A stretch of DNA of 64,000 nt from Pseudarthrobacter sp. NamB4. Its GTDB lineage: Bacteria; Actinomycetota; Actinomycetes; Actinomycetales; Micrococcaceae. Both the position numbers and the translations under genes were made by a program. Where the stretch lies: positions 1 through 64,000 of the forward strand of contig NZ_VAHM01000014.1 of assembly GCF_005796185.1 (NCBI RefSeq). Direction: 5' to 3'. Under the pieces are notes generated by a model. The model saw nothing but the letters and a program-made list of their open reading frames with translations. It was not told the DNA's origin and ran no database searches. Numbering within the stretch: position 1 is the stretch's first letter; each line of letters begins with the position of its first letter. Below are positions 1-64,000 of the stretch, piece after piece.

Positions 1-307
1 GCAGCCTCATTTCGTCTTTGAATCCTTGGGCCTTTTCATAATGCGAGAAAGCATTATTGATTTCCGAGATTAGCCAGCTTCAGGACGGCCGGTCAAACAG
101 GCGGTCGCGGCTTGCCCCCCAAATGCCTAAGGCGCCCATAATGCGCCGTTTGTGACTGGCGCCAAGCTTACCGGCTCTTGACCCGCAGTGATCCAGGTCA
201 TACAGTTGTTCCACTATCCAATATCTTGATTTCGCGATGTGGAATAACAGAAACGGCGATCAGCCGGTCTCACCGCCACGAAATCCCCTCCAGAATTGAG
301 ACGCATT
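1..307. other. Non-coding region upstream of the NCS1 permease
   Basis: No convincing gene is visible in this stretch. It has lower GC content than the coding DNA around it. It contains a perfect 7-bp inverted repeat (ATAATGC at 38-44, GCATTAT at 51-57, six bases between) and a second, imperfect inverted repeat at 205-248 that is listed separately. It probably holds the promoter and operator region of the permease operon. A gene ending just before the window cannot be excluded. Confidence 0.5.
205..248. promoter_or_regulatory. Imperfect inverted repeat, candidate operator of the permease operon
   Basis: GTTGTTCCAC at 205-214 is mirrored by GTGGAATAAC at 239-248, with 9 of 10 positions complementary. 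The repeat lies about 60 bases ahead of the permease start. TTCCA/TGGAA half-sites resemble those bound by IclR- or GntR-type regulators of purine and hydantoin catabolism, but no such regulator is in the window, so the assignment is inference. Confidence 0.35.
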
Positions 308-1876
308 ATGCAGACCCCTCCCCAGGTCGGCGTTGACGCGATCCAGGACCCGACAGTGAAGCCGGTTGTGCCTGGCCACCAGTCCGCCAGTGTTGAAGAT
401 ATCTGTGCATCAGCGAGCGCAGCATCAGGCCAAGACATCAGCCCCACGCTTTACAACGCGGACCTTGCCCCCACCAAACGTGCCGGCCGCAGCTGGTCGG
501 GCTACAGCATCTTCACCCTCTGGGCCAACGATGTCCACAGCCTCGGCAACTATGCCTTCGCCATCGGATTGTTCGCCCTCGGACTCGGGGGCTGGCAGAT
601 CCTGCTCGCGCTGGGTATCGGGGCTGCCCTGCTTTTCGGCCTCCTGAACCTTTCCGGTTTCATGGGCGTCAAGACCGGTGTTCCCTTCCCGGTGATGAGC
701 CGGATCAGCTTCGGCATTCGCGGCGCCCAAATTGCCAGCCTGCTCCGCGGCGCCGTCGCCATCGCCTGGTTCGGCATCCAGACCTACCTGGCCTCCGTTG
801 TCTTCCGCGTCATGCTCGTGGCAATGTTCCCGGCACTCGGCGGGCTGGACAAGGACTCCATCCTCGGACTCTCCACTCTCGGCTGGATCGCATTCGTTAT
901 TCTCTGGGTTGTACAGCTGGTGATCGTCAGCTTCGGTATGGAGATGATCCGCAAGTACGAGGCGTTCGCCGGACCCGTCATCCTGGCCACCATGGCGGCC
1001 ATCGCCGTCTGGATCTTCGTCGAGGCAGGCGGCTCAATCGCCTGGTCCTCAAACAATGCCCTTGAAGGTCCCGAAATGTGGCTCACCATCTTCGCCGGCG
1101 GAGCTCTCTGGGTCTCGATCTACGGCACCTTTGTCCTGAACTTCTGCGACTTCACCCGCTCCGCTGTCTCGAAGAAGGCAGTGGTCCGGGGCAACTTCTG
1201 GGGCATCCCCATCAACATGCTCGTCTTCGGGGCCATCGTCGTCGTCATGGCAGGCGGCCAGTTCAAGATCAACGGCACCATCATTGAAAGCCCCTCGGAC
1301 ATCGTCCAAACCATCCCCAACACGTTGTTCCTGGTCCTCGCATGCCTGGCCCTGCTGATCCTTACCATCGCGGTGAACCTCATGGCCAACTTCGTGGCCC
1401 CCGTCTACGCCCTGACCAACCTGCTCCCCAAGCACCTGAACTTCCGCAGGGCGGCCATCGCCAGCGCCGTTATCGGACTGGTCATCCTGCCGTGGAACCT
1501 CTACAACAACCCCTTGGTCATCGTGTACTTCCTCGGCGGCCTCGGTGCCCTGCTGGGCCCGCTGTTCGGCGTCGTAATGGCTGACTACTGGCTGATCCGC
1601 CGCGGCAAGGTCAACGTCCCTGAGCTGTACACCGCCTCCCCGGAAGGTGCCTACCATTACAGGAACGGCGTCAACCCCAGGGCAATCATTGCCATGGTGC
1701 CGGCAGCCGTCCTGGCGCTCCTCATTGCGTTTGTCCCCGCACTGGCCCCGGCAGCACCCTTCGCCTGGTTCTTCGCGGCCGGCATCGCGGCCGTGGTGTA
1801 CTTCTTCGTCGCCGACCGCTCGCAGCGCCTCGAAGACCGCGACGGCGAGACCATCGCCGTCGCCAGCACCCACTAA
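308..1876 (+). CDS. NCS1 family nucleobase/hydantoin permease
   Basis: Secondary transporter of the nucleobase:cation symporter-1 family (allantoin, cytosine, uracil, hydantoin), acting in the cytoplasmic membrane. About twelve hydrophobic segments are visible. The N-terminal part has the family's typical NDVHSLGNYAFAIGL and GVPFPVMSRISFG stretches, and the end of the core reads PLFGVVMADYWLIRRG. Length (522 aa) is normal. The ATG at 308 is preferred over an in-frame TTG at 296. A racemase gene follows after 9 bases and then an SDR, which suggests uptake of hydantoins or allantoin-type compounds, as with the Mhp1 transporter and its neighbouring hydantoin racemase. The substrate is inferred. 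Confidence 0.9.
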   Translation: MQTPPQVGVDAIQDPTVKPVVPGHQSASVEDICASASAASGQDISPTLYNADLAPTKRAGRSWSGYSIFTLWANDVHSLGNYAFAIGLFALGLGGWQILLALGIGAALLFGLLNLSGFMGVKTGVPFPVMSRISFGIRGAQIASLLRGAVAIAWFGIQTYLASVVFRVMLVAMFPALGGLDKDSILGLSTLGWIAFVILWVVQLVIVSFGMEMIRKYEAFAGPVILATMAAIAVWIFVEAGGSIAWSSNNALEGPEMWLTIFAGGALWVSIYGTFVLNFCDFTRSAVSKKAVVRGNFWGIPINMLVFGAIVVVMAGGQFKINGTIIESPSDIVQTIPNTLFLVLACLALLILTIAVNLMANFVAPVYALTNLLPKHLNFRRAAIASAVIGLVILPWNLYNNPLVIVYFLGGLGALLGPLFGVVMADYWLIRRGKVNVPELYTASPEGAYHYRNGVNPRAIIAMVPAAVLALLIAFVPALAPAAPFAWFFAAGIAAVVYFFVADRSQRLEDRDGETIAVASTH

Positions 1877-1885
1877 GGAAAGCCC

Positions 1886-2629
1886 ATGCGCATACTCGTT
1901 GCGAACGTCAACACCACCGCCTCCATGACGGAGTCCATCACCGCGCAGGCCCGCAGTATTGCGGCGCCGGGAACGGAAATCGTGGGCATCACGCCACGCT
2001 TCGGCGCCGACTCCTGTGAAGGCAATTTCGAGAGCTACCTGGCGGCCATCGCCGTGATGGACGCTGTGACCTCCTACCCTGACCCGTTCGACGCCGTCGT
2101 CCAGGCGGGCTACGGCGAGCACGGACGGGAGGGACTGCAGGAACTGCTGGACGTTCCAGTGGTGGACATTACCGAGGCCGCCGCCAGCACGGCCATGTTC
2201 CTGGGCCATAGGTATTCGGTGGTCACCACCCTGGACCGGACCGTGCCGCTGATTGAGGACCGGCTCAAGCTGGCCGGCCTGGATGCCAGGTGTGCTTCCA
2301 TCCGGGCCAGCGGCATGGCCGTCCTGGAGCTTGAGGAAGAACCGGAACGGGCGGTGGAAGCCATCATCAGCCAGGCAATGCAGGCCGTCAGCCAGGACAA
2401 AGCCGAAGTGATCGTGCTGGGCTGCGGAGGCATGGCGGGCCTGGACGAGCAGATCCGGCGCCGGGCGGGCGTACCCGTGGTGGACGGTGTGGCGTCCGCC
2501 GTGACCATCGCCGAATCCCTGGTGCGCATGGGCCTGTCCACCTCGAAGGTCCGGACGTACGCTGCGCCGCGGCCCAAGACCGTCATAGGCTGGCCGCTGA
2601 ACAGTCCCGCCGTGCAGGCTTCGCTCTAG
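1886..2629 (+). CDS. Aspartate/glutamate (hydantoin) racemase family protein
   Basis: Cytoplasmic racemase of the Asp/Glu/hydantoin racemase superfamily (247 aa), which uses two cysteines as acid and base. The N-terminus reads RILVANVNTTASMTESI, typical of hydantoin/allantoin racemases. The second catalytic cysteine lies in VIVLGCGGMAGL near residue 175. Where the first is expected (near residue 77) the sequence reads VQAGYGEHGREGLQEL, with glycine instead of the usual cysteine. A good ribosome site (AGGAAAG) precedes the ATG. It lies directly behind the permease gene, so it probably isomerises an imported hydantoin or ureide. The altered first site makes the exact reaction uncertain. Confidence 0.85.
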   Translation: MRILVANVNTTASMTESITAQARSIAAPGTEIVGITPRFGADSCEGNFESYLAAIAVMDAVTSYPDPFDAVVQAGYGEHGREGLQELLDVPVVDITEAAASTAMFLGHRYSVVTTLDRTVPLIEDRLKLAGLDARCASIRASGMAVLELEEEPERAVEAIISQAMQAVSQDKAEVIVLGCGGMAGLDEQIRRRAGVPVVDGVASAVTIAESLVRMGLSTSKVRTYAAPRPKTVIGWPLNSPAVQASL

Positions 2630-2671
2630 CTGCTGCGGCCAGGGAACAAGTGTCAGTACGAGGAGAACCGT

Positions 2672-3433
2672 GTGAACAGTCCCCAGATCCCGGCGCGCGT
2701 GGCGGTGGTTACCGGGGCAGGCTCCGGCATCGGTCGGGCGGTGGCCCGCCTGCTCCTGGCCGACGGTTACGGTGTTGCCCTTGCCGGACGGCGTGAGGCG
2801 CAGCTGGTGGAGACGGCGGACGGCCATCCCCACGCGCTTCCGGTCATCTGCGACATCACCCGGCCCGACGACGTCGAGCACCTTTTCGAGGCCGCCCGCC
2901 AAAGGTGGGGGAGGGTGGACCTGCTGTTCAACAACGCAGGTGTGTTCGGCCCGTCCGCCAGCGTGGATGAAATCTCGCTGGCGGACTGGGACGCCACCGT
3001 CGCGGTTAACCTCACCGGATCCATGCTGTGCGCGGCGGCCGCCGTCAGGACCATGAAGGCGCAGCAGCCGCAGGGCGGGCGGATCATTAACAACGGCTCC
3101 ATTTCCGCGCACTCGCCCCGGCCCCGGACGGTGGCTTACGCAGTGACCAAGCACGCCATGACCGGGCTGACCAAAAGCATCGAGTTGGACGGCCGGGGCT
3201 TTGGCATCACCTGCGGTCAGATCGATATCGGCAACACGGCAACGGAGATCATGGACACCATCGGCGTAGGCGAAGGCGCACTCCAGGCTGACGGCAGCCG
3301 CCGGGTTGAACCCACCTTTCCTGTGGAGGACGCAGCCCGTGCCGTGCTCATGATGGCCAACATGCCGCCGTCTGCCAGCGTCGGTTCCGTGGTGGTGACC
3401 GCCGCCGGCATGCCGTTCATCGGCCGCGGCTAA
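2672..3433 (+). CDS. SDR family oxidoreductase
   Basis: Classical short-chain dehydrogenase/reductase of 253 aa. The NAD(P)-binding motif TGAGSGIG is near residue 14, the NNAG motif near residue 89, and the catalytic Ser and YxxxK pair in NNGSISAHSPRPRTVAYAVTK around residues 143-161. The GTG start is preceded by GAGGAGAA. It follows the racemase on the same strand and may reduce a carbonyl in the same pathway, but the substrate cannot be read from the sequence. Its 3' end faces the sterol-carrier-like gene, with only 7 bases between the stops. Confidence 0.9.
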   Translation: MNSPQIPARVAVVTGAGSGIGRAVARLLLADGYGVALAGRREAQLVETADGHPHALPVICDITRPDDVEHLFEAARQRWGRVDLLFNNAGVFGPSASVDEISLADWDATVAVNLTGSMLCAAAAVRTMKAQQPQGGRIINNGSISAHSPRPRTVAYAVTKHAMTGLTKSIELDGRGFGITCGQIDIGNTATEIMDTIGVGEGALQADGSRRVEPTFPVEDAARAVLMMANMPPSASVGSVVVTAAGMPFIGRG

Positions 3434-3440
3434 AGCGGGA

Positions 3441-3818
3441 CTAAAGGGGCAACAGCGCCGAGAGGTCTGCCCGGAGCCCCGAGGCTGCGACCTTGCCGGC
3501 AGTGACAGCATCAGCCCACGTCAGCTGACCGGTCACCATCCCGAGCCACGTGGCGGCGTCGCACTCAATGACGTTGGGCGGCGTTCCGCGTGTGTGCCGC
3601 GGCCCCTCCACGCACTGCGTGACGCCGAAAGGCGGCACGCGCACCTCCACGGAGTTGCCGGGCGCCCGCGCGGTGACTTCCTCCAGGGAATAGCGGACAG
3701 CAGTGGCGAGCACGGCACGCGGAACGGGAATGTCCGACGGCGGCGCAGCGGCTTCCCGCCACGCGGCGAGAGCGGCGGCGCCTTCCTCCGGGTCGATGCG
3801 GCGACGGGCAACAGCCAT
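3441..3818 (-). CDS. Sterol carrier-like (SCP2-type) family protein
   Basis: Small cytoplasmic protein of 125 aa with the actinobacterial 'sterol carrier family' layout: an N-terminal helical part, then VEVRVPPFGVTQCVEGPRH, and a C-terminal TWLGMVTGQLTWADAVTAGKVAASGLRADLSALLPL-type SCP2 fold ending. This family is commonly encoded near purine biosynthesis genes in actinobacteria, and here purD-purC lie about 3 kb away. It probably binds a hydrophobic ligand, and no catalytic residue is evident. The ATG at 3818 is chosen; an in-frame GTG at 3836 would add six residues. Confidence 0.75.
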   Translation of the reverse strand: MAVARRRIDPEEGAAALAAWREAAAPPSDIPVPRAVLATAVRYSLEEVTARAPGNSVEVRVPPFGVTQCVEGPRHTRGTPPNVIECDAATWLGMVTGQLTWADAVTAGKVAASGLRADLSALLPL

Positions 3819-3886
3819 GGTTCCGGCTTCTTTCACTTAAGGATGCGGGCGGCAAAGGCAACCAGATTAGCAGTGTGCGGTGACCG

Positions 3887-4903
3887 CTAGTCCAGCAGCG
3901 CCGAAACAGCCGGGCCAAGCCGGATCCTGCCCACTGGCCGGCCACCGCCCATGACGGGATCAACCACTTTCTCGAGGACGCTCGCAACGCCAGGGATATC
4001 CACCGCGCCGGCCGCTGCCAGGAGGGTCAAAGCCACGAGCGACGTGGCACGCACGTTGCCGTCCAGGATTTTCACTGCCACTGAAACACCCTGCGCCGTG
4101 GCCATCGCCAGGACACCTTCTGCGCCGATCTTGGCGATAATTTCCAGCTCGTCCATGACCAGGGTGTTGGCCTCGCCGATGCCCTGCACCGCCCAGGGAT
4201 AGTCCAGCATGGAGGTGGCAATGGTGGCAGCACGGGCGCTGAAACTCTGGTCGCCCGGGGCTTTCGCCAGCTGGGAATATCCCTTGGACAGGCCCTTGAG
4301 GGACACCGCCGCCACGGGCGCCCCGCAGCCGTCAACGCCGAGATGGGCGATCTTCTCGCCCGTGTATTCCTCGATCACCGTACGGATTCGTTGCTGCAGC
4401 GGATGGTTGGGTTCCAGGTAGCTGTGAGTATCCCAGCCGTTCTCGGTGCAGGCCCAGAGGAAGGCGGCGTGCTTGCCGGAACAGTTGTAGGCCAGGCGGG
4501 ACTTGCCGTTTTCCGACCGCACCAGCCAGTTACGGGCCGTCTCGTCCTGCGGCCAGGCCTCCGGGCACTGCAGCTGGTCCTCGCGCACGCCTGCCGCCTT
4601 GAGCATCCCGGCAACCACGTCCATGTGGTCCAGGGATCCTGTGTGGCTGCCGCAGGCCACGGCCACCTGGGCTCCGCGCAGCGGAACGCCGGACTGCATG
4701 GCGGCCAGGGCCTGGAACGGTTTGAGGGTGGACCTGGCATAAACGGGCGTGGTGATGTCGCCAAGTTCGGTGACCACGGTTCCGTCCGCTGCCAGGAGCA
4801 CGGCAGATCCGATGTGCCGCGACTCCACGAAACCGCTCCGTTCAATCACGGCCAGTTCCACTGCGGAGTCGACGGTAAAGGTGGCATGCGGGTTGTGGGG
4901 CAT
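3887..4903 (-). CDS. Asparaginase (AnsA/thermolabile type II-like family)
   Basis: 338-aa protein of the Rhizobium-type/thermolabile asparaginase family, which hydrolyses L-asparagine to aspartate and ammonia. Diagnostic features are the N-terminal ESRHIGSAVLLAADG segment, the YARSTLKPFQALA stretch with its candidate nucleophile serine, the ACGSHTG motif and LAYNCSGKHAAFLWAC near the middle. The length is normal. It lies upstream of the sterol-carrier-like gene on the same strand, with 68 bases between. It has no signal peptide, so it acts in the cytoplasm. Confidence 0.9.
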   Translation of the reverse strand: MPHNPHATFTVDSAVELAVIERSGFVESRHIGSAVLLAADGTVVTELGDITTPVYARSTLKPFQALAAMQSGVPLRGAQVAVACGSHTGSLDHMDVVAGMLKAAGVREDQLQCPEAWPQDETARNWLVRSENGKSRLAYNCSGKHAAFLWACTENGWDTHSYLEPNHPLQQRIRTVIEEYTGEKIAHLGVDGCGAPVAAVSLKGLSKGYSQLAKAPGDQSFSARAATIATSMLDYPWAVQGIGEANTLVMDELEIIAKIGAEGVLAMATAQGVSVAVKILDGNVRATSLVALTLLAAAGAVDIPGVASVLEKVVDPVMGGGRPVGRIRLGPAVSALLD

Positions 4904-4939
4904 GGTGCCAGTCTAGGGGCCGCCCTTTCGAATGCCGCG

Positions 4940-6532
4940 CTACTGGACGGTTACCATGACGGATTGCCAGCCGGACGCGCCGTCGGGAACCGGGTCTGCC
5001 CGCTGGTCCGTCTGCACTTCGCCCGTGCCGTCCGTAGCCCGGACCTTGAGGTAGTGCTGCCCGGGAGCGGCCTCCCACTGCAAGGACCATTGCCGCCAGG
5101 TAATCAGTGAAGCCTCTGCAGAGAGATCCGCCTCCATCCACTCGCCGTCGTCCACCTGGACCTCCACTTTGGAGATGCCGCGCGTCTGGGCCCAGGCCGT
5201 CCCACCCACGGCAACTGTCCCGGCGGGCACCTTGGCGAAGGACTTGGGCACGTCCACCCGGGCCATGGTCTTGATCGGCCCGCGCTCCGACCAGCCGCGC
5301 TCTGTCCAGTACGCCCTGCTGTCAGCGAACCGGGTCACTTCGAGGTCAACCACCCATTTGGTGGCGGAAACAAATCCGTACAGACCGGGGACCACCATCC
5401 GTACGGGATAGCCGTGCTCCAGCGGCAGCGGCCCGCCGTTCATACCGATAGCCAGCATGGCGTCCCGGTCGTCCTGCAGGACCTCCAACGGGGTGGAAGC
5501 GCTGAAACCGTCGACGGACGTGGAGAGCACCATGTCGGCGCCGGCCATCGGCCTGGCCTGCTTCAATACCTCGCGGAGGGGCAGGCCCAGCCATCTCGCG
5601 TTTCCGGCCAGGTTTCCGCCCACCGGATTGGACACACAGGTAAGCGTGACGTGGGACTCGATCAGCTTGGCGTCGAGCAGGTCCTGGAAGGTGAGGCGGA
5701 CCTCCTCCTCAACCATGCCGTGCACGCGGAGCTCCCAATTGTCCACATCGATCTCCGGCACGCTGAGGGCGGTATCAATGCGGTAAAACTCGCCGTTCGG
5801 CGTCAGCCACGGCGTAACTTCCGGCACGGGTGACTGGACTCCCGCCGGAACAGCCGGAGCAGGCCTGGCCGGGGCGGGGAGCTGCAACGCATCGCGGGCC
5901 TGGAGAATGTTGCTGCGGGCTGCACCTAGCAGCCTTCCGCCTGTGGCGGCCAGGCCGGCGGCGGCCGCCGTGATTCCTGCGGCCGCGAAAAAGCGGCGGC
6001 GGCTCGCCCCCGGGCGGGGAGCGTCTTCCCTGGGGTCAGCGTCAACGGCGGCGCTGGCCGGCACTTCCGGCCACGTCTGCACGCCCCGGACCCTGGCCAC
6101 CAGCAGGCGCAGCACCAGCAACCCGGCGAAGGTTCCCACCACCGATGGGACGGCGTCGAGGGCTCCGACCCCCGCCCGCGTGACCACGCTGGCCACAATG
6201 ACACCGCCCATGAACAGGACGCCCAGCACTCCCCATGCCCACCGCCGGTACGCCACGACCCCCAGTGCGCAGGCCAGCACGGCGATGGTCAGGCCCATGC
6301 CCACGAAGAGCGCCGCCTTGTCATTGGTGCCGAACGTGGCGATGGCAAAGTCCTTCAGCCAGGACGGCGTGAAGTCGATGAAGGTAGATCCCAGGGCGAT
6401 CATCGGAGTGGCGCGGGCAGTGAAGAACGCCCCGAGCAGTTCGGCCACGGCAAGGACGACGGCGGCAGCCACCACGCCTGCCAGCGCGGCCATTGCGGCG
6501 GGTCCTTTGAGCCAGTCCGTCATCTTCTTCAT
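4940..6532 (-). CDS. Membrane-anchored molybdopterin-dependent oxidoreductase (sulfite oxidase/YedY-like)
   Basis: 530-aa protein with four hydrophobic segments in the first ~150 residues. A twin-arginine-like SRRRFFAAAG segment near residue 177 follows, then a sulfite-oxidase-type molybdopterin domain and a C-terminal dimerisation domain. The conserved molybdenum-ligating cysteine is in SHVTLTCVSNPVGGNLAG near residue 300. The catalytic part should face the outside of the membrane. Electron partners are not encoded nearby. It is divergent from purD with about 75 bases between. Homologues are common in actinobacteria, usually with unknown substrate. Confidence 0.88.
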   Translation of the reverse strand: MKKMTDWLKGPAAMAALAGVVAAAVVLAVAELLGAFFTARATPMIALGSTFIDFTPSWLKDFAIATFGTNDKAALFVGMGLTIAVLACALGVVAYRRWAWGVLGVLFMGGVIVASVVTRAGVGALDAVPSVVGTFAGLLVLRLLVARVRGVQTWPEVPASAAVDADPREDAPRPGASRRRFFAAAGITAAAAGLAATGGRLLGAARSNILQARDALQLPAPARPAPAVPAGVQSPVPEVTPWLTPNGEFYRIDTALSVPEIDVDNWELRVHGMVEEEVRLTFQDLLDAKLIESHVTLTCVSNPVGGNLAGNARWLGLPLREVLKQARPMAGADMVLSTSVDGFSASTPLEVLQDDRDAMLAIGMNGGPLPLEHGYPVRMVVPGLYGFVSATKWVVDLEVTRFADSRAYWTERGWSERGPIKTMARVDVPKSFAKVPAGTVAVGGTAWAQTRGISKVEVQVDDGEWMEADLSAEASLITWRQWSLQWEAAPGQHYLKVRATDGTGEVQTDQRADPVPDGASGWQSVMVTVQ

Positions 6533-6606
6533 GAAGAGGATTCGGAGCGGGCGGGCTCCCGGATTGATGTGCCGGCAGGGAAAGACACAGCTTAGGAGCG
6601 GGCAGG

Positions 6607-7941
6607 GTGCACAAAGTAGGCTTGGAGACTGTGAAGGTACTCGTCATTGGCCCCGGAGGCCGCGAACACGCCATTGTCCGCTCCCTGCTCGCAGACCCCA
6701 ACGTGTCCGAGGTCCACGCAGCTCCCGGAAACGCCGGCATCAGCAGGCTGGTCCCCACCCATAAGATCAACGCCAATGATCCCGAGGCCGTGGCCGCGCT
6801 GGCCACTAAGCTGACCGTTGACCTGGTGGTGGTGGGTCCCGAGGCGCCGTTGGCAGCAGGTGTTTCCGACGCCGTCCGTGAAGCCGGTATCCCCGTGTTC
6901 GGCCCCAGCAAAGCCGCCGCGCAGCTTGAGGCCTCCAAGGCGTTCGCCAAGGAGATCATGGCGGAGGCCGGGGTTCCCACGGCCATGGCCATGGTTGCCA
7001 CCAACGCGGAGGAAGCCGCGTCCGCGCTGGACACCTTTGGCGCACCGTATGTGGTGAAGGACGATGGACTTGCCGCCGGCAAGGGCGTGGTGGTTACCAA
7101 AGACCGCGGGGAAGCCCTGGCCCACGCCCAGTCCTGCTTTGATGCGGGCGGTTCCGTGGTGATCGAGGAGTTCCTGGACGGACCCGAGGTCTCCCTCTTC
7201 GTCCTCTGCGACGGCCACAACACCGTTGCGCTCTCACCTGCCCAGGACTTCAAGCGGATCTTCGACAATGACGAAGGCCCGAACACCGGCGGCATGGGCG
7301 CCTACACCCCGCTGGAGTGGGCGCCCGAAGGCCTGGTCCAGGAAGTCATTGACCGGGTGGCGCAGCCCACCGTCAATGAGATGGCCCGCCGCGGCACCCC
7401 ATTCGTCGGCGTCCTGTTCGTGGGGCTGGCACTTACCTCGCGCGGCACCCGCGTGATCGAATTCAACGTCCGCTTCGGCGATCCGGAAACCCAGGCCGTC
7501 CTGGCGCGGCTCAAGACTCCGCTCGGCGCCCTGCTGCTCGCAGCCGCCAAGGGCGAACTGGACAAGGCGGAAGAGCTGCGCTGGGCGAAGGAAACTGCTG
7601 TCGCCGTCGTCGTAGCCGCCGAAAACTACCCGGACACCCCGCGTACCGGGGACCGCATCCGGGGACTGAAGAAGGTGGAGGAGCTGGAGGGCGTGCACGT
7701 CATCCACGCCGGCACCGCCTTTGACGAGGACGGCAAAGTGGTGTCCGCCGGTGGCCGCGTGCTTGCCGTCGTCGCGCTGGGCAGCGACCTGGTTGAGGCG
7801 CGCGAAAAAGCGTACGACGGCGTGGAACTGGTGCAGCTTGAGGGCTCGCAGTTCCGCAGTGACATCGGTGGCAAGGCCGCTCGCGGGGAGATCAAGGTTC
7901 CCTCCGGCGCTGCCCCATCCCAGAACAAGACGAAGGCCTAG
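6607..7941 (+). CDS. purD: Phosphoribosylamine-glycine ligase (GAR synthetase)
   Basis: Second step of de novo purine synthesis: joins glycine to phosphoribosylamine with ATP, in the cytosol. The N-domain motif VLVIGPGGREHAI is at the start, the ATP-grasp region around residues 105-300 includes YVVKDDGLAAGKGVV, and the signature RFGDPETQAVL is near residue 290. The GTG at 6607 gives 444 aa. A second GTG at 6631, directly before KVLVIGPGG, is the more usual family start. purC follows after a single base, so the two are cotranscribed. Confidence 0.97.
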   Translation: MHKVGLETVKVLVIGPGGREHAIVRSLLADPNVSEVHAAPGNAGISRLVPTHKINANDPEAVAALATKLTVDLVVVGPEAPLAAGVSDAVREAGIPVFGPSKAAAQLEASKAFAKEIMAEAGVPTAMAMVATNAEEAASALDTFGAPYVVKDDGLAAGKGVVVTKDRGEALAHAQSCFDAGGSVVIEEFLDGPEVSLFVLCDGHNTVALSPAQDFKRIFDNDEGPNTGGMGAYTPLEWAPEGLVQEVIDRVAQPTVNEMARRGTPFVGVLFVGLALTSRGTRVIEFNVRFGDPETQAVLARLKTPLGALLLAAAKGELDKAEELRWAKETAVAVVVAAENYPDTPRTGDRIRGLKKVEELEGVHVIHAGTAFDEDGKVVSAGGRVLAVVALGSDLVEAREKAYDGVELVQLEGSQFRSDIGGKAARGEIKVPSGAAPSQNKTKA

Positions 7942-7942
7942 C

Positions 7943-8881
7943 ATGAGCGAAACCCCATCACCCCGCGGCTTCAGCACGAAGACACTTGACCTGCCGGGAT
8001 GGACACACGTCTACTCCGGGAAAGTCAGGGACCTCTATGAGCCGGCTGACGAGGCCATCGTGCAGCGGGTCGGCCAGGACTGCGTGCTGGTGGTTGCCAG
8101 CGACCGGATCAGTGCGTTCGACCACGTCCTCTCCAGCGGGATCCCGGACAAGGGACGCATCCTTACCCAGCTGAGCCTGTGGTGGTTTGACCAGCTGGAC
8201 GTGGAACACCATGTGCTGGGATCCACCGTGGAGGACGGCGTGCCGGCCGAGGTTGAGGGCCGCGCCATGATCTGCAAGAAGCTGGACATGTTCCCGGTGG
8301 AATGCATCGCCCGCGGCTACCTCACCGGCTCAGGCCTGCAGGAGTACCGTTCTTCGGGGACCGTGTGCAGCATCCCCCTGCCGGAAGGCCTGGTGGACGG
8401 TTCGCGGCTGGAGCACGCCATCTTCACTCCGTCTGCCAAGGCCGAGGTGGGCGAGCATGACGAGAACATCACCTACGACGCTGTGGTGGCGATGGTGGGT
8501 GACGACATTGCCGCCCGACTGAGCGAGCTCACGCTGAATATCTACACCACTGCCGAGAAGATTGCGCGGGAGCGCGGGATCATCCTGGCGGATACGAAGG
8601 TGGAGTTCGGTTACGATCCGGTCTCGGGATCCATCACACTGGGAGATGAAGTGCTGACGCCGGATTCCTCACGGTTCTGGGATGCTGCCACCTATCAGCC
8701 GGGCCGGGCACAGCCATCCTATGACAAGCAGTATGTACGGGACTGGCTCACATCGGCCGAATCGGGCTGGGATAGGTCTTCCGATACTCCTCCGCCGGCG
8801 TTGCCTGCCGAGGTGGTTGCCCGCACCCGCAGCCGCTACGTCGAGGCCTACGAGAAGCTCACCGGGAGAACCTTCGCCTGA
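7943..8881 (+). CDS. purC: Phosphoribosylaminoimidazole-succinocarboxamide synthase (SAICAR synthetase)
   Basis: Purine biosynthesis enzyme that condenses CAIR with aspartate using ATP (312 aa). Characteristic motifs are YSGKVRDLYE near the N-terminus, VASDRISAFDHVLSSGIPDKG, and the C-terminal LADTKVEFG. The ATG at 7943, one base after the purD stop, fits the family length. A reading frame open further upstream inside purD is not part of the gene. A hairpin lies just past the stop. Confidence 0.97.
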   Translation: MSETPSPRGFSTKTLDLPGWTHVYSGKVRDLYEPADEAIVQRVGQDCVLVVASDRISAFDHVLSSGIPDKGRILTQLSLWWFDQLDVEHHVLGSTVEDGVPAEVEGRAMICKKLDMFPVECIARGYLTGSGLQEYRSSGTVCSIPLPEGLVDGSRLEHAIFTPSAKAEVGEHDENITYDAVVAMVGDDIAARLSELTLNIYTTAEKIARERGIILADTKVEFGYDPVSGSITLGDEVLTPDSSRFWDAATYQPGRAQPSYDKQYVRDWLTSAESGWDRSSDTPPPALPAEVVARTRSRYVEAYEKLTGRTFA

Positions 8882-8902
8882 CGGGAGCCCCAGCTGCTCC
8901 CG
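8882..8902. terminator. Hairpin between convergent purC and XRE-TPR gene
   Basis: CGGGAGC (8882-8888) pairs perfectly with GCTCCCG (8896-8902). It sits directly after the purC stop and before the stop of the opposing regulator gene. There is no clear T-tract, so it may be a weak or bidirectional terminator. Confidence 0.45.
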
Positions 8903-8918
8903 GCGGACGGCGTCTTGC

Positions 8919-10181
8919 TTAGCTGGCTTTGCTAGCGGCGGCGCGCTTTTGGGCCAGTTTTATTTCCAGGACAGCGTCCAGTGCCTGCTGGACCCGATCA
9001 GCTGCTCCTGCCGCACTGAAGGCTTTCTGCGCTTCCTCCAGGTGTACCAGGGCTTCCTCGGGTTCACCCGCGGCCTTGAGGGATTTGCCCAGCAGCAGCG
9101 AGACCTCCCCTGCCGTGTGCTTGGCCAGTGACGCCCGCTCCGCATGGATCTCCCGGAGTTTCTCGACGGCGGCAACAATGTCCCCGGTCAGATACAGCCA
9201 CCGTGCGCGGATGAAGGCAACCTCCAGCTGGTCCGACTTGTTGCCGCCCACGATGGACAGCGCCAGCTCGGCCCGCTCGATCGACGCAAGGGTCTCTGGT
9301 TCAACGATTCCCGACGACAGCCGCACGGCTGCGGAGGCTTTGTTGAACCGCGCCCACAGTTCGATGTCGTTGGCGGGGGAGAGCAGCCGGGCCGCGCGCT
9401 CGTGGTGCTTGATGCCCTCCTGGTAGTCGTGCCGCATGAAAGCCACGTTGCCGATGACCCAAGCCACTTCGCCTGCAAGCTGGGACATGGAATGCTCGTC
9501 CACGTGGTCGATCATGGCCTTGCAATACTTCCAGGCCTCGTCCAGCCGGCCGCTTTCAGCCAAAGCGCCGATCAGGGCACGGTGTGCGCCGATGATCAGC
9601 GTGGAGCCCTTCGGCAGCTGCGAGCAGAGCTTCACCGCCTCCATGGCGTGGTCCACCGCCACGCTTAGCTGGCCCTGGCCCTGGGCGATGCCGGCGAGCA
9701 TCTGGCGGGCACGGACCGCCAGGCCGGCGGATTCCTGGGCCATGGGGTGCTCCAGCAGATGCTGCATAATGCGCTGGCATTCCTGCCAGTTGCCCTGCTT
9801 GATCAGGCACTCCGCCTGCATATAGGTCATGTTCCACCAGGCGCTGGTGTTCCTGCCTTCCAACGCTATCCGGGCTGCGGTGGCGGCGTGGCTTGCCGCC
9901 AGCGGATAGTCCCGAAGGTCCCAGGCCTGGCGCGCGTATAAACCCGCCAGGACGTACTCGGCGTCACTGACCGATATGGGCTGACTCCACGCCTCCAGCG
10001 CTTTGGGCGCCAGTTCCAGCCTCCGTGCCAGTTCCTCAATGACCTCGGCCGTAGGTTCCCTGCGGCCGGTTTCCAGCAATGAGATATAGCTCGGGGAATA
10101 CAGGTCCTTTCCCAGTTCCGCCTGTGTCAGCCCCCGTTCGAGACGCTCCGCGCGGAGCTTCTCCCCGAATCCGTTGCCCAC
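8919..10181 (-). CDS. XRE-family transcriptional regulator with TPR-like repeats
   Basis: 420-aa protein. An N-terminal XRE helix-turn-helix (residues ~5-60: FGEKLRAERLERGLTQAELG, then SPSYISLLETGRREPT) is followed by about 340 residues of helical repeats resembling tetratricopeptide units. This is the architecture of RRNPP-type peptide receptors such as PlcR, Rap/NprR and PrgX. The GTG at 10181 is chosen because GAGGAGGAAAT stands at ideal distance in front of it; the open frame extends 110 codons further upstream but crosses the intergenic promoter region. It is divergent, 133 bases away, from a gene for an exported peptide with a duplicated octapeptide. A role as receptor for that peptide is inference. 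A general DNA-binding role is secure. Confidence 0.88.
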   Translation of the reverse strand: MGNGFGEKLRAERLERGLTQAELGKDLYSPSYISLLETGRREPTAEVIEELARRLELAPKALEAWSQPISVSDAEYVLAGLYARQAWDLRDYPLAASHAATAARIALEGRNTSAWWNMTYMQAECLIKQGNWQECQRIMQHLLEHPMAQESAGLAVRARQMLAGIAQGQGQLSVAVDHAMEAVKLCSQLPKGSTLIIGAHRALIGALAESGRLDEAWKYCKAMIDHVDEHSMSQLAGEVAWVIGNVAFMRHDYQEGIKHHERAARLLSPANDIELWARFNKASAAVRLSSGIVEPETLASIERAELALSIVGGNKSDQLEVAFIRARWLYLTGDIVAAVEKLREIHAERASLAKHTAGEVSLLLGKSLKAAGEPEEALVHLEEAQKAFSAAGAADRVQQALDAVLEIKLAQKRAAASKAS

Positions 10182-10221
10182 GGCATTTCCTCCTCTTCCG
10201 GACAGTCTTCGTGCCAAATGC

Positions 10222-10261
10222 TTGACAGTCCCTGTGGAAAACATTTTACAATGTATGTCAA
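10222..10261. promoter_or_regulatory. Divergent promoter/operator region between XRE-TPR regulator and peptide gene
   Basis: For the peptide gene, TTGACA (10222-10227) and TACAAT (10247-10252), 19 bases apart, make a plausible promoter. Over the -10 box lies the palindrome ACATT-TTAC-AATGT (10241-10254). TTGACA and its mirror TGTCAA (10256-10261) frame the whole region. On the other strand TAAAAT (10248-10243) could be the -10 box of the regulator gene, so the two promoters overlap face to face. This suits joint control by the regulator, but binding is inferred. Confidence 0.55.
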
Positions 10262-10314
10262 CAAGGACAGTGCTGGCTTTGTAACGAATCCGACTCGTAT
10301 TGAGGAACATAACT

Positions 10315-10542
10315 ATGTTGAAGAAGATCGCCACTGCGGCTGCCCTGGCTGGTGCCCTCGCTTTTTCTGCTGCGGCTCCGGCCGTTCTGTCCGCCGGTTC
10401 CCTCGGGGACTCCACCAGTATTTCGGCAAGGGTCGGGAACTGGCCCGACCCGATGTCCGGCAAGACCAAGGACAGCAAGAAGACCGAGACCACGGACACC
10501 ACGTACACCACCTATGTTGGCAACTGGCCTGACCCGATGTAA
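10315..10542 (+). CDS. Exported small peptide precursor with duplicated VGNWPDPM motif (candidate pheromone)
   Basis: 75-aa precursor. Residues 1-27 form a typical Sec signal peptide: MLKKI, then an alanine/leucine-rich core, then a small-residue cleavage region around VLSA. The remaining ~48 residues are hydrophilic (Ser/Thr/Lys/Asp). The octapeptide VGNWPDPM occurs at residues 40-47 and again as the last eight residues (68-75). The two copies differ at three synonymous codon positions but encode identical residues. GAGGAA stands seven bases ahead of the ATG at 10315, and a strong terminator follows. The gene is divergent from an XRE-TPR regulator. No known family is recognised. The layout resembles precursors of Phr/PapR-type signals, and function as a pheromone is inference. 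Confidence 0.85.
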   Translation: MLKKIATAAALAGALAFSAAAPAVLSAGSLGDSTSISARVGNWPDPMSGKTKDSKKTETTDTTYTTYVGNWPDPM

Positions 10543-10570
10543 ACAGCTTCCTCACACAATGGAGGCGAGG

Positions 10571-10605
10571 ATGGCCCCGGAGCGAAAGCTCCGGGGCCAT
10601 CCGTT
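10571..10605 (+). terminator. Rho-independent terminator of the peptide gene
   Basis: A perfect 13-bp stem, ATGGCCCCGGAGC (10571-10583) with its complement (10588-10600), is closed by a GAAA tetraloop and followed by CCGTTT. It begins 28 bases after the peptide stop codon, so the peptide gene forms a single-gene transcription unit. Confidence 0.85.
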
Positions 10606-10627
10606 TGAATAACATCGAGGTAACGAA

Positions 10628-10656
10628 AAGAGGGCCTCCAGTGGGAGACCCTCTTT
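10628..10656 (-). terminator. Terminator of tRNA-Pro
   Basis: On the minus strand AAGAGGG and CCCTCTT form a stem around a 14-base loop, followed by TTTCG. It lies just downstream of the tRNA gene read on that strand. Confidence 0.65.
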
Positions 10657-10660
10657 GTCA

Positions 10661-10737
<77 letters not shown>

Positions 10738-10901
10738 ATCCGCTGCAAAAGCAACTTTACAAGGATAGCCGATCTGGGGTCCCGATGTGAAATCCTGGTA
10801 AACCGATTCTGCCTTAGCGGACTGGTTGACTCCATTGGTTGCTCTTCGGACGCTCGTTTTTCATGGCCTAACCGCCGCCGGGAACGTCCTTTCCACTGGA
10901 G

Positions 10902-12728
10902 TCAAACCAGAGAGTCCTTCCAGGCGCTATGAAGGTCGGCAAAGCGTCCGCCGCCGCCAATGAGTTCGGCCGGGCTGCCGTCCTCCACAATGCGGCCGTC
11001 GTGCACCACCAGGACCCTGTCTGCGGTTTCCACCGTGGACAGGCGGTGGGCGATGATCAGTGCGGTCCTGCGGTCTGCTTCAGCGCCGGCCAACAGGCTG
11101 GCCAGGCCTTGCTGCACGAGCCTCTCGGACGGGATGTCCAGGGAGGACGTTGCCTCGTCCAGGATCAGCACGGCCGGGCACGCAAGGAAGGCCCTGGCGA
11201 AACTGATGAGCTGCCGCTGCCCGGACGAGACCCGCCCGCCGCGCTTGTTGACGTCGGTGTCGTAGCCTTCCGGCAGTTCCGTGATGAAACCGTGGGCACC
11301 TACTGCCTTCGCCGCTTCCTCGATTTCCGCCCGTGAGGCCTCCGGCCGGCCCAGCGCAATGTTGTCGGCAACGGACCCGCTAAACAGGAATGCCTCCTGC
11401 GTGACCATCACGATGTTACGGCGCAGGTCCGTTGTGCCGAGGTCCCGGAGGTCCACCCCGTCAAGGGTCAGCGAACCGGAGGTGACGTCGTAGAACCGGG
11501 CTATCAGCTTGGCCAGGGTGGACTTCCCGGCACCCGTCCGCCCCACCAGGGCAACCGTCTGTCCGGCGGAGATGTGCAGGTTCAGGGTTGGGACGATGAC
11601 CGGGCCGTCCCCATAGCGGAACTCCACATCCGTGAAGTCGATGCCACCCTTGGCATTCTTCAGGGCAACGGGATTTCTGGGCGGCCGGACCGTGGGCACC
11701 TCCTCCAGCAGCCCCGACACCTTCTCCAGGGCAGCCTGCGCGCTTTGGAATGAGTTGTAGAACATGGCCATCTGGTCCACCGGCTGGAAGAACCGTTTGG
11801 TGGAGAGGATGAGCGCCAGCAGCACGCCGACTTCCAGGTCCCCGCCCAGGACACGGAAGCCGCCGAAGAGCAGGACCACTGCCACGCAAACGTTGCCGAT
11901 CAGCACCAGACCCGGCTGGAAGACGCCGTTGAGGTTGATGGAGCGTACGGTGACCCGCCGGTAGTCCTCTGCGAGCTGGCTGTAGCGCTCGGAGTTTTCC
12001 CGTTCCTTGCGGAAGGCCTTGACTGCACGGATGCCGGTCATGGTCTCCACAAAGTGCACAATCAGGCTCGCAGACGCGACGCGCGACTCGCGGAAGGTGA
12101 TCTGGGAATGCTTCTGGTACCAGCGCGCCAGGAAGAACATGGGCACGCCGGCGGCCAGCACCAGCAGGCCGCTCCGCCAGTCCAGGGCAAACACCGTCAC
12201 TGCCGTGAAAATCATGAACAGCAATCCGGAGGCCAGCGAGCTGACACCGGAGTCCAGGAGTTCGCGGAGGGCCTCCAGGTCCGAGGTCTGCCGGGCGATG
12301 ATCCTGCCGGAAGTGTACTTTTCGTGGAACTCGAGGCTCAGCCGCTGGGTGTGGCGGAAGACCCGCAGGCGGAGGTCCAGCAGCATTGCCTGGCTCAGCT
12401 TCGCCGTGGACGTGACGTACAGGGCCGTGAGCCCCGCCGTCGCAATCGCCGCGAGCAGGTAGGCCACGCCGGTAAACACCAGGGGAGCGTTATCCCCGGC
12501 CTGCAGGGCAGGCAGGGCGTGGTCGATGCCGAAGGCGATCAGCGCCGGACCGGCCACGCGTGCGGCCTGGGAGAGGACCACAGTGGCGATGGTCAGCCAG
12601 AACCGCAGCCGCACCGGCCGGATCAGTGAGCGCAGCAAGGCCAGCGACCGCCGTCGTACCGCCCTGCTCTCACTCTTGCTGAGGTGGGCGTTGTCCTCGT
12701 TGGCGGTGCCAAAGGCTGCGGCGCTCAT
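10902..12728 (-). CDS. ABC exporter half-transporter, subunit with the consensus Walker B glutamate
   Basis: 608 aa: six membrane segments (residues ~40-330) fused to a nucleotide-binding domain (~360-600), type IV exporter (MDR/lipid exporter-like). Walker A is [10 protein letters not shown], and Walker B with the catalytic glutamate is [12 protein letters not shown]. The ABC signature is degenerate (VSSGQRQ instead of LSGGQ). Its ATG overlaps the stop of the upstream half-transporter gene by four bases, so the two are translationally coupled and very likely form a heterodimer. The substrate is unknown, possibly drugs or lipids. Confidence 0.92.
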
Positions 12729-14551
12729 CGGGTGGCCTCCTCTGCCTGGATATCGGCCCCTTCCTTGAGATTCGAGAGTTCCGAATCCAGATCCCGCGGC
12801 TCCTGGTCCAGGCTTGCGATGACGTAACGGTAATGGTCGTTGCCGGCCAGCAGCTCTGTGTGGGTTCCGACGGCGGCAATCCTGCCTTCCTCAAGCAGCG
12901 CCACCCGGTCCGCGAGGGCCACGGTCGACGGGCGGTGGGCGACGATCAGCGTGGTGGTGTCCTTCAGCACCTGCCGGAGCCTCGCTTCCACCAGTTCCTC
13001 AGTGTGGACATCAAGCGCGGACAGCGGGTCGTCCAATACGAGCACGCTGGGGCGCGCAGCGATGGCGCGCGCCAGGGCAACCCGCTGGCGCTGCCCTCCG
13101 GACAGGCTCAGGCCTTCCTCTCCGATGAGGGTGTCCACGCCCTCGGGCAGGGAATAGGCGAAGCGCGCCTGCGCAACGTCCAGGGCTTCCTCCAAGACAG
13201 CATCAGACCGGACCGGGGCGCCGAGCAGGACGTTGTCCCGGACCGAGCTGGAGAACAGGGTGGTGTCCTCGAAGGCCACGCCCACGATACGGCGGAGCTC
13301 CGCCACATCGAAGTCGCGCAGGTCCACGCCGTCAATGCTGATGGACCCCGCAGTGACGTCATAGAGCCGGGGCACCAGCTGGATGAGCGCGCTCTTGCCG
13401 CTTCCCGTGATTCCCACCAGGGCCATGGTTTCGCCCGGACGGACTTCCAGGTTGATGTCCTTCAGGATGGGCTTGTCCGGGGCGTCCTCAAAGGCGAAAG
13501 TGGCGCTGTGGAACCCCAGCGCCCCGGCCAGCTGGCGTGGGCGGCGGGGCTTGGGTGGGCTGGTTATGGTGTTCTTCGAGTCCATCACCTCGTAATGACG
13601 GTCGACGGCGGTCTTGGCAGTGAGTGCCATGGCCAGCAGCATCCCGGAAAATTCCACCGGCGCAGCTATGACGGCAGCGGTTGCAAAAAATGCCACCAGC
13701 GCGCCGATGCTCAGTTGTCCGGTCGAGCACAGCATGATGCCAACCACCAGGCCGGCACCCAGGGCGAGCTCCGGCAGCAACGTGACTATCATGGTGAACA
13801 TTGCCTGGTGCCGCGCCTTGTCAATCTCCGTTTGGCGCAGCTCCTCAGCCTGCTCTTCGAAGTTGTCCAATGCTTCGCGGCTGCGGCCAAAGGCCTTAAG
13901 GACACGAATGCCGTGGACAGATTCCTCCACCGTGGTGGCCAGGTCTCCCGCCTGGTCCTGGCTGCGGCGGGCCACTTTGCTGAAGCGAGTCCGGAACCGG
14001 AAGCTGTAGGCCATGATGGGCACGGCCGCGGCCAGGAAGATCAGCGCGAGCTGCCAGCTCATGGCGAACATGACGGCAGTGCCGATGACCACGGTGAGGG
14101 TGGTCACCACCAGCATGATGGCCCCGAATGCCATCCAGCGGCGCAGGAAGTTCAGGTCTGTCATGGCGCGGGACAGGAGCTGGCCGGAACCCCACCGGTC
14201 GTGGAAGGAGACCGTCAGTTCCTGGAGGTGGTCATAGAGGGAAACGCGCATCCGGGTTTCCACCGTCGTGGCCGGGTTGATGACGAACTGGCGGCGGAGC
14301 GCAACCAGGCCTGCCTCGGCGATGCCCAGGACCAGGATGATCCCGGCGGATGCCCAGATGGCTTGGGTGCTGCCGCCGGGCTGCAACGACTCGTTGATCA
14401 GGACACGCAGGACCTGGGGGATGGCAAGGGCAACCACGCTCGCGAGCAGCGCGCAGAGCAGGCCCAGCAGGAGCCGGGGAATGATGGGCCGGACATGGGG
14501 GTAGAGACGACTGATCGACTGAAAAAATGAAGTTTGCGTTTGCTTGGCCAT
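12725..14551 (-). CDS. ABC exporter half-transporter, subunit with the degenerate Walker B
   Basis: 608 aa: six membrane segments plus a C-terminal ATPase domain. Walker A is [10 protein letters not shown] and the signature is the canonical LSGGQRQR. Walker B reads [12 protein letters not shown], so the catalytic glutamate is replaced by aspartate. Together with the degenerate signature in the following gene, this gives one consensus and one degenerate ATP site, as in heterodimeric exporters such as BmrCD or TM287/288. It is the first gene of a two-gene operon and has a palindrome in its promoter region. Confidence 0.92.
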
Positions 14552-14578
14552 GCCCGCTTCTCAAGCTCTAAAACGAAT

Positions 14579-14599
14579 GTAGTTTCCCGTAGCAACTAC
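14579..14599. promoter_or_regulatory. Palindrome upstream of the ABC exporter operon
   Basis: GTAGTT (14579-14584) and AACTAC (14594-14599) form a perfect inverted repeat with nine bases between, about 30 bases ahead of the exporter start on the minus strand. Spacing and half-site size suit a MarR- or TetR-type repressor. No regulator gene adjoins the operon, so control from elsewhere is assumed. Confidence 0.4.
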
Positions 14600-14685
14600 C
14601 CTATGTCATGAGGTGAGCCGGTTCACAGGAAAACTTCGCCGCTTTATATGCTTGCCTAGTTTTGCATCCCGTAATAAAAAGTCCG

Positions 14686-15630
14686 TCAGGCAGGCGAGGT
14701 GAGGGTCAGCAGGACGGCTTCGGGTTTGCAGGCGATCCTTACCGGGGCGAAGCGGGAGGTGCCGATGCCGCCTGAGACGTTGACCGGCGTCGTACGTCCA
14801 TTGTTGGTCCAGTCATTCAGGCCCTTTGCCCGCCACGCGGGCAGGTCGCAGTTGGACACGACGGCGCCGTAGCCGGGAATGCACAGCTGGCCGCCGTGGG
14901 TATGTCCCGCGAGCAGGAGGTCGGCGCCTTCTTCCGTGAAGTGGTCGAGCACCCGCTGGTAGGGCGCGTGCAGGACTGCCACTTTGAGGTGGTCGCTGGC
15001 ATCCTGGTTCACGGTTCCGCGGGGCCAGCCGGCGTACTTTTCCCGTTTCAGGTGGGGATCGTCCACTCCTGAGAAATCAAACCGCATGCCGTTCAGGGCC
15101 AGGGATTGGTGGCGGTTGGTCAGATCCACCCAGCCGGCCATCCCGAAACCCGACCGCAGCCGCGGCCAGTCAAGCAGGTTGGCTTTCGGCTTTACCTTCG
15201 ACGGGCCGAGCAGATATAGGGCCGGGTTTTTCAGGCTCGGCGCGAAGTAGTCGTTGGAACCGGGAACAAAGACGCCCGGAAACTCGAGAAGCGGGCGCAG
15301 GGCTGCCAGGAGGGGATCCACGGCTTTCGCGTGGCTCAGGTTGTCGCCGGTGTTCACCACCAGGTTCGGCTCCAGGTCGGCCAGGGACTGCAGCCAGGCC
15401 GCTTTCTTCTTCTGGCCAGGGACGAAGTGGATGTCGCTCAGGTGAAGAATGCGGAACGGGCTCTGTCCCGCCGGCAGGATGGGGAGCGTCTCCTCGCGGA
15501 GGACAAACTGGTTTTTTTCCCACAGGCCATACCCGAAGGCTGCCGCTCCGGCGGCTGCCCCGGTTCCGGCGGTGACGGCGAAGCCGCGCCCGATGCTTCG
15601 GGCGCGGCTGGCGAGGGTGCTGTCTGTCAT
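14686..15630 (-). CDS. Metallophosphoesterase (YkuE-like)
   Basis: 314-aa calcineurin-like phosphoesterase with an N-terminal hydrophobic segment (residues ~14-35), so it is probably membrane-attached with an extracytoplasmic domain. Metal-binding motifs appear in order: LSDIHF near residue 68, NTGDN, the variant GSNDYF (instead of GNHD), and AGHTHGGQL near residue 240. The gene directly follows the penicillin-binding protein gene. A GTG at 15636 would overlap that stop by one base; the ATG six bases further on is used here. In actinobacteria this pbp-metallophosphoesterase order is common, which points to a cell envelope role. Confidence 0.88.
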   Translation of the reverse strand: MTDSTLASRARSIGRGFAVTAGTGAAAGAAAFGYGLWEKNQFVLREETLPILPAGQSPFRILHLSDIHFVPGQKKKAAWLQSLADLEPNLVVNTGDNLSHAKAVDPLLAALRPLLEFPGVFVPGSNDYFAPSLKNPALYLLGPSKVKPKANLLDWPRLRSGFGMAGWVDLTNRHQSLALNGMRFDFSGVDDPHLKREKYAGWPRGTVNQDASDHLKVAVLHAPYQRVLDHFTEEGADLLLAGHTHGGQLCIPGYGAVVSNCDLPAWRAKGLNDWTNNGRTTPVNVSGGIGTSRFAPVRIACKPEAVLLTLTSPA

Positions 15631-15635
15631 TGGCA

Positions 15636-17972
15636 CTAGTCGTCGTTGTTTCCGTTGCCGTTCCCGTTGCCATTGCCGCTCGGCTGGGGTGCGGGGGCGG
15701 GTTCTGCCGGCGCTGAGGGTGCAGGAGCCGGAGCCCGCGAAGCCCGCGGGGCCTGCGGTGTGGTCGTGCCGGGGGACGTGTTCCGCGTGCCGCCGCCGTT
15801 CAGCAGGTTGCTCGGCGGTGCCGGGAAGGGATCCGTGCCAAAGGCTGGGGCAATGCGGGACATGAAGTTCGAGAACATGGGACCGGCGATCATGTAACCG
15901 TCAATGCCCTTATAGAACTTTCCATTGACGGTGACATTCTGGCCGGGGCGGTCCTGGGCGCCCAAGGGGTCGCCGAACCAGGCGGCTGTTGCAAGACCGG
16001 TGGTGTGGCCAACAACCCAGGTGGACTCGTTGTTGTTGGACGTACCGGTTTTGGCTCCGATGGGGAAGTTGGTCCGGGTGGAGATCCGGGGCTGGATCAA
16101 AGACCCTGAGCCGCGGTTCAGCACTTCCTGAAGGGCGTAGTTCACGCCGCGGGCAACTTCGGGCCTGAGGGCATCGCGGCAGTTCGTGGACTGGGCCGGC
16201 AGCGTGGCGCCGGTCTGGTCCGTCACCGACGTAATCGCGATGGCTTCACAGAACTTCCCGTCATTCGCGAACGTTGCGAAGGCGCTGGCCATGGTCAGCG
16301 GGGACGTTTGCGTGGAACCCAGCAGGTTGCCCAGCAGGGACATGTCGATCTTCGGATTGGGCTCAGAACCGTCTGCCGAGGGGAGGCCGCTGTGGAGGCC
16401 GACCGAGTCAACCACCTTCTGGATGCCGCAGAAGTCCAGCTGTGCTGCCGAGGCAAAGGTGACAGTGTTGATCGAGTTGTAGAGACCCTCAAGGACCGAG
16501 AGTGGGCGGTACCACTGGGGTTCCGCGTTCTGGAGGTCGTCAGCTGTTCCGAGGCCCTGGTTCTTTTGGACGGTGCTGTAGCCGCCGGTCACCTTGCCGC
16601 AGGTGTGGCGCCAGGGGAAGCTCAGGGGGTAGACGCGCTGGGCCGAGTTCACCACGGTGTTCATGGACTTGCCCTCGTTGAGCCACTCGGCGAACGTGAA
16701 CGGCTTCATGGTGGAGCCGGGCTGGGCGCCGCCCAGGCCGTTGAGGTCATTGCCGTCCTTGTCCAGCTTGTCCACGTTGAAGTTCACCTGCGAGTCGAAG
16801 GAGCCCTCGGCAGGCAGGAAGGTGGTGTTCTGCGCCATCGAAATGATCTTGCCGGAGTTCGGCTGCACGGACACCAGGGCAGCGCCCCACTTGTCCGGGT
16901 TGGCACCGGCGGAGGCGTTAACCTGCTCCTGGGCGGCAGCCTGGGCGTTCGGGTCAAGGGTTGTGGTGATGGTCAGGCCGCCGCCGTAGATCAGGCGCTT
17001 CCGCTCGTCAAGGTCAGCGCCGTAGGCGGGGTTGTTCTCCAGCAGGTGCAGGACGTAGTCACAGAAGTAGGGCGCGGTGGACGCGTACGCGCAGCCCTGG
17101 CGTGCCGGGGTGACCTTGGTCTCCACAGGGGTGGCGACGGCGGCATCGTAATCAGCCTGGGTGATTTTGCCCTGGTCCCGCATCAGGGTCAGAACCAGGT
17201 CGCGGCGCTGCTTGGAGCTCTCTGGATTGTTGATGGGGTCGAAGGCGGACGGGCTGTTGACCAACCCGGCCAGCAGCGCCGCCTGGGGGAGGGTGAGGTC
17301 CTTGGCAGTGGTGCTGAAGAAGAACTTGGAGGCAGCCTCCACCCCGTAGGCGTCGCGGTTGAAGAACACGATGTTCAGGTAGCCCTCAAGGATCTGCTCC
17401 TTGGAGAACTCCTTTTCCAGCGCAATGGCGAGCTTCATCTCGCGGAGCTTGTCGCCCACGCCCTTGTTGACACCGTTGAGCTTGATCTGGTCTTCGTTGC
17501 CCTCGGCGGCGAGGTTTGCGTTGAGGACGTTGTTCACGTACTGCTGGGTGATGGTGGATGCACCCTGCCTGTTGCCGCGGGCGGTGCTGACGAGCGCACG
17601 CAGGATACCCGTGGTGTCCACCCCGCCGTGCTCATAAAAACGGCTGTCCTCGACGGCGATGACAGCCTCTTTCATGAACGGCGAGATCTGGTCCAGGGCA
17701 ACCTTCGTGCGGTTTTCCGTGTAGACGTTGGCGATCTCGCTGCCGTCAGCCGCCAGGATCCTGGTGGTCTGGTTGGGGGGATCCACCTTCAGTTCGGCGG
17801 GGAGGGTGTCGAAAAACTCGATCGAACCGCTGGCCGCACTGCCGGAAACTGCTGCCGCCGGAACCAGCAGGCCTGCTACCAGGACACCGCAAATTGCACT
17901 CACGCCAAGGAAGACAAGGATCTTACCGAGGGTGGTGGCAGTGTCGAATAATGGGTTCGTACGAGTCGCCAT
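15636..17972 (-). CDS. Bifunctional penicillin-binding protein (transglycosylase/transpeptidase)
   Basis: Class A PBP of 778 aa that polymerises and cross-links peptidoglycan. One N-terminal membrane anchor (residues ~15-40) precedes a GT51 transglycosylase domain with EDSRFYEHGGVD and QGASTITQQYVNN. A transpeptidase domain follows, with the active serine in GSTMKPFTF, then SINT and the KTGTSNN motif. The C-terminus is a long Pro/Ala/Ser-rich tail that ends in Gly-Asn repeats. The ATG at 17972 is chosen because it starts MATRTNPLFD directly before the membrane anchor. The gene is divergent from the small DUF4177-like gene. Confidence 0.94.
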   Translation of the reverse strand: MATRTNPLFDTATTLGKILVFLGVSAICGVLVAGLLVPAAAVSGSAASGSIEFFDTLPAELKVDPPNQTTRILAADGSEIANVYTENRTKVALDQISPFMKEAVIAVEDSRFYEHGGVDTTGILRALVSTARGNRQGASTITQQYVNNVLNANLAAEGNEDQIKLNGVNKGVGDKLREMKLAIALEKEFSKEQILEGYLNIVFFNRDAYGVEAASKFFFSTTAKDLTLPQAALLAGLVNSPSAFDPINNPESSKQRRDLVLTLMRDQGKITQADYDAAVATPVETKVTPARQGCAYASTAPYFCDYVLHLLENNPAYGADLDERKRLIYGGGLTITTTLDPNAQAAAQEQVNASAGANPDKWGAALVSVQPNSGKIISMAQNTTFLPAEGSFDSQVNFNVDKLDKDGNDLNGLGGAQPGSTMKPFTFAEWLNEGKSMNTVVNSAQRVYPLSFPWRHTCGKVTGGYSTVQKNQGLGTADDLQNAEPQWYRPLSVLEGLYNSINTVTFASAAQLDFCGIQKVVDSVGLHSGLPSADGSEPNPKIDMSLLGNLLGSTQTSPLTMASAFATFANDGKFCEAIAITSVTDQTGATLPAQSTNCRDALRPEVARGVNYALQEVLNRGSGSLIQPRISTRTNFPIGAKTGTSNNNESTWVVGHTTGLATAAWFGDPLGAQDRPGQNVTVNGKFYKGIDGYMIAGPMFSNFMSRIAPAFGTDPFPAPPSNLLNGGGTRNTSPGTTTPQAPRASRAPAPAPSAPAEPAPAPQPSGNGNGNGNGNNDD

Positions 17973-18009
17973 GTTTTCCACTTTACCGGCAAGGACTAGT
18001 CTTTCTCTC

Positions 18010-18165
18010 ATGACCAAATGGGAGTACGCGACGATTCCGCTCATTATTCACGCCACAAAGCAGATTCTCGACCAGTGGGGAGACGACGGCTGGGAGCTGG
18101 TCCAGGTGGTCCCCGGACCCGACGGCAATGGCTTGGTCGCCTACCTCAAGAGGGAGAAGCAGTAG
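18010..18165 (+). CDS. Small DUF4177-like protein
   Basis: 51-aa protein with the pattern MTKWEYATIPL, then DDGWELVQVVPG, and a C-terminal YLKREK typical of short DUF4177-like proteins; function unknown. There is no Shine-Dalgarno sequence. TAGTCT (17997-18002) lies seven bases ahead of the ATG, so the mRNA could be leaderless. One base separates its stop from the RidA start, so the two are expressed together. Confidence 0.8.
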   Translation: MTKWEYATIPLIIHATKQILDQWGDDGWELVQVVPGPDGNGLVAYLKREKQ

Positions 18166-18166
18166 C

Positions 18167-18691
18167 ATGAGCACCTCCGCAGAAGCCCAGTCTGCAGCAC
18201 CTGTTTCCGCTGTTGAGCAGCGGCTTGCGGACCTCGGCCTCGCCCTTCCCGAGGTCGCCGCCCCTGTAGCCGCCTACGTCCCTGCCGTAATCTCCGGCAG
18301 CCACGTCTACACCTCCGGACAGCTGCCCTTCGTTAACGGGAAACTTCCGGCAACCGGGAAAGTGTCCGCCGGAACCGAAGGTTTCGCCGACGAACCCACC
18401 GTTTCTCCCGAGGACGCTCAGCGGTACGCAGCCATTTGCGCCGTGAACGCGCTGGCAGCCGTCAAGAGCGTCATCGGCGACCTTGACCGCATTACCCGCG
18501 TCGTCAAGGTTGTGGGATTCGTATCTTCGGACCCGTCCTTCACGGGGCAGCCGGGCGTCATCAACGGAGCCTCCGAACTGCTGGGACGCGTCCTCGGTGA
18601 CGCGGGCCAGCACGCCCGTTCCGCCGTCGGCGTCTCCGTCCTGCCGCTCGATTCTCCGGTAGAGGTCGAACTGATAGCGGAATTCAGCTAG
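18167..18691 (+). CDS. RidA family protein
   Basis: 174-aa RidA/YjgF/YER057c family protein. Family members hydrolyse reactive enamine/imine intermediates to release ammonia. Visible features are the beta-strand VISGSHVYTSGQLPF near residue 40, the segment AAICAVNALAAVKSVIGDLDRITRVVKVVGFVSS around residues 85-115, and a C-terminal ARSAVGVSVLPLDSPVEVELIAEF. The expected arginine is present in ARSAVG. It belongs to a small operon with the DUF4177-like gene before it and a NUDIX gene 15 bases after. Confidence 0.92.
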   Translation: MSTSAEAQSAAPVSAVEQRLADLGLALPEVAAPVAAYVPAVISGSHVYTSGQLPFVNGKLPATGKVSAGTEGFADEPTVSPEDAQRYAAICAVNALAAVKSVIGDLDRITRVVKVVGFVSSDPSFTGQPGVINGASELLGRVLGDAGQHARSAVGVSVLPLDSPVEVELIAEFS

Positions 18692-18706
18692 GGCCGGTCG
18701 TTTCCC

Positions 18707-19618
18707 TTGCCTCACCTCGCTCGACGGCTCTTTGCACTTCCCCAGGACCTTGAAGGGGCGGCACAGAGCTGGCTCGAACACGGCGAACGGACACCGCGGG
18801 CGGCCCGCCTGGCGTCCTCGGTGGTACTGCTGCGCGATTCCCCCACGGGACTGGAGACCTGGCTGGCTTACCGGCCAGGTTCCTCCCCGCTGGGGGTTCT
18901 TGCGTTTCCCGGCGGTTCGCTTGATGCAGCCGACGACGACGCCGTCGGCTGGCTGGGCCCGTCACCACAGCACTGGGCTGAGCAGATGGGAACGGATGAC
19001 GTCGGGCTGGCGCGCCGGCACGTGCTGGGCGCCATCCGTGAACTCTTCGAGGAGACCGGCGTGCTGCTTGCCGGCCCCGATATGGCCAGCACGGTGGAAG
19101 CGACCTCAACGCCTGACTGGATGCGCGCCCGCCTGGCTGTTGCCGAGCAGGAAAAGACGTTCCCCGAAGTGCTGGCGAAGCGCGGCCTGTCAGTCCGGAC
19201 CGACCTGTTGAAATCCCTGGTCAACTGGCGCACCCCGGACTTCGCCCACCGACGGTTCGACACCCGCTATTTCGCCGCAACCGTGCCGCTGAACCAGCAG
19301 CCCACCCTGCTTGAGGGCAAAGGAATCTGGGGCCGGTGGGTAAACGCTGCCGAGGTCATTGCCGGACGCAATACCACTTCGCTCGGCGACGAGGTGGGCC
19401 AGGAAAACACCGTGGGCCGCACCCTGGGGGAACTCCTGGTTCCCGGCTCTGAGATCATGCTCGAAAAGATGGCCATGGCCAACGGCTGCATCGCGTACCT
19501 GAGCTACAAGCGCAAGGCCCACGTCTACCAGCCGGTCCTGGTGGAAGAGGACGGCAAGCTGATGCTCGAGGTCGAAGCCGCCAAGACCACCCCTGACGAC
19601 CCCCAGCGCGAACGCTAA
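18707..19618 (+). CDS. NUDIX hydrolase with an insertion inside the Nudix box
   Basis: 303-aa hydrolase. The first half of the Nudix box (FPGGSLDAADDD, near residue 70) is separated by about 35 residues from the second half (AIRELFEETGVLL, near residue 110). This split arrangement resembles NUDT19-type CoA diphosphatases. The start is TTG. It lies downstream of ridA on the same strand. The substrate is probably a CoA or nucleoside diphosphate derivative, but this is inferred. Confidence 0.85.
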   Translation: MPHLARRLFALPQDLEGAAQSWLEHGERTPRAARLASSVVLLRDSPTGLETWLAYRPGSSPLGVLAFPGGSLDAADDDAVGWLGPSPQHWAEQMGTDDVGLARRHVLGAIRELFEETGVLLAGPDMASTVEATSTPDWMRARLAVAEQEKTFPEVLAKRGLSVRTDLLKSLVNWRTPDFAHRRFDTRYFAATVPLNQQPTLLEGKGIWGRWVNAAEVIAGRNTTSLGDEVGQENTVGRTLGELLVPGSEIMLEKMAMANGCIAYLSYKRKAHVYQPVLVEEDGKLMLEVEAAKTTPDDPQRER

Positions 19619-19803
19619 ATCCTGCGCAGGGTGGAATAGGGGCGGCTGGGCAGTGTTCCTGCACTCCAGGGCCGGAGAGAGGGTTCCGGAGGGATCTCAC
19701 CGCGGCCGTCCCGGATCACCAGGACCACCGTCCCGGCTATGGCAGCCAAAGACGCAAGGCCCAGCAGAATTAACAAGACAGCCAGAGCCACAGACATCGC
19801 CAT
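19615..19803 (-). CDS. Small single-pass membrane protein
   Basis: 62 aa. Residues ~3-30 form one long hydrophobic helix (LAVLLILLGLASLAAIAGTV) followed by a charged, proline-rich cytoplasmic tail. The stop overlaps the end of the opposing NUDIX gene by four bases. No family is recognised. It is kept because of clear membrane topology and because it fills an otherwise empty gap, but it could be spurious. Confidence 0.55.
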   Translation of the reverse strand: MAMSVALAVLLILLGLASLAAIAGTVVLVIRDGRGEIPPEPSLRPWSAGTLPSRPYSTLRRI

Positions 19804-19861
19804 GCACCTCTGGTCTGATTTTACCGCCGGACGGCCCTTCAGTGGCGTGGCTGGCCCCGGG

Positions 19862-20037
19862 ACGCTCTCTCACTTAACGCGGCTTTCCCGGCAACGCTCG
19901 ATCACTTCCCGGGTGTTTTCCGGCAACGCTCGATCACTTCCCGGGTGTTCCTTGGCAACGCTTCCGCACCTGGCTGCCCGTGCCTCCGATGCGGTGCGAG
20001 AGGGAATGGGAAAAACTGACAGTAAGTGAAAGAACGT
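19862..20037. repeat. Repeat element bounded by imperfect inverted repeats
   Basis: ACGCTCTCTCACTTA (19862-19876) is mirrored by TAAGTGAAAGAACGT (20023-20037), with 13 of 15 positions complementary. Inside, the 30-mer that starts CCGGCAACGCTCGATCACTT occurs at 19888-19917 and again at 19920-19949, with a partial third copy from about 19954. A further GGGAGAGAGCGTC lies at 20058-20070. Similar CTCTCTCA words recur near 63.6 kb in this window, which suggests a dispersed intergenic repeat family. Confidence 0.6.
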
Positions 20038-20086
20038 TCGCAAAAAACGCGCAGGATGGGAGAGAGCGTCAGGGCATCAAACGCAA

Positions 20087-20112
20087 AAAGGCCGCCCCGG
20101 GGGGCGGCCTTT
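20087..20112 (-). terminator. Terminator of the crp-like gene
   Basis: AAAGGCCGCCCC followed by GG and GGGGCGGCCTTT forms a perfect GC-rich stem with a T-run on the minus strand. It starts 11 bases after the regulator stop. Confidence 0.85.
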
Positions 20113-20122
20113 GCTGAAGCGA

Positions 20123-20800
20123 TTAGCGGGAGCGCTGGCGGAGGCGCTGCATGTCCAGGATGACGACGGCGCGGGCTTCCAGGCGCAGCCAGCCGCGCTG
20201 GACGAACTCGGCAAGCGCCTTGTTGACGGTCTCGCGGGACGCGCCAACCAGCTGGGCCAGCTCTTCCTGGGTGAGCTCGTGGGCCACCAGGACTCCGTCC
20301 GTGGCCGGGCGGCCGAAGCGGTCGGCGAGGTCCAGCAGCGCCTTGGCCACTCGACCGGGAACATCGGAGAACACGAGGTCGGACAGGGAATCGTTGGTGC
20401 GGCGCAGGCGGCGGGCCAAGGCCTGCAGCAGCTGCGCAGAGACCTCAGGACGGCTGCGGAGGAGGTTGTTCAGGCTCTCGTTCTTGAGTCCGGCCAGGCG
20501 GGTCTCGGAAACAGCCGTTGCCGTTGCGGTGCGGGGGCTCGGATCGAAGAGGGCCATCTCGCCGAACAGTTCACCCGGGCCCAGGATGGCCAGGAGCGAT
20601 TCCCGGCCGTCGGGGGAGGTGCGTCCCAGCTTCACCTTGCCGGACACGATGAAGTACAGCTGATCACCTTGGTCGCCCTCGCGGAATACCGATGCGCCGC
20701 GGGACAGGTCCACCTCGGTGAGCTCGTCCGTCAGCAGACGGAATGCGTCGTCGTCGAGCGTGGCGAAAAGGGGTGCTCGGCGCAGTACCTCGATGTCCAT
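20123..20800 (-). CDS. Crp/Fnr family transcriptional regulator (GlxR-like)
   Basis: 225 aa. An N-terminal cyclic-nucleotide-binding beta-roll (residues ~10-120, with GELFGEMALFDPSPRTATATA) is followed by a hinge and a C-terminal winged helix with LTQEELAQLVGASRETVNKALAEF near residue 180. Length and motifs match the actinobacterial cAMP receptor GlxR/Crp, a global carbon regulator. The ATG is preceded by AGGAG. A candidate binding site of this type lies upstream of acs in the same window. cAMP as ligand is inferred from the family. Confidence 0.92.
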   Translation of the reverse strand: MDIEVLRRAPLFATLDDDAFRLLTDELTEVDLSRGASVFREGDQGDQLYFIVSGKVKLGRTSPDGRESLLAILGPGELFGEMALFDPSPRTATATAVSETRLAGLKNESLNNLLRSRPEVSAQLLQALARRLRRTNDSLSDLVFSDVPGRVAKALLDLADRFGRPATDGVLVAHELTQEELAQLVGASRETVNKALAEFVQRGWLRLEARAVVILDMQRLRQRSR

Positions 20801-20986
20801 AAAATCTCCTGAGTAAAAAGTATCGGCTGTGGCGCTTGTGCCATTGTTTCAGAATTTTCAATGTTCTGTGACGAACTTGGCAGGCAAGACGCCGCGGGGG
20901 GAGGCCTCGGGGGCGGCAGCAACCCACAGTTTATTGTCAGAGTCGGCCCTTAGAATGAAGGTTCAACTGCTTAATAAGGAGCCCTC

Positions 20987-22171
20987 GTGGTCGGCTTGAC
21001 TGTCCTGGACCTGATCCTGATCCTGGCGCTGCTGTCCTACCTGGTTTACGGGCTGCGCAATGGATTCCTTGTGACAGCCGGGGGCATCGCAGGATTCGCG
21101 GCCGGGGCCGTGGCTGCGTTTTTCGCAGTTCCCCTGGTGAGCGGGTTTGTGCAGGACTCGGGGTGGCGGCTGACCGCCATCGTCGCGGCCGCCGTCGTAC
21201 TGGTGGTCCTGGGGCATGGCCTTGGAACCATGGTGGGGCGAAGCATTCGCGGAGTGATGCGGATCCGGCCTTTGCGTGCGGTTGACCGGCTGGTTGGCGG
21301 TGCCGTGAACTTGGTGGTTTCCGCGCTGGTCATGTCCATGCTGGCCTTCAGTATCAGTTCCCTGGGCGTGCCGTTTGTGTCCCAGCAGCTGGCAGAGTCC
21401 CGCGTGATCCGATTCATTGACGGGCTGACTCCCGACCCCGTCAAAGCCACCATGGCGCAGCTGCGTTCCACGGTGATCGGCAACGGCATCCCCACGCTGC
21501 TGGAGGGCCTGGAGCAGGGGCCCGCGGTACCCGTACCAAATGCCAGCACCGACACTCCAGCCCTGAACCGGGCCGCCGAGTCAGTGGTGAGGATCGCGGG
21601 AACCGCCTACCAGTGCGGCCAGAACCAGACAGGCACGGGGTTCGTGGTTTCGGAGGACCGCGTGGTCACCAATGCGCATGTAGTGGCGGGCGTGTCGGAG
21701 CCAGTGGTGGAGATGTCCGACGGCGGCGCAATGCCCGGGCGGGTGGTCTACTTCGACACCAAGCACGATCTTGCGGTGCTGGCAGTGGAGGATCTTCCAG
21801 CGGGTCCGCTTGCCTTGAGCCCAGACCTCCCCGGCGGTAGTCCTGCCGCCTTTGCCGGCTACCCGCATGGCGGCCCCTTCCAGTCAAGGCCCGCCACGGT
21901 CCAGGACATCACCACTGTGCTGGTGCCGGACATCTACGGCAGCAACGCGTCGCCGGAGGAAATCTACCGGCTTGCCGGAGACGTGGAGCCGGGAAACTCG
22001 GGCGGGCCGCTGCTGACCATGGAAGGTCAGGTTGCCGGCGTGATCTTCGCAAAGGCCACCGCGGATACGGACATGGGATTCGCCATCACCATGGACGACC
22101 TGAATCCCGTCGCTTCGCAGGCGGCGTCCCTGTCTTCGCCCGTGTCCTCCGGGCAGTGCATCCAAAAATAG
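20987..22171 (+). CDS. MarP family membrane serine protease
   Basis: 394 aa. Four membrane helices in the first ~130 residues (CvpA-like domain) precede a periplasmic trypsin-like protease domain. The triad residues are H in TNAHVVAG (near residue 228), D in KHDLAVLAV (near 262) and S in EPGNSGGPLL (near 337). Two cysteines near the domain ends could form the disulfide seen in mycobacterial MarP. The start is GTG with AAGGAG in front. MarP protects against acid and oxidative stress in Mycobacterium; the same role is assumed here. It is divergent from the crp-like gene. Confidence 0.92.
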   Translation: MVGLTVLDLILILALLSYLVYGLRNGFLVTAGGIAGFAAGAVAAFFAVPLVSGFVQDSGWRLTAIVAAAVVLVVLGHGLGTMVGRSIRGVMRIRPLRAVDRLVGGAVNLVVSALVMSMLAFSISSLGVPFVSQQLAESRVIRFIDGLTPDPVKATMAQLRSTVIGNGIPTLLEGLEQGPAVPVPNASTDTPALNRAAESVVRIAGTAYQCGQNQTGTGFVVSEDRVVTNAHVVAGVSEPVVEMSDGGAMPGRVVYFDTKHDLAVLAVEDLPAGPLALSPDLPGGSPAAFAGYPHGGPFQSRPATVQDITTVLVPDIYGSNASPEEIYRLAGDVEPGNSGGPLLTMEGQVAGVIFAKATADTDMGFAITMDDLNPVASQAASLSSPVSSGQCIQK

Positions 22172-22183
22172 GTCCGTGCGCCG

Positions 22184-22645
22184 CTAGAGGACCTCTGCCA
22201 GATAGTCGATGGCCAGCTTGTAGCCGAGCACACCTGCGCCCACGATGACCGCGGCGCAGACAGGCGACAGGTAGGAGTGGTGACGGAATTCCTCCCGCTG
22301 GTGCACGTTGGTGATGTGAACCTCGACGGCGGGAAGCTGCACCGCCGCGAGGGCGTCACGGAGTGCCACTGAGGTGTGCGTGAAAGCGCCGGCGTTGATG
22401 ACGATGCCCGCTGCATTGTTCCTGGCTGCGTGGATGACATCGAGCAGGACGCCCTCGTGGTTGGACTGGACGCACTCCACCGCCAAGCCGTGCGTTTTGG
22501 CCGCTTCCGCCGCCAGCTGCTCCACGTCCGCCAGCGTTGACGTGCCGTACTTCTCCGGCTCTCGGGTTCCCAGAAGGTTCAGGTTGGGTCCGTTGACCAC
22601 CAGGATGGTGCGGCTGCCGGCGATTTCGGTGGAGGCTTCAGTCAT
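22184..22645 (-). CDS. aroQ: Type II 3-dehydroquinate dehydratase
   Basis: 153-aa enzyme of the shikimate pathway: dehydrates 3-dehydroquinate in the cytosol, usually as a dodecamer. Conserved parts are the start [21 protein letters not shown] with the flexible-loop arginine and tyrosine, then [23 protein letters not shown], and [22 protein letters not shown] with the catalytic histidine. The ATG at 22645 gives the usual family length plus a short tail. Its stop faces that of the protease gene, 12 bases away. No other aro gene is nearby. Confidence 0.95.
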
Positions 22646-22723
22646 GGATGCCAATCTAGCGGCTGGGCCCCGCCGCCGCGCATTCTTACGTGTGGAATGC
22701 GCGGCAACGGGCAAGGGCCGTGC

Positions 22724-22920
22724 CTAGAGAGCGGTCACCTGCAGCAGCAGGGCGTGCTCGGGATTGAGGATGGGCATGGGCAGTCCCACCTCGGCGAGGA
22801 ATGTACCGTTGGCCACGGCACCCTCCGCAAGCCACACGGGCGGCTGTGTTTGGGTGAAGGTGTGGCCGAAATCAGCGTCTTCAGGAGTGGGGAAGGCCAC
22901 CTGCCCCGGTAGCTTCGCTC
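22724..22920 (-). pseudogene. Remnant of an alpha-galactosidase-like (GH36) C-terminus
   Basis: Only about 60 C-terminal residues are recognisable, reading QTQPPVWLAEGAVANGTF, then LPMPILNPEHALLLQVTAL and a stop. The NPEHALLL ending is typical of GH36 alpha-galactosidases. No start codon, catalytic domain or plausible gene body precedes it. It lies tail to tail with a broken LacI gene, so both look like leftovers of a deleted sugar locus. The family call is from memory of C-terminal patterns and is moderate. Confidence 0.45.
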
Positions 22921-22936
22921 CGCCTCGAGCCCCGGG

Positions 22937-23321
22937 ATGCCAATGCGTCCCGGTGCCTCGGCCGCAGAGGAGCGGGTGCTGACCAAGGCGAACAGGGCGG
23001 GCCCCTTCCGCCCTGACCAGGAGCGCAGGACCCGCCCCGGAGGTTATGTTGCGGGACAGCGGCTGCTCGCCTCGATCAACAGGCCAACAGCCATTTTCGC
23101 CACCTCTGACATGCATCCCGGGTGACATTGCCGTGGCTTCTTTTGATGCTTCCGCAGAATCCGAACACTCCTGGCCCCCGCTGGCCACTGTGGAGCAGCC
23201 GGTGACCGCCATGGCGGAAGCAGCGGTTGCAGCACTTGTGGGTGCAAGCCGGGGCGAGGAGCCCCGGCACCGCATCTTCCCAACGAAGCTGAACGTGCGC
23301 CAGTCCTGCGGCTGCCCCTAG
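22937..23321 (+). pseudogene. Broken LacI-family regulator, C-terminal remnant with frameshift
   Basis: In one frame GGYVAGQRLLASINRPTAIFATSDMH is followed by a stop. The next frame continues IPGDIAVASFDASAESEHSWPPLATVEQPV to a C-terminus rich in cysteine and arginine. Together they match the second half of a LacI effector domain, except that about a dozen residues between SDMH and IPGD are missing and the frame changes there (around 23113). The DNA-binding half is absent. It is a decayed gene; recognisable homology starts at about 23020. Confidence 0.75.
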
Positions 23322-23330
23322 TAAGGCCCC

Positions 23331-24131
23331 TCAGGAAGCTTCGCGCACAGCTGCCAGCCGCAGCCGGCCCACCCGATCCTGAAGGATGCGCTGGGCCTCC
23401 GTGCCCAGGCCGGGGTCGCTGATCACCTCGTCCACATCATCGAGTGACGCGATGGAACTGATGCCCAGCATCCCCCACTTCGTGTGGTCAGCCAGGACCA
23501 CGGTCTTGCGGGCCGCCGCCACAAAGGCCCGGTCCGTTTCCGCCTCCAAAAGGTTGGGGGTGGTGAAACCCGCCTGGGCATCCATCCCGTGGACGCCGAG
23601 GAAGAGGATGTCCAGGTGCAGCTGCTTCAGGGCGCCGGTGGCGATGGGTCCCACCAAGGCGTCCGACGGTGTACGCTCGCCGCCGATCAGGATCACCGTT
23701 GATGTGTAGCGGGCCGAACCGGACGATGCCGCATGGTGGAACAGGTCCGCGATCCGCACCGAGTTGGTCACCACGGTGATTCTGGGGCCGCCGGCCAGCT
23801 CCTTCGCCAGCGCCCACGTGGTGGTTCCCGCGCTCAGGCCCACGGCCATGCCCTCCGTTACCAGCCCGGCCGCCTCCACCGCAATGGCCCGCTTCTCGAC
23901 GGTCAGCTGGGTGGACTTCAGCTCGAACCCGGGCTCATGCGTGCTGGCATCACCGGGCAGCTTGGCGCCGCCGTGGATCCGCTCCAGCCGGCCGCCCTCC
24001 TCCAGCACCTCGATGTCACGGCGGACCGTCATCAGCGAAACGCCGAGCTGCTGCGCAAGATCCGAGACACGCACAACCCGCTCGCGCTGAAGTGCGTCCA
24101 AAATGGCCTCATGGCGTGCGACGGCGAGCAT
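23331..24131 (-). CDS. DeoR/GlpR family transcriptional regulator
   Basis: 266 aa. An N-terminal DeoR winged helix (RHEAILDALQRERVVRVSDLAQQLGVSLMTVRRDIEVLEE, residues 6-45) precedes a sugar-phosphate-isomerase-like sensor domain with GLSAGTTTWALA and GVHGMDAQAGFTTPNLLEAE. It probably senses a sugar phosphate. The ATG at 24131 starts directly before the helix-turn-helix, while the open frame is 21 codons longer. It sits beside remnants of sugar genes, so its original target operon may have been lost. The current target is unknown. Confidence 0.9.
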   Translation of the reverse strand: MLAVARHEAILDALQRERVVRVSDLAQQLGVSLMTVRRDIEVLEEGGRLERIHGGAKLPGDASTHEPGFELKSTQLTVEKRAIAVEAAGLVTEGMAVGLSAGTTTWALAKELAGGPRITVVTNSVRIADLFHHAASSGSARYTSTVILIGGERTPSDALVGPIATGALKQLHLDILFLGVHGMDAQAGFTTPNLLEAETDRAFVAAARKTVVLADHTKWGMLGISSIASLDDVDEVISDPGLGTEAQRILQDRVGRLRLAAVREAS

Positions 24132-24222
24132 CCGGGCTGGTCCTTCGGGCAGGGGACAGGTCTGCTCCCAGCATACGGCGACGGCGGCACCCAAGGCGGG
24201 CGCCGCCGTCGTCCAGGAATTG

Positions 24223-26247
24223 CTACTTCCTGAGGGAAGCTGCGATCTGTTGCATGATCGTGGGGTCGGAGAGGGTCGTGGCGTCGCCCGGGTCGCGGCC
24301 TTCGGCTACGTCCTTGAGGAGGCGGCGCATGATCTTCCCGGAGCGGGTCTTCGGCAGTTCGGGGACCACGAGGATGTTCTTCGGCTTGGCAATGGGCCCG
24401 ATCTCCTTGCCCACGTGGTTGCGGAGTTCCTGGACGATGTCATCACCGGAATCCACGGCGTCACCGCGGAGGATGACGAACGCGACGACGGCCTGGCCGG
24501 TGGTTTCGTCGGCGGCACCGACGACGGCGGCCTCGGCCACGGCAGGGTGGGACACCAGGGCTGACTCGATCTCCGTGGTGGAGAGCCGGTGCCCGGAGAC
24601 GTTCATGACGTCGTCCACGCGGCCCAGCAGCCAGATGTCCCCGTCCTCGTCCTTCTTGGCGCCGTCACCGGCGAAGTACATGCTCTCGAAGCGGGACCAG
24701 TATGTGGCTTTGAACCGCTCCGGGTCACCCCAGATGCCGCGCAGCATGGCCGGCCACGGCTCACGGATCACCAGGAACCCGCCATGCCCGTTCGGCACGG
24801 ACTCGCCCATTTCGTCGACGACGTCCACGGCAATGCCGGGCAGCGGCACCTGGGCCGACCCCGGCTTGGTTGCCGTGACCCCGGGGAGGGGCGCGATCAT
24901 CTGGGCGCCAGTTTCGGTCTGCCACCAGGTGTCCACGATGGGGGTCTTATCCCCACCGATGACCTTCCGGTACCACATCCAGGCTTCGGGATTGATGGGT
25001 TCACCCACCGAACCGAGCACGCGAAGTGCGGAGAGGTCGTACTTGTCCGGGATCTCGCGGCCCCACTTCATGAAGGTACGGATGGCCGTGGGCGCGGTGT
25101 AGAGGATGGAGACCTTGTACTTTTCGATGATTTCCCACCAGCGGCCCTGGTGCGGGGAATCGGGCGTGCCTTCGTACATGACCTGCGTTGCGCCGTTGAT
25201 GAGCGGGGCGTAGGTGACGTAGGAGTGGCCGGTGACCCATCCGACGTCGGCCGTGCACCAGTAGACGTCCGTCTCGGGGTGCAGGTCGAACACCGCCTTG
25301 TGGGTGTAGGCGGTCTGGGTGAGGAACCCGCCGGTGGTGTGCAGGATGCCCTTGGGCTTGCCGGTGGTGCCAGAGGTGTACAGGATGAAGAGCGGGTGCT
25401 CGGAATCATGCCCGACGGCGGTGTGCTCGGCGGAGGCAGCGTCCACGGTGTCCGCCCACCAGTGGTCCCGGCCCTCATGCCAGTCCACGTCCTGGCCGTT
25501 ACGCTTGACCACCACCACGTTCTGAACGGTGTGGCCCTCTTTCGCAAGGGCTTCGTCGACGGCGGGCTTCAGGGCGCTGGGCTTGCCGCGGCGGTAGGTG
25601 CCGTCAGCGGTCACCACCAGCTTGGCCTCGGCGTCATCGATGCGGGAGCGAAGCGCATCGGCGGAGAACCCGCCGAACACCACCGAGTGCACCGCACCGA
25701 TCCGGGCGCAGGCCAGCAGCGTGATGACGGCCTCCGGGATCATGGGCAGGTACACGGCCACCCGGTCGCCCTTCGCCACACCCAGGGACTCGAAGGCGTT
25801 GGCGGCCTTTTTCACTTCTTCGGTCAGCTGCTCGTAGGTGTAGGTACGGGTGTCCCCGGGCTCGCCCTCGAAGTAAATGGCCACCCGCTCCCCCAGCCCG
25901 TTCTCCACGTGACGGTCCAGCGCGTTGTAGGCGGCGTTGACCTCACCGCCCACGAACCACTTGGCGAATGGCGGGTTGGACCAATCAAGGGCCTGGTCGA
26001 AATCCCTGCTCCAGGTCAGCAGCTCGCGGGCCTTCTTTGCCCAGAACGCCGGCCGGTCGGCGTCGGCCTCCTCATACTCCGCAGCGGTAACAACGGCGTT
26101 CGCAGCGAACTCGGGCGTGGGCGGGAAGGCGCGGGTCTCATGCAGCAGGTTTTCGAACGCGTCGCCGTGTGCCTCGCCCTGCTGGGCGGCACCTGCCGAC
26201 GCGGTTGCGGAAGCGGTTGCTACGACGCCTGTGGTGTCCTGGGACAT
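24223..26247 (-). CDS. acs: Acetyl-CoA synthetase
   Basis: 674-aa AMP-forming ligase converting acetate, ATP and CoA to acetyl-CoA. Visible features are the ATP-binding [15 protein letters not shown] near residue 277, [10 protein letters not shown] near 420, and the C-terminal [11 protein letters not shown], whose lysine is the site acetylated by Pat-type enzymes. The start at 26247 (ATGTCC) has GAGG at good distance; an ATG six codons earlier lacks one. A Crp/GlxR-type site lies about 150 bases upstream, which fits cAMP control of acetate use. Confidence 0.96.
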
Positions 26248-26656
26248 GTGAACCTCATCATTCATCGATCTTTGCTGGGCGGGACATTCGCCACCGGCCG
26301 GGGCTTCGGCGCCTGCACGGCGTCGGGCACCGGCTGGTCACGGACATTCCGCAAAGAGCTGTTCCGGAATCAAGACTAATGCTTGACCGCCGCTGATGTG
26401 TGCGGTGTCACAGAGTGGCCCGTGAACGGCATTTATTAAGCGGTGAATGGTCTGCGAGGCGGCCCGGACAAGCCCTTGCCGGCGCTGCCCGGCTAGTGAT
26501 CAGCCTGGCTGTTGACTAGGCTGAGATGGAATTGTGACTTCACTGCGGACCGCTGTGGCCAGGCATCACAAGGGCCTCGCCGCACCGGAACCGCCGTCAA
26601 GGCGGCACCATACAGGGGCATTCCGGCCCCGGTGCCGCCACGCTAAGGAGAGCAGA
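26248..26656. other. Divergent intergenic region between acs and the membrane protein gene
   Basis: About 400 bases with no convincing gene. It holds a Crp/GlxR-like palindrome near 26400 (listed) and a possible promoter for the right-hand gene around 26494-26521 (TAGGCT at 26516-26521). An open frame from 26534 continues in phase into the membrane protein, but its extra 41 residues lack a ribosome site. Confidence 0.55.
26397..26412. promoter_or_regulatory. Crp/GlxR-type binding site upstream of acs
   Basis: TGTGTGCGGTGTCACA matches the TGTGA-N6-TCACA consensus of Crp/GlxR with one mismatch. It is about 150 bases upstream of the acs start. acs is a known Crp/GlxR target in other actinobacteria, and a Crp-like regulator is encoded about 6 kb away. 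Confidence 0.5.
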
Positions 26657-28066
26657 ATGAACCAGCAGAGCTACGGCCAGAAGAGCGGCCCCGAGACAGC
26701 AGGTTCCGGGCAGGGCACCGGACCGGCTGAGGGGGCAGGCCCCCAGGCCGCCGGGGGCACCGCCCTCAAGGGAGGCAAGGCTGGGAACGCCAACGAGGCA
26801 GTGCTCGGCCCGTTCACTATCCGGGACCTTGCGGTGTTCGGCGGCACCCTGATCCTCTTCGTGGCCTCGCTGCTGCCGATCTTTGGTGCCCGTTACAACC
26901 TGTGGAATCTTAACAATCTCTTCTTCCTGGGGCTGGGCATCATCCTGCCCCTGATCGTCAGCGCACTCTTCGCCGCCCGCAGGCTGGCTCCCGCCACGAA
27001 GATTCGGATCGGTTCCCTTTCCATCGACCAGTTCGCCTCAGTGGTGGCTTCCTTCGCCGTGGCCTTCTTCTTCCTTTCCGTGGCCGCAGCCTACGTCCCC
27101 AGCTTCCTGGTGGGCCTGGTGGGTTCGCTGGTCCTGTTTGCCGCAACGGTGCTGGGCCGCTTCCTGCCCTACATTTCCGCAGACTTCCAGGACCGCGCCG
27201 AAGTCCCGGCACATGTGGTGGCCCGTGAAGCTGCTGTCCCCGTCCAGAAGCCCCGGGCTCCCAAAAAGCCGAAGGTGGAGTCCGCTTCAAAAGCATCAGG
27301 ATTCGGCTCCAAAGTGCTGTCCGGTGGCGGGCTGTTCGGGGGAGCAGGGGCAGGGTCCTCGGCAGTTGAGTCCGGTTCTGCCCAGCCTGGCTCCGAGCCC
27401 GGTCCGGCAGTGCATGCCGGTCCGGCAGTACATGCACATTCGGCCGGACAGGCAGTGTCCGCCGGGCGGGCCGGGGCAGCGGCTGCGCCCGCCACGGCAG
27501 CAATTCCCAGCACGGCCCCGCCCGTTTCCACCGCTCCCGAGGTGTCCGACCGGACTCCCTCCGGTGACCCCGGACCCGCAACCCAGGCAGCCGACGTCGT
27601 AAGCCCTTCCGCAACACCCGCTGCCGAAGAAACCCAGCTGGGCGACATTCCGGCCACAGGCACTGGAAGCTCCCTAGCCTCTGGCGGCAACCACGACGGC
27701 GGCGCGCGGCAGTCTGCCCCGTCCGGCCAGGCTGCCGGTTCCCGGCAGAGCGGTCAGGGCAGCTGGGAGCCGCCGGCCGCCACCGCTGTGCATCCGCAGA
27801 TCCGTACCGAGGAGCCGATCGGGGCGACGGTGGATCCATCCAGCCGCCCGGAGGAGCCGGAAGACCAGCCCATTCACGAAGCTTTCTGGTTTGCGGTCGC
27901 ACAGCACCGCACCGCCTATGACCCCCGCACCGGCGCACCCGCGTTCGTGATTGAGCCGGGCGGCTGGGTTCTGGCCCTGGAGGACCGCGGCCACGAGTTC
28001 CTGGTACAGCACACCGACGGGCGATTGGGCGTCCTGCGGGATCTCAGCAACATCGAGCGCGGCTGA
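26657..28066 (+). CDS. Membrane protein with long Ala/Pro/Gly-rich linker and conserved C-terminal domain
   Basis: 469 aa, no recognised family. Residues 1-45 are Gly/Gln-rich. Four hydrophobic helices lie between about 55 and 175. A disordered Ala/Ser/Gly/Pro segment spans roughly 190-390. A compact domain near the C-terminus reads HEAFWFAVAQHRTAYDPRTG, then PGGWVLALEDRGHEFLVQHTDGRLGVLRDL. The ATG at 26657 is preceded by AAGGAG. nth starts four bases after its stop, so they share a transcript. The function is unknown; a role at the envelope is likely only from topology. Confidence 0.8.
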   Translation: MNQQSYGQKSGPETAGSGQGTGPAEGAGPQAAGGTALKGGKAGNANEAVLGPFTIRDLAVFGGTLILFVASLLPIFGARYNLWNLNNLFFLGLGIILPLIVSALFAARRLAPATKIRIGSLSIDQFASVVASFAVAFFFLSVAAAYVPSFLVGLVGSLVLFAATVLGRFLPYISADFQDRAEVPAHVVAREAAVPVQKPRAPKKPKVESASKASGFGSKVLSGGGLFGGAGAGSSAVESGSAQPGSEPGPAVHAGPAVHAHSAGQAVSAGRAGAAAAPATAAIPSTAPPVSTAPEVSDRTPSGDPGPATQAADVVSPSATPAAEETQLGDIPATGTGSSLASGGNHDGGARQSAPSGQAAGSRQSGQGSWEPPAATAVHPQIRTEEPIGATVDPSSRPEEPEDQPIHEAFWFAVAQHRTAYDPRTGAPAFVIEPGGWVLALEDRGHEFLVQHTDGRLGVLRDLSNIERG

Positions 28067-28069
28067 CCC

Positions 28070-28927
28070 ATGGCCTTGCCCCGGGTCCCGAAGGCCGGCG
28101 GAGTCAGGGCCTCCGCCGGCCAGTCCGCGGGAATGCCCGTGGTCTCCTCCGAATCGGTTCTGGCCCTGAAGCGGCGGGCCCGGCGGATCCACCGGGCGCT
28201 GGCCGATAAGTACCCCTACGCCCACGCCGAACTCGATTTCCGCAACCCGTTCGAACTGCTCGTGGCAACGGTCCTGTCCGCCCAGACCACCGACGTCACC
28301 GTGAACCAGGTAACCAAGGTGCTGTTCTCCCGGTATCCGGATGCCAGGTCCCTGGCAGAGGCGGACCCCGTGGAGCTTGAAACAATCCTAAAGCCCACCG
28401 GGTTCTTCCGGGCCAAGTCTAGGAATGTCATTTCGCTCTGCACCCGCCTGGTGGACGACTTCAACGGCGTGGTCCCGGGGCGGCTGGAGGAGCTGGTCAC
28501 GCTGCCGGGTGTGGGACGCAAAACCGCCAACGTGGTGCTGGCCAACGCTTTCGGCATTCCTGGCATCTCCGTGGACACGCACTTCGCCCGGCTGGCGAAA
28601 AGGTTTGGCTGGACCCAGTCTGAGGACCCGGTGCAGATTGAACAGGACGTGGCCGCGCTGTTCGAGCGCAAGGACTGGACCATGCTGTCCCACCGGGTGA
28701 TTTTCCACGGGAGGCGGGTGTGCCATGCGCGGAAGCCGGCCTGCGGCGCCTGCCCTGTTGCCACCTGGTGCCCCAGCTACGGGCTGGGAGAGACCGACCC
28801 CGGGAAGGCGGCGAAGCTGCTGAAGTACGAGCTCTCGCCCGGAAGCGAGGCGCTGCTGGAGCAGTTGCTCAAGGAAAGCCACCGCGCGGCGGAGATCCGG
28901 ATGGAATCGCAGAAGAGGAGCACATGA
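28070..28927 (+). CDS. nth: Endonuclease III (DNA glycosylase/AP lyase)
   Basis: 285-aa base-excision repair enzyme that removes oxidised pyrimidines and cleaves the abasic site. The helix-hairpin-helix [18 protein letters not shown] includes the catalytic lysine, and the catalytic aspartate is in SVDTHFARL. The iron-sulfur cluster ligands follow the C-x6-C-x2-C-x5-C spacing in [17 protein letters not shown]. The N-terminus may start at 28070 or at a later ATG (28133, MPVVSS). The stop overlaps the start of the following NUDIX gene in ATGA. Confidence 0.96.
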
Positions 28928-29601
28928 GCGCCCGCGACGACCTGCTCCGGCTGGTCCGCCGGGCAGAGTCCGGAGCGGCCGCCGCTCCGGATCCGCTGTG
29001 GGCCGCGCTGACGGTAGACGCAGCGGTGGCCCGGAAAGCGGCTGTGCTAATGCTTTTTGGGGCCCTTGATGACGTCCCCGCAGCCTCCGGCAAGCCGCTG
29101 GCCCCCGCCGACCTTGATATCCTGCTTCTGGAACGTGCGCATACTCTGGGCTCGCACCCTGGCCAGGTGGCGTTTCCGGGCGGCGCCATTGACTTTCGGG
29201 AAACGCCTGTTCAGGCGGCCTTGCGCGAGGCCGAAGAGGAGACCGGGCTCGACGCCGGCGGCGTGGAAGTTTTGGGCTGCCTGCAGGAGCTGGGCCTTGC
29301 GCACAGCAACTTTCTGGTCACGCCCGTGCTTGCGTGGTGGCGCTCGCCCTCGCCCATCCGTGTAGTGGATTACGCCGAGTCCGCCCAGGTTTTCCGGGTC
29401 CCCGTCAGGGATCTGCTGGACCCGGATAACCGCGTGATGGCCACTGTGCATCGCGCCGGCCGCAGCTTCGACAGCCCTGCCTTCACCGTTAATGGCGTGG
29501 TGGTGTGGGGGTTCACAGGAATTGTTTTGAACGGGCTGTTCGAACAGCTGGGCTGGTCCGTTCCGTGGGACCGGAGCCGGCGCCACACCGTGGGCGTGTA
29601 G
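28924..29601 (+). CDS. NUDIX hydrolase, CoA pyrophosphatase-like
   Basis: 225-aa NUDIX enzyme of the NudL/NUDT7 type. The segment [19 protein letters not shown] and the Nudix box [25 protein letters not shown] (written here only to show the G-x5-E-x7-REUxEExGU pattern) lie near residues 78-112. The upstream [11 protein letters not shown] matches the CoA pyrophosphatase signature. It is translationally coupled to nth, which suits a housekeeping or damage-sanitation unit. Substrate assignment is from family pattern. Confidence 0.87.
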
Positions 29602-29603
29602 CG

Positions 29604-29795
29604 TCAGGCTTGTTGCTGGCGGAGATCCACAACGACGCCGGTTGCGGCGTTTTCGCGCATCGCCTTTACTCCTTCAAGCAGTGAATTCAGTGACTTGAAG
29701 TTTGGTGATACGGCCACCGTGTTGCCTTCTGCGTCGGTGAGCCGGAGCCGGTACGACTCGTCTCCCACTCGATGTATTTCAAACCTGCCCGCCAT
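29604..29795 (-). CDS. YegP family (DUF1508) protein
   Basis: 63-aa protein with the DUF1508 pattern: FEIHRVGDESYRLRLTDAEGNTVAVSP near the N-terminus, then a helix SLNSLLEGVKAMRENAATG and a final beta-strand VVVDL. These small proteins have one or two such repeats and unknown function; this one has a single repeat. It lies tail to tail with the NUDIX gene, with two bases between the stops. Confidence 0.8.
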   Translation of the reverse strand: MAGRFEIHRVGDESYRLRLTDAEGNTVAVSPNFKSLNSLLEGVKAMRENAATGVVVDLRQQQA

Positions 29796-29963
29796 ATGCC
29801 GGGACCTCCCCTGGTGTGCGTCTTTGCATCAGCCTGCCGACCGCTTTGCCTCAGTCACTATGAACTGTAACGCCCGTCACGCGGCATGGTCGAGCTACTC
29901 CCGGGTAGGTTACTTCAGTAGTCACGGCCCCGGACATCACAGACTCTTCAGGCGCTGAACTGG

Positions 29964-31682
29964 CTACTTGGCTTGGTCATAGGAATCGACGACGGCGACG
30001 CTTACCGGGAATTCGACAGGTATGGGGCCGAACAGTAGCTCCTTGGCAGTGCTGGCTGCGTCTTCGATGGCCTTGATGCAGGCGTCAACCGCTTCCACCG
30101 GCGCATGCACCATCACTTCGTCATGCAGGAAGAAGACGAGCTCCGCCCTGCCCCCGCCCTCCTCACGGAGGGTGCGCAGCTGCCGTCGTAATTCCGCGAG
30201 CCAGCACGCCGCCCAGTCAGCGGCCGAACCCTGGACGACGAAATTACGGGTGAAACGTCCCCGCGCCCGGGCAATGGATTCCGCCCGGCGCTGCTCTTCC
30301 GCGGTGGTGGAACGCTGGCTCTGGGACCATCGTTCCGACGGCGGCGGGCTGCTCCGGCCCAACCTTGTGGTGACGGTCCCGCCGGCCTCACCGGTGCGCG
30401 CCGCCTGTTCCACGAACTCGACTGCCCGCGGATAGGTCCGGGCGAGCTGCGGCATGAGGCGGCCGGCCTCGCCTGAGGTGGCGCCGTACATGGCCCCGAG
30501 CAAAGCCGTCTTTGCTTTCGCCCGGTCTCCGCCGAACCCCGTGGCGGCGATGCCTGCGTAGAGGTCCTGGTCCCTGGCCGCCTCCGCCATGGAAGAGTCC
30601 CGGGCGAGGGCCACCAGGACACGCGGTTCCAGCTGGGAGGCATCGGCGACGATCAGCTTGCAGCCGGGGTTAGCGTGGACTGCACCACGAATCTGGCGCG
30701 GTATCTGCAGGGCCCCTCCGCCGCGGGAGGCCCAGCGGCCGGAGACCACTCCACCCACCACGTATTCCGGCCGGAATCTGCCGCCGGCCACCCAGGCGTC
30801 CAGCCAGGACCACCCATTGGCCGTATGCAGGCGGGAAAGCTGTTTGTAGGCCAGCAGCGGCTCGATGGCGGGGTGGCTGGATTCCCGCAGCTCCCACTTC
30901 CGCGTGCTTTTGACCTCGATGCCGTTGCGGTGCAGTGCCCGCATCAGCTCCTGGGGGGAATCCGGATTCAACGTTGGCGAGTTCAGGAGCCCGCGCAGTT
31001 CCTGGTTCAGCGCCTCAAGTTTTGCTGGGCGGTGGCCTAGGGCTGGGCGGGGGCCAAGGTGGTCCGCGAGGATCTGCTCGTGCAGGTCCTCCCGCCACGG
31101 GACGCCGGCGTGCTGCATTTCCGCCGCAATAATCGCGGCGGCCGATTCAGCTGCAAGGAGGAGCTGCAGTCGGCTCCGCTGGTTCTCCTCCTGGCTGACC
31201 GCGGCCAGCGCCGTCTGCTGGGCTGCGTATTCGGCGCGAAGTTCTTCCAGGGTATGCCGTCTACCGGGACCGGGTGAGGGAGCCTCGAAGAGGGCGGCCT
31301 GCTCCGCCGGAGGTGGCGGTGGCTGCAGTGCTTTGGGTGGCAGCAGCGGGTCCTCAACGGTGCTCCGGTCCGCGTTCCTGGCATAGCCGGTGCGTCCGGC
31401 AAACTGCGAGAATGCAAGGATGCTGCCGCACAGGCTCAGGTCGTAGCACCTCTCCAGTTCGACGCCGGCAGCGAGCAGGCCGGGGTACCAGTCCTGGGTG
31501 CGGTGCCAGATCCATCGGGGCGGCAGACCGTCGCGCCGGCGCTGTTCCAAACCGCGGACGACGGCGGGCAGCTCGCCCGCGCCGATAATCCTGGGTTCCG
31601 GGGCGGCGGGCACAGGCTGCCCGGCCTGGGTGACTTCCTGCAGCGCCGCACCGGATGGATGGGCGGCGAGCAGCAGGTACAT
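29964..31682 (-). CDS. Bifunctional 3'-5' exonuclease/DNA polymerase (PolA-like)
   Basis: 572-aa family A polymerase without the 5'-nuclease domain. The N-terminal ~190 residues form a 3'-5' exonuclease-like domain. In the polymerase part, motif A is VADASQLEPRVLVALARD, motif B runs through RAKAKTALLGAMYG, and motif C is FFLHDEVMVHAP. The ATG at 31682 begins MYLLLAAHPSG, and the open frame extends 53 codons further into the divergent intergenic region. Such stand-alone enzymes occur in actinobacteria beside normal PolA; the role is probably in repair or tolerance. It is divergent from the Tad operon. Confidence 0.88.
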   Translation of the reverse strand: MYLLLAAHPSGAALQEVTQAGQPVPAAPEPRIIGAGELPAVVRGLEQRRRDGLPPRWIWHRTQDWYPGLLAAGVELERCYDLSLCGSILAFSQFAGRTGYARNADRSTVEDPLLPPKALQPPPPPAEQAALFEAPSPGPGRRHTLEELRAEYAAQQTALAAVSQEENQRSRLQLLLAAESAAAIIAAEMQHAGVPWREDLHEQILADHLGPRPALGHRPAKLEALNQELRGLLNSPTLNPDSPQELMRALHRNGIEVKSTRKWELRESSHPAIEPLLAYKQLSRLHTANGWSWLDAWVAGGRFRPEYVVGGVVSGRWASRGGGALQIPRQIRGAVHANPGCKLIVADASQLEPRVLVALARDSSMAEAARDQDLYAGIAATGFGGDRAKAKTALLGAMYGATSGEAGRLMPQLARTYPRAVEFVEQAARTGEAGGTVTTRLGRSSPPPSERWSQSQRSTTAEEQRRAESIARARGRFTRNFVVQGSAADWAACWLAELRRQLRTLREEGGGRAELVFFLHDEVMVHAPVEAVDACIKAIEDAASTAKELLFGPIPVEFPVSVAVVDSYDQAK

Positions 31683-31829
31683 GGGTCCTATTCTGCCTTG
31701 TTTTCGGGGTGTGCCAGCGCCCCTTTGCGGCCCTGGAAGTGGTACCGCCAATACCCAAAGCCCTGGTTTTTTTCCACATACGGCGATGGCCCTCTGCCGG
31801 CTTCTCCTGCCGGGGCGGAGAGTGGCTCC

Positions 31830-33032
31830 ATGAGCAGGCATCAGCTAATTCCCTCCCATCCCGAACCGGGCCAGACTGGGGCTTTCACTGCAGCAGAGCC
31901 GGGTGCCCGGGAACCTTCCCGCGCCGTTGCGCCGGGAAGTGCCGGGGGAGGGGATGCGCACGCGTGGCTGCCCGAGGGTGGAGACGAGGTCCTGCTGGTG
32001 ACGTCGTCCGCCCTGCTTAGGGCGGAGGTGGAGCGGATCGTCGCAGCCGCGGGAGCTCAGGTGCGTGTGGTGGCCGATGCGGTTGCGGCAGGCAAGCATT
32101 GGGACAGCGCTGCCGCCGTCCTGGTGGGAAGCGACGTCCGAGAGCTGCCGCCGCGCCGGCAGGCACCGGCTGTCCTGGTGGGACTGGACGGTGAGGGTGA
32201 CAGCCTGTGGCACCTTGCCGCTGTTCTCGGAGCCGAGCGGGTGGCTGTTCTGCCGGATGCCGCAGCATGGCTTGCCGACCATCTGAGCCGGTCCCGTTCG
32301 CCCGGCCCGGGCGGCCTGATTCTAGGTGTGACCGGTGGCTGCGGCGGCGCCGGGGCCACTACGACGGCGATCTGGATAGCCCAGGCCGCTGCCAGCCTCG
32401 GCGTCCGTGTGCTGCTGGTGGACGGCGATCCCTGGGGCGGCGGGCTGGAACTTGCCCTTGCCGCCGAAGAGAACCCGGGCCTGCGCTGGCCCGACCTTTC
32501 CGGGGCCAGGGGCAGCATCGATCCCGAGCAGCTTGCAGACTCCCTTCCTGTAGCCGGCGGCTTCTCGTTCCTGTCCTGGCCCGCAAGCCGGGAGCAGCAC
32601 GTACCGGTTGCCGCTGCCGCCACCGCCGGCGTCCTTGATTCCGCACGGCGGGGCTATGAGCTGGTGGTGGTGGACATCGGGCGGGGAACGGAGCCCATCC
32701 ATTCCTTCGCCTGGGACTGCGACCGGATCGCTCTGGTGGTTCCGGCCCAGCTGAAGGCTGCCGTCGCGGCGGTGCGGCTGCTGCAGGAATTTCCCCCGGT
32801 GGAGGCTGCACTCCTGCTCCGCAGCAAGCCCGGCGGGGCGCTGGACGGCCTCATGATTGCCGAAGCGATCGGACTTCCCGTCCAAGGCCGCGTGCCTGAG
32901 CTGCGGGGAGTCCCTGCAGCCATGGAAAGCGGCCGCCTCCTGGAACTGGGCAAGCGCCGGAGTGTCCGGCATTTCGCTGCTTCAGTGCTGGATCTTCTCG
33001 GCGACAACGTCCCTTCCGGGGAGCTTGGATGA
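31830..33032 (+). CDS. CpaE/TadZ-like (septum-site-determining Ssd type) P-loop protein
   Basis: 400 aa. The N-terminal ~145 residues form a receiver-like domain. The MinD/ParA-type ATPase domain begins ILGVTGGCGGAGATTTA near residue 165, a variant Walker A without the usual lysine pair, followed by VLLVDGDPWGGGLEL. It matches the actinobacterial CpaE-like protein of the helicase/secretion neighbourhood, which localises the pilus machine. Its stop overlaps the ATG of the secretion ATPase gene by four bases. Confidence 0.88.
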   Translation: MSRHQLIPSHPEPGQTGAFTAAEPGAREPSRAVAPGSAGGGDAHAWLPEGGDEVLLVTSSALLRAEVERIVAAAGAQVRVVADAVAAGKHWDSAAAVLVGSDVRELPPRRQAPAVLVGLDGEGDSLWHLAAVLGAERVAVLPDAAAWLADHLSRSRSPGPGGLILGVTGGCGGAGATTTAIWIAQAAASLGVRVLLVDGDPWGGGLELALAAEENPGLRWPDLSGARGSIDPEQLADSLPVAGGFSFLSWPASREQHVPVAAAATAGVLDSARRGYELVVVDIGRGTEPIHSFAWDCDRIALVVPAQLKAAVAAVRLLQEFPPVEAALLLRSKPGGALDGLMIAEAIGLPVQGRVPELRGVPAAMESGRLLELGKRRSVRHFAASVLDLLGDNVPSGELG

Positions 33033-34336
33033 GGCAGCACCGCACGGAGGGACCGGGACAGGACGAAGGACTCCGGCGACGGGCACGGATTTTGGAGCAA
33101 GGCCAGGGTGACTGGCGCCTGCGCGAACGCCGTCCCGGCTCAGGGCAGGCCGTGGACGCCGGGCTGCTTGAATCGGTGCGCGAGTCCATGATGGCCGAAG
33201 CGGAGGCGGTGACACCGTCCAGGGTGGCAGCTGCGGTCCAGGCAACGGGCAAGCTGCTGGGAACGGCGGGCTCGCTCGCCGCCGTTGAACGGATCAGCGC
33301 TGAACTGAACGGTCTGGGACCCCTGCAGGGGCTCACCCGCGATTCCGCCGTCACGGATATCTTTGTGAATGCCCCGGACTCCGTCTGGGTGGACAAAGGG
33401 AGCGGCATCGAGCGCATGCCGGTGGCCTTTGACAGCGAAGCCCAGCTGCGTGCCCTGGCGTGCCGGCTGGTGGCCGCAGGCGGCCGGCGGCTTGACGATG
33501 GCTCCCCGTGTGTGGACGTCCGGCTGGCTGGCGGCTACCGCGTCCATGCCGTATTGCCCCCGGTCTCCACGGCCGGGACGCTGTTGAGCATCCGGATCCG
33601 GCGCGAACGTGTTTTCACCATGGATGAGCTGCAGGCGGGCGGCATGTTCGGCCCCGCGCTCCAGCAGGTCTTGGAGAAGGTGGTGGAGCGCCGGCTGAGC
33701 TTCCTGATCAGCGGGGCCACCGGATCCGGGAAAACCACGCTGCTGTCTACGCTGCTCGGCCTCTGCTCTCCCTCCGAACGGTTGGTTCTCATCGAGGATG
33801 CGTCAGAACTGAATCCTGTTCATCCCCATATCGTGTCCCTGGAATCCCGCCACGGGAACCTTGAAGGCGGCGGCCAGGTGGACTTGGGAGACCTCGTCCG
33901 GCAGGCATTGCGCATGCGGCCGGACAGGCTGGTGGTGGGTGAATGCCGCGGCGCCGAGGTGCAGGAGCTGCTCACGGCCATGAACACCGGCCACAGCGGC
34001 GGGGGCGGAACCATTCACGCGAACGCCGCTACTGCCGTTCCTGCCAGGCTCACCGCGCTGGGTGCGCTCGCGGGACTGGATGCCCAGGCGATCCGGCTGC
34101 AGGCCGCGAGCGCACTGGACGTGGTGATCCATGTGGACAGGACGCGAAAGGGCCGGGAGGTTACCTGTGTGGGTCTGGTGGGGGACGGGCCGGACGGCCT
34201 TGCCGTTCTGCCGGCCCTGGAGGCTGGCGCGGGTGCACTGGCTCCGGGTCCAGGCTGGCACGTGCTTGCGGAACGCTTAGGACTTGGCCCGGGCTCAGGT
34301 TTGGGTCCGCAACTGGGACTCGAGGAGCCGGAATGA
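33029..34336 (+). CDS. TadA/CpaF-family secretion ATPase
   Basis: 435-aa hexameric ATPase that powers Flp/Tad pilus assembly on the cytoplasmic side. The N-terminal domain has GPLQGLTRDSAVTDIFVNAPDSVWVD. Walker A is ISGATGSGKTTLLS (near residue 230), the Asp box is LIEDASELNP, and the histidine-box segment ends in GGGGTIHANAA. It overlaps the CpaE-like gene in front and the TadB-like gene behind by four bases each, a fully coupled operon. Confidence 0.94.
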   Translation: MRQHRTEGPGQDEGLRRRARILEQGQGDWRLRERRPGSGQAVDAGLLESVRESMMAEAEAVTPSRVAAAVQATGKLLGTAGSLAAVERISAELNGLGPLQGLTRDSAVTDIFVNAPDSVWVDKGSGIERMPVAFDSEAQLRALACRLVAAGGRRLDDGSPCVDVRLAGGYRVHAVLPPVSTAGTLLSIRIRRERVFTMDELQAGGMFGPALQQVLEKVVERRLSFLISGATGSGKTTLLSTLLGLCSPSERLVLIEDASELNPVHPHIVSLESRHGNLEGGGQVDLGDLVRQALRMRPDRLVVGECRGAEVQELLTAMNTGHSGGGGTIHANAATAVPARLTALGALAGLDAQAIRLQAASALDVVIHVDRTRKGREVTCVGLVGDGPDGLAVLPALEAGAGALAPGPGWHVLAERLGLGPGSGLGPQLGLEEPE

Positions 34337-35175
34337 CTGCTCTCCTTGCCGTTGCCCTGGCACTGGCCGCGGTGCTGCTGGTCAAGCCCCCGCTCGGCGC
34401 TCCTGCCAGGCTGCGCCGTGCCTGGGCCCGCGGCACTCCTTCAGGTTCCAGCTCCCCGCCGGGTGCCGGCGCAGGCCGGACCGGCATCGTTCCGAGCGGC
34501 CGGCGCTTTTCGATCGGGGGCTTTCATTGGGGACAGCTTCTTCGAGGGACTCGGCACGGCGCCGCGAAAGGATCCGGACAGCCTGCCACTTCCATGACCC
34601 TGGTGGTGCAGCAACTGGCTGCCCTGCTCAAGGGCGGTCGAGCACAAGCCCGGCTTTGGGATGAAATCTGGACGGTTTATGGCTCCCCAGCTTCCCCCTC
34701 CCATGGCCTCTCCCAGGGATCTGCCGCGTTGCTGGCCTCAGCCCGTGCCGCAGCGGCCAGCGGTACTCCGGTCTCACACGCAATTCGCCGGGCCCTGCCC
34801 ATCGCGTTTCCCCGGCGGGGCAGGGAGCCCCGGATCTGGTCGGACCTGGCCGCCTGCTTCGACATTGCAGAAGCAAGCGGCTGCCCATTGGCAGATGTAC
34901 TTGCCAGGTTCGCCGCACAGCTTGAAGTGGAGGATGACGCCGATGCCGCACGCCAAACTGCCCTGGCCGGCCCGAAAGCAACGGTAAGCCTTCTCACTTG
35001 GCTTCCCTTGATGGGGCTGGGCCTTGGGATCGCACTGGAGGTGGATCCGCTGACCATGCTGCTGGGAACACCCTGGGGGCTGGCTGCCCTCGCCGCGGGG
35101 GCCGGCCTGACGGTGGCCGGAAGAGTGTGGTCGGCCCGGCTTGTCGCGGCAGCAGCTGGAGCTGACATGCCATGA
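34333..35175 (+). CDS. TadB-like type II secretion system F family protein
   Basis: 280-aa inner-membrane platform protein. One helix lies at the N-terminus (LLAVALALAAVLLV), followed by a cytoplasmic region of about 160 residues with the GspF-like helical fold. Two closely spaced helices form the C-terminus (TWLPLMGLGLGIALEV and LAALAAGAGLTVAG). It overlaps tadA and tadC by ATGA-type junctions. It is shorter than proteobacterial TadB, as usual in this actinobacterial locus. Confidence 0.85.
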   Translation: MTALLAVALALAAVLLVKPPLGAPARLRRAWARGTPSGSSSPPGAGAGRTGIVPSGRRFSIGGFHWGQLLRGTRHGAAKGSGQPATSMTLVVQQLAALLKGGRAQARLWDEIWTVYGSPASPSHGLSQGSAALLASARAAAASGTPVSHAIRRALPIAFPRRGREPRIWSDLAACFDIAEASGCPLADVLARFAAQLEVEDDADAARQTALAGPKATVSLLTWLPLMGLGLGIALEVDPLTMLLGTPWGLAALAAGAGLTVAGRVWSARLVAAAAGADMP

Positions 35176-35792
35176 CCTCGCCCTTTGCGTCAGCTTTCGT
35201 GCTCTTCCTGGTCCTCAGCGGGGCGGCGGGTTTTATGTGTACGGGCCAGGGGAGTGCGAGGAAGAGGCTGCGCGCCGTGCGCTCACGGGCAACATTCCCC
35301 ACTGCAGATGCGTCCGCCGCCGGCTCCGGAGAATTCCGTTTCAGCAGGATGTCCGGGGGCCTACGGGATACGGCCATGATGCTGGAACTAGTGGCCGCCA
35401 TGCTGGACGCCGGGTCGGGCATAGGACGCTCACTCGAGCTGGTCTTGGCTGCCGCTTCCGCCAGCTACAGAGATGCCCTCCAGCCGGTGGTCGCTGCATT
35501 GGCCATAGGCGCTGACTGGGAAACGGCCTGGCGCAGCAGCGCGGTCCGCCTGCCGGAGGTGCTGGAACTGCGGGATGCGCTGGGGTTTGCGGCGCTGACC
35601 GGTGCCCCGTCGTCGGCCATTCTTTACGCCCAGGCTGCCCGGCTACGCCGGCAGAGGTTCCGGGCAGCAGAAAAGCGCGCCGCCTCACTGGGCGTGAAAC
35701 TGGTTGTTCCGCTGGGCCTGTGTTCCCTTCCGGCCTTCATATGCCTGGGTGTGGTGCCGGTGCTCCTTGCCCTGGTGCCTTCCGGGTACTAG
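35172..35792 (+). CDS. TadC-like type II secretion system F family protein
   Basis: 206-aa partner of the TadB-like protein. An N-terminal helix starts the protein, the GspF-type middle reads MLELVAAMLDAGSGIGRSLELV, and a C-terminal segment KLVVPLGLCSLPAFICLGVVPVLLAL forms the second membrane region. It is the fourth gene of the coupled operon. The next gene, for the pilin, lies 157 bases further on. Confidence 0.85.
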   Translation: MTSPFASAFVLFLVLSGAAGFMCTGQGSARKRLRAVRSRATFPTADASAAGSGEFRFSRMSGGLRDTAMMLELVAAMLDAGSGIGRSLELVLAAASASYRDALQPVVAALAIGADWETAWRSSAVRLPEVLELRDALGFAALTGAPSSAILYAQAARLRRQRFRAAEKRAASLGVKLVVPLGLCSLPAFICLGVVPVLLALVPSGY

Positions 35793-35799
35793 GCACTCC

Positions 35800-35837
35800 T
35801 CTTCTCCTCCACACCGGGTCTTCTCCTCCACACAGGG
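35800..35837. repeat. Tandem 19-bp duplication between tadC-like and pilin genes
   Basis: TCTTCTCCTCCACACCGGG (35800-35818) is repeated at 35819-35837 with one mismatch. It lies in the 157-base gap ahead of the pilin gene. It is pyrimidine-rich, and no function can be assigned. Confidence 0.6.
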
Positions 35838-35949
35838 CAACGGCCCGGCTTTTCCACTTACCAGTACGCGGGCCTTACTGCTGCTGCCAAGGCCCGGAAG
35901 AGTCAAGACAGCCGGCAACTCCGCCGGCCGAAAGAAAGGAAAACACCAT

Positions 35950-36297
35950 ATGTCCACTCACTACCGCCGCCACTACATGGACGGAACTGCAGCGCTCGAC
36001 GCCGCACGCCCAGCCTTGAGGGAGCACCACAGCATCAAGCACCGCCGCGGCGACCCGCAAGGAATTGCGGACCAGCAGGCAACCGTGGTGGAACTCCACC
36101 CCGGTGGCAGCCTCCGCAAGGACGCCCGGCGGGCTGGCCGCCTCCTGGGATCGGAAGCGGGAATGGCAACAGCCGAATACGCCATCGCCACACTCGCCGC
36201 CGTGGGTTTCGCAGGGTTGCTGGTCTTCATCCTCCGCAGCGAGGAGGTCCGTGGCTTCCTGCTGAACCTGATCAGGACCGCGTTGGCCCTGCCGTGA
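35950..36297 (+). CDS. Flp pilin-like protein (DUF4244)
   Basis: 115 aa. The first ~70 residues are hydrophilic and basic. A prepilin-type region GSEAGMATAEYAIATLAAVGFAG follows, with the E-Y pair typical of Flp pilins directly after the candidate cleavage glycine, and a hydrophobic helix continues LLVFIL. The leader is unusually long for a pilin, which is normal for DUF4244 proteins. AAAGGAAAA precedes the ATG. This is probably the main pilus subunit. Its stop overlaps the TadE-like start (GTGA). Confidence 0.85.
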   Translation: MSTHYRRHYMDGTAALDAARPALREHHSIKHRRGDPQGIADQQATVVELHPGGSLRKDARRAGRLLGSEAGMATAEYAIATLAAVGFAGLLVFILRSEEVRGFLLNLIRTALALP

Positions 36298-36710
36298 CAG
36301 GCGCGCCGGCCGTGCTCCCCGTTCAAGGCCTAGCCGTGACAGGGGTCCGCTCCCAAGGTCCCGGGCCAGGCCGTTCGCGCGGGGCCGTGACGGCGGAGTT
36401 CGCCGTCACGCTGCCCGCGGTCCTGCTGTTGCTGGCCATGCTGCTCGCAGGCGCCTCGGCCGGAGTCACCCAGTTGCGGCTGGAGGAGGGAGCACGGGCC
36501 GGCGCCCGCGCCCTTGCCCGCGGTGACGATCCCGCCACTGTTGAAGCGATCGTGCGGACCCTGTCGGGAACGTCAGCTTCAGCGGCGGTCTCGGCCGAGG
36601 GCGAATGGCTGAGCGTTACTGTTACTGACCGTGTAGGGGGTCCCCTTGGATCCTCTATTCCATGGCAGCTCACGGCCAGGGCCTTCACCAGGAGCGAGAC
36701 AGGAGGATGA
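36294..36710 (+). CDS. TadE-like minor pilin
   Basis: 138 aa. After about 30 residues comes the TadE motif GAVTAEFAVTLPAVLLLLAMLLAG with a conserved glutamate in the prepilin-like helix. A periplasmic domain of about 85 residues follows (RLEEGARAGARALARGDDP, then LSVTVTDRVGG). The start is GTG, coupled to the pilin stop. It probably serves as a minor pseudopilin of the Tad system. Confidence 0.85.
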   Translation: MTGAPAVLPVQGLAVTGVRSQGPGPGRSRGAVTAEFAVTLPAVLLLLAMLLAGASAGVTQLRLEEGARAGARALARGDDPATVEAIVRTLSGTSASAAVSAEGEWLSVTVTDRVGGPLGSSIPWQLTARAFTRSETGG

Positions 36711-37147
36711 AGGCAGGGCTTAAAACACCCCGAGGCCCAGCCGGACGTCAAAAGAGCAGGAGACGGCGATTGATGTGGCCGGGGCAGCGATGCAGGGACG
36801 GGTCAGGTGGCTGCGAGCGCGGATCCGGGACAGTCCTGGCGGCCGGCCTCGCTCTGGTGGTGATGACGGCCATGGCGCTAATGCTGCTGCTGGCACAGTC
36901 GGCCGTCCTGGCCAGCAGGGCTGCGGCGGCTGCCGACCTTGCAGCACTCGCAGCAGCCGACGCACTCCGCGGCGTTACCGATGGGGATCCCTGCACCGTT
37001 GCTTCGGAGGTTGCTGCCCGGCAGGGAGCCGCCATCCTGGGCTGCGCTGAGCGACCAGGCCAGACCATTGATATACGGACTGAGCTGTTGGAGCGGACCG
37101 TACTGGGAGCGGCCACGGGACAGGCCCGTGCAGGCCCTCCACCCTGA
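36707..37147 (+). CDS. TadE/TadG-like protein of the helicase/secretion neighbourhood
   Basis: 146 aa. A basic N-terminus of about 45 residues is followed by GSGTVLAAGLALVVMTAMALMLLLAQ, a single membrane helix, then a periplasmic part with ADLAALAAADAL, typical of the Rv3660c-neighbourhood TadE-like family. The start is uncertain: the ATG at 36707 has AGGAGG almost touching it, and the ATG at 36773 would remove 22 residues. It is the last gene of the pilus operon. Confidence 0.8.
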   Translation: MKAGLKTPRGPAGRQKSRRRRLMWPGQRCRDGSGGCERGSGTVLAAGLALVVMTAMALMLLLAQSAVLASRAAAAADLAALAAADALRGVTDGDPCTVASEVAARQGAAILGCAERPGQTIDIRTELLERTVLGAATGQARAGPPP

Positions 37148-37211
37148 GGCAGGTCGTCCATGCTGGCTCAGGTACTTAACCTGAAGCAGGTCGTCCGTCC
37201 TGCCACAGGTC

Positions 37212-39593
37212 CTACACCCTGGGCTGCGCTTCGATACTCAGGCTGTCTGCTTCGGTGGCGTCTTTGAGGAGGACGTCAAGAAGGGAGACAGCAGCGGCTT
37301 TGTCCAGTGGGTTGTTCTTGTTTCCGCATTTGGGTGACTGGACGCAGGAGGGGCAGCCGGAATCGCATTCGCAGGCCTCAATGGCGTCACGGGTGGCAGT
37401 GAGCCACACCTTCGCCTTGTCGAAGGCGCGTTCGGCAAAGCCCGCGCCGCCGGGGTGCCCGTCATATACGAAGATGGTGGGCAACCCGGTGTCCGCGTGA
37501 AGGGCGGTGGACACCCCGCCGATGTCCCAGCGGTCACTGGATGCGACCAGGGGCAGGAGGCCGATGGCTGCGTGTTCTGCCGCGTGCAGGGCGCCGGGGA
37601 ACTGGGCTTCGATGAGGCCTGCGGCTGTGAGGGAGCGGTTGTCAACCACGAACCAGACTGCTTTGGTGAACAGTTCGCGGGCGCCAAGGTCCAACGGTTC
37701 CTCTCCGAGGATCTCGTTGGAGACCAGGGCCTTGCGCTGGAAGGAGACCACCTGGGTGGTGACTTTGACGTCGCCGAAGTGGACCGTGACATCACCCCAC
37801 TCGACCGTCCGCTGGGTTTCCAGTACCTCGATCTGCGTGACGTCCCGGGCGGTGGTGTAGTAGTCCGGATTGGCACGGCGGACCATCACGCAGTGGTCAT
37901 CTTCGTTCAGGTCCTCCACCACGTAGCTGTCACCCTGGTGGACGTACACGGCGCCGGTGTGAGCCTGGTAATGGGTCTGAGGGGAATCCATGGTTCCCAG
38001 CAGCGATCCTGTCTCGGCATTGACGATGCTGACGGGCCCGCCGCCGTCGCCCCGCAGGTTCACCATGCCCGCGGCGCTTTCAGAGTGCGTCCAGAACCAG
38101 CCAGCAGGCCTCCGGCGAAGGTAGCCCTGGGCCACCAGCCGGTCCAGCAGGGACTCCGCCGTGCTTCCAAACAGGTCAAGTTCAGCGGGACCGAGCGGGA
38201 GCTCTGCGGCTGCGGCACACAGGTGCGGTCCGAGCACGTAGGGGTTGGAAGGGTCGAAGACGGTTGCTTCCACTGACACGTCGAAGATGGCTTCCGGGTG
38301 GTTCACCAAGAAGGTGTCCAGCGGATCATCGCTGGCAACGAAGGCGGCAACGGCATCCTGCCCTGCCCGTCCTGCCCGGCCGATCTGCTGGAAAAGGGAA
38401 GCTCGGGTGCCAGGCCAGCCCGCCACCAGGACAGCGTCCAGGCCGGAGATGTCAATGCCGAGTTCCAGCGCGGAGGTACTCGAGACGCCCAGGAGCTCAC
38501 CGGAGCGCAGGGCTCTCTCCACGGCCCGGCGTTCCTCTGGCAGGTACCCGGAACGGTAGGCGGCCACCCGCTGCGGCAGGCTGGGGTCCACTTCGTCAAG
38601 AAGCCGTTTGGTGATTGAGGAGATGGTTTCCGCCCCGCGCCGGGACTTGATGAAGGCAATGGTCCGGATCCTGGCTGAAACGAGGTTTGCCAGCAGGTCG
38701 GCCGTTTCAGCCATGGCTGTGCGCCGTTCTTGTGCCCCGTTCTCGCCCCGGATTTCAGTCAGGGCAGGTTCCCAGAAAGCCACGGTGGTGGCACCGTGCG
38801 GGGAGCCGTCGCGGGATACGGCCTTCACTGGTGCGCCGATGAGCCGCGAGAAGGAGGCATCAGGTTCTGAGGCGGTGGCAGAGGCTGCCATGAAAACCGG
38901 CTCGGGATAGGCGGTGCCGGCGCCGTAATAGGCACAGATCCGGCGCAGCCGGCGCATCAGATTTGCCACGTGTGAGCCAAACACGCCCCGGTAGCTGTGG
39001 GCCTCGTCAATGATCACGTAGCGCAGACGGCGGAAGAACCCGGCCCACCAGGCATGGTTGGGAAGGATCCCGAAGTGCAGCATGTCCGGGTTGGCCAGGA
39101 TGAAGTTGGCGTGGTCCCTGATCCAGCGGCGGGAGGCCGGGTCCGTGTCGCCGTCGTAGGTTTCGGCCCGAACCGTGGGCAGCCTGAGGGCCCGGATGGC
39201 ATTGAGCTGGTCAGCGGCGAGCGCCTTGGTAGGGGACAGGTAGAGCGTCACCGCCCCGTCGTCGTGGATCTTTCCAGGATCCGCCAGGACGCGCAGTTCG
39301 GAACGGTGCACGGCATCGATGGCCGGCAACTGGTACGCGAGCGACTTTCCGGAGGCAGTTCCTGTCGCCACCACCACGTGCTCGCCGCCGTGGGCGATGC
39401 CGGCGGCCTCCACCTGGTGCCGGTAGGGCTCCCGGATGCCCAGTGACCCGTACGCCTCAACCAGGTCCGGATGCACCCACTCCGGCCACGGCTCATGCTC
39501 GGCTTGACGGGCTGGGATAGTGCGGACATGACGGAGCTGCTCCGGTTCCGGGCCTCGGCCCAGCATGGGAATCAGGGAGTCATGGGGGTTCAC
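37212..39593 (-). CDS. DEAH-box helicase with C-terminal Cys cluster (Hrq1-like)
   Basis: 793-aa superfamily 2 helicase. Motif I is VATGTASGKSLAYQLP near residue 80, motif II is IIDEAHSYRG near 197, and motif VI is QQIGRAGRAGQ near 400. The DUF1998-type end has four cysteines in CECDSGCPSCVQSPKCG. It matches the helicase that gives the actinobacterial 'helicase/secretion neighbourhood' its name, encoded convergently to the Tad operon. A DNA repair role is likely; its link to pili is unexplained. The start is GTG. Confidence 0.92.
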   Translation of the reverse strand: MNPHDSLIPMLGRGPEPEQLRHVRTIPARQAEHEPWPEWVHPDLVEAYGSLGIREPYRHQVEAAGIAHGGEHVVVATGTASGKSLAYQLPAIDAVHRSELRVLADPGKIHDDGAVTLYLSPTKALAADQLNAIRALRLPTVRAETYDGDTDPASRRWIRDHANFILANPDMLHFGILPNHAWWAGFFRRLRYVIIDEAHSYRGVFGSHVANLMRRLRRICAYYGAGTAYPEPVFMAASATASEPDASFSRLIGAPVKAVSRDGSPHGATTVAFWEPALTEIRGENGAQERRTAMAETADLLANLVSARIRTIAFIKSRRGAETISSITKRLLDEVDPSLPQRVAAYRSGYLPEERRAVERALRSGELLGVSSTSALELGIDISGLDAVLVAGWPGTRASLFQQIGRAGRAGQDAVAAFVASDDPLDTFLVNHPEAIFDVSVEATVFDPSNPYVLGPHLCAAAAELPLGPAELDLFGSTAESLLDRLVAQGYLRRRPAGWFWTHSESAAGMVNLRGDGGGPVSIVNAETGSLLGTMDSPQTHYQAHTGAVYVHQGDSYVVEDLNEDDHCVMVRRANPDYYTTARDVTQIEVLETQRTVEWGDVTVHFGDVKVTTQVVSFQRKALVSNEILGEEPLDLGARELFTKAVWFVVDNRSLTAAGLIEAQFPGALHAAEHAAIGLLPLVASSDRWDIGGVSTALHADTGLPTIFVYDGHPGGAGFAERAFDKAKVWLTATRDAIEACECDSGCPSCVQSPKCGNKNNPLDKAAAVSLLDVLLKDATEADSLSIEAQPRV

Positions 39594-39671
39594 CCCAACA
39601 TTGTTTCACCCGGCGCGCGCGGCTCAGCCCCGGTTCGCCCTGGGGGTAACAGCCGCAGAAAACAGCAGGGT

Positions 39672-40364
39672 TCAGCTCAGGGAAAGGTCGGAACCGTCCT
39701 GCGACGCGGAAAGCATCAGTACGCGGGAAACCGTGGTCCAGCCGAGGTGCGAATACAGCTTCTGGCCATCCACAGAGGCCAGCAGGAGCCCCTCCTGAAC
39801 GTCGTGCTCGAAGGCTTTCGCTGCCAGTGCCCGCATGATGAAGCTGCCAAGGCCGCGCCGCTGGAAACCCGGTTCGGTGATGATCTTGTCGAACACCGCA
39901 GTGTCACCCACCACGAACACCCGCCCGCTGGCAGCAACAGAGTCGCCGGAACGGACCTCGGCATAATGGACGCCGTTCTCTTCCCACGTTGACACGCTCA
40001 GGTCGTCGTCGGAAAGCCAGGGATCCTCGGCATCCTGGGTCTCCATGTCCACGATCATCATCGTCTGGGAATCAGACGTGACATTGAGGCCGTACCTGCC
40101 AGCCATGGCGGAATAGCGGGCGATGTCATTGGTCAGGATGGTGAGGACCCTCGGGGGAACTTCCGCCGTCTTCGCAGCCAGTGCGGCGAACTCGTCGTCC
40201 GTGGGTTCCGAAGCGAAGTATTCCCATTCGCCGCTGGTGTCGGCCCGGAGTGCGGCAGGGAACCGTCCCTCCTTCGCCGTGCTGTAGCCACGACAACCGG
40301 CCCAGCCTGCCACCCACACTTCGAGGAGGCCAGTGATGTCTTCAACCATGGTTTCCGGACTCAT
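39672..40364 (-). CDS. GNAT family N-acetyltransferase
   Basis: 230 aa. The acetyl-CoA binding segment FDKIITEPGFQRRGLGSFIMRALAAKAF near residues 160-190 carries the R-x-x-G-x-G/A loop. The end reads GLLLASVDGQKLYSHLGW, the usual final GNAT strand. The N-terminal ~100 residues are not recognised. The substrate is unknown. It lies between the helicase gene and the divergent trhO gene. Confidence 0.85.
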   Translation of the reverse strand: MSPETMVEDITGLLEVWVAGWAGCRGYSTAKEGRFPAALRADTSGEWEYFASEPTDDEFAALAAKTAEVPPRVLTILTNDIARYSAMAGRYGLNVTSDSQTMMIVDMETQDAEDPWLSDDDLSVSTWEENGVHYAEVRSGDSVAASGRVFVVGDTAVFDKIITEPGFQRRGLGSFIMRALAAKAFEHDVQEGLLLASVDGQKLYSHLGWTTVSRVLMLSASQDGSDLSLS

Positions 40365-40480
40365 GGATGAACACTATTCCAGCCCGATCACCAGCAACAG
40401 GGGGCGGCGGAGAGCTTATGCAATTGTGATGCAACCTGAGCCGGGCTGCCGGGGAGTGCCGGGCCGGTACCCTTAAATAC

Positions 40481-41374
40481 GTGGCTTTGAACAAAATTGT
40501 GCTTTTTTATGGCTTTACGCCCCTTACGGACCCGGAGGCTGTTCGGCTGTGGCAGCGTGCGCTGTGCGAGAAGCTCGGGCTGCGGGGACGCATCCTGATC
40601 TCCAAGGACGGCGTCAACGCCACCGTGGGTGGTGAGATCGGCGCGGTGAAGCAGTATGTGAAGACCACCCGCGAGTACAAGGGCTTCCGCGGCATTGACG
40701 TTAAGTGGTCCGACGGAGGCGCGGAGGATTTCCCGCGACTCAGCGTCAAGGTACGGGACGAGATCGTCTCCTTTGGCGCGCCGGGTGAGCTCAAGGTGGA
40801 CGCCAACGGCGTGGTTGGCGGCGGCACGCACCTCAAGCCGGAGGAACTGCACGAACTCGTGGACGCCAAAAAGCAGTCCGGTGAGGAAGTGGTGTTCTTC
40901 GACGGCCGCAACGCCTTCGAAGCCCAGATCGGCAGGTTCAGGGACGCGATCGTCCCGGACGTCGCCACCACGCATGACTTCATCAAGGAGCTGGACTCCG
41001 GCAAGTATGACGACCTCAAGGACAAACCGGTGGTCACCTACTGCACCGGCGGAATCCGTTGTGAGGTGCTGTCCAGCCTCATGGTGAACCGGGGCTTCAA
41101 AGAGGTGTACCAGCTGGACGGCGGCATCGTCCGCTACGGCGATGCCTTCAGGGACCAGGGACTGTGGGAGGGGTCGCTGTACGTGTTCGACAAGCGGATG
41201 CACCTCGAATTCAGCGACGAGGCCAAGACCATCGGCCAGTGCGCCCGCTGCTCGGCCCCCACCAGCAAGTTCGAGAACTGCTCCAACCCCAGCTGCCGTA
41301 ACCTCACCCTGTACTGCGCCGGATGCGCATCCAGCCCGGAAACCCTGCGCTGCCCCGAGGGCTGCGCAGCCTGA
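40481..41374 (+). CDS. trhO: tRNA uridine(34) hydroxylase TrhO (rhodanese-like, YceA family)
   Basis: 297-aa enzyme that hydroxylates uridine 34 of tRNAs using oxygen. An N-terminal acylphosphatase-like domain ([11 protein letters not shown], then GVNATVGGE) precedes a rhodanese domain with [16 protein letters not shown] and the catalytic cysteine in [14 protein letters not shown] near residue 188. A cysteine-rich C-terminus ([23 protein letters not shown]) can bind zinc, as in many longer family members. The start is GTG. It is convergent with the lipoprotein gene. Confidence 0.93.
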
Positions 41375-41385
41375 CAGTAGGGCTC

Positions 41386-41985
41386 CTAGAGACGCCGCAG
41401 CCGGTAGGCGTAGTTTGCGCCGGTCCTGGCCTCCACCCTGATGCTGAGGGCAGTCTTTGCCGAAAGATAGATGACGTTTTCGCGGTTGACCCCGCAGCGG
41501 AGGCCCAGGTCCACCAGCGTGAGCGACTCACTGCGGACGGTGAACGTCACCCGGCGCTGGCTGCGGCAGGCCAGGGCAAGGGCGTAGGTGCCCGTCCCCA
41601 ACTCAGGGGTGGTTTCGGTCCGTACCTCCCCCGCGGCCACCAGGCCTGCACCGGCATGGATCGCCGGCTCGGCCGTGTCCGGCAGCGTCCGGGCAACCCA
41701 GGAGGCAAGGTCAGCCTCACTGACGGGATCGTTCTGCAGCGGGTCACGGGTGAACACCGGCCCGGGGATGCGCGTTGCTTCAGCCTCGACGGGCCCCGGC
41801 TGGTTCCGGCCGTCGTCGTACGTATATTCGCAGCCGCCCAGCAGCAGGGCTCCGGCGAGGGCAGCAATGACGGCGGCGGGCCCCGGCTTCCGTGCCGCCG
41901 GCGCGGGGGAAGTCCGCACCGGGGGTATCTGCGCGGGAGCTGCCCGCACAATATGGGGTGCGGAGGCTTTCCGCCCACTGGGCAT
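41386..41985 (-). CDS. Predicted lipoprotein, function unknown
   Basis: 199 aa. Hydrophobic residues around 36-50 end in the lipobox LLLGGC, with the modified cysteine near residue 52, though the leader before it is long and proline/alanine-rich. The rest is a secreted domain of about 145 residues with mixed strands and two further cysteines (ALACRSQ, GLRCGVN) that may pair. No family is recognised. It is divergent from the methyltransferase gene. Confidence 0.78.
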   Translation of the reverse strand: MPSGRKASAPHIVRAAPAQIPPVRTSPAPAARKPGPAAVIAALAGALLLGGCEYTYDDGRNQPGPVEAEATRIPGPVFTRDPLQNDPVSEADLASWVARTLPDTAEPAIHAGAGLVAAGEVRTETTPELGTGTYALALACRSQRRVTFTVRSESLTLVDLGLRCGVNRENVIYLSAKTALSIRVEARTGANYAYRLRRL

Positions 41986-42145
41986 AGTCAGACTTTATGC
42001 CCGCCGCAGCCGGCGGGCCAGAGCAGCAAGTACCCTATTCTTCAGGTGCCGGCCGGTAGGCGCAGACCAGGGGGCTTCCACGCTGGACGTGCTGATTTCG
42101 GGACTGAAGGCAGGGCCGGGCCTTCCACCGGACTAAACTTGAGCG

Positions 42146-43795
42146 GTGCCTAAATCCCCCTTCGAGTTCACCGCCGGCAACACCCCGGATGCACCCCGCA
42201 GCGATCTTCCCCAACTGCTGACGGCATTGGCCGCGGACCTGCGCCGACTGGATTACACCCTCGACGGCGTCGCCCGGCTCCTCGGCCCTTCGGCCTCCGC
42301 TGCCCTGAACCGGGACCAGATTATTCCTGCCCTGCTGGAAACTGAGCGGGCGGTGCGGCGGGACGAAGGGAACGCGGCGCTCGCCGCCGTCGTACGCCTG
42401 TGGCTTCTCGCCGAACCGCAGGCTGGGGAAACACTCGACGCCGCCCTCCCGGGTATCGGTACCGTGGGCCTGCTGACTCTGGGGCTGGTGCAGCCCGTGC
42501 CCGGTTCCGGCCTGCTGCGCGCCAAGGCGGACCTGCGGCCCTACGGGTGGGATGCGAACGACGACGGCACCGGCGGGGCGGAACTGTGGGTTGCCAGCGA
42601 CCTCGCAGCGCACCAGCAGGAAGGGGTGCTCCGGCACGACCACGTGCTGGGCATCGGGCAGGCGTCCACCACCCTGGTCCAAACCACCATCCGCCGCCAT
42701 ACCGAACGCGCGCTGGACCTGGGCACCGGATGCGGAATCCAGACCTTCCACCTGCTGCACCACTGCCAGCACGTTACGGCCACGGATATTTCCGAACGCG
42801 CCCTGGCCTTCACCCGCTTCAACATCCTGCTCAATGCCGGGGCGCTGTCGGTTGATCCTGCTCGCCTCGAGGACCGGGTAAGCCTGCGCCTCGGATCGCT
42901 CCTGGACCCCGTGGCGGGCGAGGAGTTCGGCCTGGTAGTGTCCAACCCGCCGTTTGTGATCACGCCGCGGACTGTCGGCGAGGACGCGTCGGAGCAGTTT
43001 ACCTACCGCGACGGCGGGCTTCCGGGCGATAACATCGTCGCCTCCCTGGTCGCCGCCCTGCCTGATGTCCTGGCCCCCGGGGGCACCGCGCAGATGCTGG
43101 GCAACTGGGAGGTGGTTGCGGGCAGCGCATGGCAGGAGCGGCCGCAGGCGTGGGTCCGCGCGGGCATTGATGCCTGGTTCATCCAGCGTGAGCAGGTGGG
43201 GCCGGAGCAGTACGCGGAAACCTGGCTGCAGGACGCCTCTGAGGGCCGGGACCGGCAGCACTACCGGGAGGCTTACGCTGCCTACCTGGCGGACTTCGAA
43301 TCCAGGAACGTGGACGGCATCGGCTTCGGGATGGTCTGGCTGCGGCGCCCGCTGGCTCCGGAGCTGCATATTGTCAGCCGGTTTGAGGAGATCACCTATC
43401 CCATCGAGCACCCGATCGGTCCCCACCTGGGCGCCGCCGTCGAACGCATGGACTGGCTGGCCGCGCACAGCCTTGAGGATGCGCACTTGCTGGTGGCGGA
43501 CGACGTCACCGAGGAGCGTCACCAGCGGCCGGGCGCCGAGCACCCGGGCGTGATCCTGCTGCGCCAGGGCGCCGGGCTGCGCCGGACCAACCTGCTCAGC
43601 ACCGAGCTGGCAGGGTTCGTCTCAGCCTGTGACGGCGACCTGACGGCCGGGCAGATTGCCGGGGCCTTGGAGGCGCTGCTCGGGGGCGGGATGGCGGGGG
43701 AGGAAGGGTTCGACGCCGGCCCGTTCCGGAGCGGACTGCTCGCCGAAGTGGCCAATTTGATGCGTGACGGTTTCCTGGTCCCCGCCGCGGAGTGA
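42146..43795 (+). CDS. Class I SAM-dependent methyltransferase with DUF7059-type N-terminus
   Basis: 549 aa. An N-terminal helical domain (~1-170) precedes a Rossmann methyltransferase core with ALDLGTGCGIQTFHLL near residue 192 and the NPPF catalytic motif in LVVSNPPFVITPR near residue 267, as in protein-glutamine and RNA/DNA N-methyltransferases. A C-terminal domain of about 130 residues follows. NPPF enzymes methylate planar amide or amino nitrogen. The start is GTG with weak ribosome site. Actinobacteria commonly carry it directly before topA, as here; the substrate is not known. Confidence 0.87.
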   Translation: MPKSPFEFTAGNTPDAPRSDLPQLLTALAADLRRLDYTLDGVARLLGPSASAALNRDQIIPALLETERAVRRDEGNAALAAVVRLWLLAEPQAGETLDAALPGIGTVGLLTLGLVQPVPGSGLLRAKADLRPYGWDANDDGTGGAELWVASDLAAHQQEGVLRHDHVLGIGQASTTLVQTTIRRHTERALDLGTGCGIQTFHLLHHCQHVTATDISERALAFTRFNILLNAGALSVDPARLEDRVSLRLGSLLDPVAGEEFGLVVSNPPFVITPRTVGEDASEQFTYRDGGLPGDNIVASLVAALPDVLAPGGTAQMLGNWEVVAGSAWQERPQAWVRAGIDAWFIQREQVGPEQYAETWLQDASEGRDRQHYREAYAAYLADFESRNVDGIGFGMVWLRRPLAPELHIVSRFEEITYPIEHPIGPHLGAAVERMDWLAAHSLEDAHLLVADDVTEERHQRPGAEHPGVILLRQGAGLRRTNLLSTELAGFVSACDGDLTAGQIAGALEALLGGGMAGEEGFDAGPFRSGLLAEVANLMRDGFLVPAAE

Positions 43796-43919
43796 CGCGC
43801 GCGGGGCCTGCGGAACAACCCCCTTCTTTTCCACATGGATGCGCACAATTCAGCAAAATATGGTGAACTAGGCCAGTATGGGCGCATCTGCCCGAGCAAC
43901 CTTTTTCTGTAGGAGCACC

Positions 43920-46646
43920 GTGCCAAGCAAGGCCAAAACCGGCAAGAAACTCGTGATTGTGGAGTCTCCGGCCAAGAGCAAGACCATCGCCAAGTACCTG
44001 GGCGAGGGCTTCATCGTTGAGGCCTCCATCGGTCACATCCGCGACCTTCCCCAGCCCTCCGAGCTCCCCGCTGAGCTGAAGAAAACGTCGGTGGGCAAGT
44101 TCGCCGTCGACATCGAGCACGACTTTAAGCCCTACTATGTCGTCTCGCCGGACAAGAAGAAAAAGGTCACCGAGCTCAAGGCTGCGCTCAAGGACGCCGA
44201 CGAACTCTATCTCGCAACCGATGGGGACCGCGAGGGCGAAGCCATCGCGTGGCACCTGCTGGAAGTGCTCAAGCCCAAGGTCCCCGTGTACCGGATGACC
44301 TTCGGCGAAATCACCAAGGAAGCCATCCAGCGCGCCATGGGCAACCTGCGCGATGTGGACTCCGCCTTGGTGGATGCGCAGGAAACCCGCCGCATCCTGG
44401 ACCGCCTGTACGGGTACGAAATCTCGCCGGTGCTGTGGCGCAAGGTGGCGCGCGGACTGTCCGCCGGCCGCGTGCAGTCAGTGGTCACCCGCATGGTGGT
44501 GGACCGCGAACGGGAGCGCATGGCCTTCAAGGCCGCCTCCTACTGGGACCTCACCGGCCAGTTCGGTGCAGACGCCGGCTCCTTCAAGGCGAAGCTCGCC
44601 GCAGTGGACGGTGCCAAGGTTGCCAGCGGCCGGGACTTCAACGACGACGGCGTCCTGACCGCGAAGAACGTCGCCCACCTGAACGAGGAACTGGCAACGT
44701 CCCTGGCCGCCGGGCTGCAGGGCGCCGAGTTCGGTGTCCGGTCCGTCGACACCAAGCCGTACACCCGCCGCCCCGCTGCCCCCTTCACCACGTCCACCCT
44801 GCAGCAGGAGGCGGGCCGCAAGCTCCGCTTCTCCTCCAAGAGCACCATGCAGATCGCCCAACGGCTGTATGAAAACGGCTACATCACCTATATGCGAACC
44901 GACTCGTCAGCCTTGAGCGACGAAGCCATCACGGCCGCCCGCCGCCAGGCTTCGGAGCTCTACGGGCCCGAGTACATTCCAGGGTCCCCGCGGGTCTACT
45001 CGAACAAGGCGGCGAACGCGCAGGAAGCGCACGAGGCCATCCGCCCCGCCGGTGACTCCTTCCGGACGCCCGCCCAGGTGGCCAAGCAGCTCTCAGGGGA
45101 CGAATTCCGGCTCTACGAACTCATCTGGAAGCGCACCGTTGCCTCCCAGATGGCCGACGCCAAGGGTTCGACGGCGACCATCCGCCTGGGTGCCGTCGCG
45201 GCGGACGGGCGCGACGCCGAGTTCTCCGCCTCCGGCACCGTGATCACCTTCCCCGGATTCCTGGCCGCCTATGAGGAAGGCAAAGACGAAACCCGCGGCG
45301 ATGAGGACTCCGATGAGGGCCGCCGGCTGCCCAACGTAGCCAGGGGCGACGCGCTTAAGGCCTCCGACATTGTGGCTGTCGGTCACGAGACTTCGCCGCC
45401 GCCGCGCTACACGGAAGCGTCGCTGACGGCCGAGCTGGAAAAGCGGGGCATCGGACGCCCGTCCACCTACGCCTCCACCATCTCCACCATCCAGGACCGC
45501 GGCTACGTCCGGAAGCAGGGCTCGGCGCTGGTTCCCAGCTGGATCGCCTTCTCCGTGATCCGGCTGCTGGAGCAGCACTTCAGCGATTACGTGGACTACG
45601 AGTTCACCGCGGATATGGAAGGTGACCTGGATAAGATCGCCAACGGCCAGGCCGTGGGGGCGTCCTGGCTCCGGCACTTCTACTTCGGCGAGGACTCCGA
45701 CCCGGGGCTGCTGAGCATCGTCAACAACCTCGGCGAAATCGACGCACGCGAAATCAATTCCATCCCCATCACGGACGAGATCACGCTGCGCGTGGGCAAG
45801 TTTGGCCCGTACCTGGAAAGCTCCGCGGCCACCGTCGACGCTAAGACCGGGGAGGTCGTGGAGTCGGCGCGGGCCAATGTGCCGGAGGACCTCGCTCCTG
45901 ATGAGCTGACTGCCGAGAAGGCCGTTGAGCTGATGGAGACCGCCGCTCCCGAGGAACGCGTGTTGGGAACCGATCCCCACACGGGGCACACCATCGTTGC
46001 CAAGAACGGCCGCTACGGCGCCTACGTCACCGAGATCATCCCGGAGATGACCGATGAACAGGTCGCCGCCCAGCCTGTGGAGTACTACAAGAACGGCAAG
46101 CCCAAGCCGCCCAAGAAGCCCGTCAAGGCCAAGCCGCGTACCGGCTCGCTGTTCAAGTCCATGACGGTCGAGTCCGTCACCCTGGACGAGGCGCTGCAGC
46201 TTATGAGCCTGCCGCGGGTACTGGGCGAGGACGCCGAGGGTAACCTCATCACTGTGCAGAATGGCCGGTTTGGTCCCTACCTCAAGAAGGGAACCGACTC
46301 CCGGTCCATCGGCTCGGAGGAGGAAATCTTCACCATTACGCTGGAGCAGGCCCTGGAGATCTACTCCCAGCCCAAGCAGCGCGGCGCCCGTGCAGCCGTC
46401 CCCCCGCTGGCCGAGTTCGGCCCGGACCCGGTATCAGAGAAGAACATCGTGGTGAAGGAGGGCCGCTTCGGCCCCTACATCACCGACGGGATCACCAACA
46501 TCACCGTCCCCCGTGCCACCTCGCTGGAGGAGCTCACGCGGGAACAGGCCGTGGAACTCCTGGCCGAGAAGCGAGCCAAGGGCCCGGTCAAGCGCACCGC
46601 CACCCGCAAGGCTCCGGCCAAGAAGAAGGCAACCGCCAAGAAGTAG
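43920..46646 (+). CDS. topA: DNA topoisomerase I
   Basis: 908-aa type IA topoisomerase that relaxes negative supercoils. The TOPRIM domain starts VIVESPAKSKTIAKYLG and includes DGDREGEAIAWHLL. The active-site tyrosine is in ENGYITYMRTDSSALS near residue 328. The C-terminal part has four topoisomerase C-terminal repeats and a lysine/alanine-rich basic tail (KAPAKKKATAKK) instead of zinc fingers, as in other actinobacteria. The GTG at 43920 follows AGGAG by four bases. Confidence 0.97.
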   Translation: MPSKAKTGKKLVIVESPAKSKTIAKYLGEGFIVEASIGHIRDLPQPSELPAELKKTSVGKFAVDIEHDFKPYYVVSPDKKKKVTELKAALKDADELYLATDGDREGEAIAWHLLEVLKPKVPVYRMTFGEITKEAIQRAMGNLRDVDSALVDAQETRRILDRLYGYEISPVLWRKVARGLSAGRVQSVVTRMVVDRERERMAFKAASYWDLTGQFGADAGSFKAKLAAVDGAKVASGRDFNDDGVLTAKNVAHLNEELATSLAAGLQGAEFGVRSVDTKPYTRRPAAPFTTSTLQQEAGRKLRFSSKSTMQIAQRLYENGYITYMRTDSSALSDEAITAARRQASELYGPEYIPGSPRVYSNKAANAQEAHEAIRPAGDSFRTPAQVAKQLSGDEFRLYELIWKRTVASQMADAKGSTATIRLGAVAADGRDAEFSASGTVITFPGFLAAYEEGKDETRGDEDSDEGRRLPNVARGDALKASDIVAVGHETSPPPRYTEASLTAELEKRGIGRPSTYASTISTIQDRGYVRKQGSALVPSWIAFSVIRLLEQHFSDYVDYEFTADMEGDLDKIANGQAVGASWLRHFYFGEDSDPGLLSIVNNLGEIDAREINSIPITDEITLRVGKFGPYLESSAATVDAKTGEVVESARANVPEDLAPDELTAEKAVELMETAAPEERVLGTDPHTGHTIVAKNGRYGAYVTEIIPEMTDEQVAAQPVEYYKNGKPKPPKKPVKAKPRTGSLFKSMTVESVTLDEALQLMSLPRVLGEDAEGNLITVQNGRFGPYLKKGTDSRSIGSEEEIFTITLEQALEIYSQPKQRGARAAVPPLAEFGPDPVSEKNIVVKEGRFGPYITDGITNITVPRATSLEELTREQAVELLAEKRAKGPVKRTATRKAPAKKKATAKK

Positions 46647-46717
46647 GGGAGGGGAGGGCGCCCCGTGTTTGAGAGAATCCGTTTGCATGGGGCACCGGAA
46701 CGTGATCGGCTAGGGGA

Positions 46718-47170
46718 ATGACTGAACAGCCCGGAATCGCCGATCCCACTCCGCTCAACGACCTCGAGGAGAAGCTCGCCAAGGGTGGCCAGCCTGATGC
46801 GAGCCCGGTGGACGTCATTCTGTCCTTCCTGAACAGTGAGGTCTACATCGTCAGTTCGGACAGCATCGAGGGCGAGGACTCGCAGGTGGAACCCCTGGTC
46901 CTGGGCAATGCCGACGGCGACCCCGTCCTTGCCGTTTTCTCGCACCCCAGCCGGGTTGACCAGCAGTACCTAGACGCGGCGCCCAACATCCTCGGCACGC
47001 AGGGCGCAGCCATCATTGCCAACATTGGCGAGGAGCTGGGAATGGTGATTAATCCTGGTGCCGCCTACGGCTTCGAGATCAATCCCGAAGGCGTGGCGAA
47101 CATCAGACGCGATTTCAAGCGGGCGGATGAGCTTCCGGACGCCGGCTCCCCGGACCAGCCCGGCAACTGA
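46718..47170 (+). CDS. SseB-like family protein
   Basis: 150-aa cytoplasmic protein with the N-terminal SseB-type domain: VDVILSFLNSEVYIVSSD, then PVLAVFSHPSRVDQQYLDAAPN, and VINPGAAYGFEINPEGVANIRRDF. The family's function in non-pathogens is unknown. It sits between topA and the Ppx/GppA gene on the same strand. Confidence 0.83.
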   Translation: MTEQPGIADPTPLNDLEEKLAKGGQPDASPVDVILSFLNSEVYIVSSDSIEGEDSQVEPLVLGNADGDPVLAVFSHPSRVDQQYLDAAPNILGTQGAAIIANIGEELGMVINPGAAYGFEINPEGVANIRRDFKRADELPDAGSPDQPGN

Positions 47171-47233
47171 CACAACTCCGCGCCGCCGGGTAGCAGTTGG
47201 AACCGCAGGGCGCTGCCGGGCAATAATGGCAGC

Positions 47234-48232
47234 ATGCGGCTAGGCGTCCTCGATATCGGGTCCAACACTGTCCATCTCCTCCTGGTGGATGCCCACCCCG
47301 GCGCTCGGCCGGTACCGTTCGCCTCGCACAAACGGCCGCTGTCCCTGGTCCAGTACCTGGAGCCGGACGGCAGCATCAGTGATGCGGGGCAGCACGAGCT
47401 GACCGAGTTCGTGCTGGAAGCGTGGGAGTTTGCCGCCAGGCACAAGGCGGAGGACCTGCTGGCCTTCTGTACGTCCGCCATCCGCGAGGCCACCAACGGC
47501 CCCGAGGTCCTGGCTCGGGTGAAGCACGAAACCACGGTCACGTTGCAGGAGCTCACCGGCAGCGAAGAAGCGTCCATGACCTTCTTCGCCGTCAGGCGCT
47601 GGTACGGCTGGGGTGCCGGGCCCATCCTGAACCTGGACATCGGCGGCGGCTCCTTTGAAATGGCGTTCGGTCAGGACGAGCTTCCGGAGATGGCAACGTC
47701 CGTGCCGCTGGGCGCCAGCCGCCTCACACGGGACTGGCTCGCCGAGGACCCGCCCTCCGCCAGGAGCGTCAAGGAACTGCGCCGCTACATCCGCGCCACC
47801 CTCAAGCCAGCCGTCCGCGAATTCGACGGGCTGGGCCGTGCGAACCTGGTTGCTGGAACTTCAAAGACTTTCCGTTCCCTTGCCAGGATTGCAGGCGCTG
47901 CCCCCAGCGCGGCCGGCCCCTACGTCAAGCGGGAGCTGAACGCCCTTGACCTGGGGGTATGGGCGCAGCGCATTTCCGCGATGAAGGCCGAAGACCGGCT
48001 GCACCTTCCCGGCGTTTCCGAGGCCCGCGCCCACCAACTGCTGGCCGGGGCGCTCGTGGCCGAGGCCGCACTGGAGCTTTTCAAGTTCAAGAAGCTGCGA
48101 ATCTGCCCCTGGGCGCTGCGGGAGGGCCTGATCCTCCGGCGGATCGACCAACTGGTGTTCTCCGGCCCGCTGGAGCCTGCGCCCCACGTAGCGCCTGCTG
48201 AGGCCATCGACGTGGTCGACGCGACAGTCTGA
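47234..48232 (+). CDS. Ppx/GppA phosphatase family protein
   Basis: 332-aa ASKHA-fold enzyme hydrolysing polyphosphate or (p)ppGpp. The phosphate-binding motifs are VLDIGSNTVHLLLVD at the start and ILNLDIGGGSFEMAFG near residue 140. The catalytic glutamate is expected in the LTGSEEASMTF region near residue 115. Length agrees with the short actinobacterial Ppx1/Ppx2 forms. It precedes the structured leader of proC. Confidence 0.92.
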   Translation: MRLGVLDIGSNTVHLLLVDAHPGARPVPFASHKRPLSLVQYLEPDGSISDAGQHELTEFVLEAWEFAARHKAEDLLAFCTSAIREATNGPEVLARVKHETTVTLQELTGSEEASMTFFAVRRWYGWGAGPILNLDIGGGSFEMAFGQDELPEMATSVPLGASRLTRDWLAEDPPSARSVKELRRYIRATLKPAVREFDGLGRANLVAGTSKTFRSLARIAGAAPSAAGPYVKRELNALDLGVWAQRISAMKAEDRLHLPGVSEARAHQLLAGALVAEAALELFKFKKLRICPWALREGLILRRIDQLVFSGPLEPAPHVAPAEAIDVVDATV

Positions 48233-48258
48233 ATCCCTCGTCGCCTTCAAAAGCGGAA

Positions 48259-48338
48259 GCACCGGCGTCGGCGCCAGGAAAATGGGGGAAAACCTGGTGC
48301 CGACCGCCGGTGCCCTGGCAGGAATCCCCATCCCTGCC
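48259..48338 (+). ncRNA. Structured leader segment: two consecutive hairpins upstream of proC
   Basis: GCACCGGCGTCGGCGCCAGG (48259-48278) pairs with 48293-48313 to form a stem of about 19 pairs with one bulge and an A-rich loop (AAAATGGGGGAAAA). A second hairpin follows directly: GGCAGG (48317-48322) with CCTGCC (48333-48338). There is no T-tract after either, so simple Rho-independent termination of the upstream gene is doubtful. It is either a terminator-like end of the ppx transcript or part of a structured RNA leader. Confidence 0.4.
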
Positions 48339-48387
48339 GCATCACTCGCACCCTCAATGAGGTAGTTACTACGATAGGGGCCGAAGG

Positions 48388-48409
48388 TGAAAGGCACCTG
48401 CGCCTTTCA
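48388..48409 (+). promoter_or_regulatory. Leader hairpin before a short upstream ORF of proC
   Basis: TGAAAGGC (48388-48395) and GCCTTTCA (48402-48409) form a perfect 8-bp stem with loop ACCTGC. The ribosome site GGGAG of the short upstream ORF follows at 48411-48415, so folding could affect its accessibility. The near-palindrome GTAGTTACTAC at 48362-48372 lies just upstream, next to a possible -10 box (TACGAT, 48370-48375). Confidence 0.45.
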
Positions 48410-48421
48410 TGGGAGCAACCT

Positions 48422-48502
48422 GTGAATGAATTTTTGGAAGTTCCCACTGTTTCGCCGTCCATTCGAGTCATGCATTTCTGCGCCGACAGGGCGGAACTGT
48501 AA
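48422..48502 (+). CDS. Short upstream ORF (26 aa) overlapping the proC start
   Basis: GTG start with GGGAG six bases ahead, 26 codons (VNEFLEVPTV...CADRAEL), and a TAA stop whose last base is the first base of the proC ATG (TAATG). Such a stop-start overlap suggests translational coupling. The peptide matches no known family and has no proline run that would make it an obvious attenuator. It could be a leader peptide; it could also be chance. Confidence 0.45.
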   Translation: MNEFLEVPTVSPSIRVMHFCADRAEL

Positions 48503-49350
48503 TGATGGAGACCATGAGCAACCGAATCGCCTTCCTTGGCTGTGGATCCATGAACGAAGCAATTCTGAGTGGCTTGCTGGAAGCCGGGACTGATCCGGCG
48601 GACGTCGTGGCCACGGTCAGGCGTGCGGGGCGCGCCGCGGAGCTGGCGGAGCGGCACCACGGGGTGACCGCGATCGCCGGCGAGGAGGAACCGGACAACA
48701 ACAAGCAGGCAACGAAGGGTTCCGGCGTCGTCATCCTGGGCGTCAAGCCGGCGGGCATTGCCGACCTGGCCCGGGAGATCAGCGGAGCCCTTTCGCCCTC
48801 CACCGTGGTGGTCAGCGTGGCCGCTGCGGTGTCCATTGCCCAGCTGGAGGCCGCGCTTCCGGCAGGGCAGCCCGTGATCCGCTCCATGCCCAACACCCCG
48901 GCCAAGCTTGGACGTGGAGTCGTCTCGGTGTCGCGGGGCACCAACTGCACCCGGGAGCAGCTGCAGCGGGTCAAGGACGTCCTGCAGGGTGCGGGGACCG
49001 TCGTCGAAGTGCCCGAGGAGCAGGTAGATGCCCTGTCCGCCATCAGTGGTTCAGGACCGGCCTACGCCTTTTACCTGGCCGAGGCGATGGCGGCAGCAGG
49101 GGCGGAGCTGGGCCTGGACCGTGAGCTGTCCCTGCTCCTGGCCAGGGAAACGGTGGCAGGTGCCGGTTTCATGCTGGCCGAGCCCGGCGCTGATCCCACC
49201 GACCTGCGAGAAGCAGTAACCAGCCCCAACGGGACCACCGAAAGGGCCATTGCCACGTTCGACGAGCGGGGCCTGCCCGCGATTATTGCTGCCGGAGCCC
49301 GCGCGGCTGCGGACCGCGCCGCCGAAATCACGAAGCAGCTTGGGGGCTAG
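48502..49350 (+). CDS. proC: Pyrroline-5-carboxylate reductase
   Basis: 282-aa enzyme for the last step of proline synthesis, NAD(P)H-dependent. The Rossmann motif IAFLGCGSMNEAI is at the start, VRSMPNTPAKLGRGV-like sequence (VIRSMPNTPA) near residue 130, and the C-terminal signature SPNGTTERAIATFDERGLPAII. The start is either ATG 48502, overlapping the short upstream ORF, or ATG 48514. The stop overlaps the stop of the opposing trkA gene in CTAG. Confidence 0.95.
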   Translation: MMETMSNRIAFLGCGSMNEAILSGLLEAGTDPADVVATVRRAGRAAELAERHHGVTAIAGEEEPDNNKQATKGSGVVILGVKPAGIADLAREISGALSPSTVVVSVAAAVSIAQLEAALPAGQPVIRSMPNTPAKLGRGVVSVSRGTNCTREQLQRVKDVLQGAGTVVEVPEEQVDALSAISGSGPAYAFYLAEAMAAAGAELGLDRELSLLLARETVAGAGFMLAEPGADPTDLREAVTSPNGTTERAIATFDERGLPAIIAAGARAAADRAAEITKQLGG

Positions 49351-50033
49351 GGGCGGGCGGCGAATCGTTCGAGCAGGTCCACGTGGCCGGACACGATCAG
49401 CATGTCCCGCGAGGATACCTTGGTCTCGGGCCGGGCGTAGGTGAAGTCTTCACCGGGTGACTTCACTCCGACGATTGTCACGCCGTATTTGGAGCGCACC
49501 TTGGATTCATCCAGAGTGAAGCCCACTGTTTCGCGTGGCGGGTACATTTTTACGATGGCGAAGTCGTCGTCGAACTCGATGAAGTCAAGCATCCGGCCGG
49601 ACACCAGGTGCGCGGCACGCACGCCGGCGTCTGCCTCCGGGTAGATCACATGATTGGCGCCGATCCGGGTCAGGATCTTGCCGTGTGAGGGGGTGATCGC
49701 CTTCACCCACAGATGTTCGATCCCGAGGTCCACCAGGTTGACGGTGATCAGCACCGAGGACTCGATGGAGGTGCCAACGCCTACGACGGCGGAGCTGAAC
49801 TCCTGTGCACCCAGCTGGCGGAGCGCATCAATGTTGGTGGCGTCCGCCTCCACCACATGGGTCAGGAGCGGTGCGAACTTCTGCACCAGGGTACGGTCGC
49901 GTTCGATGGCGAGCACTTCCCGGCCCTGCTTGACCAGCTGTTCAGCGGTGGAGGAACCGAAGCGGCCGAGCCCGATCACCAATACCGGAGCATTGTGGGC
50001 TGGGCGCCGAGCGTCGTCTGAGGAACTAGCCAA
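49347..50033 (-). CDS. TrkA/KtrA-family potassium uptake regulatory protein
   Basis: 228-aa cytoplasmic gating subunit of a potassium transporter. The RCK-N domain begins VLVIGLGRFGSSTAEQLVKQG, a Rossmann motif with the acidic residue in EVLAIERD. The C-terminal RCK-C domain follows from about residue 145 and may bind a nucleotide. The gene overlaps the 3' end of the channel gene by eight bases, which marks a stable operon. Confidence 0.92.
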   Translation of the reverse strand: MASSSDDARRPAHNAPVLVIGLGRFGSSTAEQLVKQGREVLAIERDRTLVQKFAPLLTHVVEADATNIDALRQLGAQEFSSAVVGVGTSIESSVLITVNLVDLGIEHLWVKAITPSHGKILTRIGANHVIYPEADAGVRAAHLVSGRMLDFIEFDDDFAIVKMYPPRETVGFTLDESKVRSKYGVTIVGVKSPGEDFTYARPETKVSSRDMLIVSGHVDLLERFAARP

Positions 50034-51459
50034 TGATGGGCCTCTCTTCGGGATAGTGGTACAACTGGCTGCGCTGGCGCAGAGCCAGGGCAGCGGCGAG
50101 GGTCACGGTGCCCACGCGGCCGGCGAACATGAGGGCGGTGAGGACGTAGACGCCCTCTTCGGGCACTTCGGCGCTGAGGTTGGTACTCAGGCCCACAGTG
50201 GCAAATGCCGAAATCGTCTCGAACAGCACACGGTCCAGGGAAGCGCCGCTGATGTGCAGCAGGAGGAATGCGGACACGGAGACCAGCGTGGCGCCGGCAA
50301 CGATAACCGAGATGGCCACCCGCATGGTTCCCTCGGGGATAGTCCGCCCATACACCTTCACGTCTGCATCACCCCGGGCTTCGGCCACGATGGCCAGGAA
50401 CATCACGGCGATGGTGGTGACTTTGATGCCGCCTGCCGTGGACGCCGAGCCGCCGCCGGCAAACATCAGCGCGTCCGTCAGGAGCATGGTGGTGGATTCC
50501 ATCTGGTTCTGGTCCACAAGGTTGAAGCCGCCCGAGCGGGTCATCACGGAGGCGAAAAGTGAATGGGTGATCTTGTCGCCGAGGTCCATGCCACCGATGG
50601 TCCGGGCGTTGTCCCATTCCATGAGCCCCCAAAGGAACATGCCCGCCGCCAGGAGGATGAAGGACACCTGGATGGTGAGCTTGGTGTGCAGGTTCCACTT
50701 CTTCCAGTTCAGGCCGTTCTGCTGCAGGACCATAACTACGGGGAAGCCCAGGCTGCCCAGGAACACGCCCAGCATCAGGGGGACCAGGATCCACAGGTCC
50801 GTCTCGTAGGGCACGATCCCGTCTGAGTGTGGTGTGAACCCTGCATTGTTGAAGGAGGAGATGGAGTAAAAGACTCCGTGCCACACGGCTTGCCAGAACG
50901 GCTCTCCAAGCGTCAGGAACCTTGGGATCAGGGCCAGCGCCAGGATCCCTTCGATGACCACGGACGTGGTGATGACGATCCGGAGCAAGGTGCCCACTTC
51001 GCCCAGGCGTCCGGCATTGTTCATGGATTCCGCCGCAATGATCTTGCCGCGGACCCCGAGCCGCTTGCTCACCATCAGTGCCAGCAGTGACGCCAGCGTC
51101 AGCGTTCCCAAACCTCCGATGAACACGCCGATGAGGATCACCAGCTGGCCGAAGAAGGACCAGTGCACCGCAGTGGACACCACGGTCAGCCCGGTGACGC
51201 ACACTGCGGAGACGGCGGTGAACAGTGCCTGATGGACGGGGGTGGCGGTGCCGGCGGCAGAGGAGATGGGCAGCGACAGCACGAAAGCGAACACCAGGCA
51301 CACGGCGGCGAACACTGTCAGGGCAAGCCTCGCCGGCGAGGTGTTCGCTATGTCGTCGATGAAGTCGCGCAGCCGAGTTAGGATCCAGAGGCCTTCCCGC
51401 TCCGGCACCGCGGGATGCCAGGGGGCCGGTTTGCGGGCCCTCGACTGGCTTTGCGTCAT
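50026..51459 (-). CDS. TrkH/KtrB-family potassium transporter subunit
   Basis: 477-aa membrane channel subunit with 8-10 helices in four pseudo-repeats. The selectivity-filter regions are AVCVTGLTVVST, SISSFNNAGFTPHS, TRSGGFNLVDQN and SAFATVGLSTNLS. The predicted partner of the regulatory subunit follows it. Together they take up potassium with sodium or protons and serve turgor control. Start ATG at 51459. Confidence 0.93.
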   Translation of the reverse strand: MTQSQSRARKPAPWHPAVPEREGLWILTRLRDFIDDIANTSPARLALTVFAAVCLVFAFVLSLPISSAAGTATPVHQALFTAVSAVCVTGLTVVSTAVHWSFFGQLVILIGVFIGGLGTLTLASLLALMVSKRLGVRGKIIAAESMNNAGRLGEVGTLLRIVITTSVVIEGILALALIPRFLTLGEPFWQAVWHGVFYSISSFNNAGFTPHSDGIVPYETDLWILVPLMLGVFLGSLGFPVVMVLQQNGLNWKKWNLHTKLTIQVSFILLAAGMFLWGLMEWDNARTIGGMDLGDKITHSLFASVMTRSGGFNLVDQNQMESTTMLLTDALMFAGGGSASTAGGIKVTTIAVMFLAIVAEARGDADVKVYGRTIPEGTMRVAISVIVAGATLVSVSAFLLLHISGASLDRVLFETISAFATVGLSTNLSAEVPEEGVYVLTALMFAGRVGTVTLAAALALRQRSQLYHYPEERPIIG

Positions 51460-51564
51460 GTGTGGCTTTTTCCTCGGTAGAAACTGCTTCCTTCAGTAGT
51501 AAACCACTAATGCCCGCGTCATGGCCGGGCAGGAAGGGCTGCCGGCTCGGGTAGCCTGTGATTG

Positions 51565-52776
51565 ATGACATACCTCCCGGGTCTAAGCCAGCCCGCGCTC
51601 CCAACGGTGGTGGCGTGGAGTTCTGACATGACCGCCTACAACTTCGGCCCGGGCCACCCCATGGCCCCGGAACGAATGGACCTGACTGCCCGCCTGGCGC
51701 GGAGCTTGGGCCTGTTCGAACTGGAGCATGTTGCCGTGGAGGCGCCAGGTGTAGCGGCGGACGTTGATCTTGAATCCGTGCATTCGGCCGACTTTGTTGC
51801 GGCGGTCCGAAGGGTCAGCGCGAACCCGGGTGAACCCGACGAGGCACGTGGACTGGGAACTGAGGACGATCCCGCCTTTGCCGGAATGCATGAGGCCGCG
51901 GCCAGGCTGGCCGGCGGATCCCTGATGGCTGCCGCCCGAATTCTCGACGGTTCAGCGCTGCGTGCCATCAACTTCGGCGGCGGCATGCATCATGCGGCCC
52001 GCGAACGGGCCAGCGGATTCTGCATCTACAACGACGCCGCACTCGCCGTGCAGAAGCTGCTCGACGGCGGCATCCGCAGGGTGGCGTATATCGACGTCGA
52101 CGCCCACCACGGGGACGGGACGGAGAGTATCTTCTGGAACGATCCCCGCGTGCTCACCGTCTCCCTGCACGAGAGTGGCCTCACACTCTTTCCGGGTACA
52201 GGGTTTGCCAACGAGACCGGCGGTCCGCAGGCAGAGGGGATGGCGGTGAACGTCGCGCTGCCGTCGGGTACTGGCGATGCCGGCTGGCTTCGCGCCTTCT
52301 ACGCCGTGGTGCCCCAGCTGGTTGCCGCGTTCCAGCCGGAGGTTATCGTTAGCCAGCACGGTTGCGATTCCCACCGCACCGACCCCTTGGCGCACCTCAA
52401 CCTCAGCGTCGACGGGCAGCGGGAGGCCGCATCCGCCGTCGCAGCCCTTGCTGCCCGCCACTGCGAAAACCGTTGGATCTCCACGGGCGGCGGTGGCTAC
52501 AACGTTCTCCAGGTGGTGCCCCGGTCCTGGAGTCACCTGATCGCCATCGCCGCCGGGAAGCCCGTGCCGCTGCGCACACCGGTCCCGCAGGACTGGCGGG
52601 CATACGTGCAGGAAAAGTTCGGAGGTTCGGCGCCGGAGCTGATGAGCGATGACGTGGAGCTGTGGTGGCGTTCGTGGGAAGTCGGCTTCGACCCCAACGA
52701 TGCCGTGGACCGTGCCGTCATGGCCACCAGGAAAGCCGTCTTTCCGCTCCACGGGCTGGACCCCTGGTTCGACTAA
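51565..52776 (+). CDS. Acetoin utilization protein AcuC-like (histone deacetylase family)
   Basis: 403-aa zinc-dependent deacetylase of the class I HDAC-like family. Visible are GPGHPMAPERMDLT near residue 30, the catalytic histidine pair in FGGGMHHAARERASGFCIYND, the metal ligands in VAYIDVDAHHGDGTESIFW, and GGGGYN near residue 310. In Bacillus AcuC deacetylates acetyl-CoA synthetase; acs is in this window but 25 kb away, so a link is only a suggestion. The start is ATG 51565. Confidence 0.9.
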   Translation: MTYLPGLSQPALPTVVAWSSDMTAYNFGPGHPMAPERMDLTARLARSLGLFELEHVAVEAPGVAADVDLESVHSADFVAAVRRVSANPGEPDEARGLGTEDDPAFAGMHEAAARLAGGSLMAAARILDGSALRAINFGGGMHHAARERASGFCIYNDAALAVQKLLDGGIRRVAYIDVDAHHGDGTESIFWNDPRVLTVSLHESGLTLFPGTGFANETGGPQAEGMAVNVALPSGTGDAGWLRAFYAVVPQLVAAFQPEVIVSQHGCDSHRTDPLAHLNLSVDGQREAASAVAALAARHCENRWISTGGGGYNVLQVVPRSWSHLIAIAAGKPVPLRTPVPQDWRAYVQEKFGGSAPELMSDDVELWWRSWEVGFDPNDAVDRAVMATRKAVFPLHGLDPWFD

Positions 52777-52783
52777 TTACGGG

Positions 52784-53281
52784 TCAGGAGCTGGTCTTTT
52801 CGGTTTGGAAGACCACTCCGGCGGCACCAATCAGCCAGCCCAACAGGGATAAGGCGAACGCTCCGATGAGGTCCGTGGACGCAGTTCCCTTGACCAGCCA
52901 GAGAAGCAGCACCATCAGCCCCACTGCCAGGTAGACGACGATGGCTGCCACGATCCGTCCGGACAGCCTGGCAGTAACCTCACCCGGGCTGATCGCAGAG
53001 GTTCCAACGCCGGCGACTGCGGCGCGGCCGGAACGGTCCGCTCCCTCCGCCTGGCGGACCTCCGCAATCGTGAACCCCAGGGCGGACGCCGTCAGCGAGC
53101 TCAGGGAAGTGGCCAGAACCCCCGCAGCCGTGACCAGCGCCCCGTTCAGGGGAGGTGCGGCCGTCCTCCCGTCCGGCACCCAGAAACCGACGCGGAGCAG
53201 TACGCTGCCCCACACCGCCACGAAGAGGCTCAGGAACACGAACGCGATGATATTAAACAGCTGCTGGCGGAGGACATCCAC
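52784..53281 (-). CDS. Membrane protein of unknown function
   Basis: 165 aa with four hydrophobic segments: IIAFVFLSLFVAVWGSVLL, GALVTAAGVLATSLSSLTASALGFTIA, IVAAIVVYLAVGLMVLLLWLV, and ALSLLGWLIGAAGVVF. A charged loop joins the second and third. No family is recognised. It faces the AcuC-like gene tail to tail, with seven bases between, and is divergent from the ArsR-type gene. Confidence 0.75.
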   Translation of the reverse strand: MDVLRQQLFNIIAFVFLSLFVAVWGSVLLRVGFWVPDGRTAAPPLNGALVTAAGVLATSLSSLTASALGFTIAEVRQAEGADRSGRAAVAGVGTSAISPGEVTARLSGRIVAAIVVYLAVGLMVLLLWLVKGTASTDLIGAFALSLLGWLIGAAGVVFQTEKTSS

Positions 53282-53432
53282 GACGGCCCACCCCCTTCAC
53301 TCGTGGCGGCGGCAGCCACCCGGCCGGGCAGCGGTGGAACTGTTCTAGCACCAGGACCGTCACCGGGCAATAGTGAACGGCTGGCCGAAATAGTTGATGC
53401 CTTTCGGCGTATATGTCGTTAGGGTGGGAGGC

Positions 53433-54032
53433 ATGGTGACAGACGACGTATTTGCCGTCATAGCGGAATCGACCCGGCGGGAGATCCTTGTTTCCCTCCG
53501 CTCCGGGGACAAAGCCGTCGGCGAACTTGTGGAGGAACTGTCCGCCAGTCAACCCACCATTTCCAAGCACCTCAAAGTCCTGCGCGAAGCCCAGTTGGTG
53601 AGCATGCGGGCGCAGGGCCAGAAGCGCTACTACGCGCTGAACCGCAAGCCGCTCGAGGGGATCGCCAGCTGGCTCGAAACCCTTGACGTGGGTTCTGCAG
53701 CTCCCGTGCCTCCGACGGCGCCAGCCCCGTCCGCTGCGAGCGAAAGCGGCCAGCCGGAACCTGCTTCCGCACCGGAGCGCAAGGCGGATGCAGCCCAAAA
53801 GGAAACTGCAGCCGCCGGCGCCGTGGCAGCCGAGGCTGTGTCGGACGGGGTCCTGGAGTCGGGCGGCGCAGAGCTCAGTCCCGCCGTCGTCATCCCCGGC
53901 GGGACCAGCGCTCCCCTCACAGATGACAGCGTGCCCCAGCAGATCGGCAGGACTGTTGGCCGTGCCGCAACCAAAGCCGCGGACCTGCTCGCGAACCTCC
54001 CCAACCTGCCCAAGTTTGGACGCAAGAAGTAG
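53433..54032 (+). CDS. ArsR-type helix-turn-helix regulator with long Ala/Pro-rich tail
   Basis: 199 aa. Residues 1-85 form a winged helix: TRREILVSLRSGDKAVGELVEELSASQPTISKHLKVL, then RYYALN. The following ~85 residues are low-complexity Ala/Pro/Glu. The last ~30 residues form an amphipathic basic helix (IGRTVGRAATKAADLLANLPNL, then KFGRKK). No metal-binding cysteines are present, so it is probably not a metal sensor. Start ATG 53433 or GTG 53436, both behind GGGAGG. Its 3' end lies eight bases from that of lldD. Confidence 0.85.
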   Translation: MVTDDVFAVIAESTRREILVSLRSGDKAVGELVEELSASQPTISKHLKVLREAQLVSMRAQGQKRYYALNRKPLEGIASWLETLDVGSAAPVPPTAPAPSAASESGQPEPASAPERKADAAQKETAAAGAVAAEAVSDGVLESGGAELSPAVVIPGGTSAPLTDDSVPQQIGRTVGRAATKAADLLANLPNLPKFGRKK

Positions 54033-54040
54033 GAAACGTC

Positions 54041-55390
54041 CTACTTGTTCAGCAGCCGCACGTGGTCCGGAGTCAGCTCGGAAATCCTGCTGACGCCGAG
54101 CAGGGCCAGGGTGCGGGCCATGTCCTTCTCGAGGATCTGGATTGTGCGGTCCACGCCTCCCCGGCCGCCGGCCATGAGGCCGTAGAGGTAGGCGCGGCCG
54201 ATCAGCGTGAAGTCGGCGCCCAGGGCCAGGGCCGCCACGATGTCCGCGCCGCTCATGATGCCGGTGTCCAGCATGATCGCTGCGTCAGTGTTGTCTGCGG
54301 TGAAGGCCTGCTTGACCTCGGGGAGCAGGTGGAACGGGATGGGTGCCCGGTCCAGCTGGCGGCCGCCATGGTTGGACAGGACAACGCCGTCTGCGCCGTG
54401 GTCCACCACGCGGCGGGCGTCCTCTACGGTTTGGATGCCCTTGACCACCAGCTTGCCCTTCCAGGTTTCGCGCAGCCAGTCCAGGTCCTCGAAGGTGAGG
54501 GTGGGGTCGAACATGGAGTTGATCAGGTCCGCCACGGTGCCGGTGTACCGGGAGAGCGAGGCGAAGGTGAGCGGCTCGTGCGTGAGGAAGTTGAACCACC
54601 AGGCGGGCCGGTAGGACGCGTCGAGTACGGTCTTGATGGTCAGTGCCGGCGGAATGGTCATGCCGTTGCGGACGTCGCGGAGCCGGGCACCGGCAACTGC
54701 CGTGTCCACGGTGACCATCAGGGCGTCATTGCCGGCCTTGGCGGCCCGCTCGATCAGTTCCAGGGACCGGTCGCGGTCCGTCCACAGGTACAGCTGGAAC
54801 CAGTTGCGACCGTTCGGGGCAGCTGCGGCAACATCCTCAATGGAGGCCGTGCCCATGGTGGAAAGCGTGTAAGGGATGCCCGCTGCCTCGGCTGCCTGGG
54901 AACCCGCATATTCGCCTTCGGACTGCATCATGCGGGTGAAGCCGGTGGGGGCGATGCCCACCGGGAGGCGGGAGGGCCTGCCGAGGATTTCGGTGCCGAG
55001 GTCAATCGCGGAAACATTCCGGAGGATGCCCGGGCGGAACTCGATGTCCAGGAATGCCTGGCGCGCCCGGCGGAGGGTAATTTCCTCCTCCGCCGCGCCG
55101 TCCGTGTAGTCGAAGGGTGCCTGCGGGGTGCGGCGCTTGGCGATGTCACGCAGCTCCCAAATGGTGCTCGCACGCTTGAGGCGAGCTTCCTTGCTGAACT
55201 CCGGCTTCTTGAACTGCATTAGGGGCGCCAGGTCGGAGTACTTGGGAACGCGGCGCTTCAAGGCGGCGGGTACCGCGGATGGGGTGCCGGCGGGAGTGGG
55301 AGCAGCCGCGGGGGGAGCGGTAACGGGGATGTCCGTGGCATCCGGCGCGGGCGTAGTTTCCGGATTGTTGGGCTGGATGGTGTGGGTCAT
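54041..55390 (-). CDS. lldD: FMN-dependent alpha-hydroxy-acid oxidase, L-lactate dehydrogenase/oxidase type
   Basis: 449 aa. After a Pro/Ala-rich N-terminus of about 60 residues comes the TIM-barrel flavoprotein domain: [20 protein letters not shown]-like FMN site, [17 protein letters not shown], the FMN-binding lysine in [12 protein letters not shown] and the catalytic histidine in [16 protein letters not shown]. It oxidises L-lactate to pyruvate, with electrons going to quinones in dehydrogenase forms. The ATG at 55390 is preferred because the upstream in-frame ATG is part of its own GGAGG site. The divergent lldR-like gene and two operators support lactate control. Confidence 0.9.
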
Positions 55391-55441
55391 GGCGTCCTCC
55401 ATTGGGCCGGTGACAGGTCCGGCGCTCGCACGGACCCTACC

Positions 55442-55482
55442 TGTGGTCTAACCACACTGTAGGCCATGTGGTCTAACCACAT
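55442..55482. promoter_or_regulatory. Two identical LldR-type operators between lldD and the regulator gene
   Basis: TGTGGTCTAACCACA occurs at 55442-55456 and again at 55467-55481, a 15-bp palindrome whose centres are 25 bases apart. Each contains TGGTCTAACCA, which fits the TNGTNNNACNA consensus of FadR-family LldR regulators. They lie between the divergent lldD and regulator genes. TACTAT (55487-55492) right after the second copy is a good -10 box for the regulator gene, so binding there would block it. Confidence 0.85.
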
Positions 55483-55498
55483 CAACTACTATTGCCCC

Positions 55499-56224
55499 AT
55501 GAGGACCCATCAGCTTGTCCTGGCATGGATAGAGAATGAGCTTTCCGAGGGACGGCTGGCCGTGGGCGGGCGGCTTCCCGCCGAGCGGTCCCTGGCTGAG
55601 CAGCTCAGGGTGTCCCGGACCTCCGTCCGGGAGGCGATCCGCATCCTGGAGGCCATGGGAGTGGTGCGGGCAGGGGTGGGTTCCGGTCCGGATGCAGGGA
55701 CTGTGGTGATTTCGGATCCGACGGCGGCGCTCGGCTCAGCGCTTCGGCTGCACGTTGCCACCCAGCATCTTCCGGTGGCGGACATCGTGGAGACACGCGT
55801 GCTCTTGGAGTCCTGGGCGGTGTCCCACGCCAAGCCCGGTTCCCCGGAGCTGGCTGATGCTTCGCGGCTGCTGGCTGAGATGGATTCTGACGACGTTGGC
55901 GTGGACGCGTTCCTGGCGCTGGACGTCCGTTTCCACCTGGCGCTGGCGGACGCCGCCGGCAATGCGGTGGTCAGCGCAATGATGGGATCGCTGCGCGAGT
56001 CCATCACCGGCTACGCGTCACGGCTCACCGCCAACCTCCCAGACTGGGATGCCACGGCGGCCAGGCTGCGGGCCGAGCACCACGGGATCCTGGCAGCCGT
56101 GCAGAACAACGACGGCGAACGGGCAGCCAAGCTGGTGGCCGACCATATCGAGGGCTACTACAAGGAGGCGGGGCTGGCTTCCGGAGGAACGGTACCAGTC
56201 CGCCCTAACCATCCTGTGATTTAG
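55499..56224 (+). CDS. lldR: FadR/GntR family regulator (LldR-like)
   Basis: 241 aa. An N-terminal GntR winged helix (LAVGGRLPAERSLAEQLRVSRTSVREAIRILEAMGVV, residues ~18-55) precedes an FCD effector domain (residues ~90-225, with metal-binding histidines in FHLAL and EHHGIL). The open frame starts at 55466 inside an operator; the ATG at 55499 is the likely true start, seven bases past a -10 box, so the mRNA may be leaderless. The divergent lldD gene and LldR-type sites point to L-lactate as effector. Confidence 0.85.
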   Translation: MRTHQLVLAWIENELSEGRLAVGGRLPAERSLAEQLRVSRTSVREAIRILEAMGVVRAGVGSGPDAGTVVISDPTAALGSALRLHVATQHLPVADIVETRVLLESWAVSHAKPGSPELADASRLLAEMDSDDVGVDAFLALDVRFHLALADAAGNAVVSAMMGSLRESITGYASRLTANLPDWDATAARLRAEHHGILAAVQNNDGERAAKLVADHIEGYYKEAGLASGGTVPVRPNHPVI

Positions 56225-57258
56225 CCGTGCACCGTTGAGCGCGGGGCCTTCTCCGGGCCGGTGCTGGCCCGTACTTCGAGCCGGGGCTGGTACCTGCTGC
56301 TGCCCGGGGCGGCGCTCTCTTCATTGCGGATCAGGGCGCGCAGCTGGTGCCACGCCTGTTCCCCCAGTTCGGTGATGGGGACGGCCGCGGTGGTGAGGGC
56401 CGGGGTTGTGTACTTCGCGAAGGGGATGTCATCGAAGCCGGTGACTGAGATGTCGCCTGGGACGTCGAGGCCGCGTTCGTGCAGCCCGCTCATCAGGCCC
56501 ATGGCCACCAGGTCGTTGAACGCCAGGATTCCCGTAGCGCCGCTTTCCAGGACCGCGTCCACTGCCTCGTGCCCCGTATCGAAGTCTGAGCCGCCCTCCA
56601 GCATGGTGACCTCCACCTGGGGATGGGCCGCCTTGAATGTTTCCAGGCCCTGGAGCCGCATGCCGTTCGAGGCGCTGCGGGGAGGGCCGGCAAGGAAGGC
56701 AAGGCGGGTATGGCCCAGTTCCACCAGGTGCTCGGCGATGTCCTGCACGCCCTGCCCGTAGTCCACCACCAGGCTGGGAACTTCGGCTGCTGCCGTAGTT
56801 CGGTTGATCAGCACCAGCGGCCGCAGTGACGGCGCAATCTCCTCCAGTTCGGCGTCGCTCATTCGGGGCGCGCACAGCACCAGGCCGTCGCACCGCCGGC
56901 GTGCCTCGCCGGCAAGGATGGATTCCTCGCTGGAGACCTCGAAGGAGTCGGCAATGAGCACGCGGTAGCCGTCCTGCGCAGCTGCACGGCTCAGGCCGCG
57001 GAGAATGGCCTGGAAGGTGGGGTTGGCCAGGTCCGGGACCACAATGCCAATAGTGTCGGTCTTGCCCAGGGCGAGGCTTCGGCCCACAGGATTCGGCTGG
57101 TACTTCAGCTCAGCGGCTGCGGCCCGGACGCGGGCGGCAATGTCCGGGTCCACGGTGAAATTGCCGTTCATGACGCGCGAGACCGTGGCGTGGGAGACCC
57201 CTGCCTTCACGGCAACATCCGCGATGCCGATCCTGCCTGATGCCGATTTCCTGACCAT
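56221..57258 (-). CDS. LacI family transcriptional regulator of the sugar acid operon
   Basis: 345 aa. The LacI helix-turn-helix IGIADVAVKAGVSHATVSRVMNGN (residues ~10-33) and hinge helix are followed by a periplasmic-binding-protein-like effector domain (IGIVVPDLANPTFQAILRG, then TGILAFNDLVAMGLMSGL and VTGFDDIPFAKYTTPALTTA). The ATG at 57258 follows AGGAGGGG. The open frame beyond it is not coding. It is divergent from the five-gene operon, with several LacI-type palindromes between them. Its stop overlaps the lldR-like stop region by four bases. Confidence 0.92.
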   Translation of the reverse strand: MVRKSASGRIGIADVAVKAGVSHATVSRVMNGNFTVDPDIAARVRAAAAELKYQPNPVGRSLALGKTDTIGIVVPDLANPTFQAILRGLSRAAAQDGYRVLIADSFEVSSEESILAGEARRRCDGLVLCAPRMSDAELEEIAPSLRPLVLINRTTAAAEVPSLVVDYGQGVQDIAEHLVELGHTRLAFLAGPPRSASNGMRLQGLETFKAAHPQVEVTMLEGGSDFDTGHEAVDAVLESGATGILAFNDLVAMGLMSGLHERGLDVPGDISVTGFDDIPFAKYTTPALTTAAVPITELGEQAWHQLRALIRNEESAAPGSSRYQPRLEVRASTGPEKAPRSTVHG

Positions 57259-57385
57259 GCGTGGTCCCCTCCTTGACGCCGTTGCCCGCGGCACCAGTGC
57301 TGTACCGCTGCCGGGTGGCAGGTTCCGGCCGACTGTTTGACGGCGTACTGAATCATGTACTGAGTCAAAAGCATATAACGGGACT

Positions 57386-57400
57386 GGAAAGCGATTTCTC
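57386..57400. promoter_or_regulatory. LacI-type operator near the regulator gene
   Basis: GGAAAGCGATTTCTC resembles the two stronger palindromes further right (GAAA-N-CG-N-TTTC pattern). It lies 128 bases upstream of the regulator start and may serve autoregulation. Confidence 0.5.
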
Positions 57401-57474
57401 TTCTTTTCCCGACTTTTTCGCAAGGTTCTGCCCTTTCTTGAGCCTGCCGCAGGACGAGATACACATTGCTCAGC

Positions 57475-57489
57475 GGAAAACGCTTTCTG
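57475..57489. promoter_or_regulatory. LacI-type operator upstream of the operon promoter
   Basis: GGAAAACGCTTTCTG contains the palindrome GAAAACGCTTTC with a central CG, typical of LacI/GalR family sites. It lies about 30 bases upstream of the -35 box of the sugar acid operon. Confidence 0.7.
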
Positions 57490-57551
57490 CCACCCCGCCC
57501 AATGGTTGACGGATGGGCGGCATCGTTGATACAACTCATATAGAGCCACAA

Positions 57552-57563
57552 GAAAACGCTTTC
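57552..57563. promoter_or_regulatory. LacI-type operator just downstream of the operon promoter
   Basis: GAAAACGCTTTC is identical to the core of the upstream operator 76 bases away, about seven helical turns. It lies immediately after the predicted transcription start, so binding should repress, possibly with a DNA loop between the two sites. Confidence 0.75.
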
Positions 57564-57657
57564 TCGGGGGGCCACGCCCCCGAATAGGCACAACCGCAAC
57601 CGCTTTCGCCCACCCGCGGCCCCCGGGCCGGATTTTGAGTCTTCGAAAGGGACCCTC

Positions 57658-59112
<1,455 letters not shown>

Positions 59113-59148
59113 ATCCTGCACAAGGAACAACCAACCTAAGGAACAACC

Positions 59149-60114
59149 ATGAGCAGGATTTTCGTCACGGGCGGTTCCGGCCGCCTGGGCCGCAGCGTGG
59201 TGGCCGGACTCGCCGAAAAGGGCCACGAAGTCATTTCAGTGGACCGCGAGGCCGTCCCCGCGGACAAGCTGCCCGCCGGCGTCGTACAGGAAACGGCGGA
59301 CCTCCTTGCCCAGGGCGAGGCGCTTCGCCTCCTTCGGGAAACGGTGCCCGACGCCGTCATCCACCTTGCGGCGATAGCGGTACCGTTCAGTGCGCCCGAG
59401 GACGTCATCTTCGCCACGAACACGCGCCTCGCCTTCGCGGTGGTCAGCGCCGCGACGGAGGTCGGGGTGCCGAAGATCGTGACGGCCAGCAGCCCCACCG
59501 TGCTCGGGTACGGTTCTCCGGCGGGGTGGCTGCCGCCGTCGTTCCCGCTGGACGAGCGGACCCCGCCGAAGCCGTGGAACGCCTACGCGCTGTCCAAGCT
59601 CATCGCCGAGCAGACCGTCCAAACCTTCGCTGCCGCGCAGGGCGAAAAAATCCGGTACGCGGCGTTCCGGCCCTGCTTCGTCATCTCGCCGGAGGAATGG
59701 GAAGGCGCCCCAACACAGCAGGGCCACACGCTGGCAGAGCGGCTGGCCGATCCGGCCCTGTCCGCACCTGCGCTGTTCAACTACATTGACGCGCGGGACG
59801 TGGCGGACTTCCTGGACCTGCTGCTGGAGAAGCTGCCGTCCATCCCCAACGCGGAGACGTTCTTCGTGGGAGCGGCAGATGCCCTTGCCACGGCACCGCT
59901 CGCCGAACTGATGCCGAAACTCCTGCCGGGAAGCGAAGCCCTCAGCGCAGGACTCACCGGCACCAGCCCGGCCTTCTCCATTGCCAAGGCGCAGGAGCTC
60001 CTGGGCTGGCACCCCAAGCGCAGCTGGCGCACCGAACTGAAGTCCCACACCGCCCTCGATGAAGAGAACTCCGCACTGGTAACAGCCGGCAGCGGAGCCA
60101 AGGAGGCACCATGA
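59149..60114 (+). CDS. NAD-dependent epimerase/dehydratase family protein, uronate dehydrogenase-like
   Basis: 321-aa extended SDR. The cofactor motif VTGGSGRLGRSVVAGL begins the protein; AVIHLAAIAVPF-type strand (DAVIHLAAIA) is near residue 70, and the catalytic YALSKLIAEQ near residue 145. In the context of dehydratases for KDG-type acids, oxidation of a uronic acid to an aldarolactone is plausible, as in Udh, although this protein is about 50 residues longer than typical Udh. Its stop overlaps the next start by four bases. Confidence 0.82.
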   Translation: MSRIFVTGGSGRLGRSVVAGLAEKGHEVISVDREAVPADKLPAGVVQETADLLAQGEALRLLRETVPDAVIHLAAIAVPFSAPEDVIFATNTRLAFAVVSAATEVGVPKIVTASSPTVLGYGSPAGWLPPSFPLDERTPPKPWNAYALSKLIAEQTVQTFAAAQGEKIRYAAFRPCFVISPEEWEGAPTQQGHTLAERLADPALSAPALFNYIDARDVADFLDLLLEKLPSIPNAETFFVGAADALATAPLAELMPKLLPGSEALSAGLTGTSPAFSIAKAQELLGWHPKRSWRTELKSHTALDEENSALVTAGSGAKEAP

Positions 60115-61016
60115 AATTCGACGGCGTACTGTTCTTCCCCGTCACCCCGTTCACGGCCGAAGGCGCCGTTGACGTCGACCTGCTCAAGGCACACATCAGC
60201 TCCCGGCTGCCATTTGGGCCCGGCGGTGTTTTCCCCGCCTGCGGCACCGGCGAGTTCCATGCCCTCAGCATTGATGAGGTCCGCACCATAGTGACGGCCG
60301 CCGTCGAGGTTGTGGCCGGAAAGGTGCCGGTGGTGGCCGGCGCCGGAGGTCCCCTGGGCCACGCCCTGGCAGCAGCCCGCGCTGCCGAGGAAGCCGGTGC
60401 GGATGCACTCCTGGTCCTGCCGCCGTACCTCGTCACCGGCCCCACTGACGGGCTGGTGGCCTACACCGAGGCCGTGGCCAACGCCAGCGGCCTGCCGGTC
60501 ATCGTCTACCACCGCGGCAACGCCAGATTCACCGCTGCCTCGATGGCACGGCTGGCAGCCAACCCCAAGGTCATCGGTTTCAAGGACGGGCTCGGCGACG
60601 TCGGCCTGGCACAGGAGATCGTTGCCGCCGTCCGTGCCGCCGGACGCGAAGACTTTGCCTTCTTCAACGGCCTGCTGACCGCCGAACTGACCCAGGGCGC
60701 CTACCGCGGCCTCGGCATTCCGCTCTACTCGTCGGCAGCGTTCGCCATGGCACCGGAAATCGCCAAGGCCTACTACGACGCCTACATGGCAGGCGACGAG
60801 GACCGGCGCAACGCCCTGCTCCAAGGCTTCTACGCCCCGCTGGTCCGGCTACGCGACCAGACCCCCGGCTTCGGCGTTTCGCTGATCAAGGCCGGCCTGC
60901 GCCTGGGCGGCCTGGCCGTTGGCTCCGTGCGCCCGCCGCTGGTGGACCCCACCGAGGAGCAGCTGGTGCAGCTGAAGTCCATCCTGGCCAAGGGCTACGA
61001 GTTGGCCGGCCGCTGA
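60111..61016 (+). CDS. 5-dehydro-4-deoxyglucarate dehydratase
   Basis: 301-aa DHDPS/NAL-superfamily lyase converting 5-dehydro-4-deoxyglucarate to 2-oxoglutarate semialdehyde plus CO2 and water. The start FDGVLFFPVTPFTAEGAVD, GPGGVFPACGTGEFHAL, the catalytic tyrosine in VIVYHRGNA, and the Schiff-base lysine in KVIGFKDGLGD near residue 160 all match KdgD. Start and stop are coupled to the neighbours (ATGA before, TGATG after). Confidence 0.93.
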   Translation: MKFDGVLFFPVTPFTAEGAVDVDLLKAHISSRLPFGPGGVFPACGTGEFHALSIDEVRTIVTAAVEVVAGKVPVVAGAGGPLGHALAAARAAEEAGADALLVLPPYLVTGPTDGLVAYTEAVANASGLPVIVYHRGNARFTAASMARLAANPKVIGFKDGLGDVGLAQEIVAAVRAAGREDFAFFNGLLTAELTQGAYRGLGIPLYSSAAFAMAPEIAKAYYDAYMAGDEDRRNALLQGFYAPLVRLRDQTPGFGVSLIKAGLRLGGLAVGSVRPPLVDPTEEQLVQLKSILAKGYELAGR

Positions 61017-62119
61017 TGAGTGCCCCGGCAGCTGAAGCGGTCCGCACGGCACCGCGCATCACCGGGCTCAGCACCAGGCTCATCACGGTGCCCCTCCGCA
61101 GGCACTGGGGCGCGGAGGCGCCGGAAAACCACGTGATCGTCACGGAAATCAACACGGACGACGGCGGTGCGGGGCACGGTTTCTCCTGGACCCCCACCAT
61201 TGGGCCGCACGCCGTCAAGGCCCTGCTGGACTATGACATCGCCCCGTTCATCACCGGGCTGCCCGCGAACCCCGAGTCGGTGTGGGATGCGCTGTGGAAG
61301 CGGCTGCACGAGGCCGGCGGCGGGGGACTGACCACCATCGCCATGGCCGGAGTGGACCTGGCCCTCTGGGACCTTCTTGCCGCCCGTGCGGGCACCTCCG
61401 TCGCAGGCTTCCTGGGTCAGCGCCAGGAATCGGCAGAGGTCTACGGCTCAGGGGTGAACCTGCACTACAACCTCGAAGAGCTCGTTGCCCAGGTTGAGCG
61501 CTGGGTTGCTGCCGGGCACCAGGCGGTGAAGATCAAGGTGGGCAAGCCGGACATCCGCGAGGATGCCGAACGCGTGGCTGCGGTCCGCTCCGTGCTGGGG
61601 CCCGACCGGAAGCTGATGATCGACGCAAACCAGCGCTGGGACCTGCCCACCACGCTCCGCGCCCTGGACGCCCTGGCGGGGTTTGGCCTCGAATGGCTGG
61701 AGGAACCCATCCGTGCGGAAGACCTCTGGGCCTACCGCCGGCTGCGGAAGCACTCACCGGTGCCTATCGCCCTCGGTGAAAACCTGCACACCATCTACCG
61801 CTTCCGCGATTTCATCGAGGCGGAAGCGGTAGACATCATACAGCCGAACATCGTCCGGGTAGGAGGGATCACACCGTTCCGGCGCATTGTTGAACTTGCC
61901 CGGACCAACAGCATCAAGGTAATGCCGCACCTGCTGCCCGAACTCTCCGGCCAGCTGGCCCTGACCCTCGCGGAGCCCACCCTGGTGGAGGACGTGGAAG
62001 AGGCATCCTTCGAGCAGCTGGGGATCCTTGCGGGCCCCGCACCGGTCAGGTTCAGCAACAGCCGGGTGACGCTCAACGACCAGCCGGGGTTGGGCTTCCG
62101 CTTCAACGACGCAGGCTAG
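61016..62119 (+). CDS. Mandelate racemase/muconate lactonizing enzyme family dehydratase
   Basis: 367-aa enolase-superfamily enzyme. The N-terminal capping domain (~1-130) is followed by the barrel with KIKVGKPDIREDA (KxK acid-base motif near residue 168), metal ligands in LMIDANQRWD, EWLEEPI and ALGENLHT, and the late histidine in VMPHLLPELSG. Function is most likely dehydration of a sugar acid (glucarate, galactarate or similar) to the KDG substrate of the preceding enzyme. The ATG overlaps the previous stop by one base. Confidence 0.9.
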   Translation: MSAPAAEAVRTAPRITGLSTRLITVPLRRHWGAEAPENHVIVTEINTDDGGAGHGFSWTPTIGPHAVKALLDYDIAPFITGLPANPESVWDALWKRLHEAGGGGLTTIAMAGVDLALWDLLAARAGTSVAGFLGQRQESAEVYGSGVNLHYNLEELVAQVERWVAAGHQAVKIKVGKPDIREDAERVAAVRSVLGPDRKLMIDANQRWDLPTTLRALDALAGFGLEWLEEPIRAEDLWAYRRLRKHSPVPIALGENLHTIYRFRDFIEAEAVDIIQPNIVRVGGITPFRRIVELARTNSIKVMPHLLPELSGQLALTLAEPTLVEDVEEASFEQLGILAGPAPVRFSNSRVTLNDQPGLGFRFNDAG

Positions 62120-62154
62120 AGACCCGATCCAGACACGAAGAACAGGTACCTCAC

Positions 62155-63606
62155 GTGACTACTGCAACCCTTTCACTGTCCGAGCTGACAGCCGCCGCCA
62201 CAGGGGCAGCCAAGATCTCCGCAGCCGCGTCCGATGCCAAGCGCGCAGCCTGGCTCACGGCCGTGGCGGACGCGTTGGACGCCGATGCCGACGAGCTGGT
62301 GGAGATCGCCGATTCCGAAACCAGCCTTGGCCCGGCCCGCCTGAAGGGAGAAGTGGCCCGCACCACGGGCCAGCTGCGCCTCTTCGCCCGGGTGATCACC
62401 GAGGGCTCCTACCTCGAAGCCATCATCGACCACGCTGACCCGAACTCCACACCGCCCAAGCCCGACCTGCGCCGGATCCTGCGGCCCATCGGCCCGGTGG
62501 CTGTGTTCTCGGCGTCGAACTTTCCCTTCGCATTCTCGGTGGCCGGCGGCGATACCGCCTCCGCCTTGGCCGTGGGCTGCTCCGTCATCGTCAAGGCGCA
62601 CTCCGGCCACCTCCGCCTTTCGGAGCGGACAGCGGAAATTGTGGCCGAAGCACTGGGCGGCGCCGGGGCTCCGCAGGGGCTCTTTGCCATGGTCACCGGC
62701 CGCGAGGTGGGAACTGCACTGGTCCAGGATCCGGCCATTAGGGCAGTCGGGTTCACCGGCTCTATCCCGGGCGGCCGTGCCCTCTTCGACCTCGCCACCT
62801 CCCGCCCTGAGCCCATCCCGTTCTACGGTGAGCTGGGCAGCCTGAACCCCGTGGTGGTCACCGAGGCGGCTTTGGCTGAACGCGCAAGCCAGCTCGCCGA
62901 AGGCCTTGCGACCTCCTTCACCCTGGGCGCAGGCCAGTTCTGCACCAAACCCGGGCTGGTCTTCATCCCGGCGGGAACGGATTTTGCCGCGAAAGTAGCC
63001 GAAGCCAGCAAGGATAAGCCGGCACTGGGGATGCTCACCAGCCGCATTGCCGAGGCATATCCCGAAGGCCTGCGCAGCTTCGCATCCGTGCAGGGCGTGG
63101 AGGTGGTCAGCGGCAGCGTTGACCAGGATGCTGTGGCCAATGGAGCCGCCCCGGTGGTCTTCACCACCTCCGCCGCGAAGGTGCTGGAGCGGCCTGAGGA
63201 ACTGCTGGAGGAATGCTTCGGCCCCACCACAATCCTCATCGAATACACGGACCGGGAGGAGTTGCGCTCGGTCCTGGCCAAGGTCCCGGGCAGCCTCACC
63301 GCCACCCTCCACGCGCAGCCGGGGGAAGACATCTCAGCGCTCGTTGACCACCTCTCCGAACTGGCCGGCCGCGTCCTGTTCGACGGCTGGCCCACAGGAG
63401 TCGCAGTGAACTGGGCCCAGCAGCACGGCGGCCCCTACCCGGCCACCACCTCCCTGTTCACCTCGGTGGGCGCCACCGCGGTCCGCCGCTTCCTGCGCCC
63501 GGTGGCTTACCAGGATGCTCCCGAAGCAGTCCTGCACCCGGCCCTGCACGAAAGCAACCCGCTGGGCATTCCGCGCCGGGTGGACGGGGAACTGCAGCTC
63601 CCGTAG
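62155..63606 (+). CDS. Aldehyde dehydrogenase, 2-oxoglutarate semialdehyde type
   Basis: 483-aa NAD(P)+-dependent aldehyde dehydrogenase. Visible motifs: VFSASNFPFAFSVAGGDTASALAVG near residue 115, GFTGSIPGGRAL near 200, the glutamate region FYGELGSLNP, and the catalytic cysteine in GAGQFCTKPGLVF near residue 263. The pattern matches alpha-ketoglutaric semialdehyde dehydrogenases, giving 2-oxoglutarate as the end product of the operon. The start is GTG. Confidence 0.92.
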   Translation: MTTATLSLSELTAAATGAAKISAAASDAKRAAWLTAVADALDADADELVEIADSETSLGPARLKGEVARTTGQLRLFARVITEGSYLEAIIDHADPNSTPPKPDLRRILRPIGPVAVFSASNFPFAFSVAGGDTASALAVGCSVIVKAHSGHLRLSERTAEIVAEALGGAGAPQGLFAMVTGREVGTALVQDPAIRAVGFTGSIPGGRALFDLATSRPEPIPFYGELGSLNPVVVTEAALAERASQLAEGLATSFTLGAGQFCTKPGLVFIPAGTDFAAKVAEASKDKPALGMLTSRIAEAYPEGLRSFASVQGVEVVSGSVDQDAVANGAAPVVFTTSAAKVLERPEELLEECFGPTTILIEYTDREELRSVLAKVPGSLTATLHAQPGEDISALVDHLSELAGRVLFDGWPTGVAVNWAQQHGGPYPATTSLFTSVGATAVRRFLRPVAYQDAPEAVLHPALHESNPLGIPRRVDGELQLP

Positions 63607-63635
63607 CAACCCTCTCTCACTTGATGTCGGTTTAA

Positions 63636-63695
63636 CCGAAACGCTCTCTCAGTCGCTGGCCGGGATTACGGCCTACGACTGAGAGAGCATTTCGG
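63636..63695. repeat. 60-bp near-perfect palindrome between convergent genes
   Basis: Twenty-base arms (63636-63655 and 63676-63695) pair with one mismatch, including a perfect 13-bp core GCTCTCTCAGTCG / CGACTGAGAGAGC. The loop itself contains GGCCG (63658-63662) pairing with CGGCC (63669-63673). It lies between the 3' ends of the aldehyde dehydrogenase and peptidase genes and could terminate both. The CTCTCTCA word also occurs at 63612-63619 and in the repeat element near 19.9 kb. Confidence 0.75.
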
Positions 63696-63731
63696 GTTCT
63701 ACGGCAGGATCTGATGGAGCGTTTTGCTGCC

Positions 63732-64000
63732 CTAGAGCTCAAGCGTGACCGGCCGCTGGAGGCGGTTGACCGCGGTCGAAGGCCAGCGCGGGTCCGCCGT
63801 GAGCACCTGCAAGCCTGACTCGGTGAGCTGGACAGTGTCCTCAATCTTCACCCCGGGCCCGGATGGGTTCCAGGTGAACGCCTGGTTGAGCACCACAGTG
63901 TCCGTGGCGGCAGCGGTGACACGGGGATCGCGCCCCGCGTAACCGGCGGGACCGCCTTGGTGGTGCTGTTCCCACTGCTCCGCCCCGAAACCATGCCGGG
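63732..64000 (-). CDS. M24 family metallopeptidase (Xaa-Pro aminopeptidase-like), 3' end only
   Basis: Partial gene: about 89 C-terminal residues, running off the right edge of the window. The sequence reads HGFGAEQWEQHHQGGPAGYAG, then AFTWNPSGPGVKIEDTVQLTESG and a final DPRWPSTAVNRLQ. The KIEDT motif holds the last metal-binding glutamate of the pita-bread fold. The N-terminal part is outside the window. It is convergent with the sugar acid operon. Confidence 0.8.
   Translation of the reverse strand, partial: RHGFGAEQWEQHHQGGPAGYAGRDPRVTAAATDTVVLNQAFTWNPSGPGVKIEDTVQLTESGLQVLTADPRWPSTAVNRLQRPVTLEL

Follow-up and report, generated by a model that had tools for sequence, protein, structure and literature searches.

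The window, by which we mean the whole 64,000-nucleotide stretch of Pseudarthrobacter sp. NamB4 DNA that was analysed, holds a pair of divergent genes whose start codons lie 133 nt apart (Table 1). One gene encodes a regulator with an XRE helix-turn-helix (HTH) and TPR-like repeats, and the other a small precursor carrying the octapeptide VGNWPDPM twice. The pair has purC to one side, and tRNA-Pro and genes for ABC exporters to the opposite side; purD is also among the neighbours. An earlier note, made from this DNA alone, had described a divergent XRE regulator with TPR-like repeats 133 bases from a 75-aa precursor with VGNWPDPM at residues 40-47 and 68-75, and both genes were found where it placed them, the regulator being confirmed by its Pfam matches as well. 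A codon comparison of the two copies also bore out the three synonymous differences it had counted (GTC/GTT, GGG/GGC, CCC/CCT). The window genome has a single precursor and a single regulator, and a whole-genome motif search found no other DNA encoding GNWPDP. The call of a signal peptide is a by-eye judgement: two Lys residues, a hydrophobic segment and A-x-A were recognised at the N-terminus of all precursors of the genus.

Table 1. Features of the receptor-precursor locus in the window, and loci of related genomes with octapeptide mini-ORFs
Feature	Position	Strand	Remarks
Receptor/regulator gene, 420 aa	8919..10181	-	GTG start at 10181, end at 8919; XRE HTH and TPR
Precursor promoter	10222..10252	+	TTGACA 10222-10227, 19-nt spacer, TACAAT 10247-10252; at 158/158 genus loci
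Candidate operator TTTACA-N5-TGTCAA, 17 bp	10245..10261		Imperfect inverted repeat over the -10 box
Precursor gene, 75 aa	10315..10542	+	ATG at 10315, stop 10540-10542
Precursor layout			Signal-peptide-like N-terminus (MLKKIATAAALAGALAFSAAAPAVLSA, then G), spacer, octapeptide, Lys/Thr-rich linker, octapeptide, stop
Octapeptide copy 1, VGNWPDPM, residues 40-47	10432..10455	+	Boundary from within-precursor agreement
Octapeptide copy 2, VGNWPDPM, residues 68-75	10516..10539	+	Extreme C-terminus, abutting the stop
Candidate terminator, 15-bp G+C-rich hairpin past the precursor gene	10569..10602	+	z -7.7; weak U-tract
tRNA-Pro (CGG), landmark	10661..10737	-	Adjoins the pair in 7/7 genus loci checked and in L114 (other genus)
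Mini-ORF locus behind FDPGSSPD protein, relatives	L105:2732-2828	-	Example with coordinates
Further mini-ORF loci I			L151, L156, L157, L159, L162, L163, L145, L155, L170, L146, L148
Further mini-ORF loci II			L169, L149, L150, L154, L269, L271, L285, L277, L279, L298

In the receptor, the XRE HTH (residues ~5-64) is followed by TPR-like helical pairs (~71 to ~391) and a C-terminal helix. In Pfam, HTH_31 was matched at E 3e-12 and TPR_12 at E 8e-10 over four stretches, with HTH_3 and TPR_14/2/6 also above the cut-off. An AlphaFold2 model built from a 31-sequence alignment had a mean pLDDT of 90.9 and contained eight helical pairs. By sequence profile, the best natural match in the RRNPP family was PlcR (2qfc; E 2e-11, residues 4-210), and some designed PPR proteins outscored it through their repeats, so part of the similarity to PlcR is generic repeat similarity. 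Structural alignment of the TPR domain gave Z 23-24 with peptide-bound Rap and Z 21 with NprR:NprX, while that with AimR (Z 20-21) spanned receptor residues 2-413. TPR superhelices of other function matched equally well or better (MalT at Z 26, APC/C, LGN, APPBP2), eukaryotic TPR scaffolds as much as MalT, so the fold is supportive only and unspecific for RRNPP. The TPR fold by itself was rejected as an identifier of the family because its top structural matches were APPBP2, MalT and APC/C.

Membership was instead judged by the published RRNPP signature (PMC10075063). The receptor length falls inside the range of 250-500 aa, the HTH is as required of the DNA-binding subfamilies (PlcR, NprR, Rgg, ComR, PrgX, AimR), and the precursor, at 75 aa and 133 nt from the receptor, lies within the limits of 10-100 aa and -60 to 400 bp; precursor size and spacing do so likewise at all genus loci. 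The peptide-binding type of TPR that the signature calls for is supported by the Pfam matches, the model and the alignments with peptide-bound Rap, NprR and AimR, and the profile match to PlcR gives a sequence relationship to a known RRNPP receptor. For Sec/SPI export of the precursor, the signal-peptide-like N-termini of the genus precursors are the observation at hand. Judged from sequence and model, the locus agrees with the signature in every respect that can be checked.

Every one of the 150 genus genomes sampled had the regulator, at 80-97% identity and in a few cases as a partial match, and the named relatives that carry it belong to Pseudarthrobacter, Arthrobacter and Paenarthrobacter. 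It was found in 17 of 32 family genera sampled, a count that takes in paralogues without the HTH. At order level it is nearly confined to the family Micrococcaceae, and the sets searched held no sequence-level orthologue outside Micrococcales. No match occurred among 50,697 phage and 72,556 plasmid records; given this and the conserved synteny with tRNA-Pro, a mobile element or phage system was rejected. The conserved tRNA-Pro adjacency indicates that the pair occupies a core chromosomal site.

Upstream sequence was read at 198 regulator loci, some strains being present in both collections. A divergent precursor stood beside the receptor in all 157 genus loci that could be scored by motif search; at the one other genus locus, L074, the precursor is degenerate, with one damaged copy and the end SGNWPYPV. 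The genus precursors carry one to four copies of [VITS]GNWPDP[MAV], with 1, 2, 3 and 4 copies in 5, 69, 28 and 21 of the 123 distinct precursors, respectively, and 117 of these end exactly on the motif. Thus the peptide gene's adjacency to orthologous regulators and the conservation of its C-terminus, on both of which the earlier note had made its reading depend, held across the genus. Chance or artefact as the origin of the repeat was ruled out by the retention of the motif in 123 distinct precursors.

In other genera, where receptors are 40-77% identical, the motif drifts yet stays repeated: IGNWPDPM x5, VGNWPDP[S/A/T/F] x4, FVGNWPDAV x4-5, PGNWPD x3, PGIWPD x3, TGNWPN x4, VWIWPD x2, VGEWPH x2, VGDWPH x6-8 and VGNWPDRF x5. 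No recognisable peptide gene was found beside homologues L120, L121, L125-L132, L136, L137, L143 and L144. Among these, the receptors L121, L126, L129-L132 and L144, all of one other genus, have lost both the neighbouring precursor and the promoter-operator, and both elements are retained in the sister species represented by L117 and L119. A class-wide search outside the family returned only single GNWPDP matches at about the rate of a reversed control pattern, and these were taken as chance.

The repeats show very clearly where the mature pheromone would start and end. For 279 pairs of copies from the same precursor, agreement was compared with that expected from pooled composition. Directly ahead of GNWPDP, the residue (I, V, T, S) was the same in 98% of pairs where 45% was expected (z 18.8); directly behind it, the residue (M, A, V) was the same in 95% where 76% was expected (z 10.2). 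One residue further N-terminal, at position -2, agreement fell to chance level (28% against 34% expected). The unit is thus the octamer XGNWPDPX, whose C-terminal boundary is marked by the fact that most copies end the protein. The octapeptide was common to 253 of 276 copy pairs and its 24 nt were identical in only 14, with codon agreement near the pooled expectation; a peptide that is shared while its DNA seldom is points to selection on the peptide. Gene conversion as the source of identical repeats was rejected, as codons differ at about the pooled expectation and the flanks are not homogenised. A mature peptide of six to eight residues had been proposed, and the upper end of that range is favoured. 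The copies of a precursor share their first residue (V/I/T/S), which also follows receptor residue 167, and this makes the whole octamer the most likely mature form and disfavours the hexamer and heptamer.

Within the genus, receptor and peptide residues changed together, by both branch and state counts. A receptor tree was built for 121 distinct pairs (184 variable columns), and peptide type changes on 13 of its branches, which make up 17% of tree length. All changes at three receptor residues fell on these branches: 6/6 at residue 167 (p 2.8e-5), 5/5 at 132 (p 1.6e-4) and 4/4 at 289 (p 9e-4), where p is uncorrected for the 184 columns and 167 and 132 survive Bonferroni correction. Residue 167 is His with I-type peptides (62/62) and Gln with V-, T- or S-type peptides (59/59), Trp occurs at residue 132 almost solely together with V-type (46/47) while I and T types go with Leu there, and residue 289 is Gln with S-type (4/4). 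Independent switches of peptide type are few: in a tree built without these columns, all five independent supported pairs went the same way (two-sided p 0.0625). Part of the covariation could also be produced by a recombination tract that spans the precursor and the receptor gene's 5' half; the columns between the covarying sites show no such tract pattern. Any bearing of the covariation on binding of the mature peptide is indirect. In the model, residues 167 and 289 each end the first helix of a TPR-like pair, 289 in a later pair than 167, and 132 begins a second helix; the three would line the peptide groove. His167 is paired with V in L112, from another genus, so the specificity code is local to the genus. 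Together with these three residues, the natural I/V/T/S and M/A/V variants offer a specificity code that is open to testing by synthetic peptides and point mutants.

A generic consensus scan of the window found no promoter or terminator. Comparison of the genus loci revealed a conserved element consisting of TTGACA, 17-19 nt, TTTACAAT, 3 nt and TGTCAA, and its presence at 158/158 loci supports the claim that the peptide gene has its own promoter. The companion claim of a strong terminator stood in part: the hairpin is there, and the U-tract is poor. In other genera, 19 loci have a precursor and the element was found at 13 of them, versus 2 of the 21 that have none, and L122, counted among these two, holds a VGEWPH precursor that was found by hand. 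A genome scan placed the candidate operator at full match only once in the window genome, at the precursor promoter. The scan yielded no regulon: sites with one mismatch occurred at control level and a second full match was lacking. Likewise, no operator was found at orphan surface-protein loci. Since the candidate operator lies over the -10 box and is genome-unique at full match, feedback of the regulator on the precursor gene is likely.

Additional GNWPDP-containing mini-ORFs, located away from the receptor, were found in about one third of the sampled genus genomes. They are 15-88 aa long and have a good Shine-Dalgarno site and no signal peptide. Of those read, 25 lie 76-91 nt past a secreted Pro/Ala-rich protein ending in FDPGSSPD, and the mini-ORFs in this position contain one to four [VIT]GNWPDP[MVAL] octapeptides. 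Of 15 genomes, 13 have the same first residue in the mini-ORF octapeptide and in their main precursor. The 76-91 nt that separate the surface-protein gene from the mini-ORF form a predicted three-way junction in which 8 of 17 pairs covary, far above slid controls, and no Rfam match was found for this RNA. Its closing helix runs from the region of the upstream stop codon (GACTGA or GACTAG) to the Shine-Dalgarno site, which suggests translational coupling between the two ORFs. The junction also precedes other secreted proteins and surface-protein operons that have no peptide, and it is thus a separate element. The window genome has a weak junction candidate (L329, C52:98581-98674, minus strand) before a secreted Ala/Ser-rich protein beginning MSSNLRRGMLGTLFAGGLLALG. 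Octapeptide tails of other kinds, with no FDPGSSPD protein, occur at L106 (near 1605-1621, minus strand), L107, L152 and L160: there is an 11-codon ORF, MNRIGNWPDPM followed by a stop, that diverges from a gene for a histidine kinase, and there are ORFs ending in IGNWPDPM that directly precede a DnaJ-like (DUF1992-type) gene.

The comparative evidence for the pair is unusually strong, and the locus is very probably a peptide quorum-sensing pair working like the RRNPP systems of Firmicutes. Export, processing, import and binding are steps that we infer. Sec would export the precursor, and extracellular cleavage would release VGNWPDPM, two copies per precursor. An oligopeptide permease would re-import the octapeptide, which would then dock in the TPR-domain groove of the XRE-TPR regulator. 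Binding would alter the action of the HTH at the 17-bp operator over the precursor -10 box, resulting in feedback on the signal gene and probably effects on further targets too. The window genome encodes eight oligopeptide-binding proteins of the SBP_bac_5 type, none of them linked to the system.

The same ligand and receptor could instead report an intracellular or envelope state of the single cell, such as Sec export capacity or surface-protein synthesis, rather than population density. The leaderless mini-ORFs of relatives would then supply the ligand directly in the cytoplasm, and their 25 loci behind a secreted protein, as well as their match to the main precursor in first residue, fit this explanation. 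We consider such cell-autonomous sensing unlikely, since the window genome has no mini-ORF and the main precursor is, by eye, signal-peptide-like everywhere. A combination of the two, with the octapeptide as a currency shared inside and outside the cell, is a tentative idea that we rate somewhat higher and still doubt: the dedicated locus would yield an exported pheromone, the mini-ORFs of relatives would yield a receptor-matched octapeptide inside the cell, and one TPR regulator would integrate density with surface-operon expression.

Explanations in which the precursor is no signal at all fare worse. It could be a secreted effector or antimicrobial, multi-core and possibly RiPP-like, with the neighbouring protein merely its transcriptional regulator. 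RiPP precursors too can have multi-copy cores with variable linkers, and there was a very weak HvfA-type match at the N-terminus (E 0.037, far below the cut-off), which is due to the signal peptide. Such a role is highly improbable given that the genes beside the precursor (purD, purC, tRNA-Pro, ABC exporters) include no RiPP modification enzyme and none for modification, export or immunity, that TPR residues of the receptor covary with the peptide, and that the near-invariant GNWPDP core is unlike arms-race peptides. Alternatively, the precursor could be a small structural protein of the cell surface, its repeats having a role in the wall or in adhesion; a predicted secretion, the repeats and the Lys/Thr-rich linker would suit this, and the mini-ORFs of relatives do adjoin surface-protein genes. 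This we regard as scarcely credible, because 117/123 precursors have one repeat placed precisely at the C-terminal end, the linker varies freely in length and sequence, and the stretch over which copies are homogenised is eight residues, no more and no fewer, and changes along with the regulator next door.

RRNPP signalling has been described from Firmicutes, their phages and plasmids, and the known signals of the phylum Actinobacteria are small molecules. To our knowledge, peptide signalling of this kind is undescribed in Actinobacteria; neither the motif nor an actinobacterial RRNPP system was found in the open-access journal papers searched. The large survey behind the signature was confined to genomes of Firmicutes and viruses (PMC10075063), and this explains the absence of an earlier report. 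RRNPP logic that is apparently universal in a large soil actinobacterial genus would open the phylum to the study of peptide quorum sensing.

PlcR-PapR and NprR-NprX of Bacillus resemble the pair in having a cytoplasmic HTH and TPR receptor, a small precursor encoded next to it that ends in the peptide and is exported in Bacillus and putatively so here, and similar sizes and spacing. The present pair differs from them in its actinobacterial host, divergent genes, longer receptor (420 aa), obligatory octapeptide repeats, G-N-W-P-D-P core and chromosomal location in synteny with tRNA-Pro. The AimR-AimP arbitrium system of Bacillus phages also combines an HTH and TPR-like receptor, which aligns structurally over the full length, with a small precursor that is exported, as is predicted here, whereas here the pair is a core gene set of a genus and not on a phage. 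Precursors of the yeast alpha-factor type likewise contain several identical pheromone copies separated by spacers and are exported, as the present precursor putatively is, but the proteins are unrelated and the yeast receptor is a membrane GPCR. In Bacillus, Rap-Phr shares the TPR receptor and its fold; Rap lacks an HTH and repeats are occasional, in contrast to the HTH and the at least two copies in 118/123 precursors found here. Some genes for Phr and NprX are described as having the autoinducer duplicated within the gene (PMC5199041), so repetition itself is not new; what is new here is the near-universality of the repeats and the phylum. Many genomes of the genus, the window genome not among them, also encode a paralogue of the TPR part of the receptor that has no XRE HTH and is ~45% identical over residues 62-401 (for example, L140:935-1975 and G059:C1:190334-191353), which may act in a Rap-like way, as a partner or by competing for the peptide.
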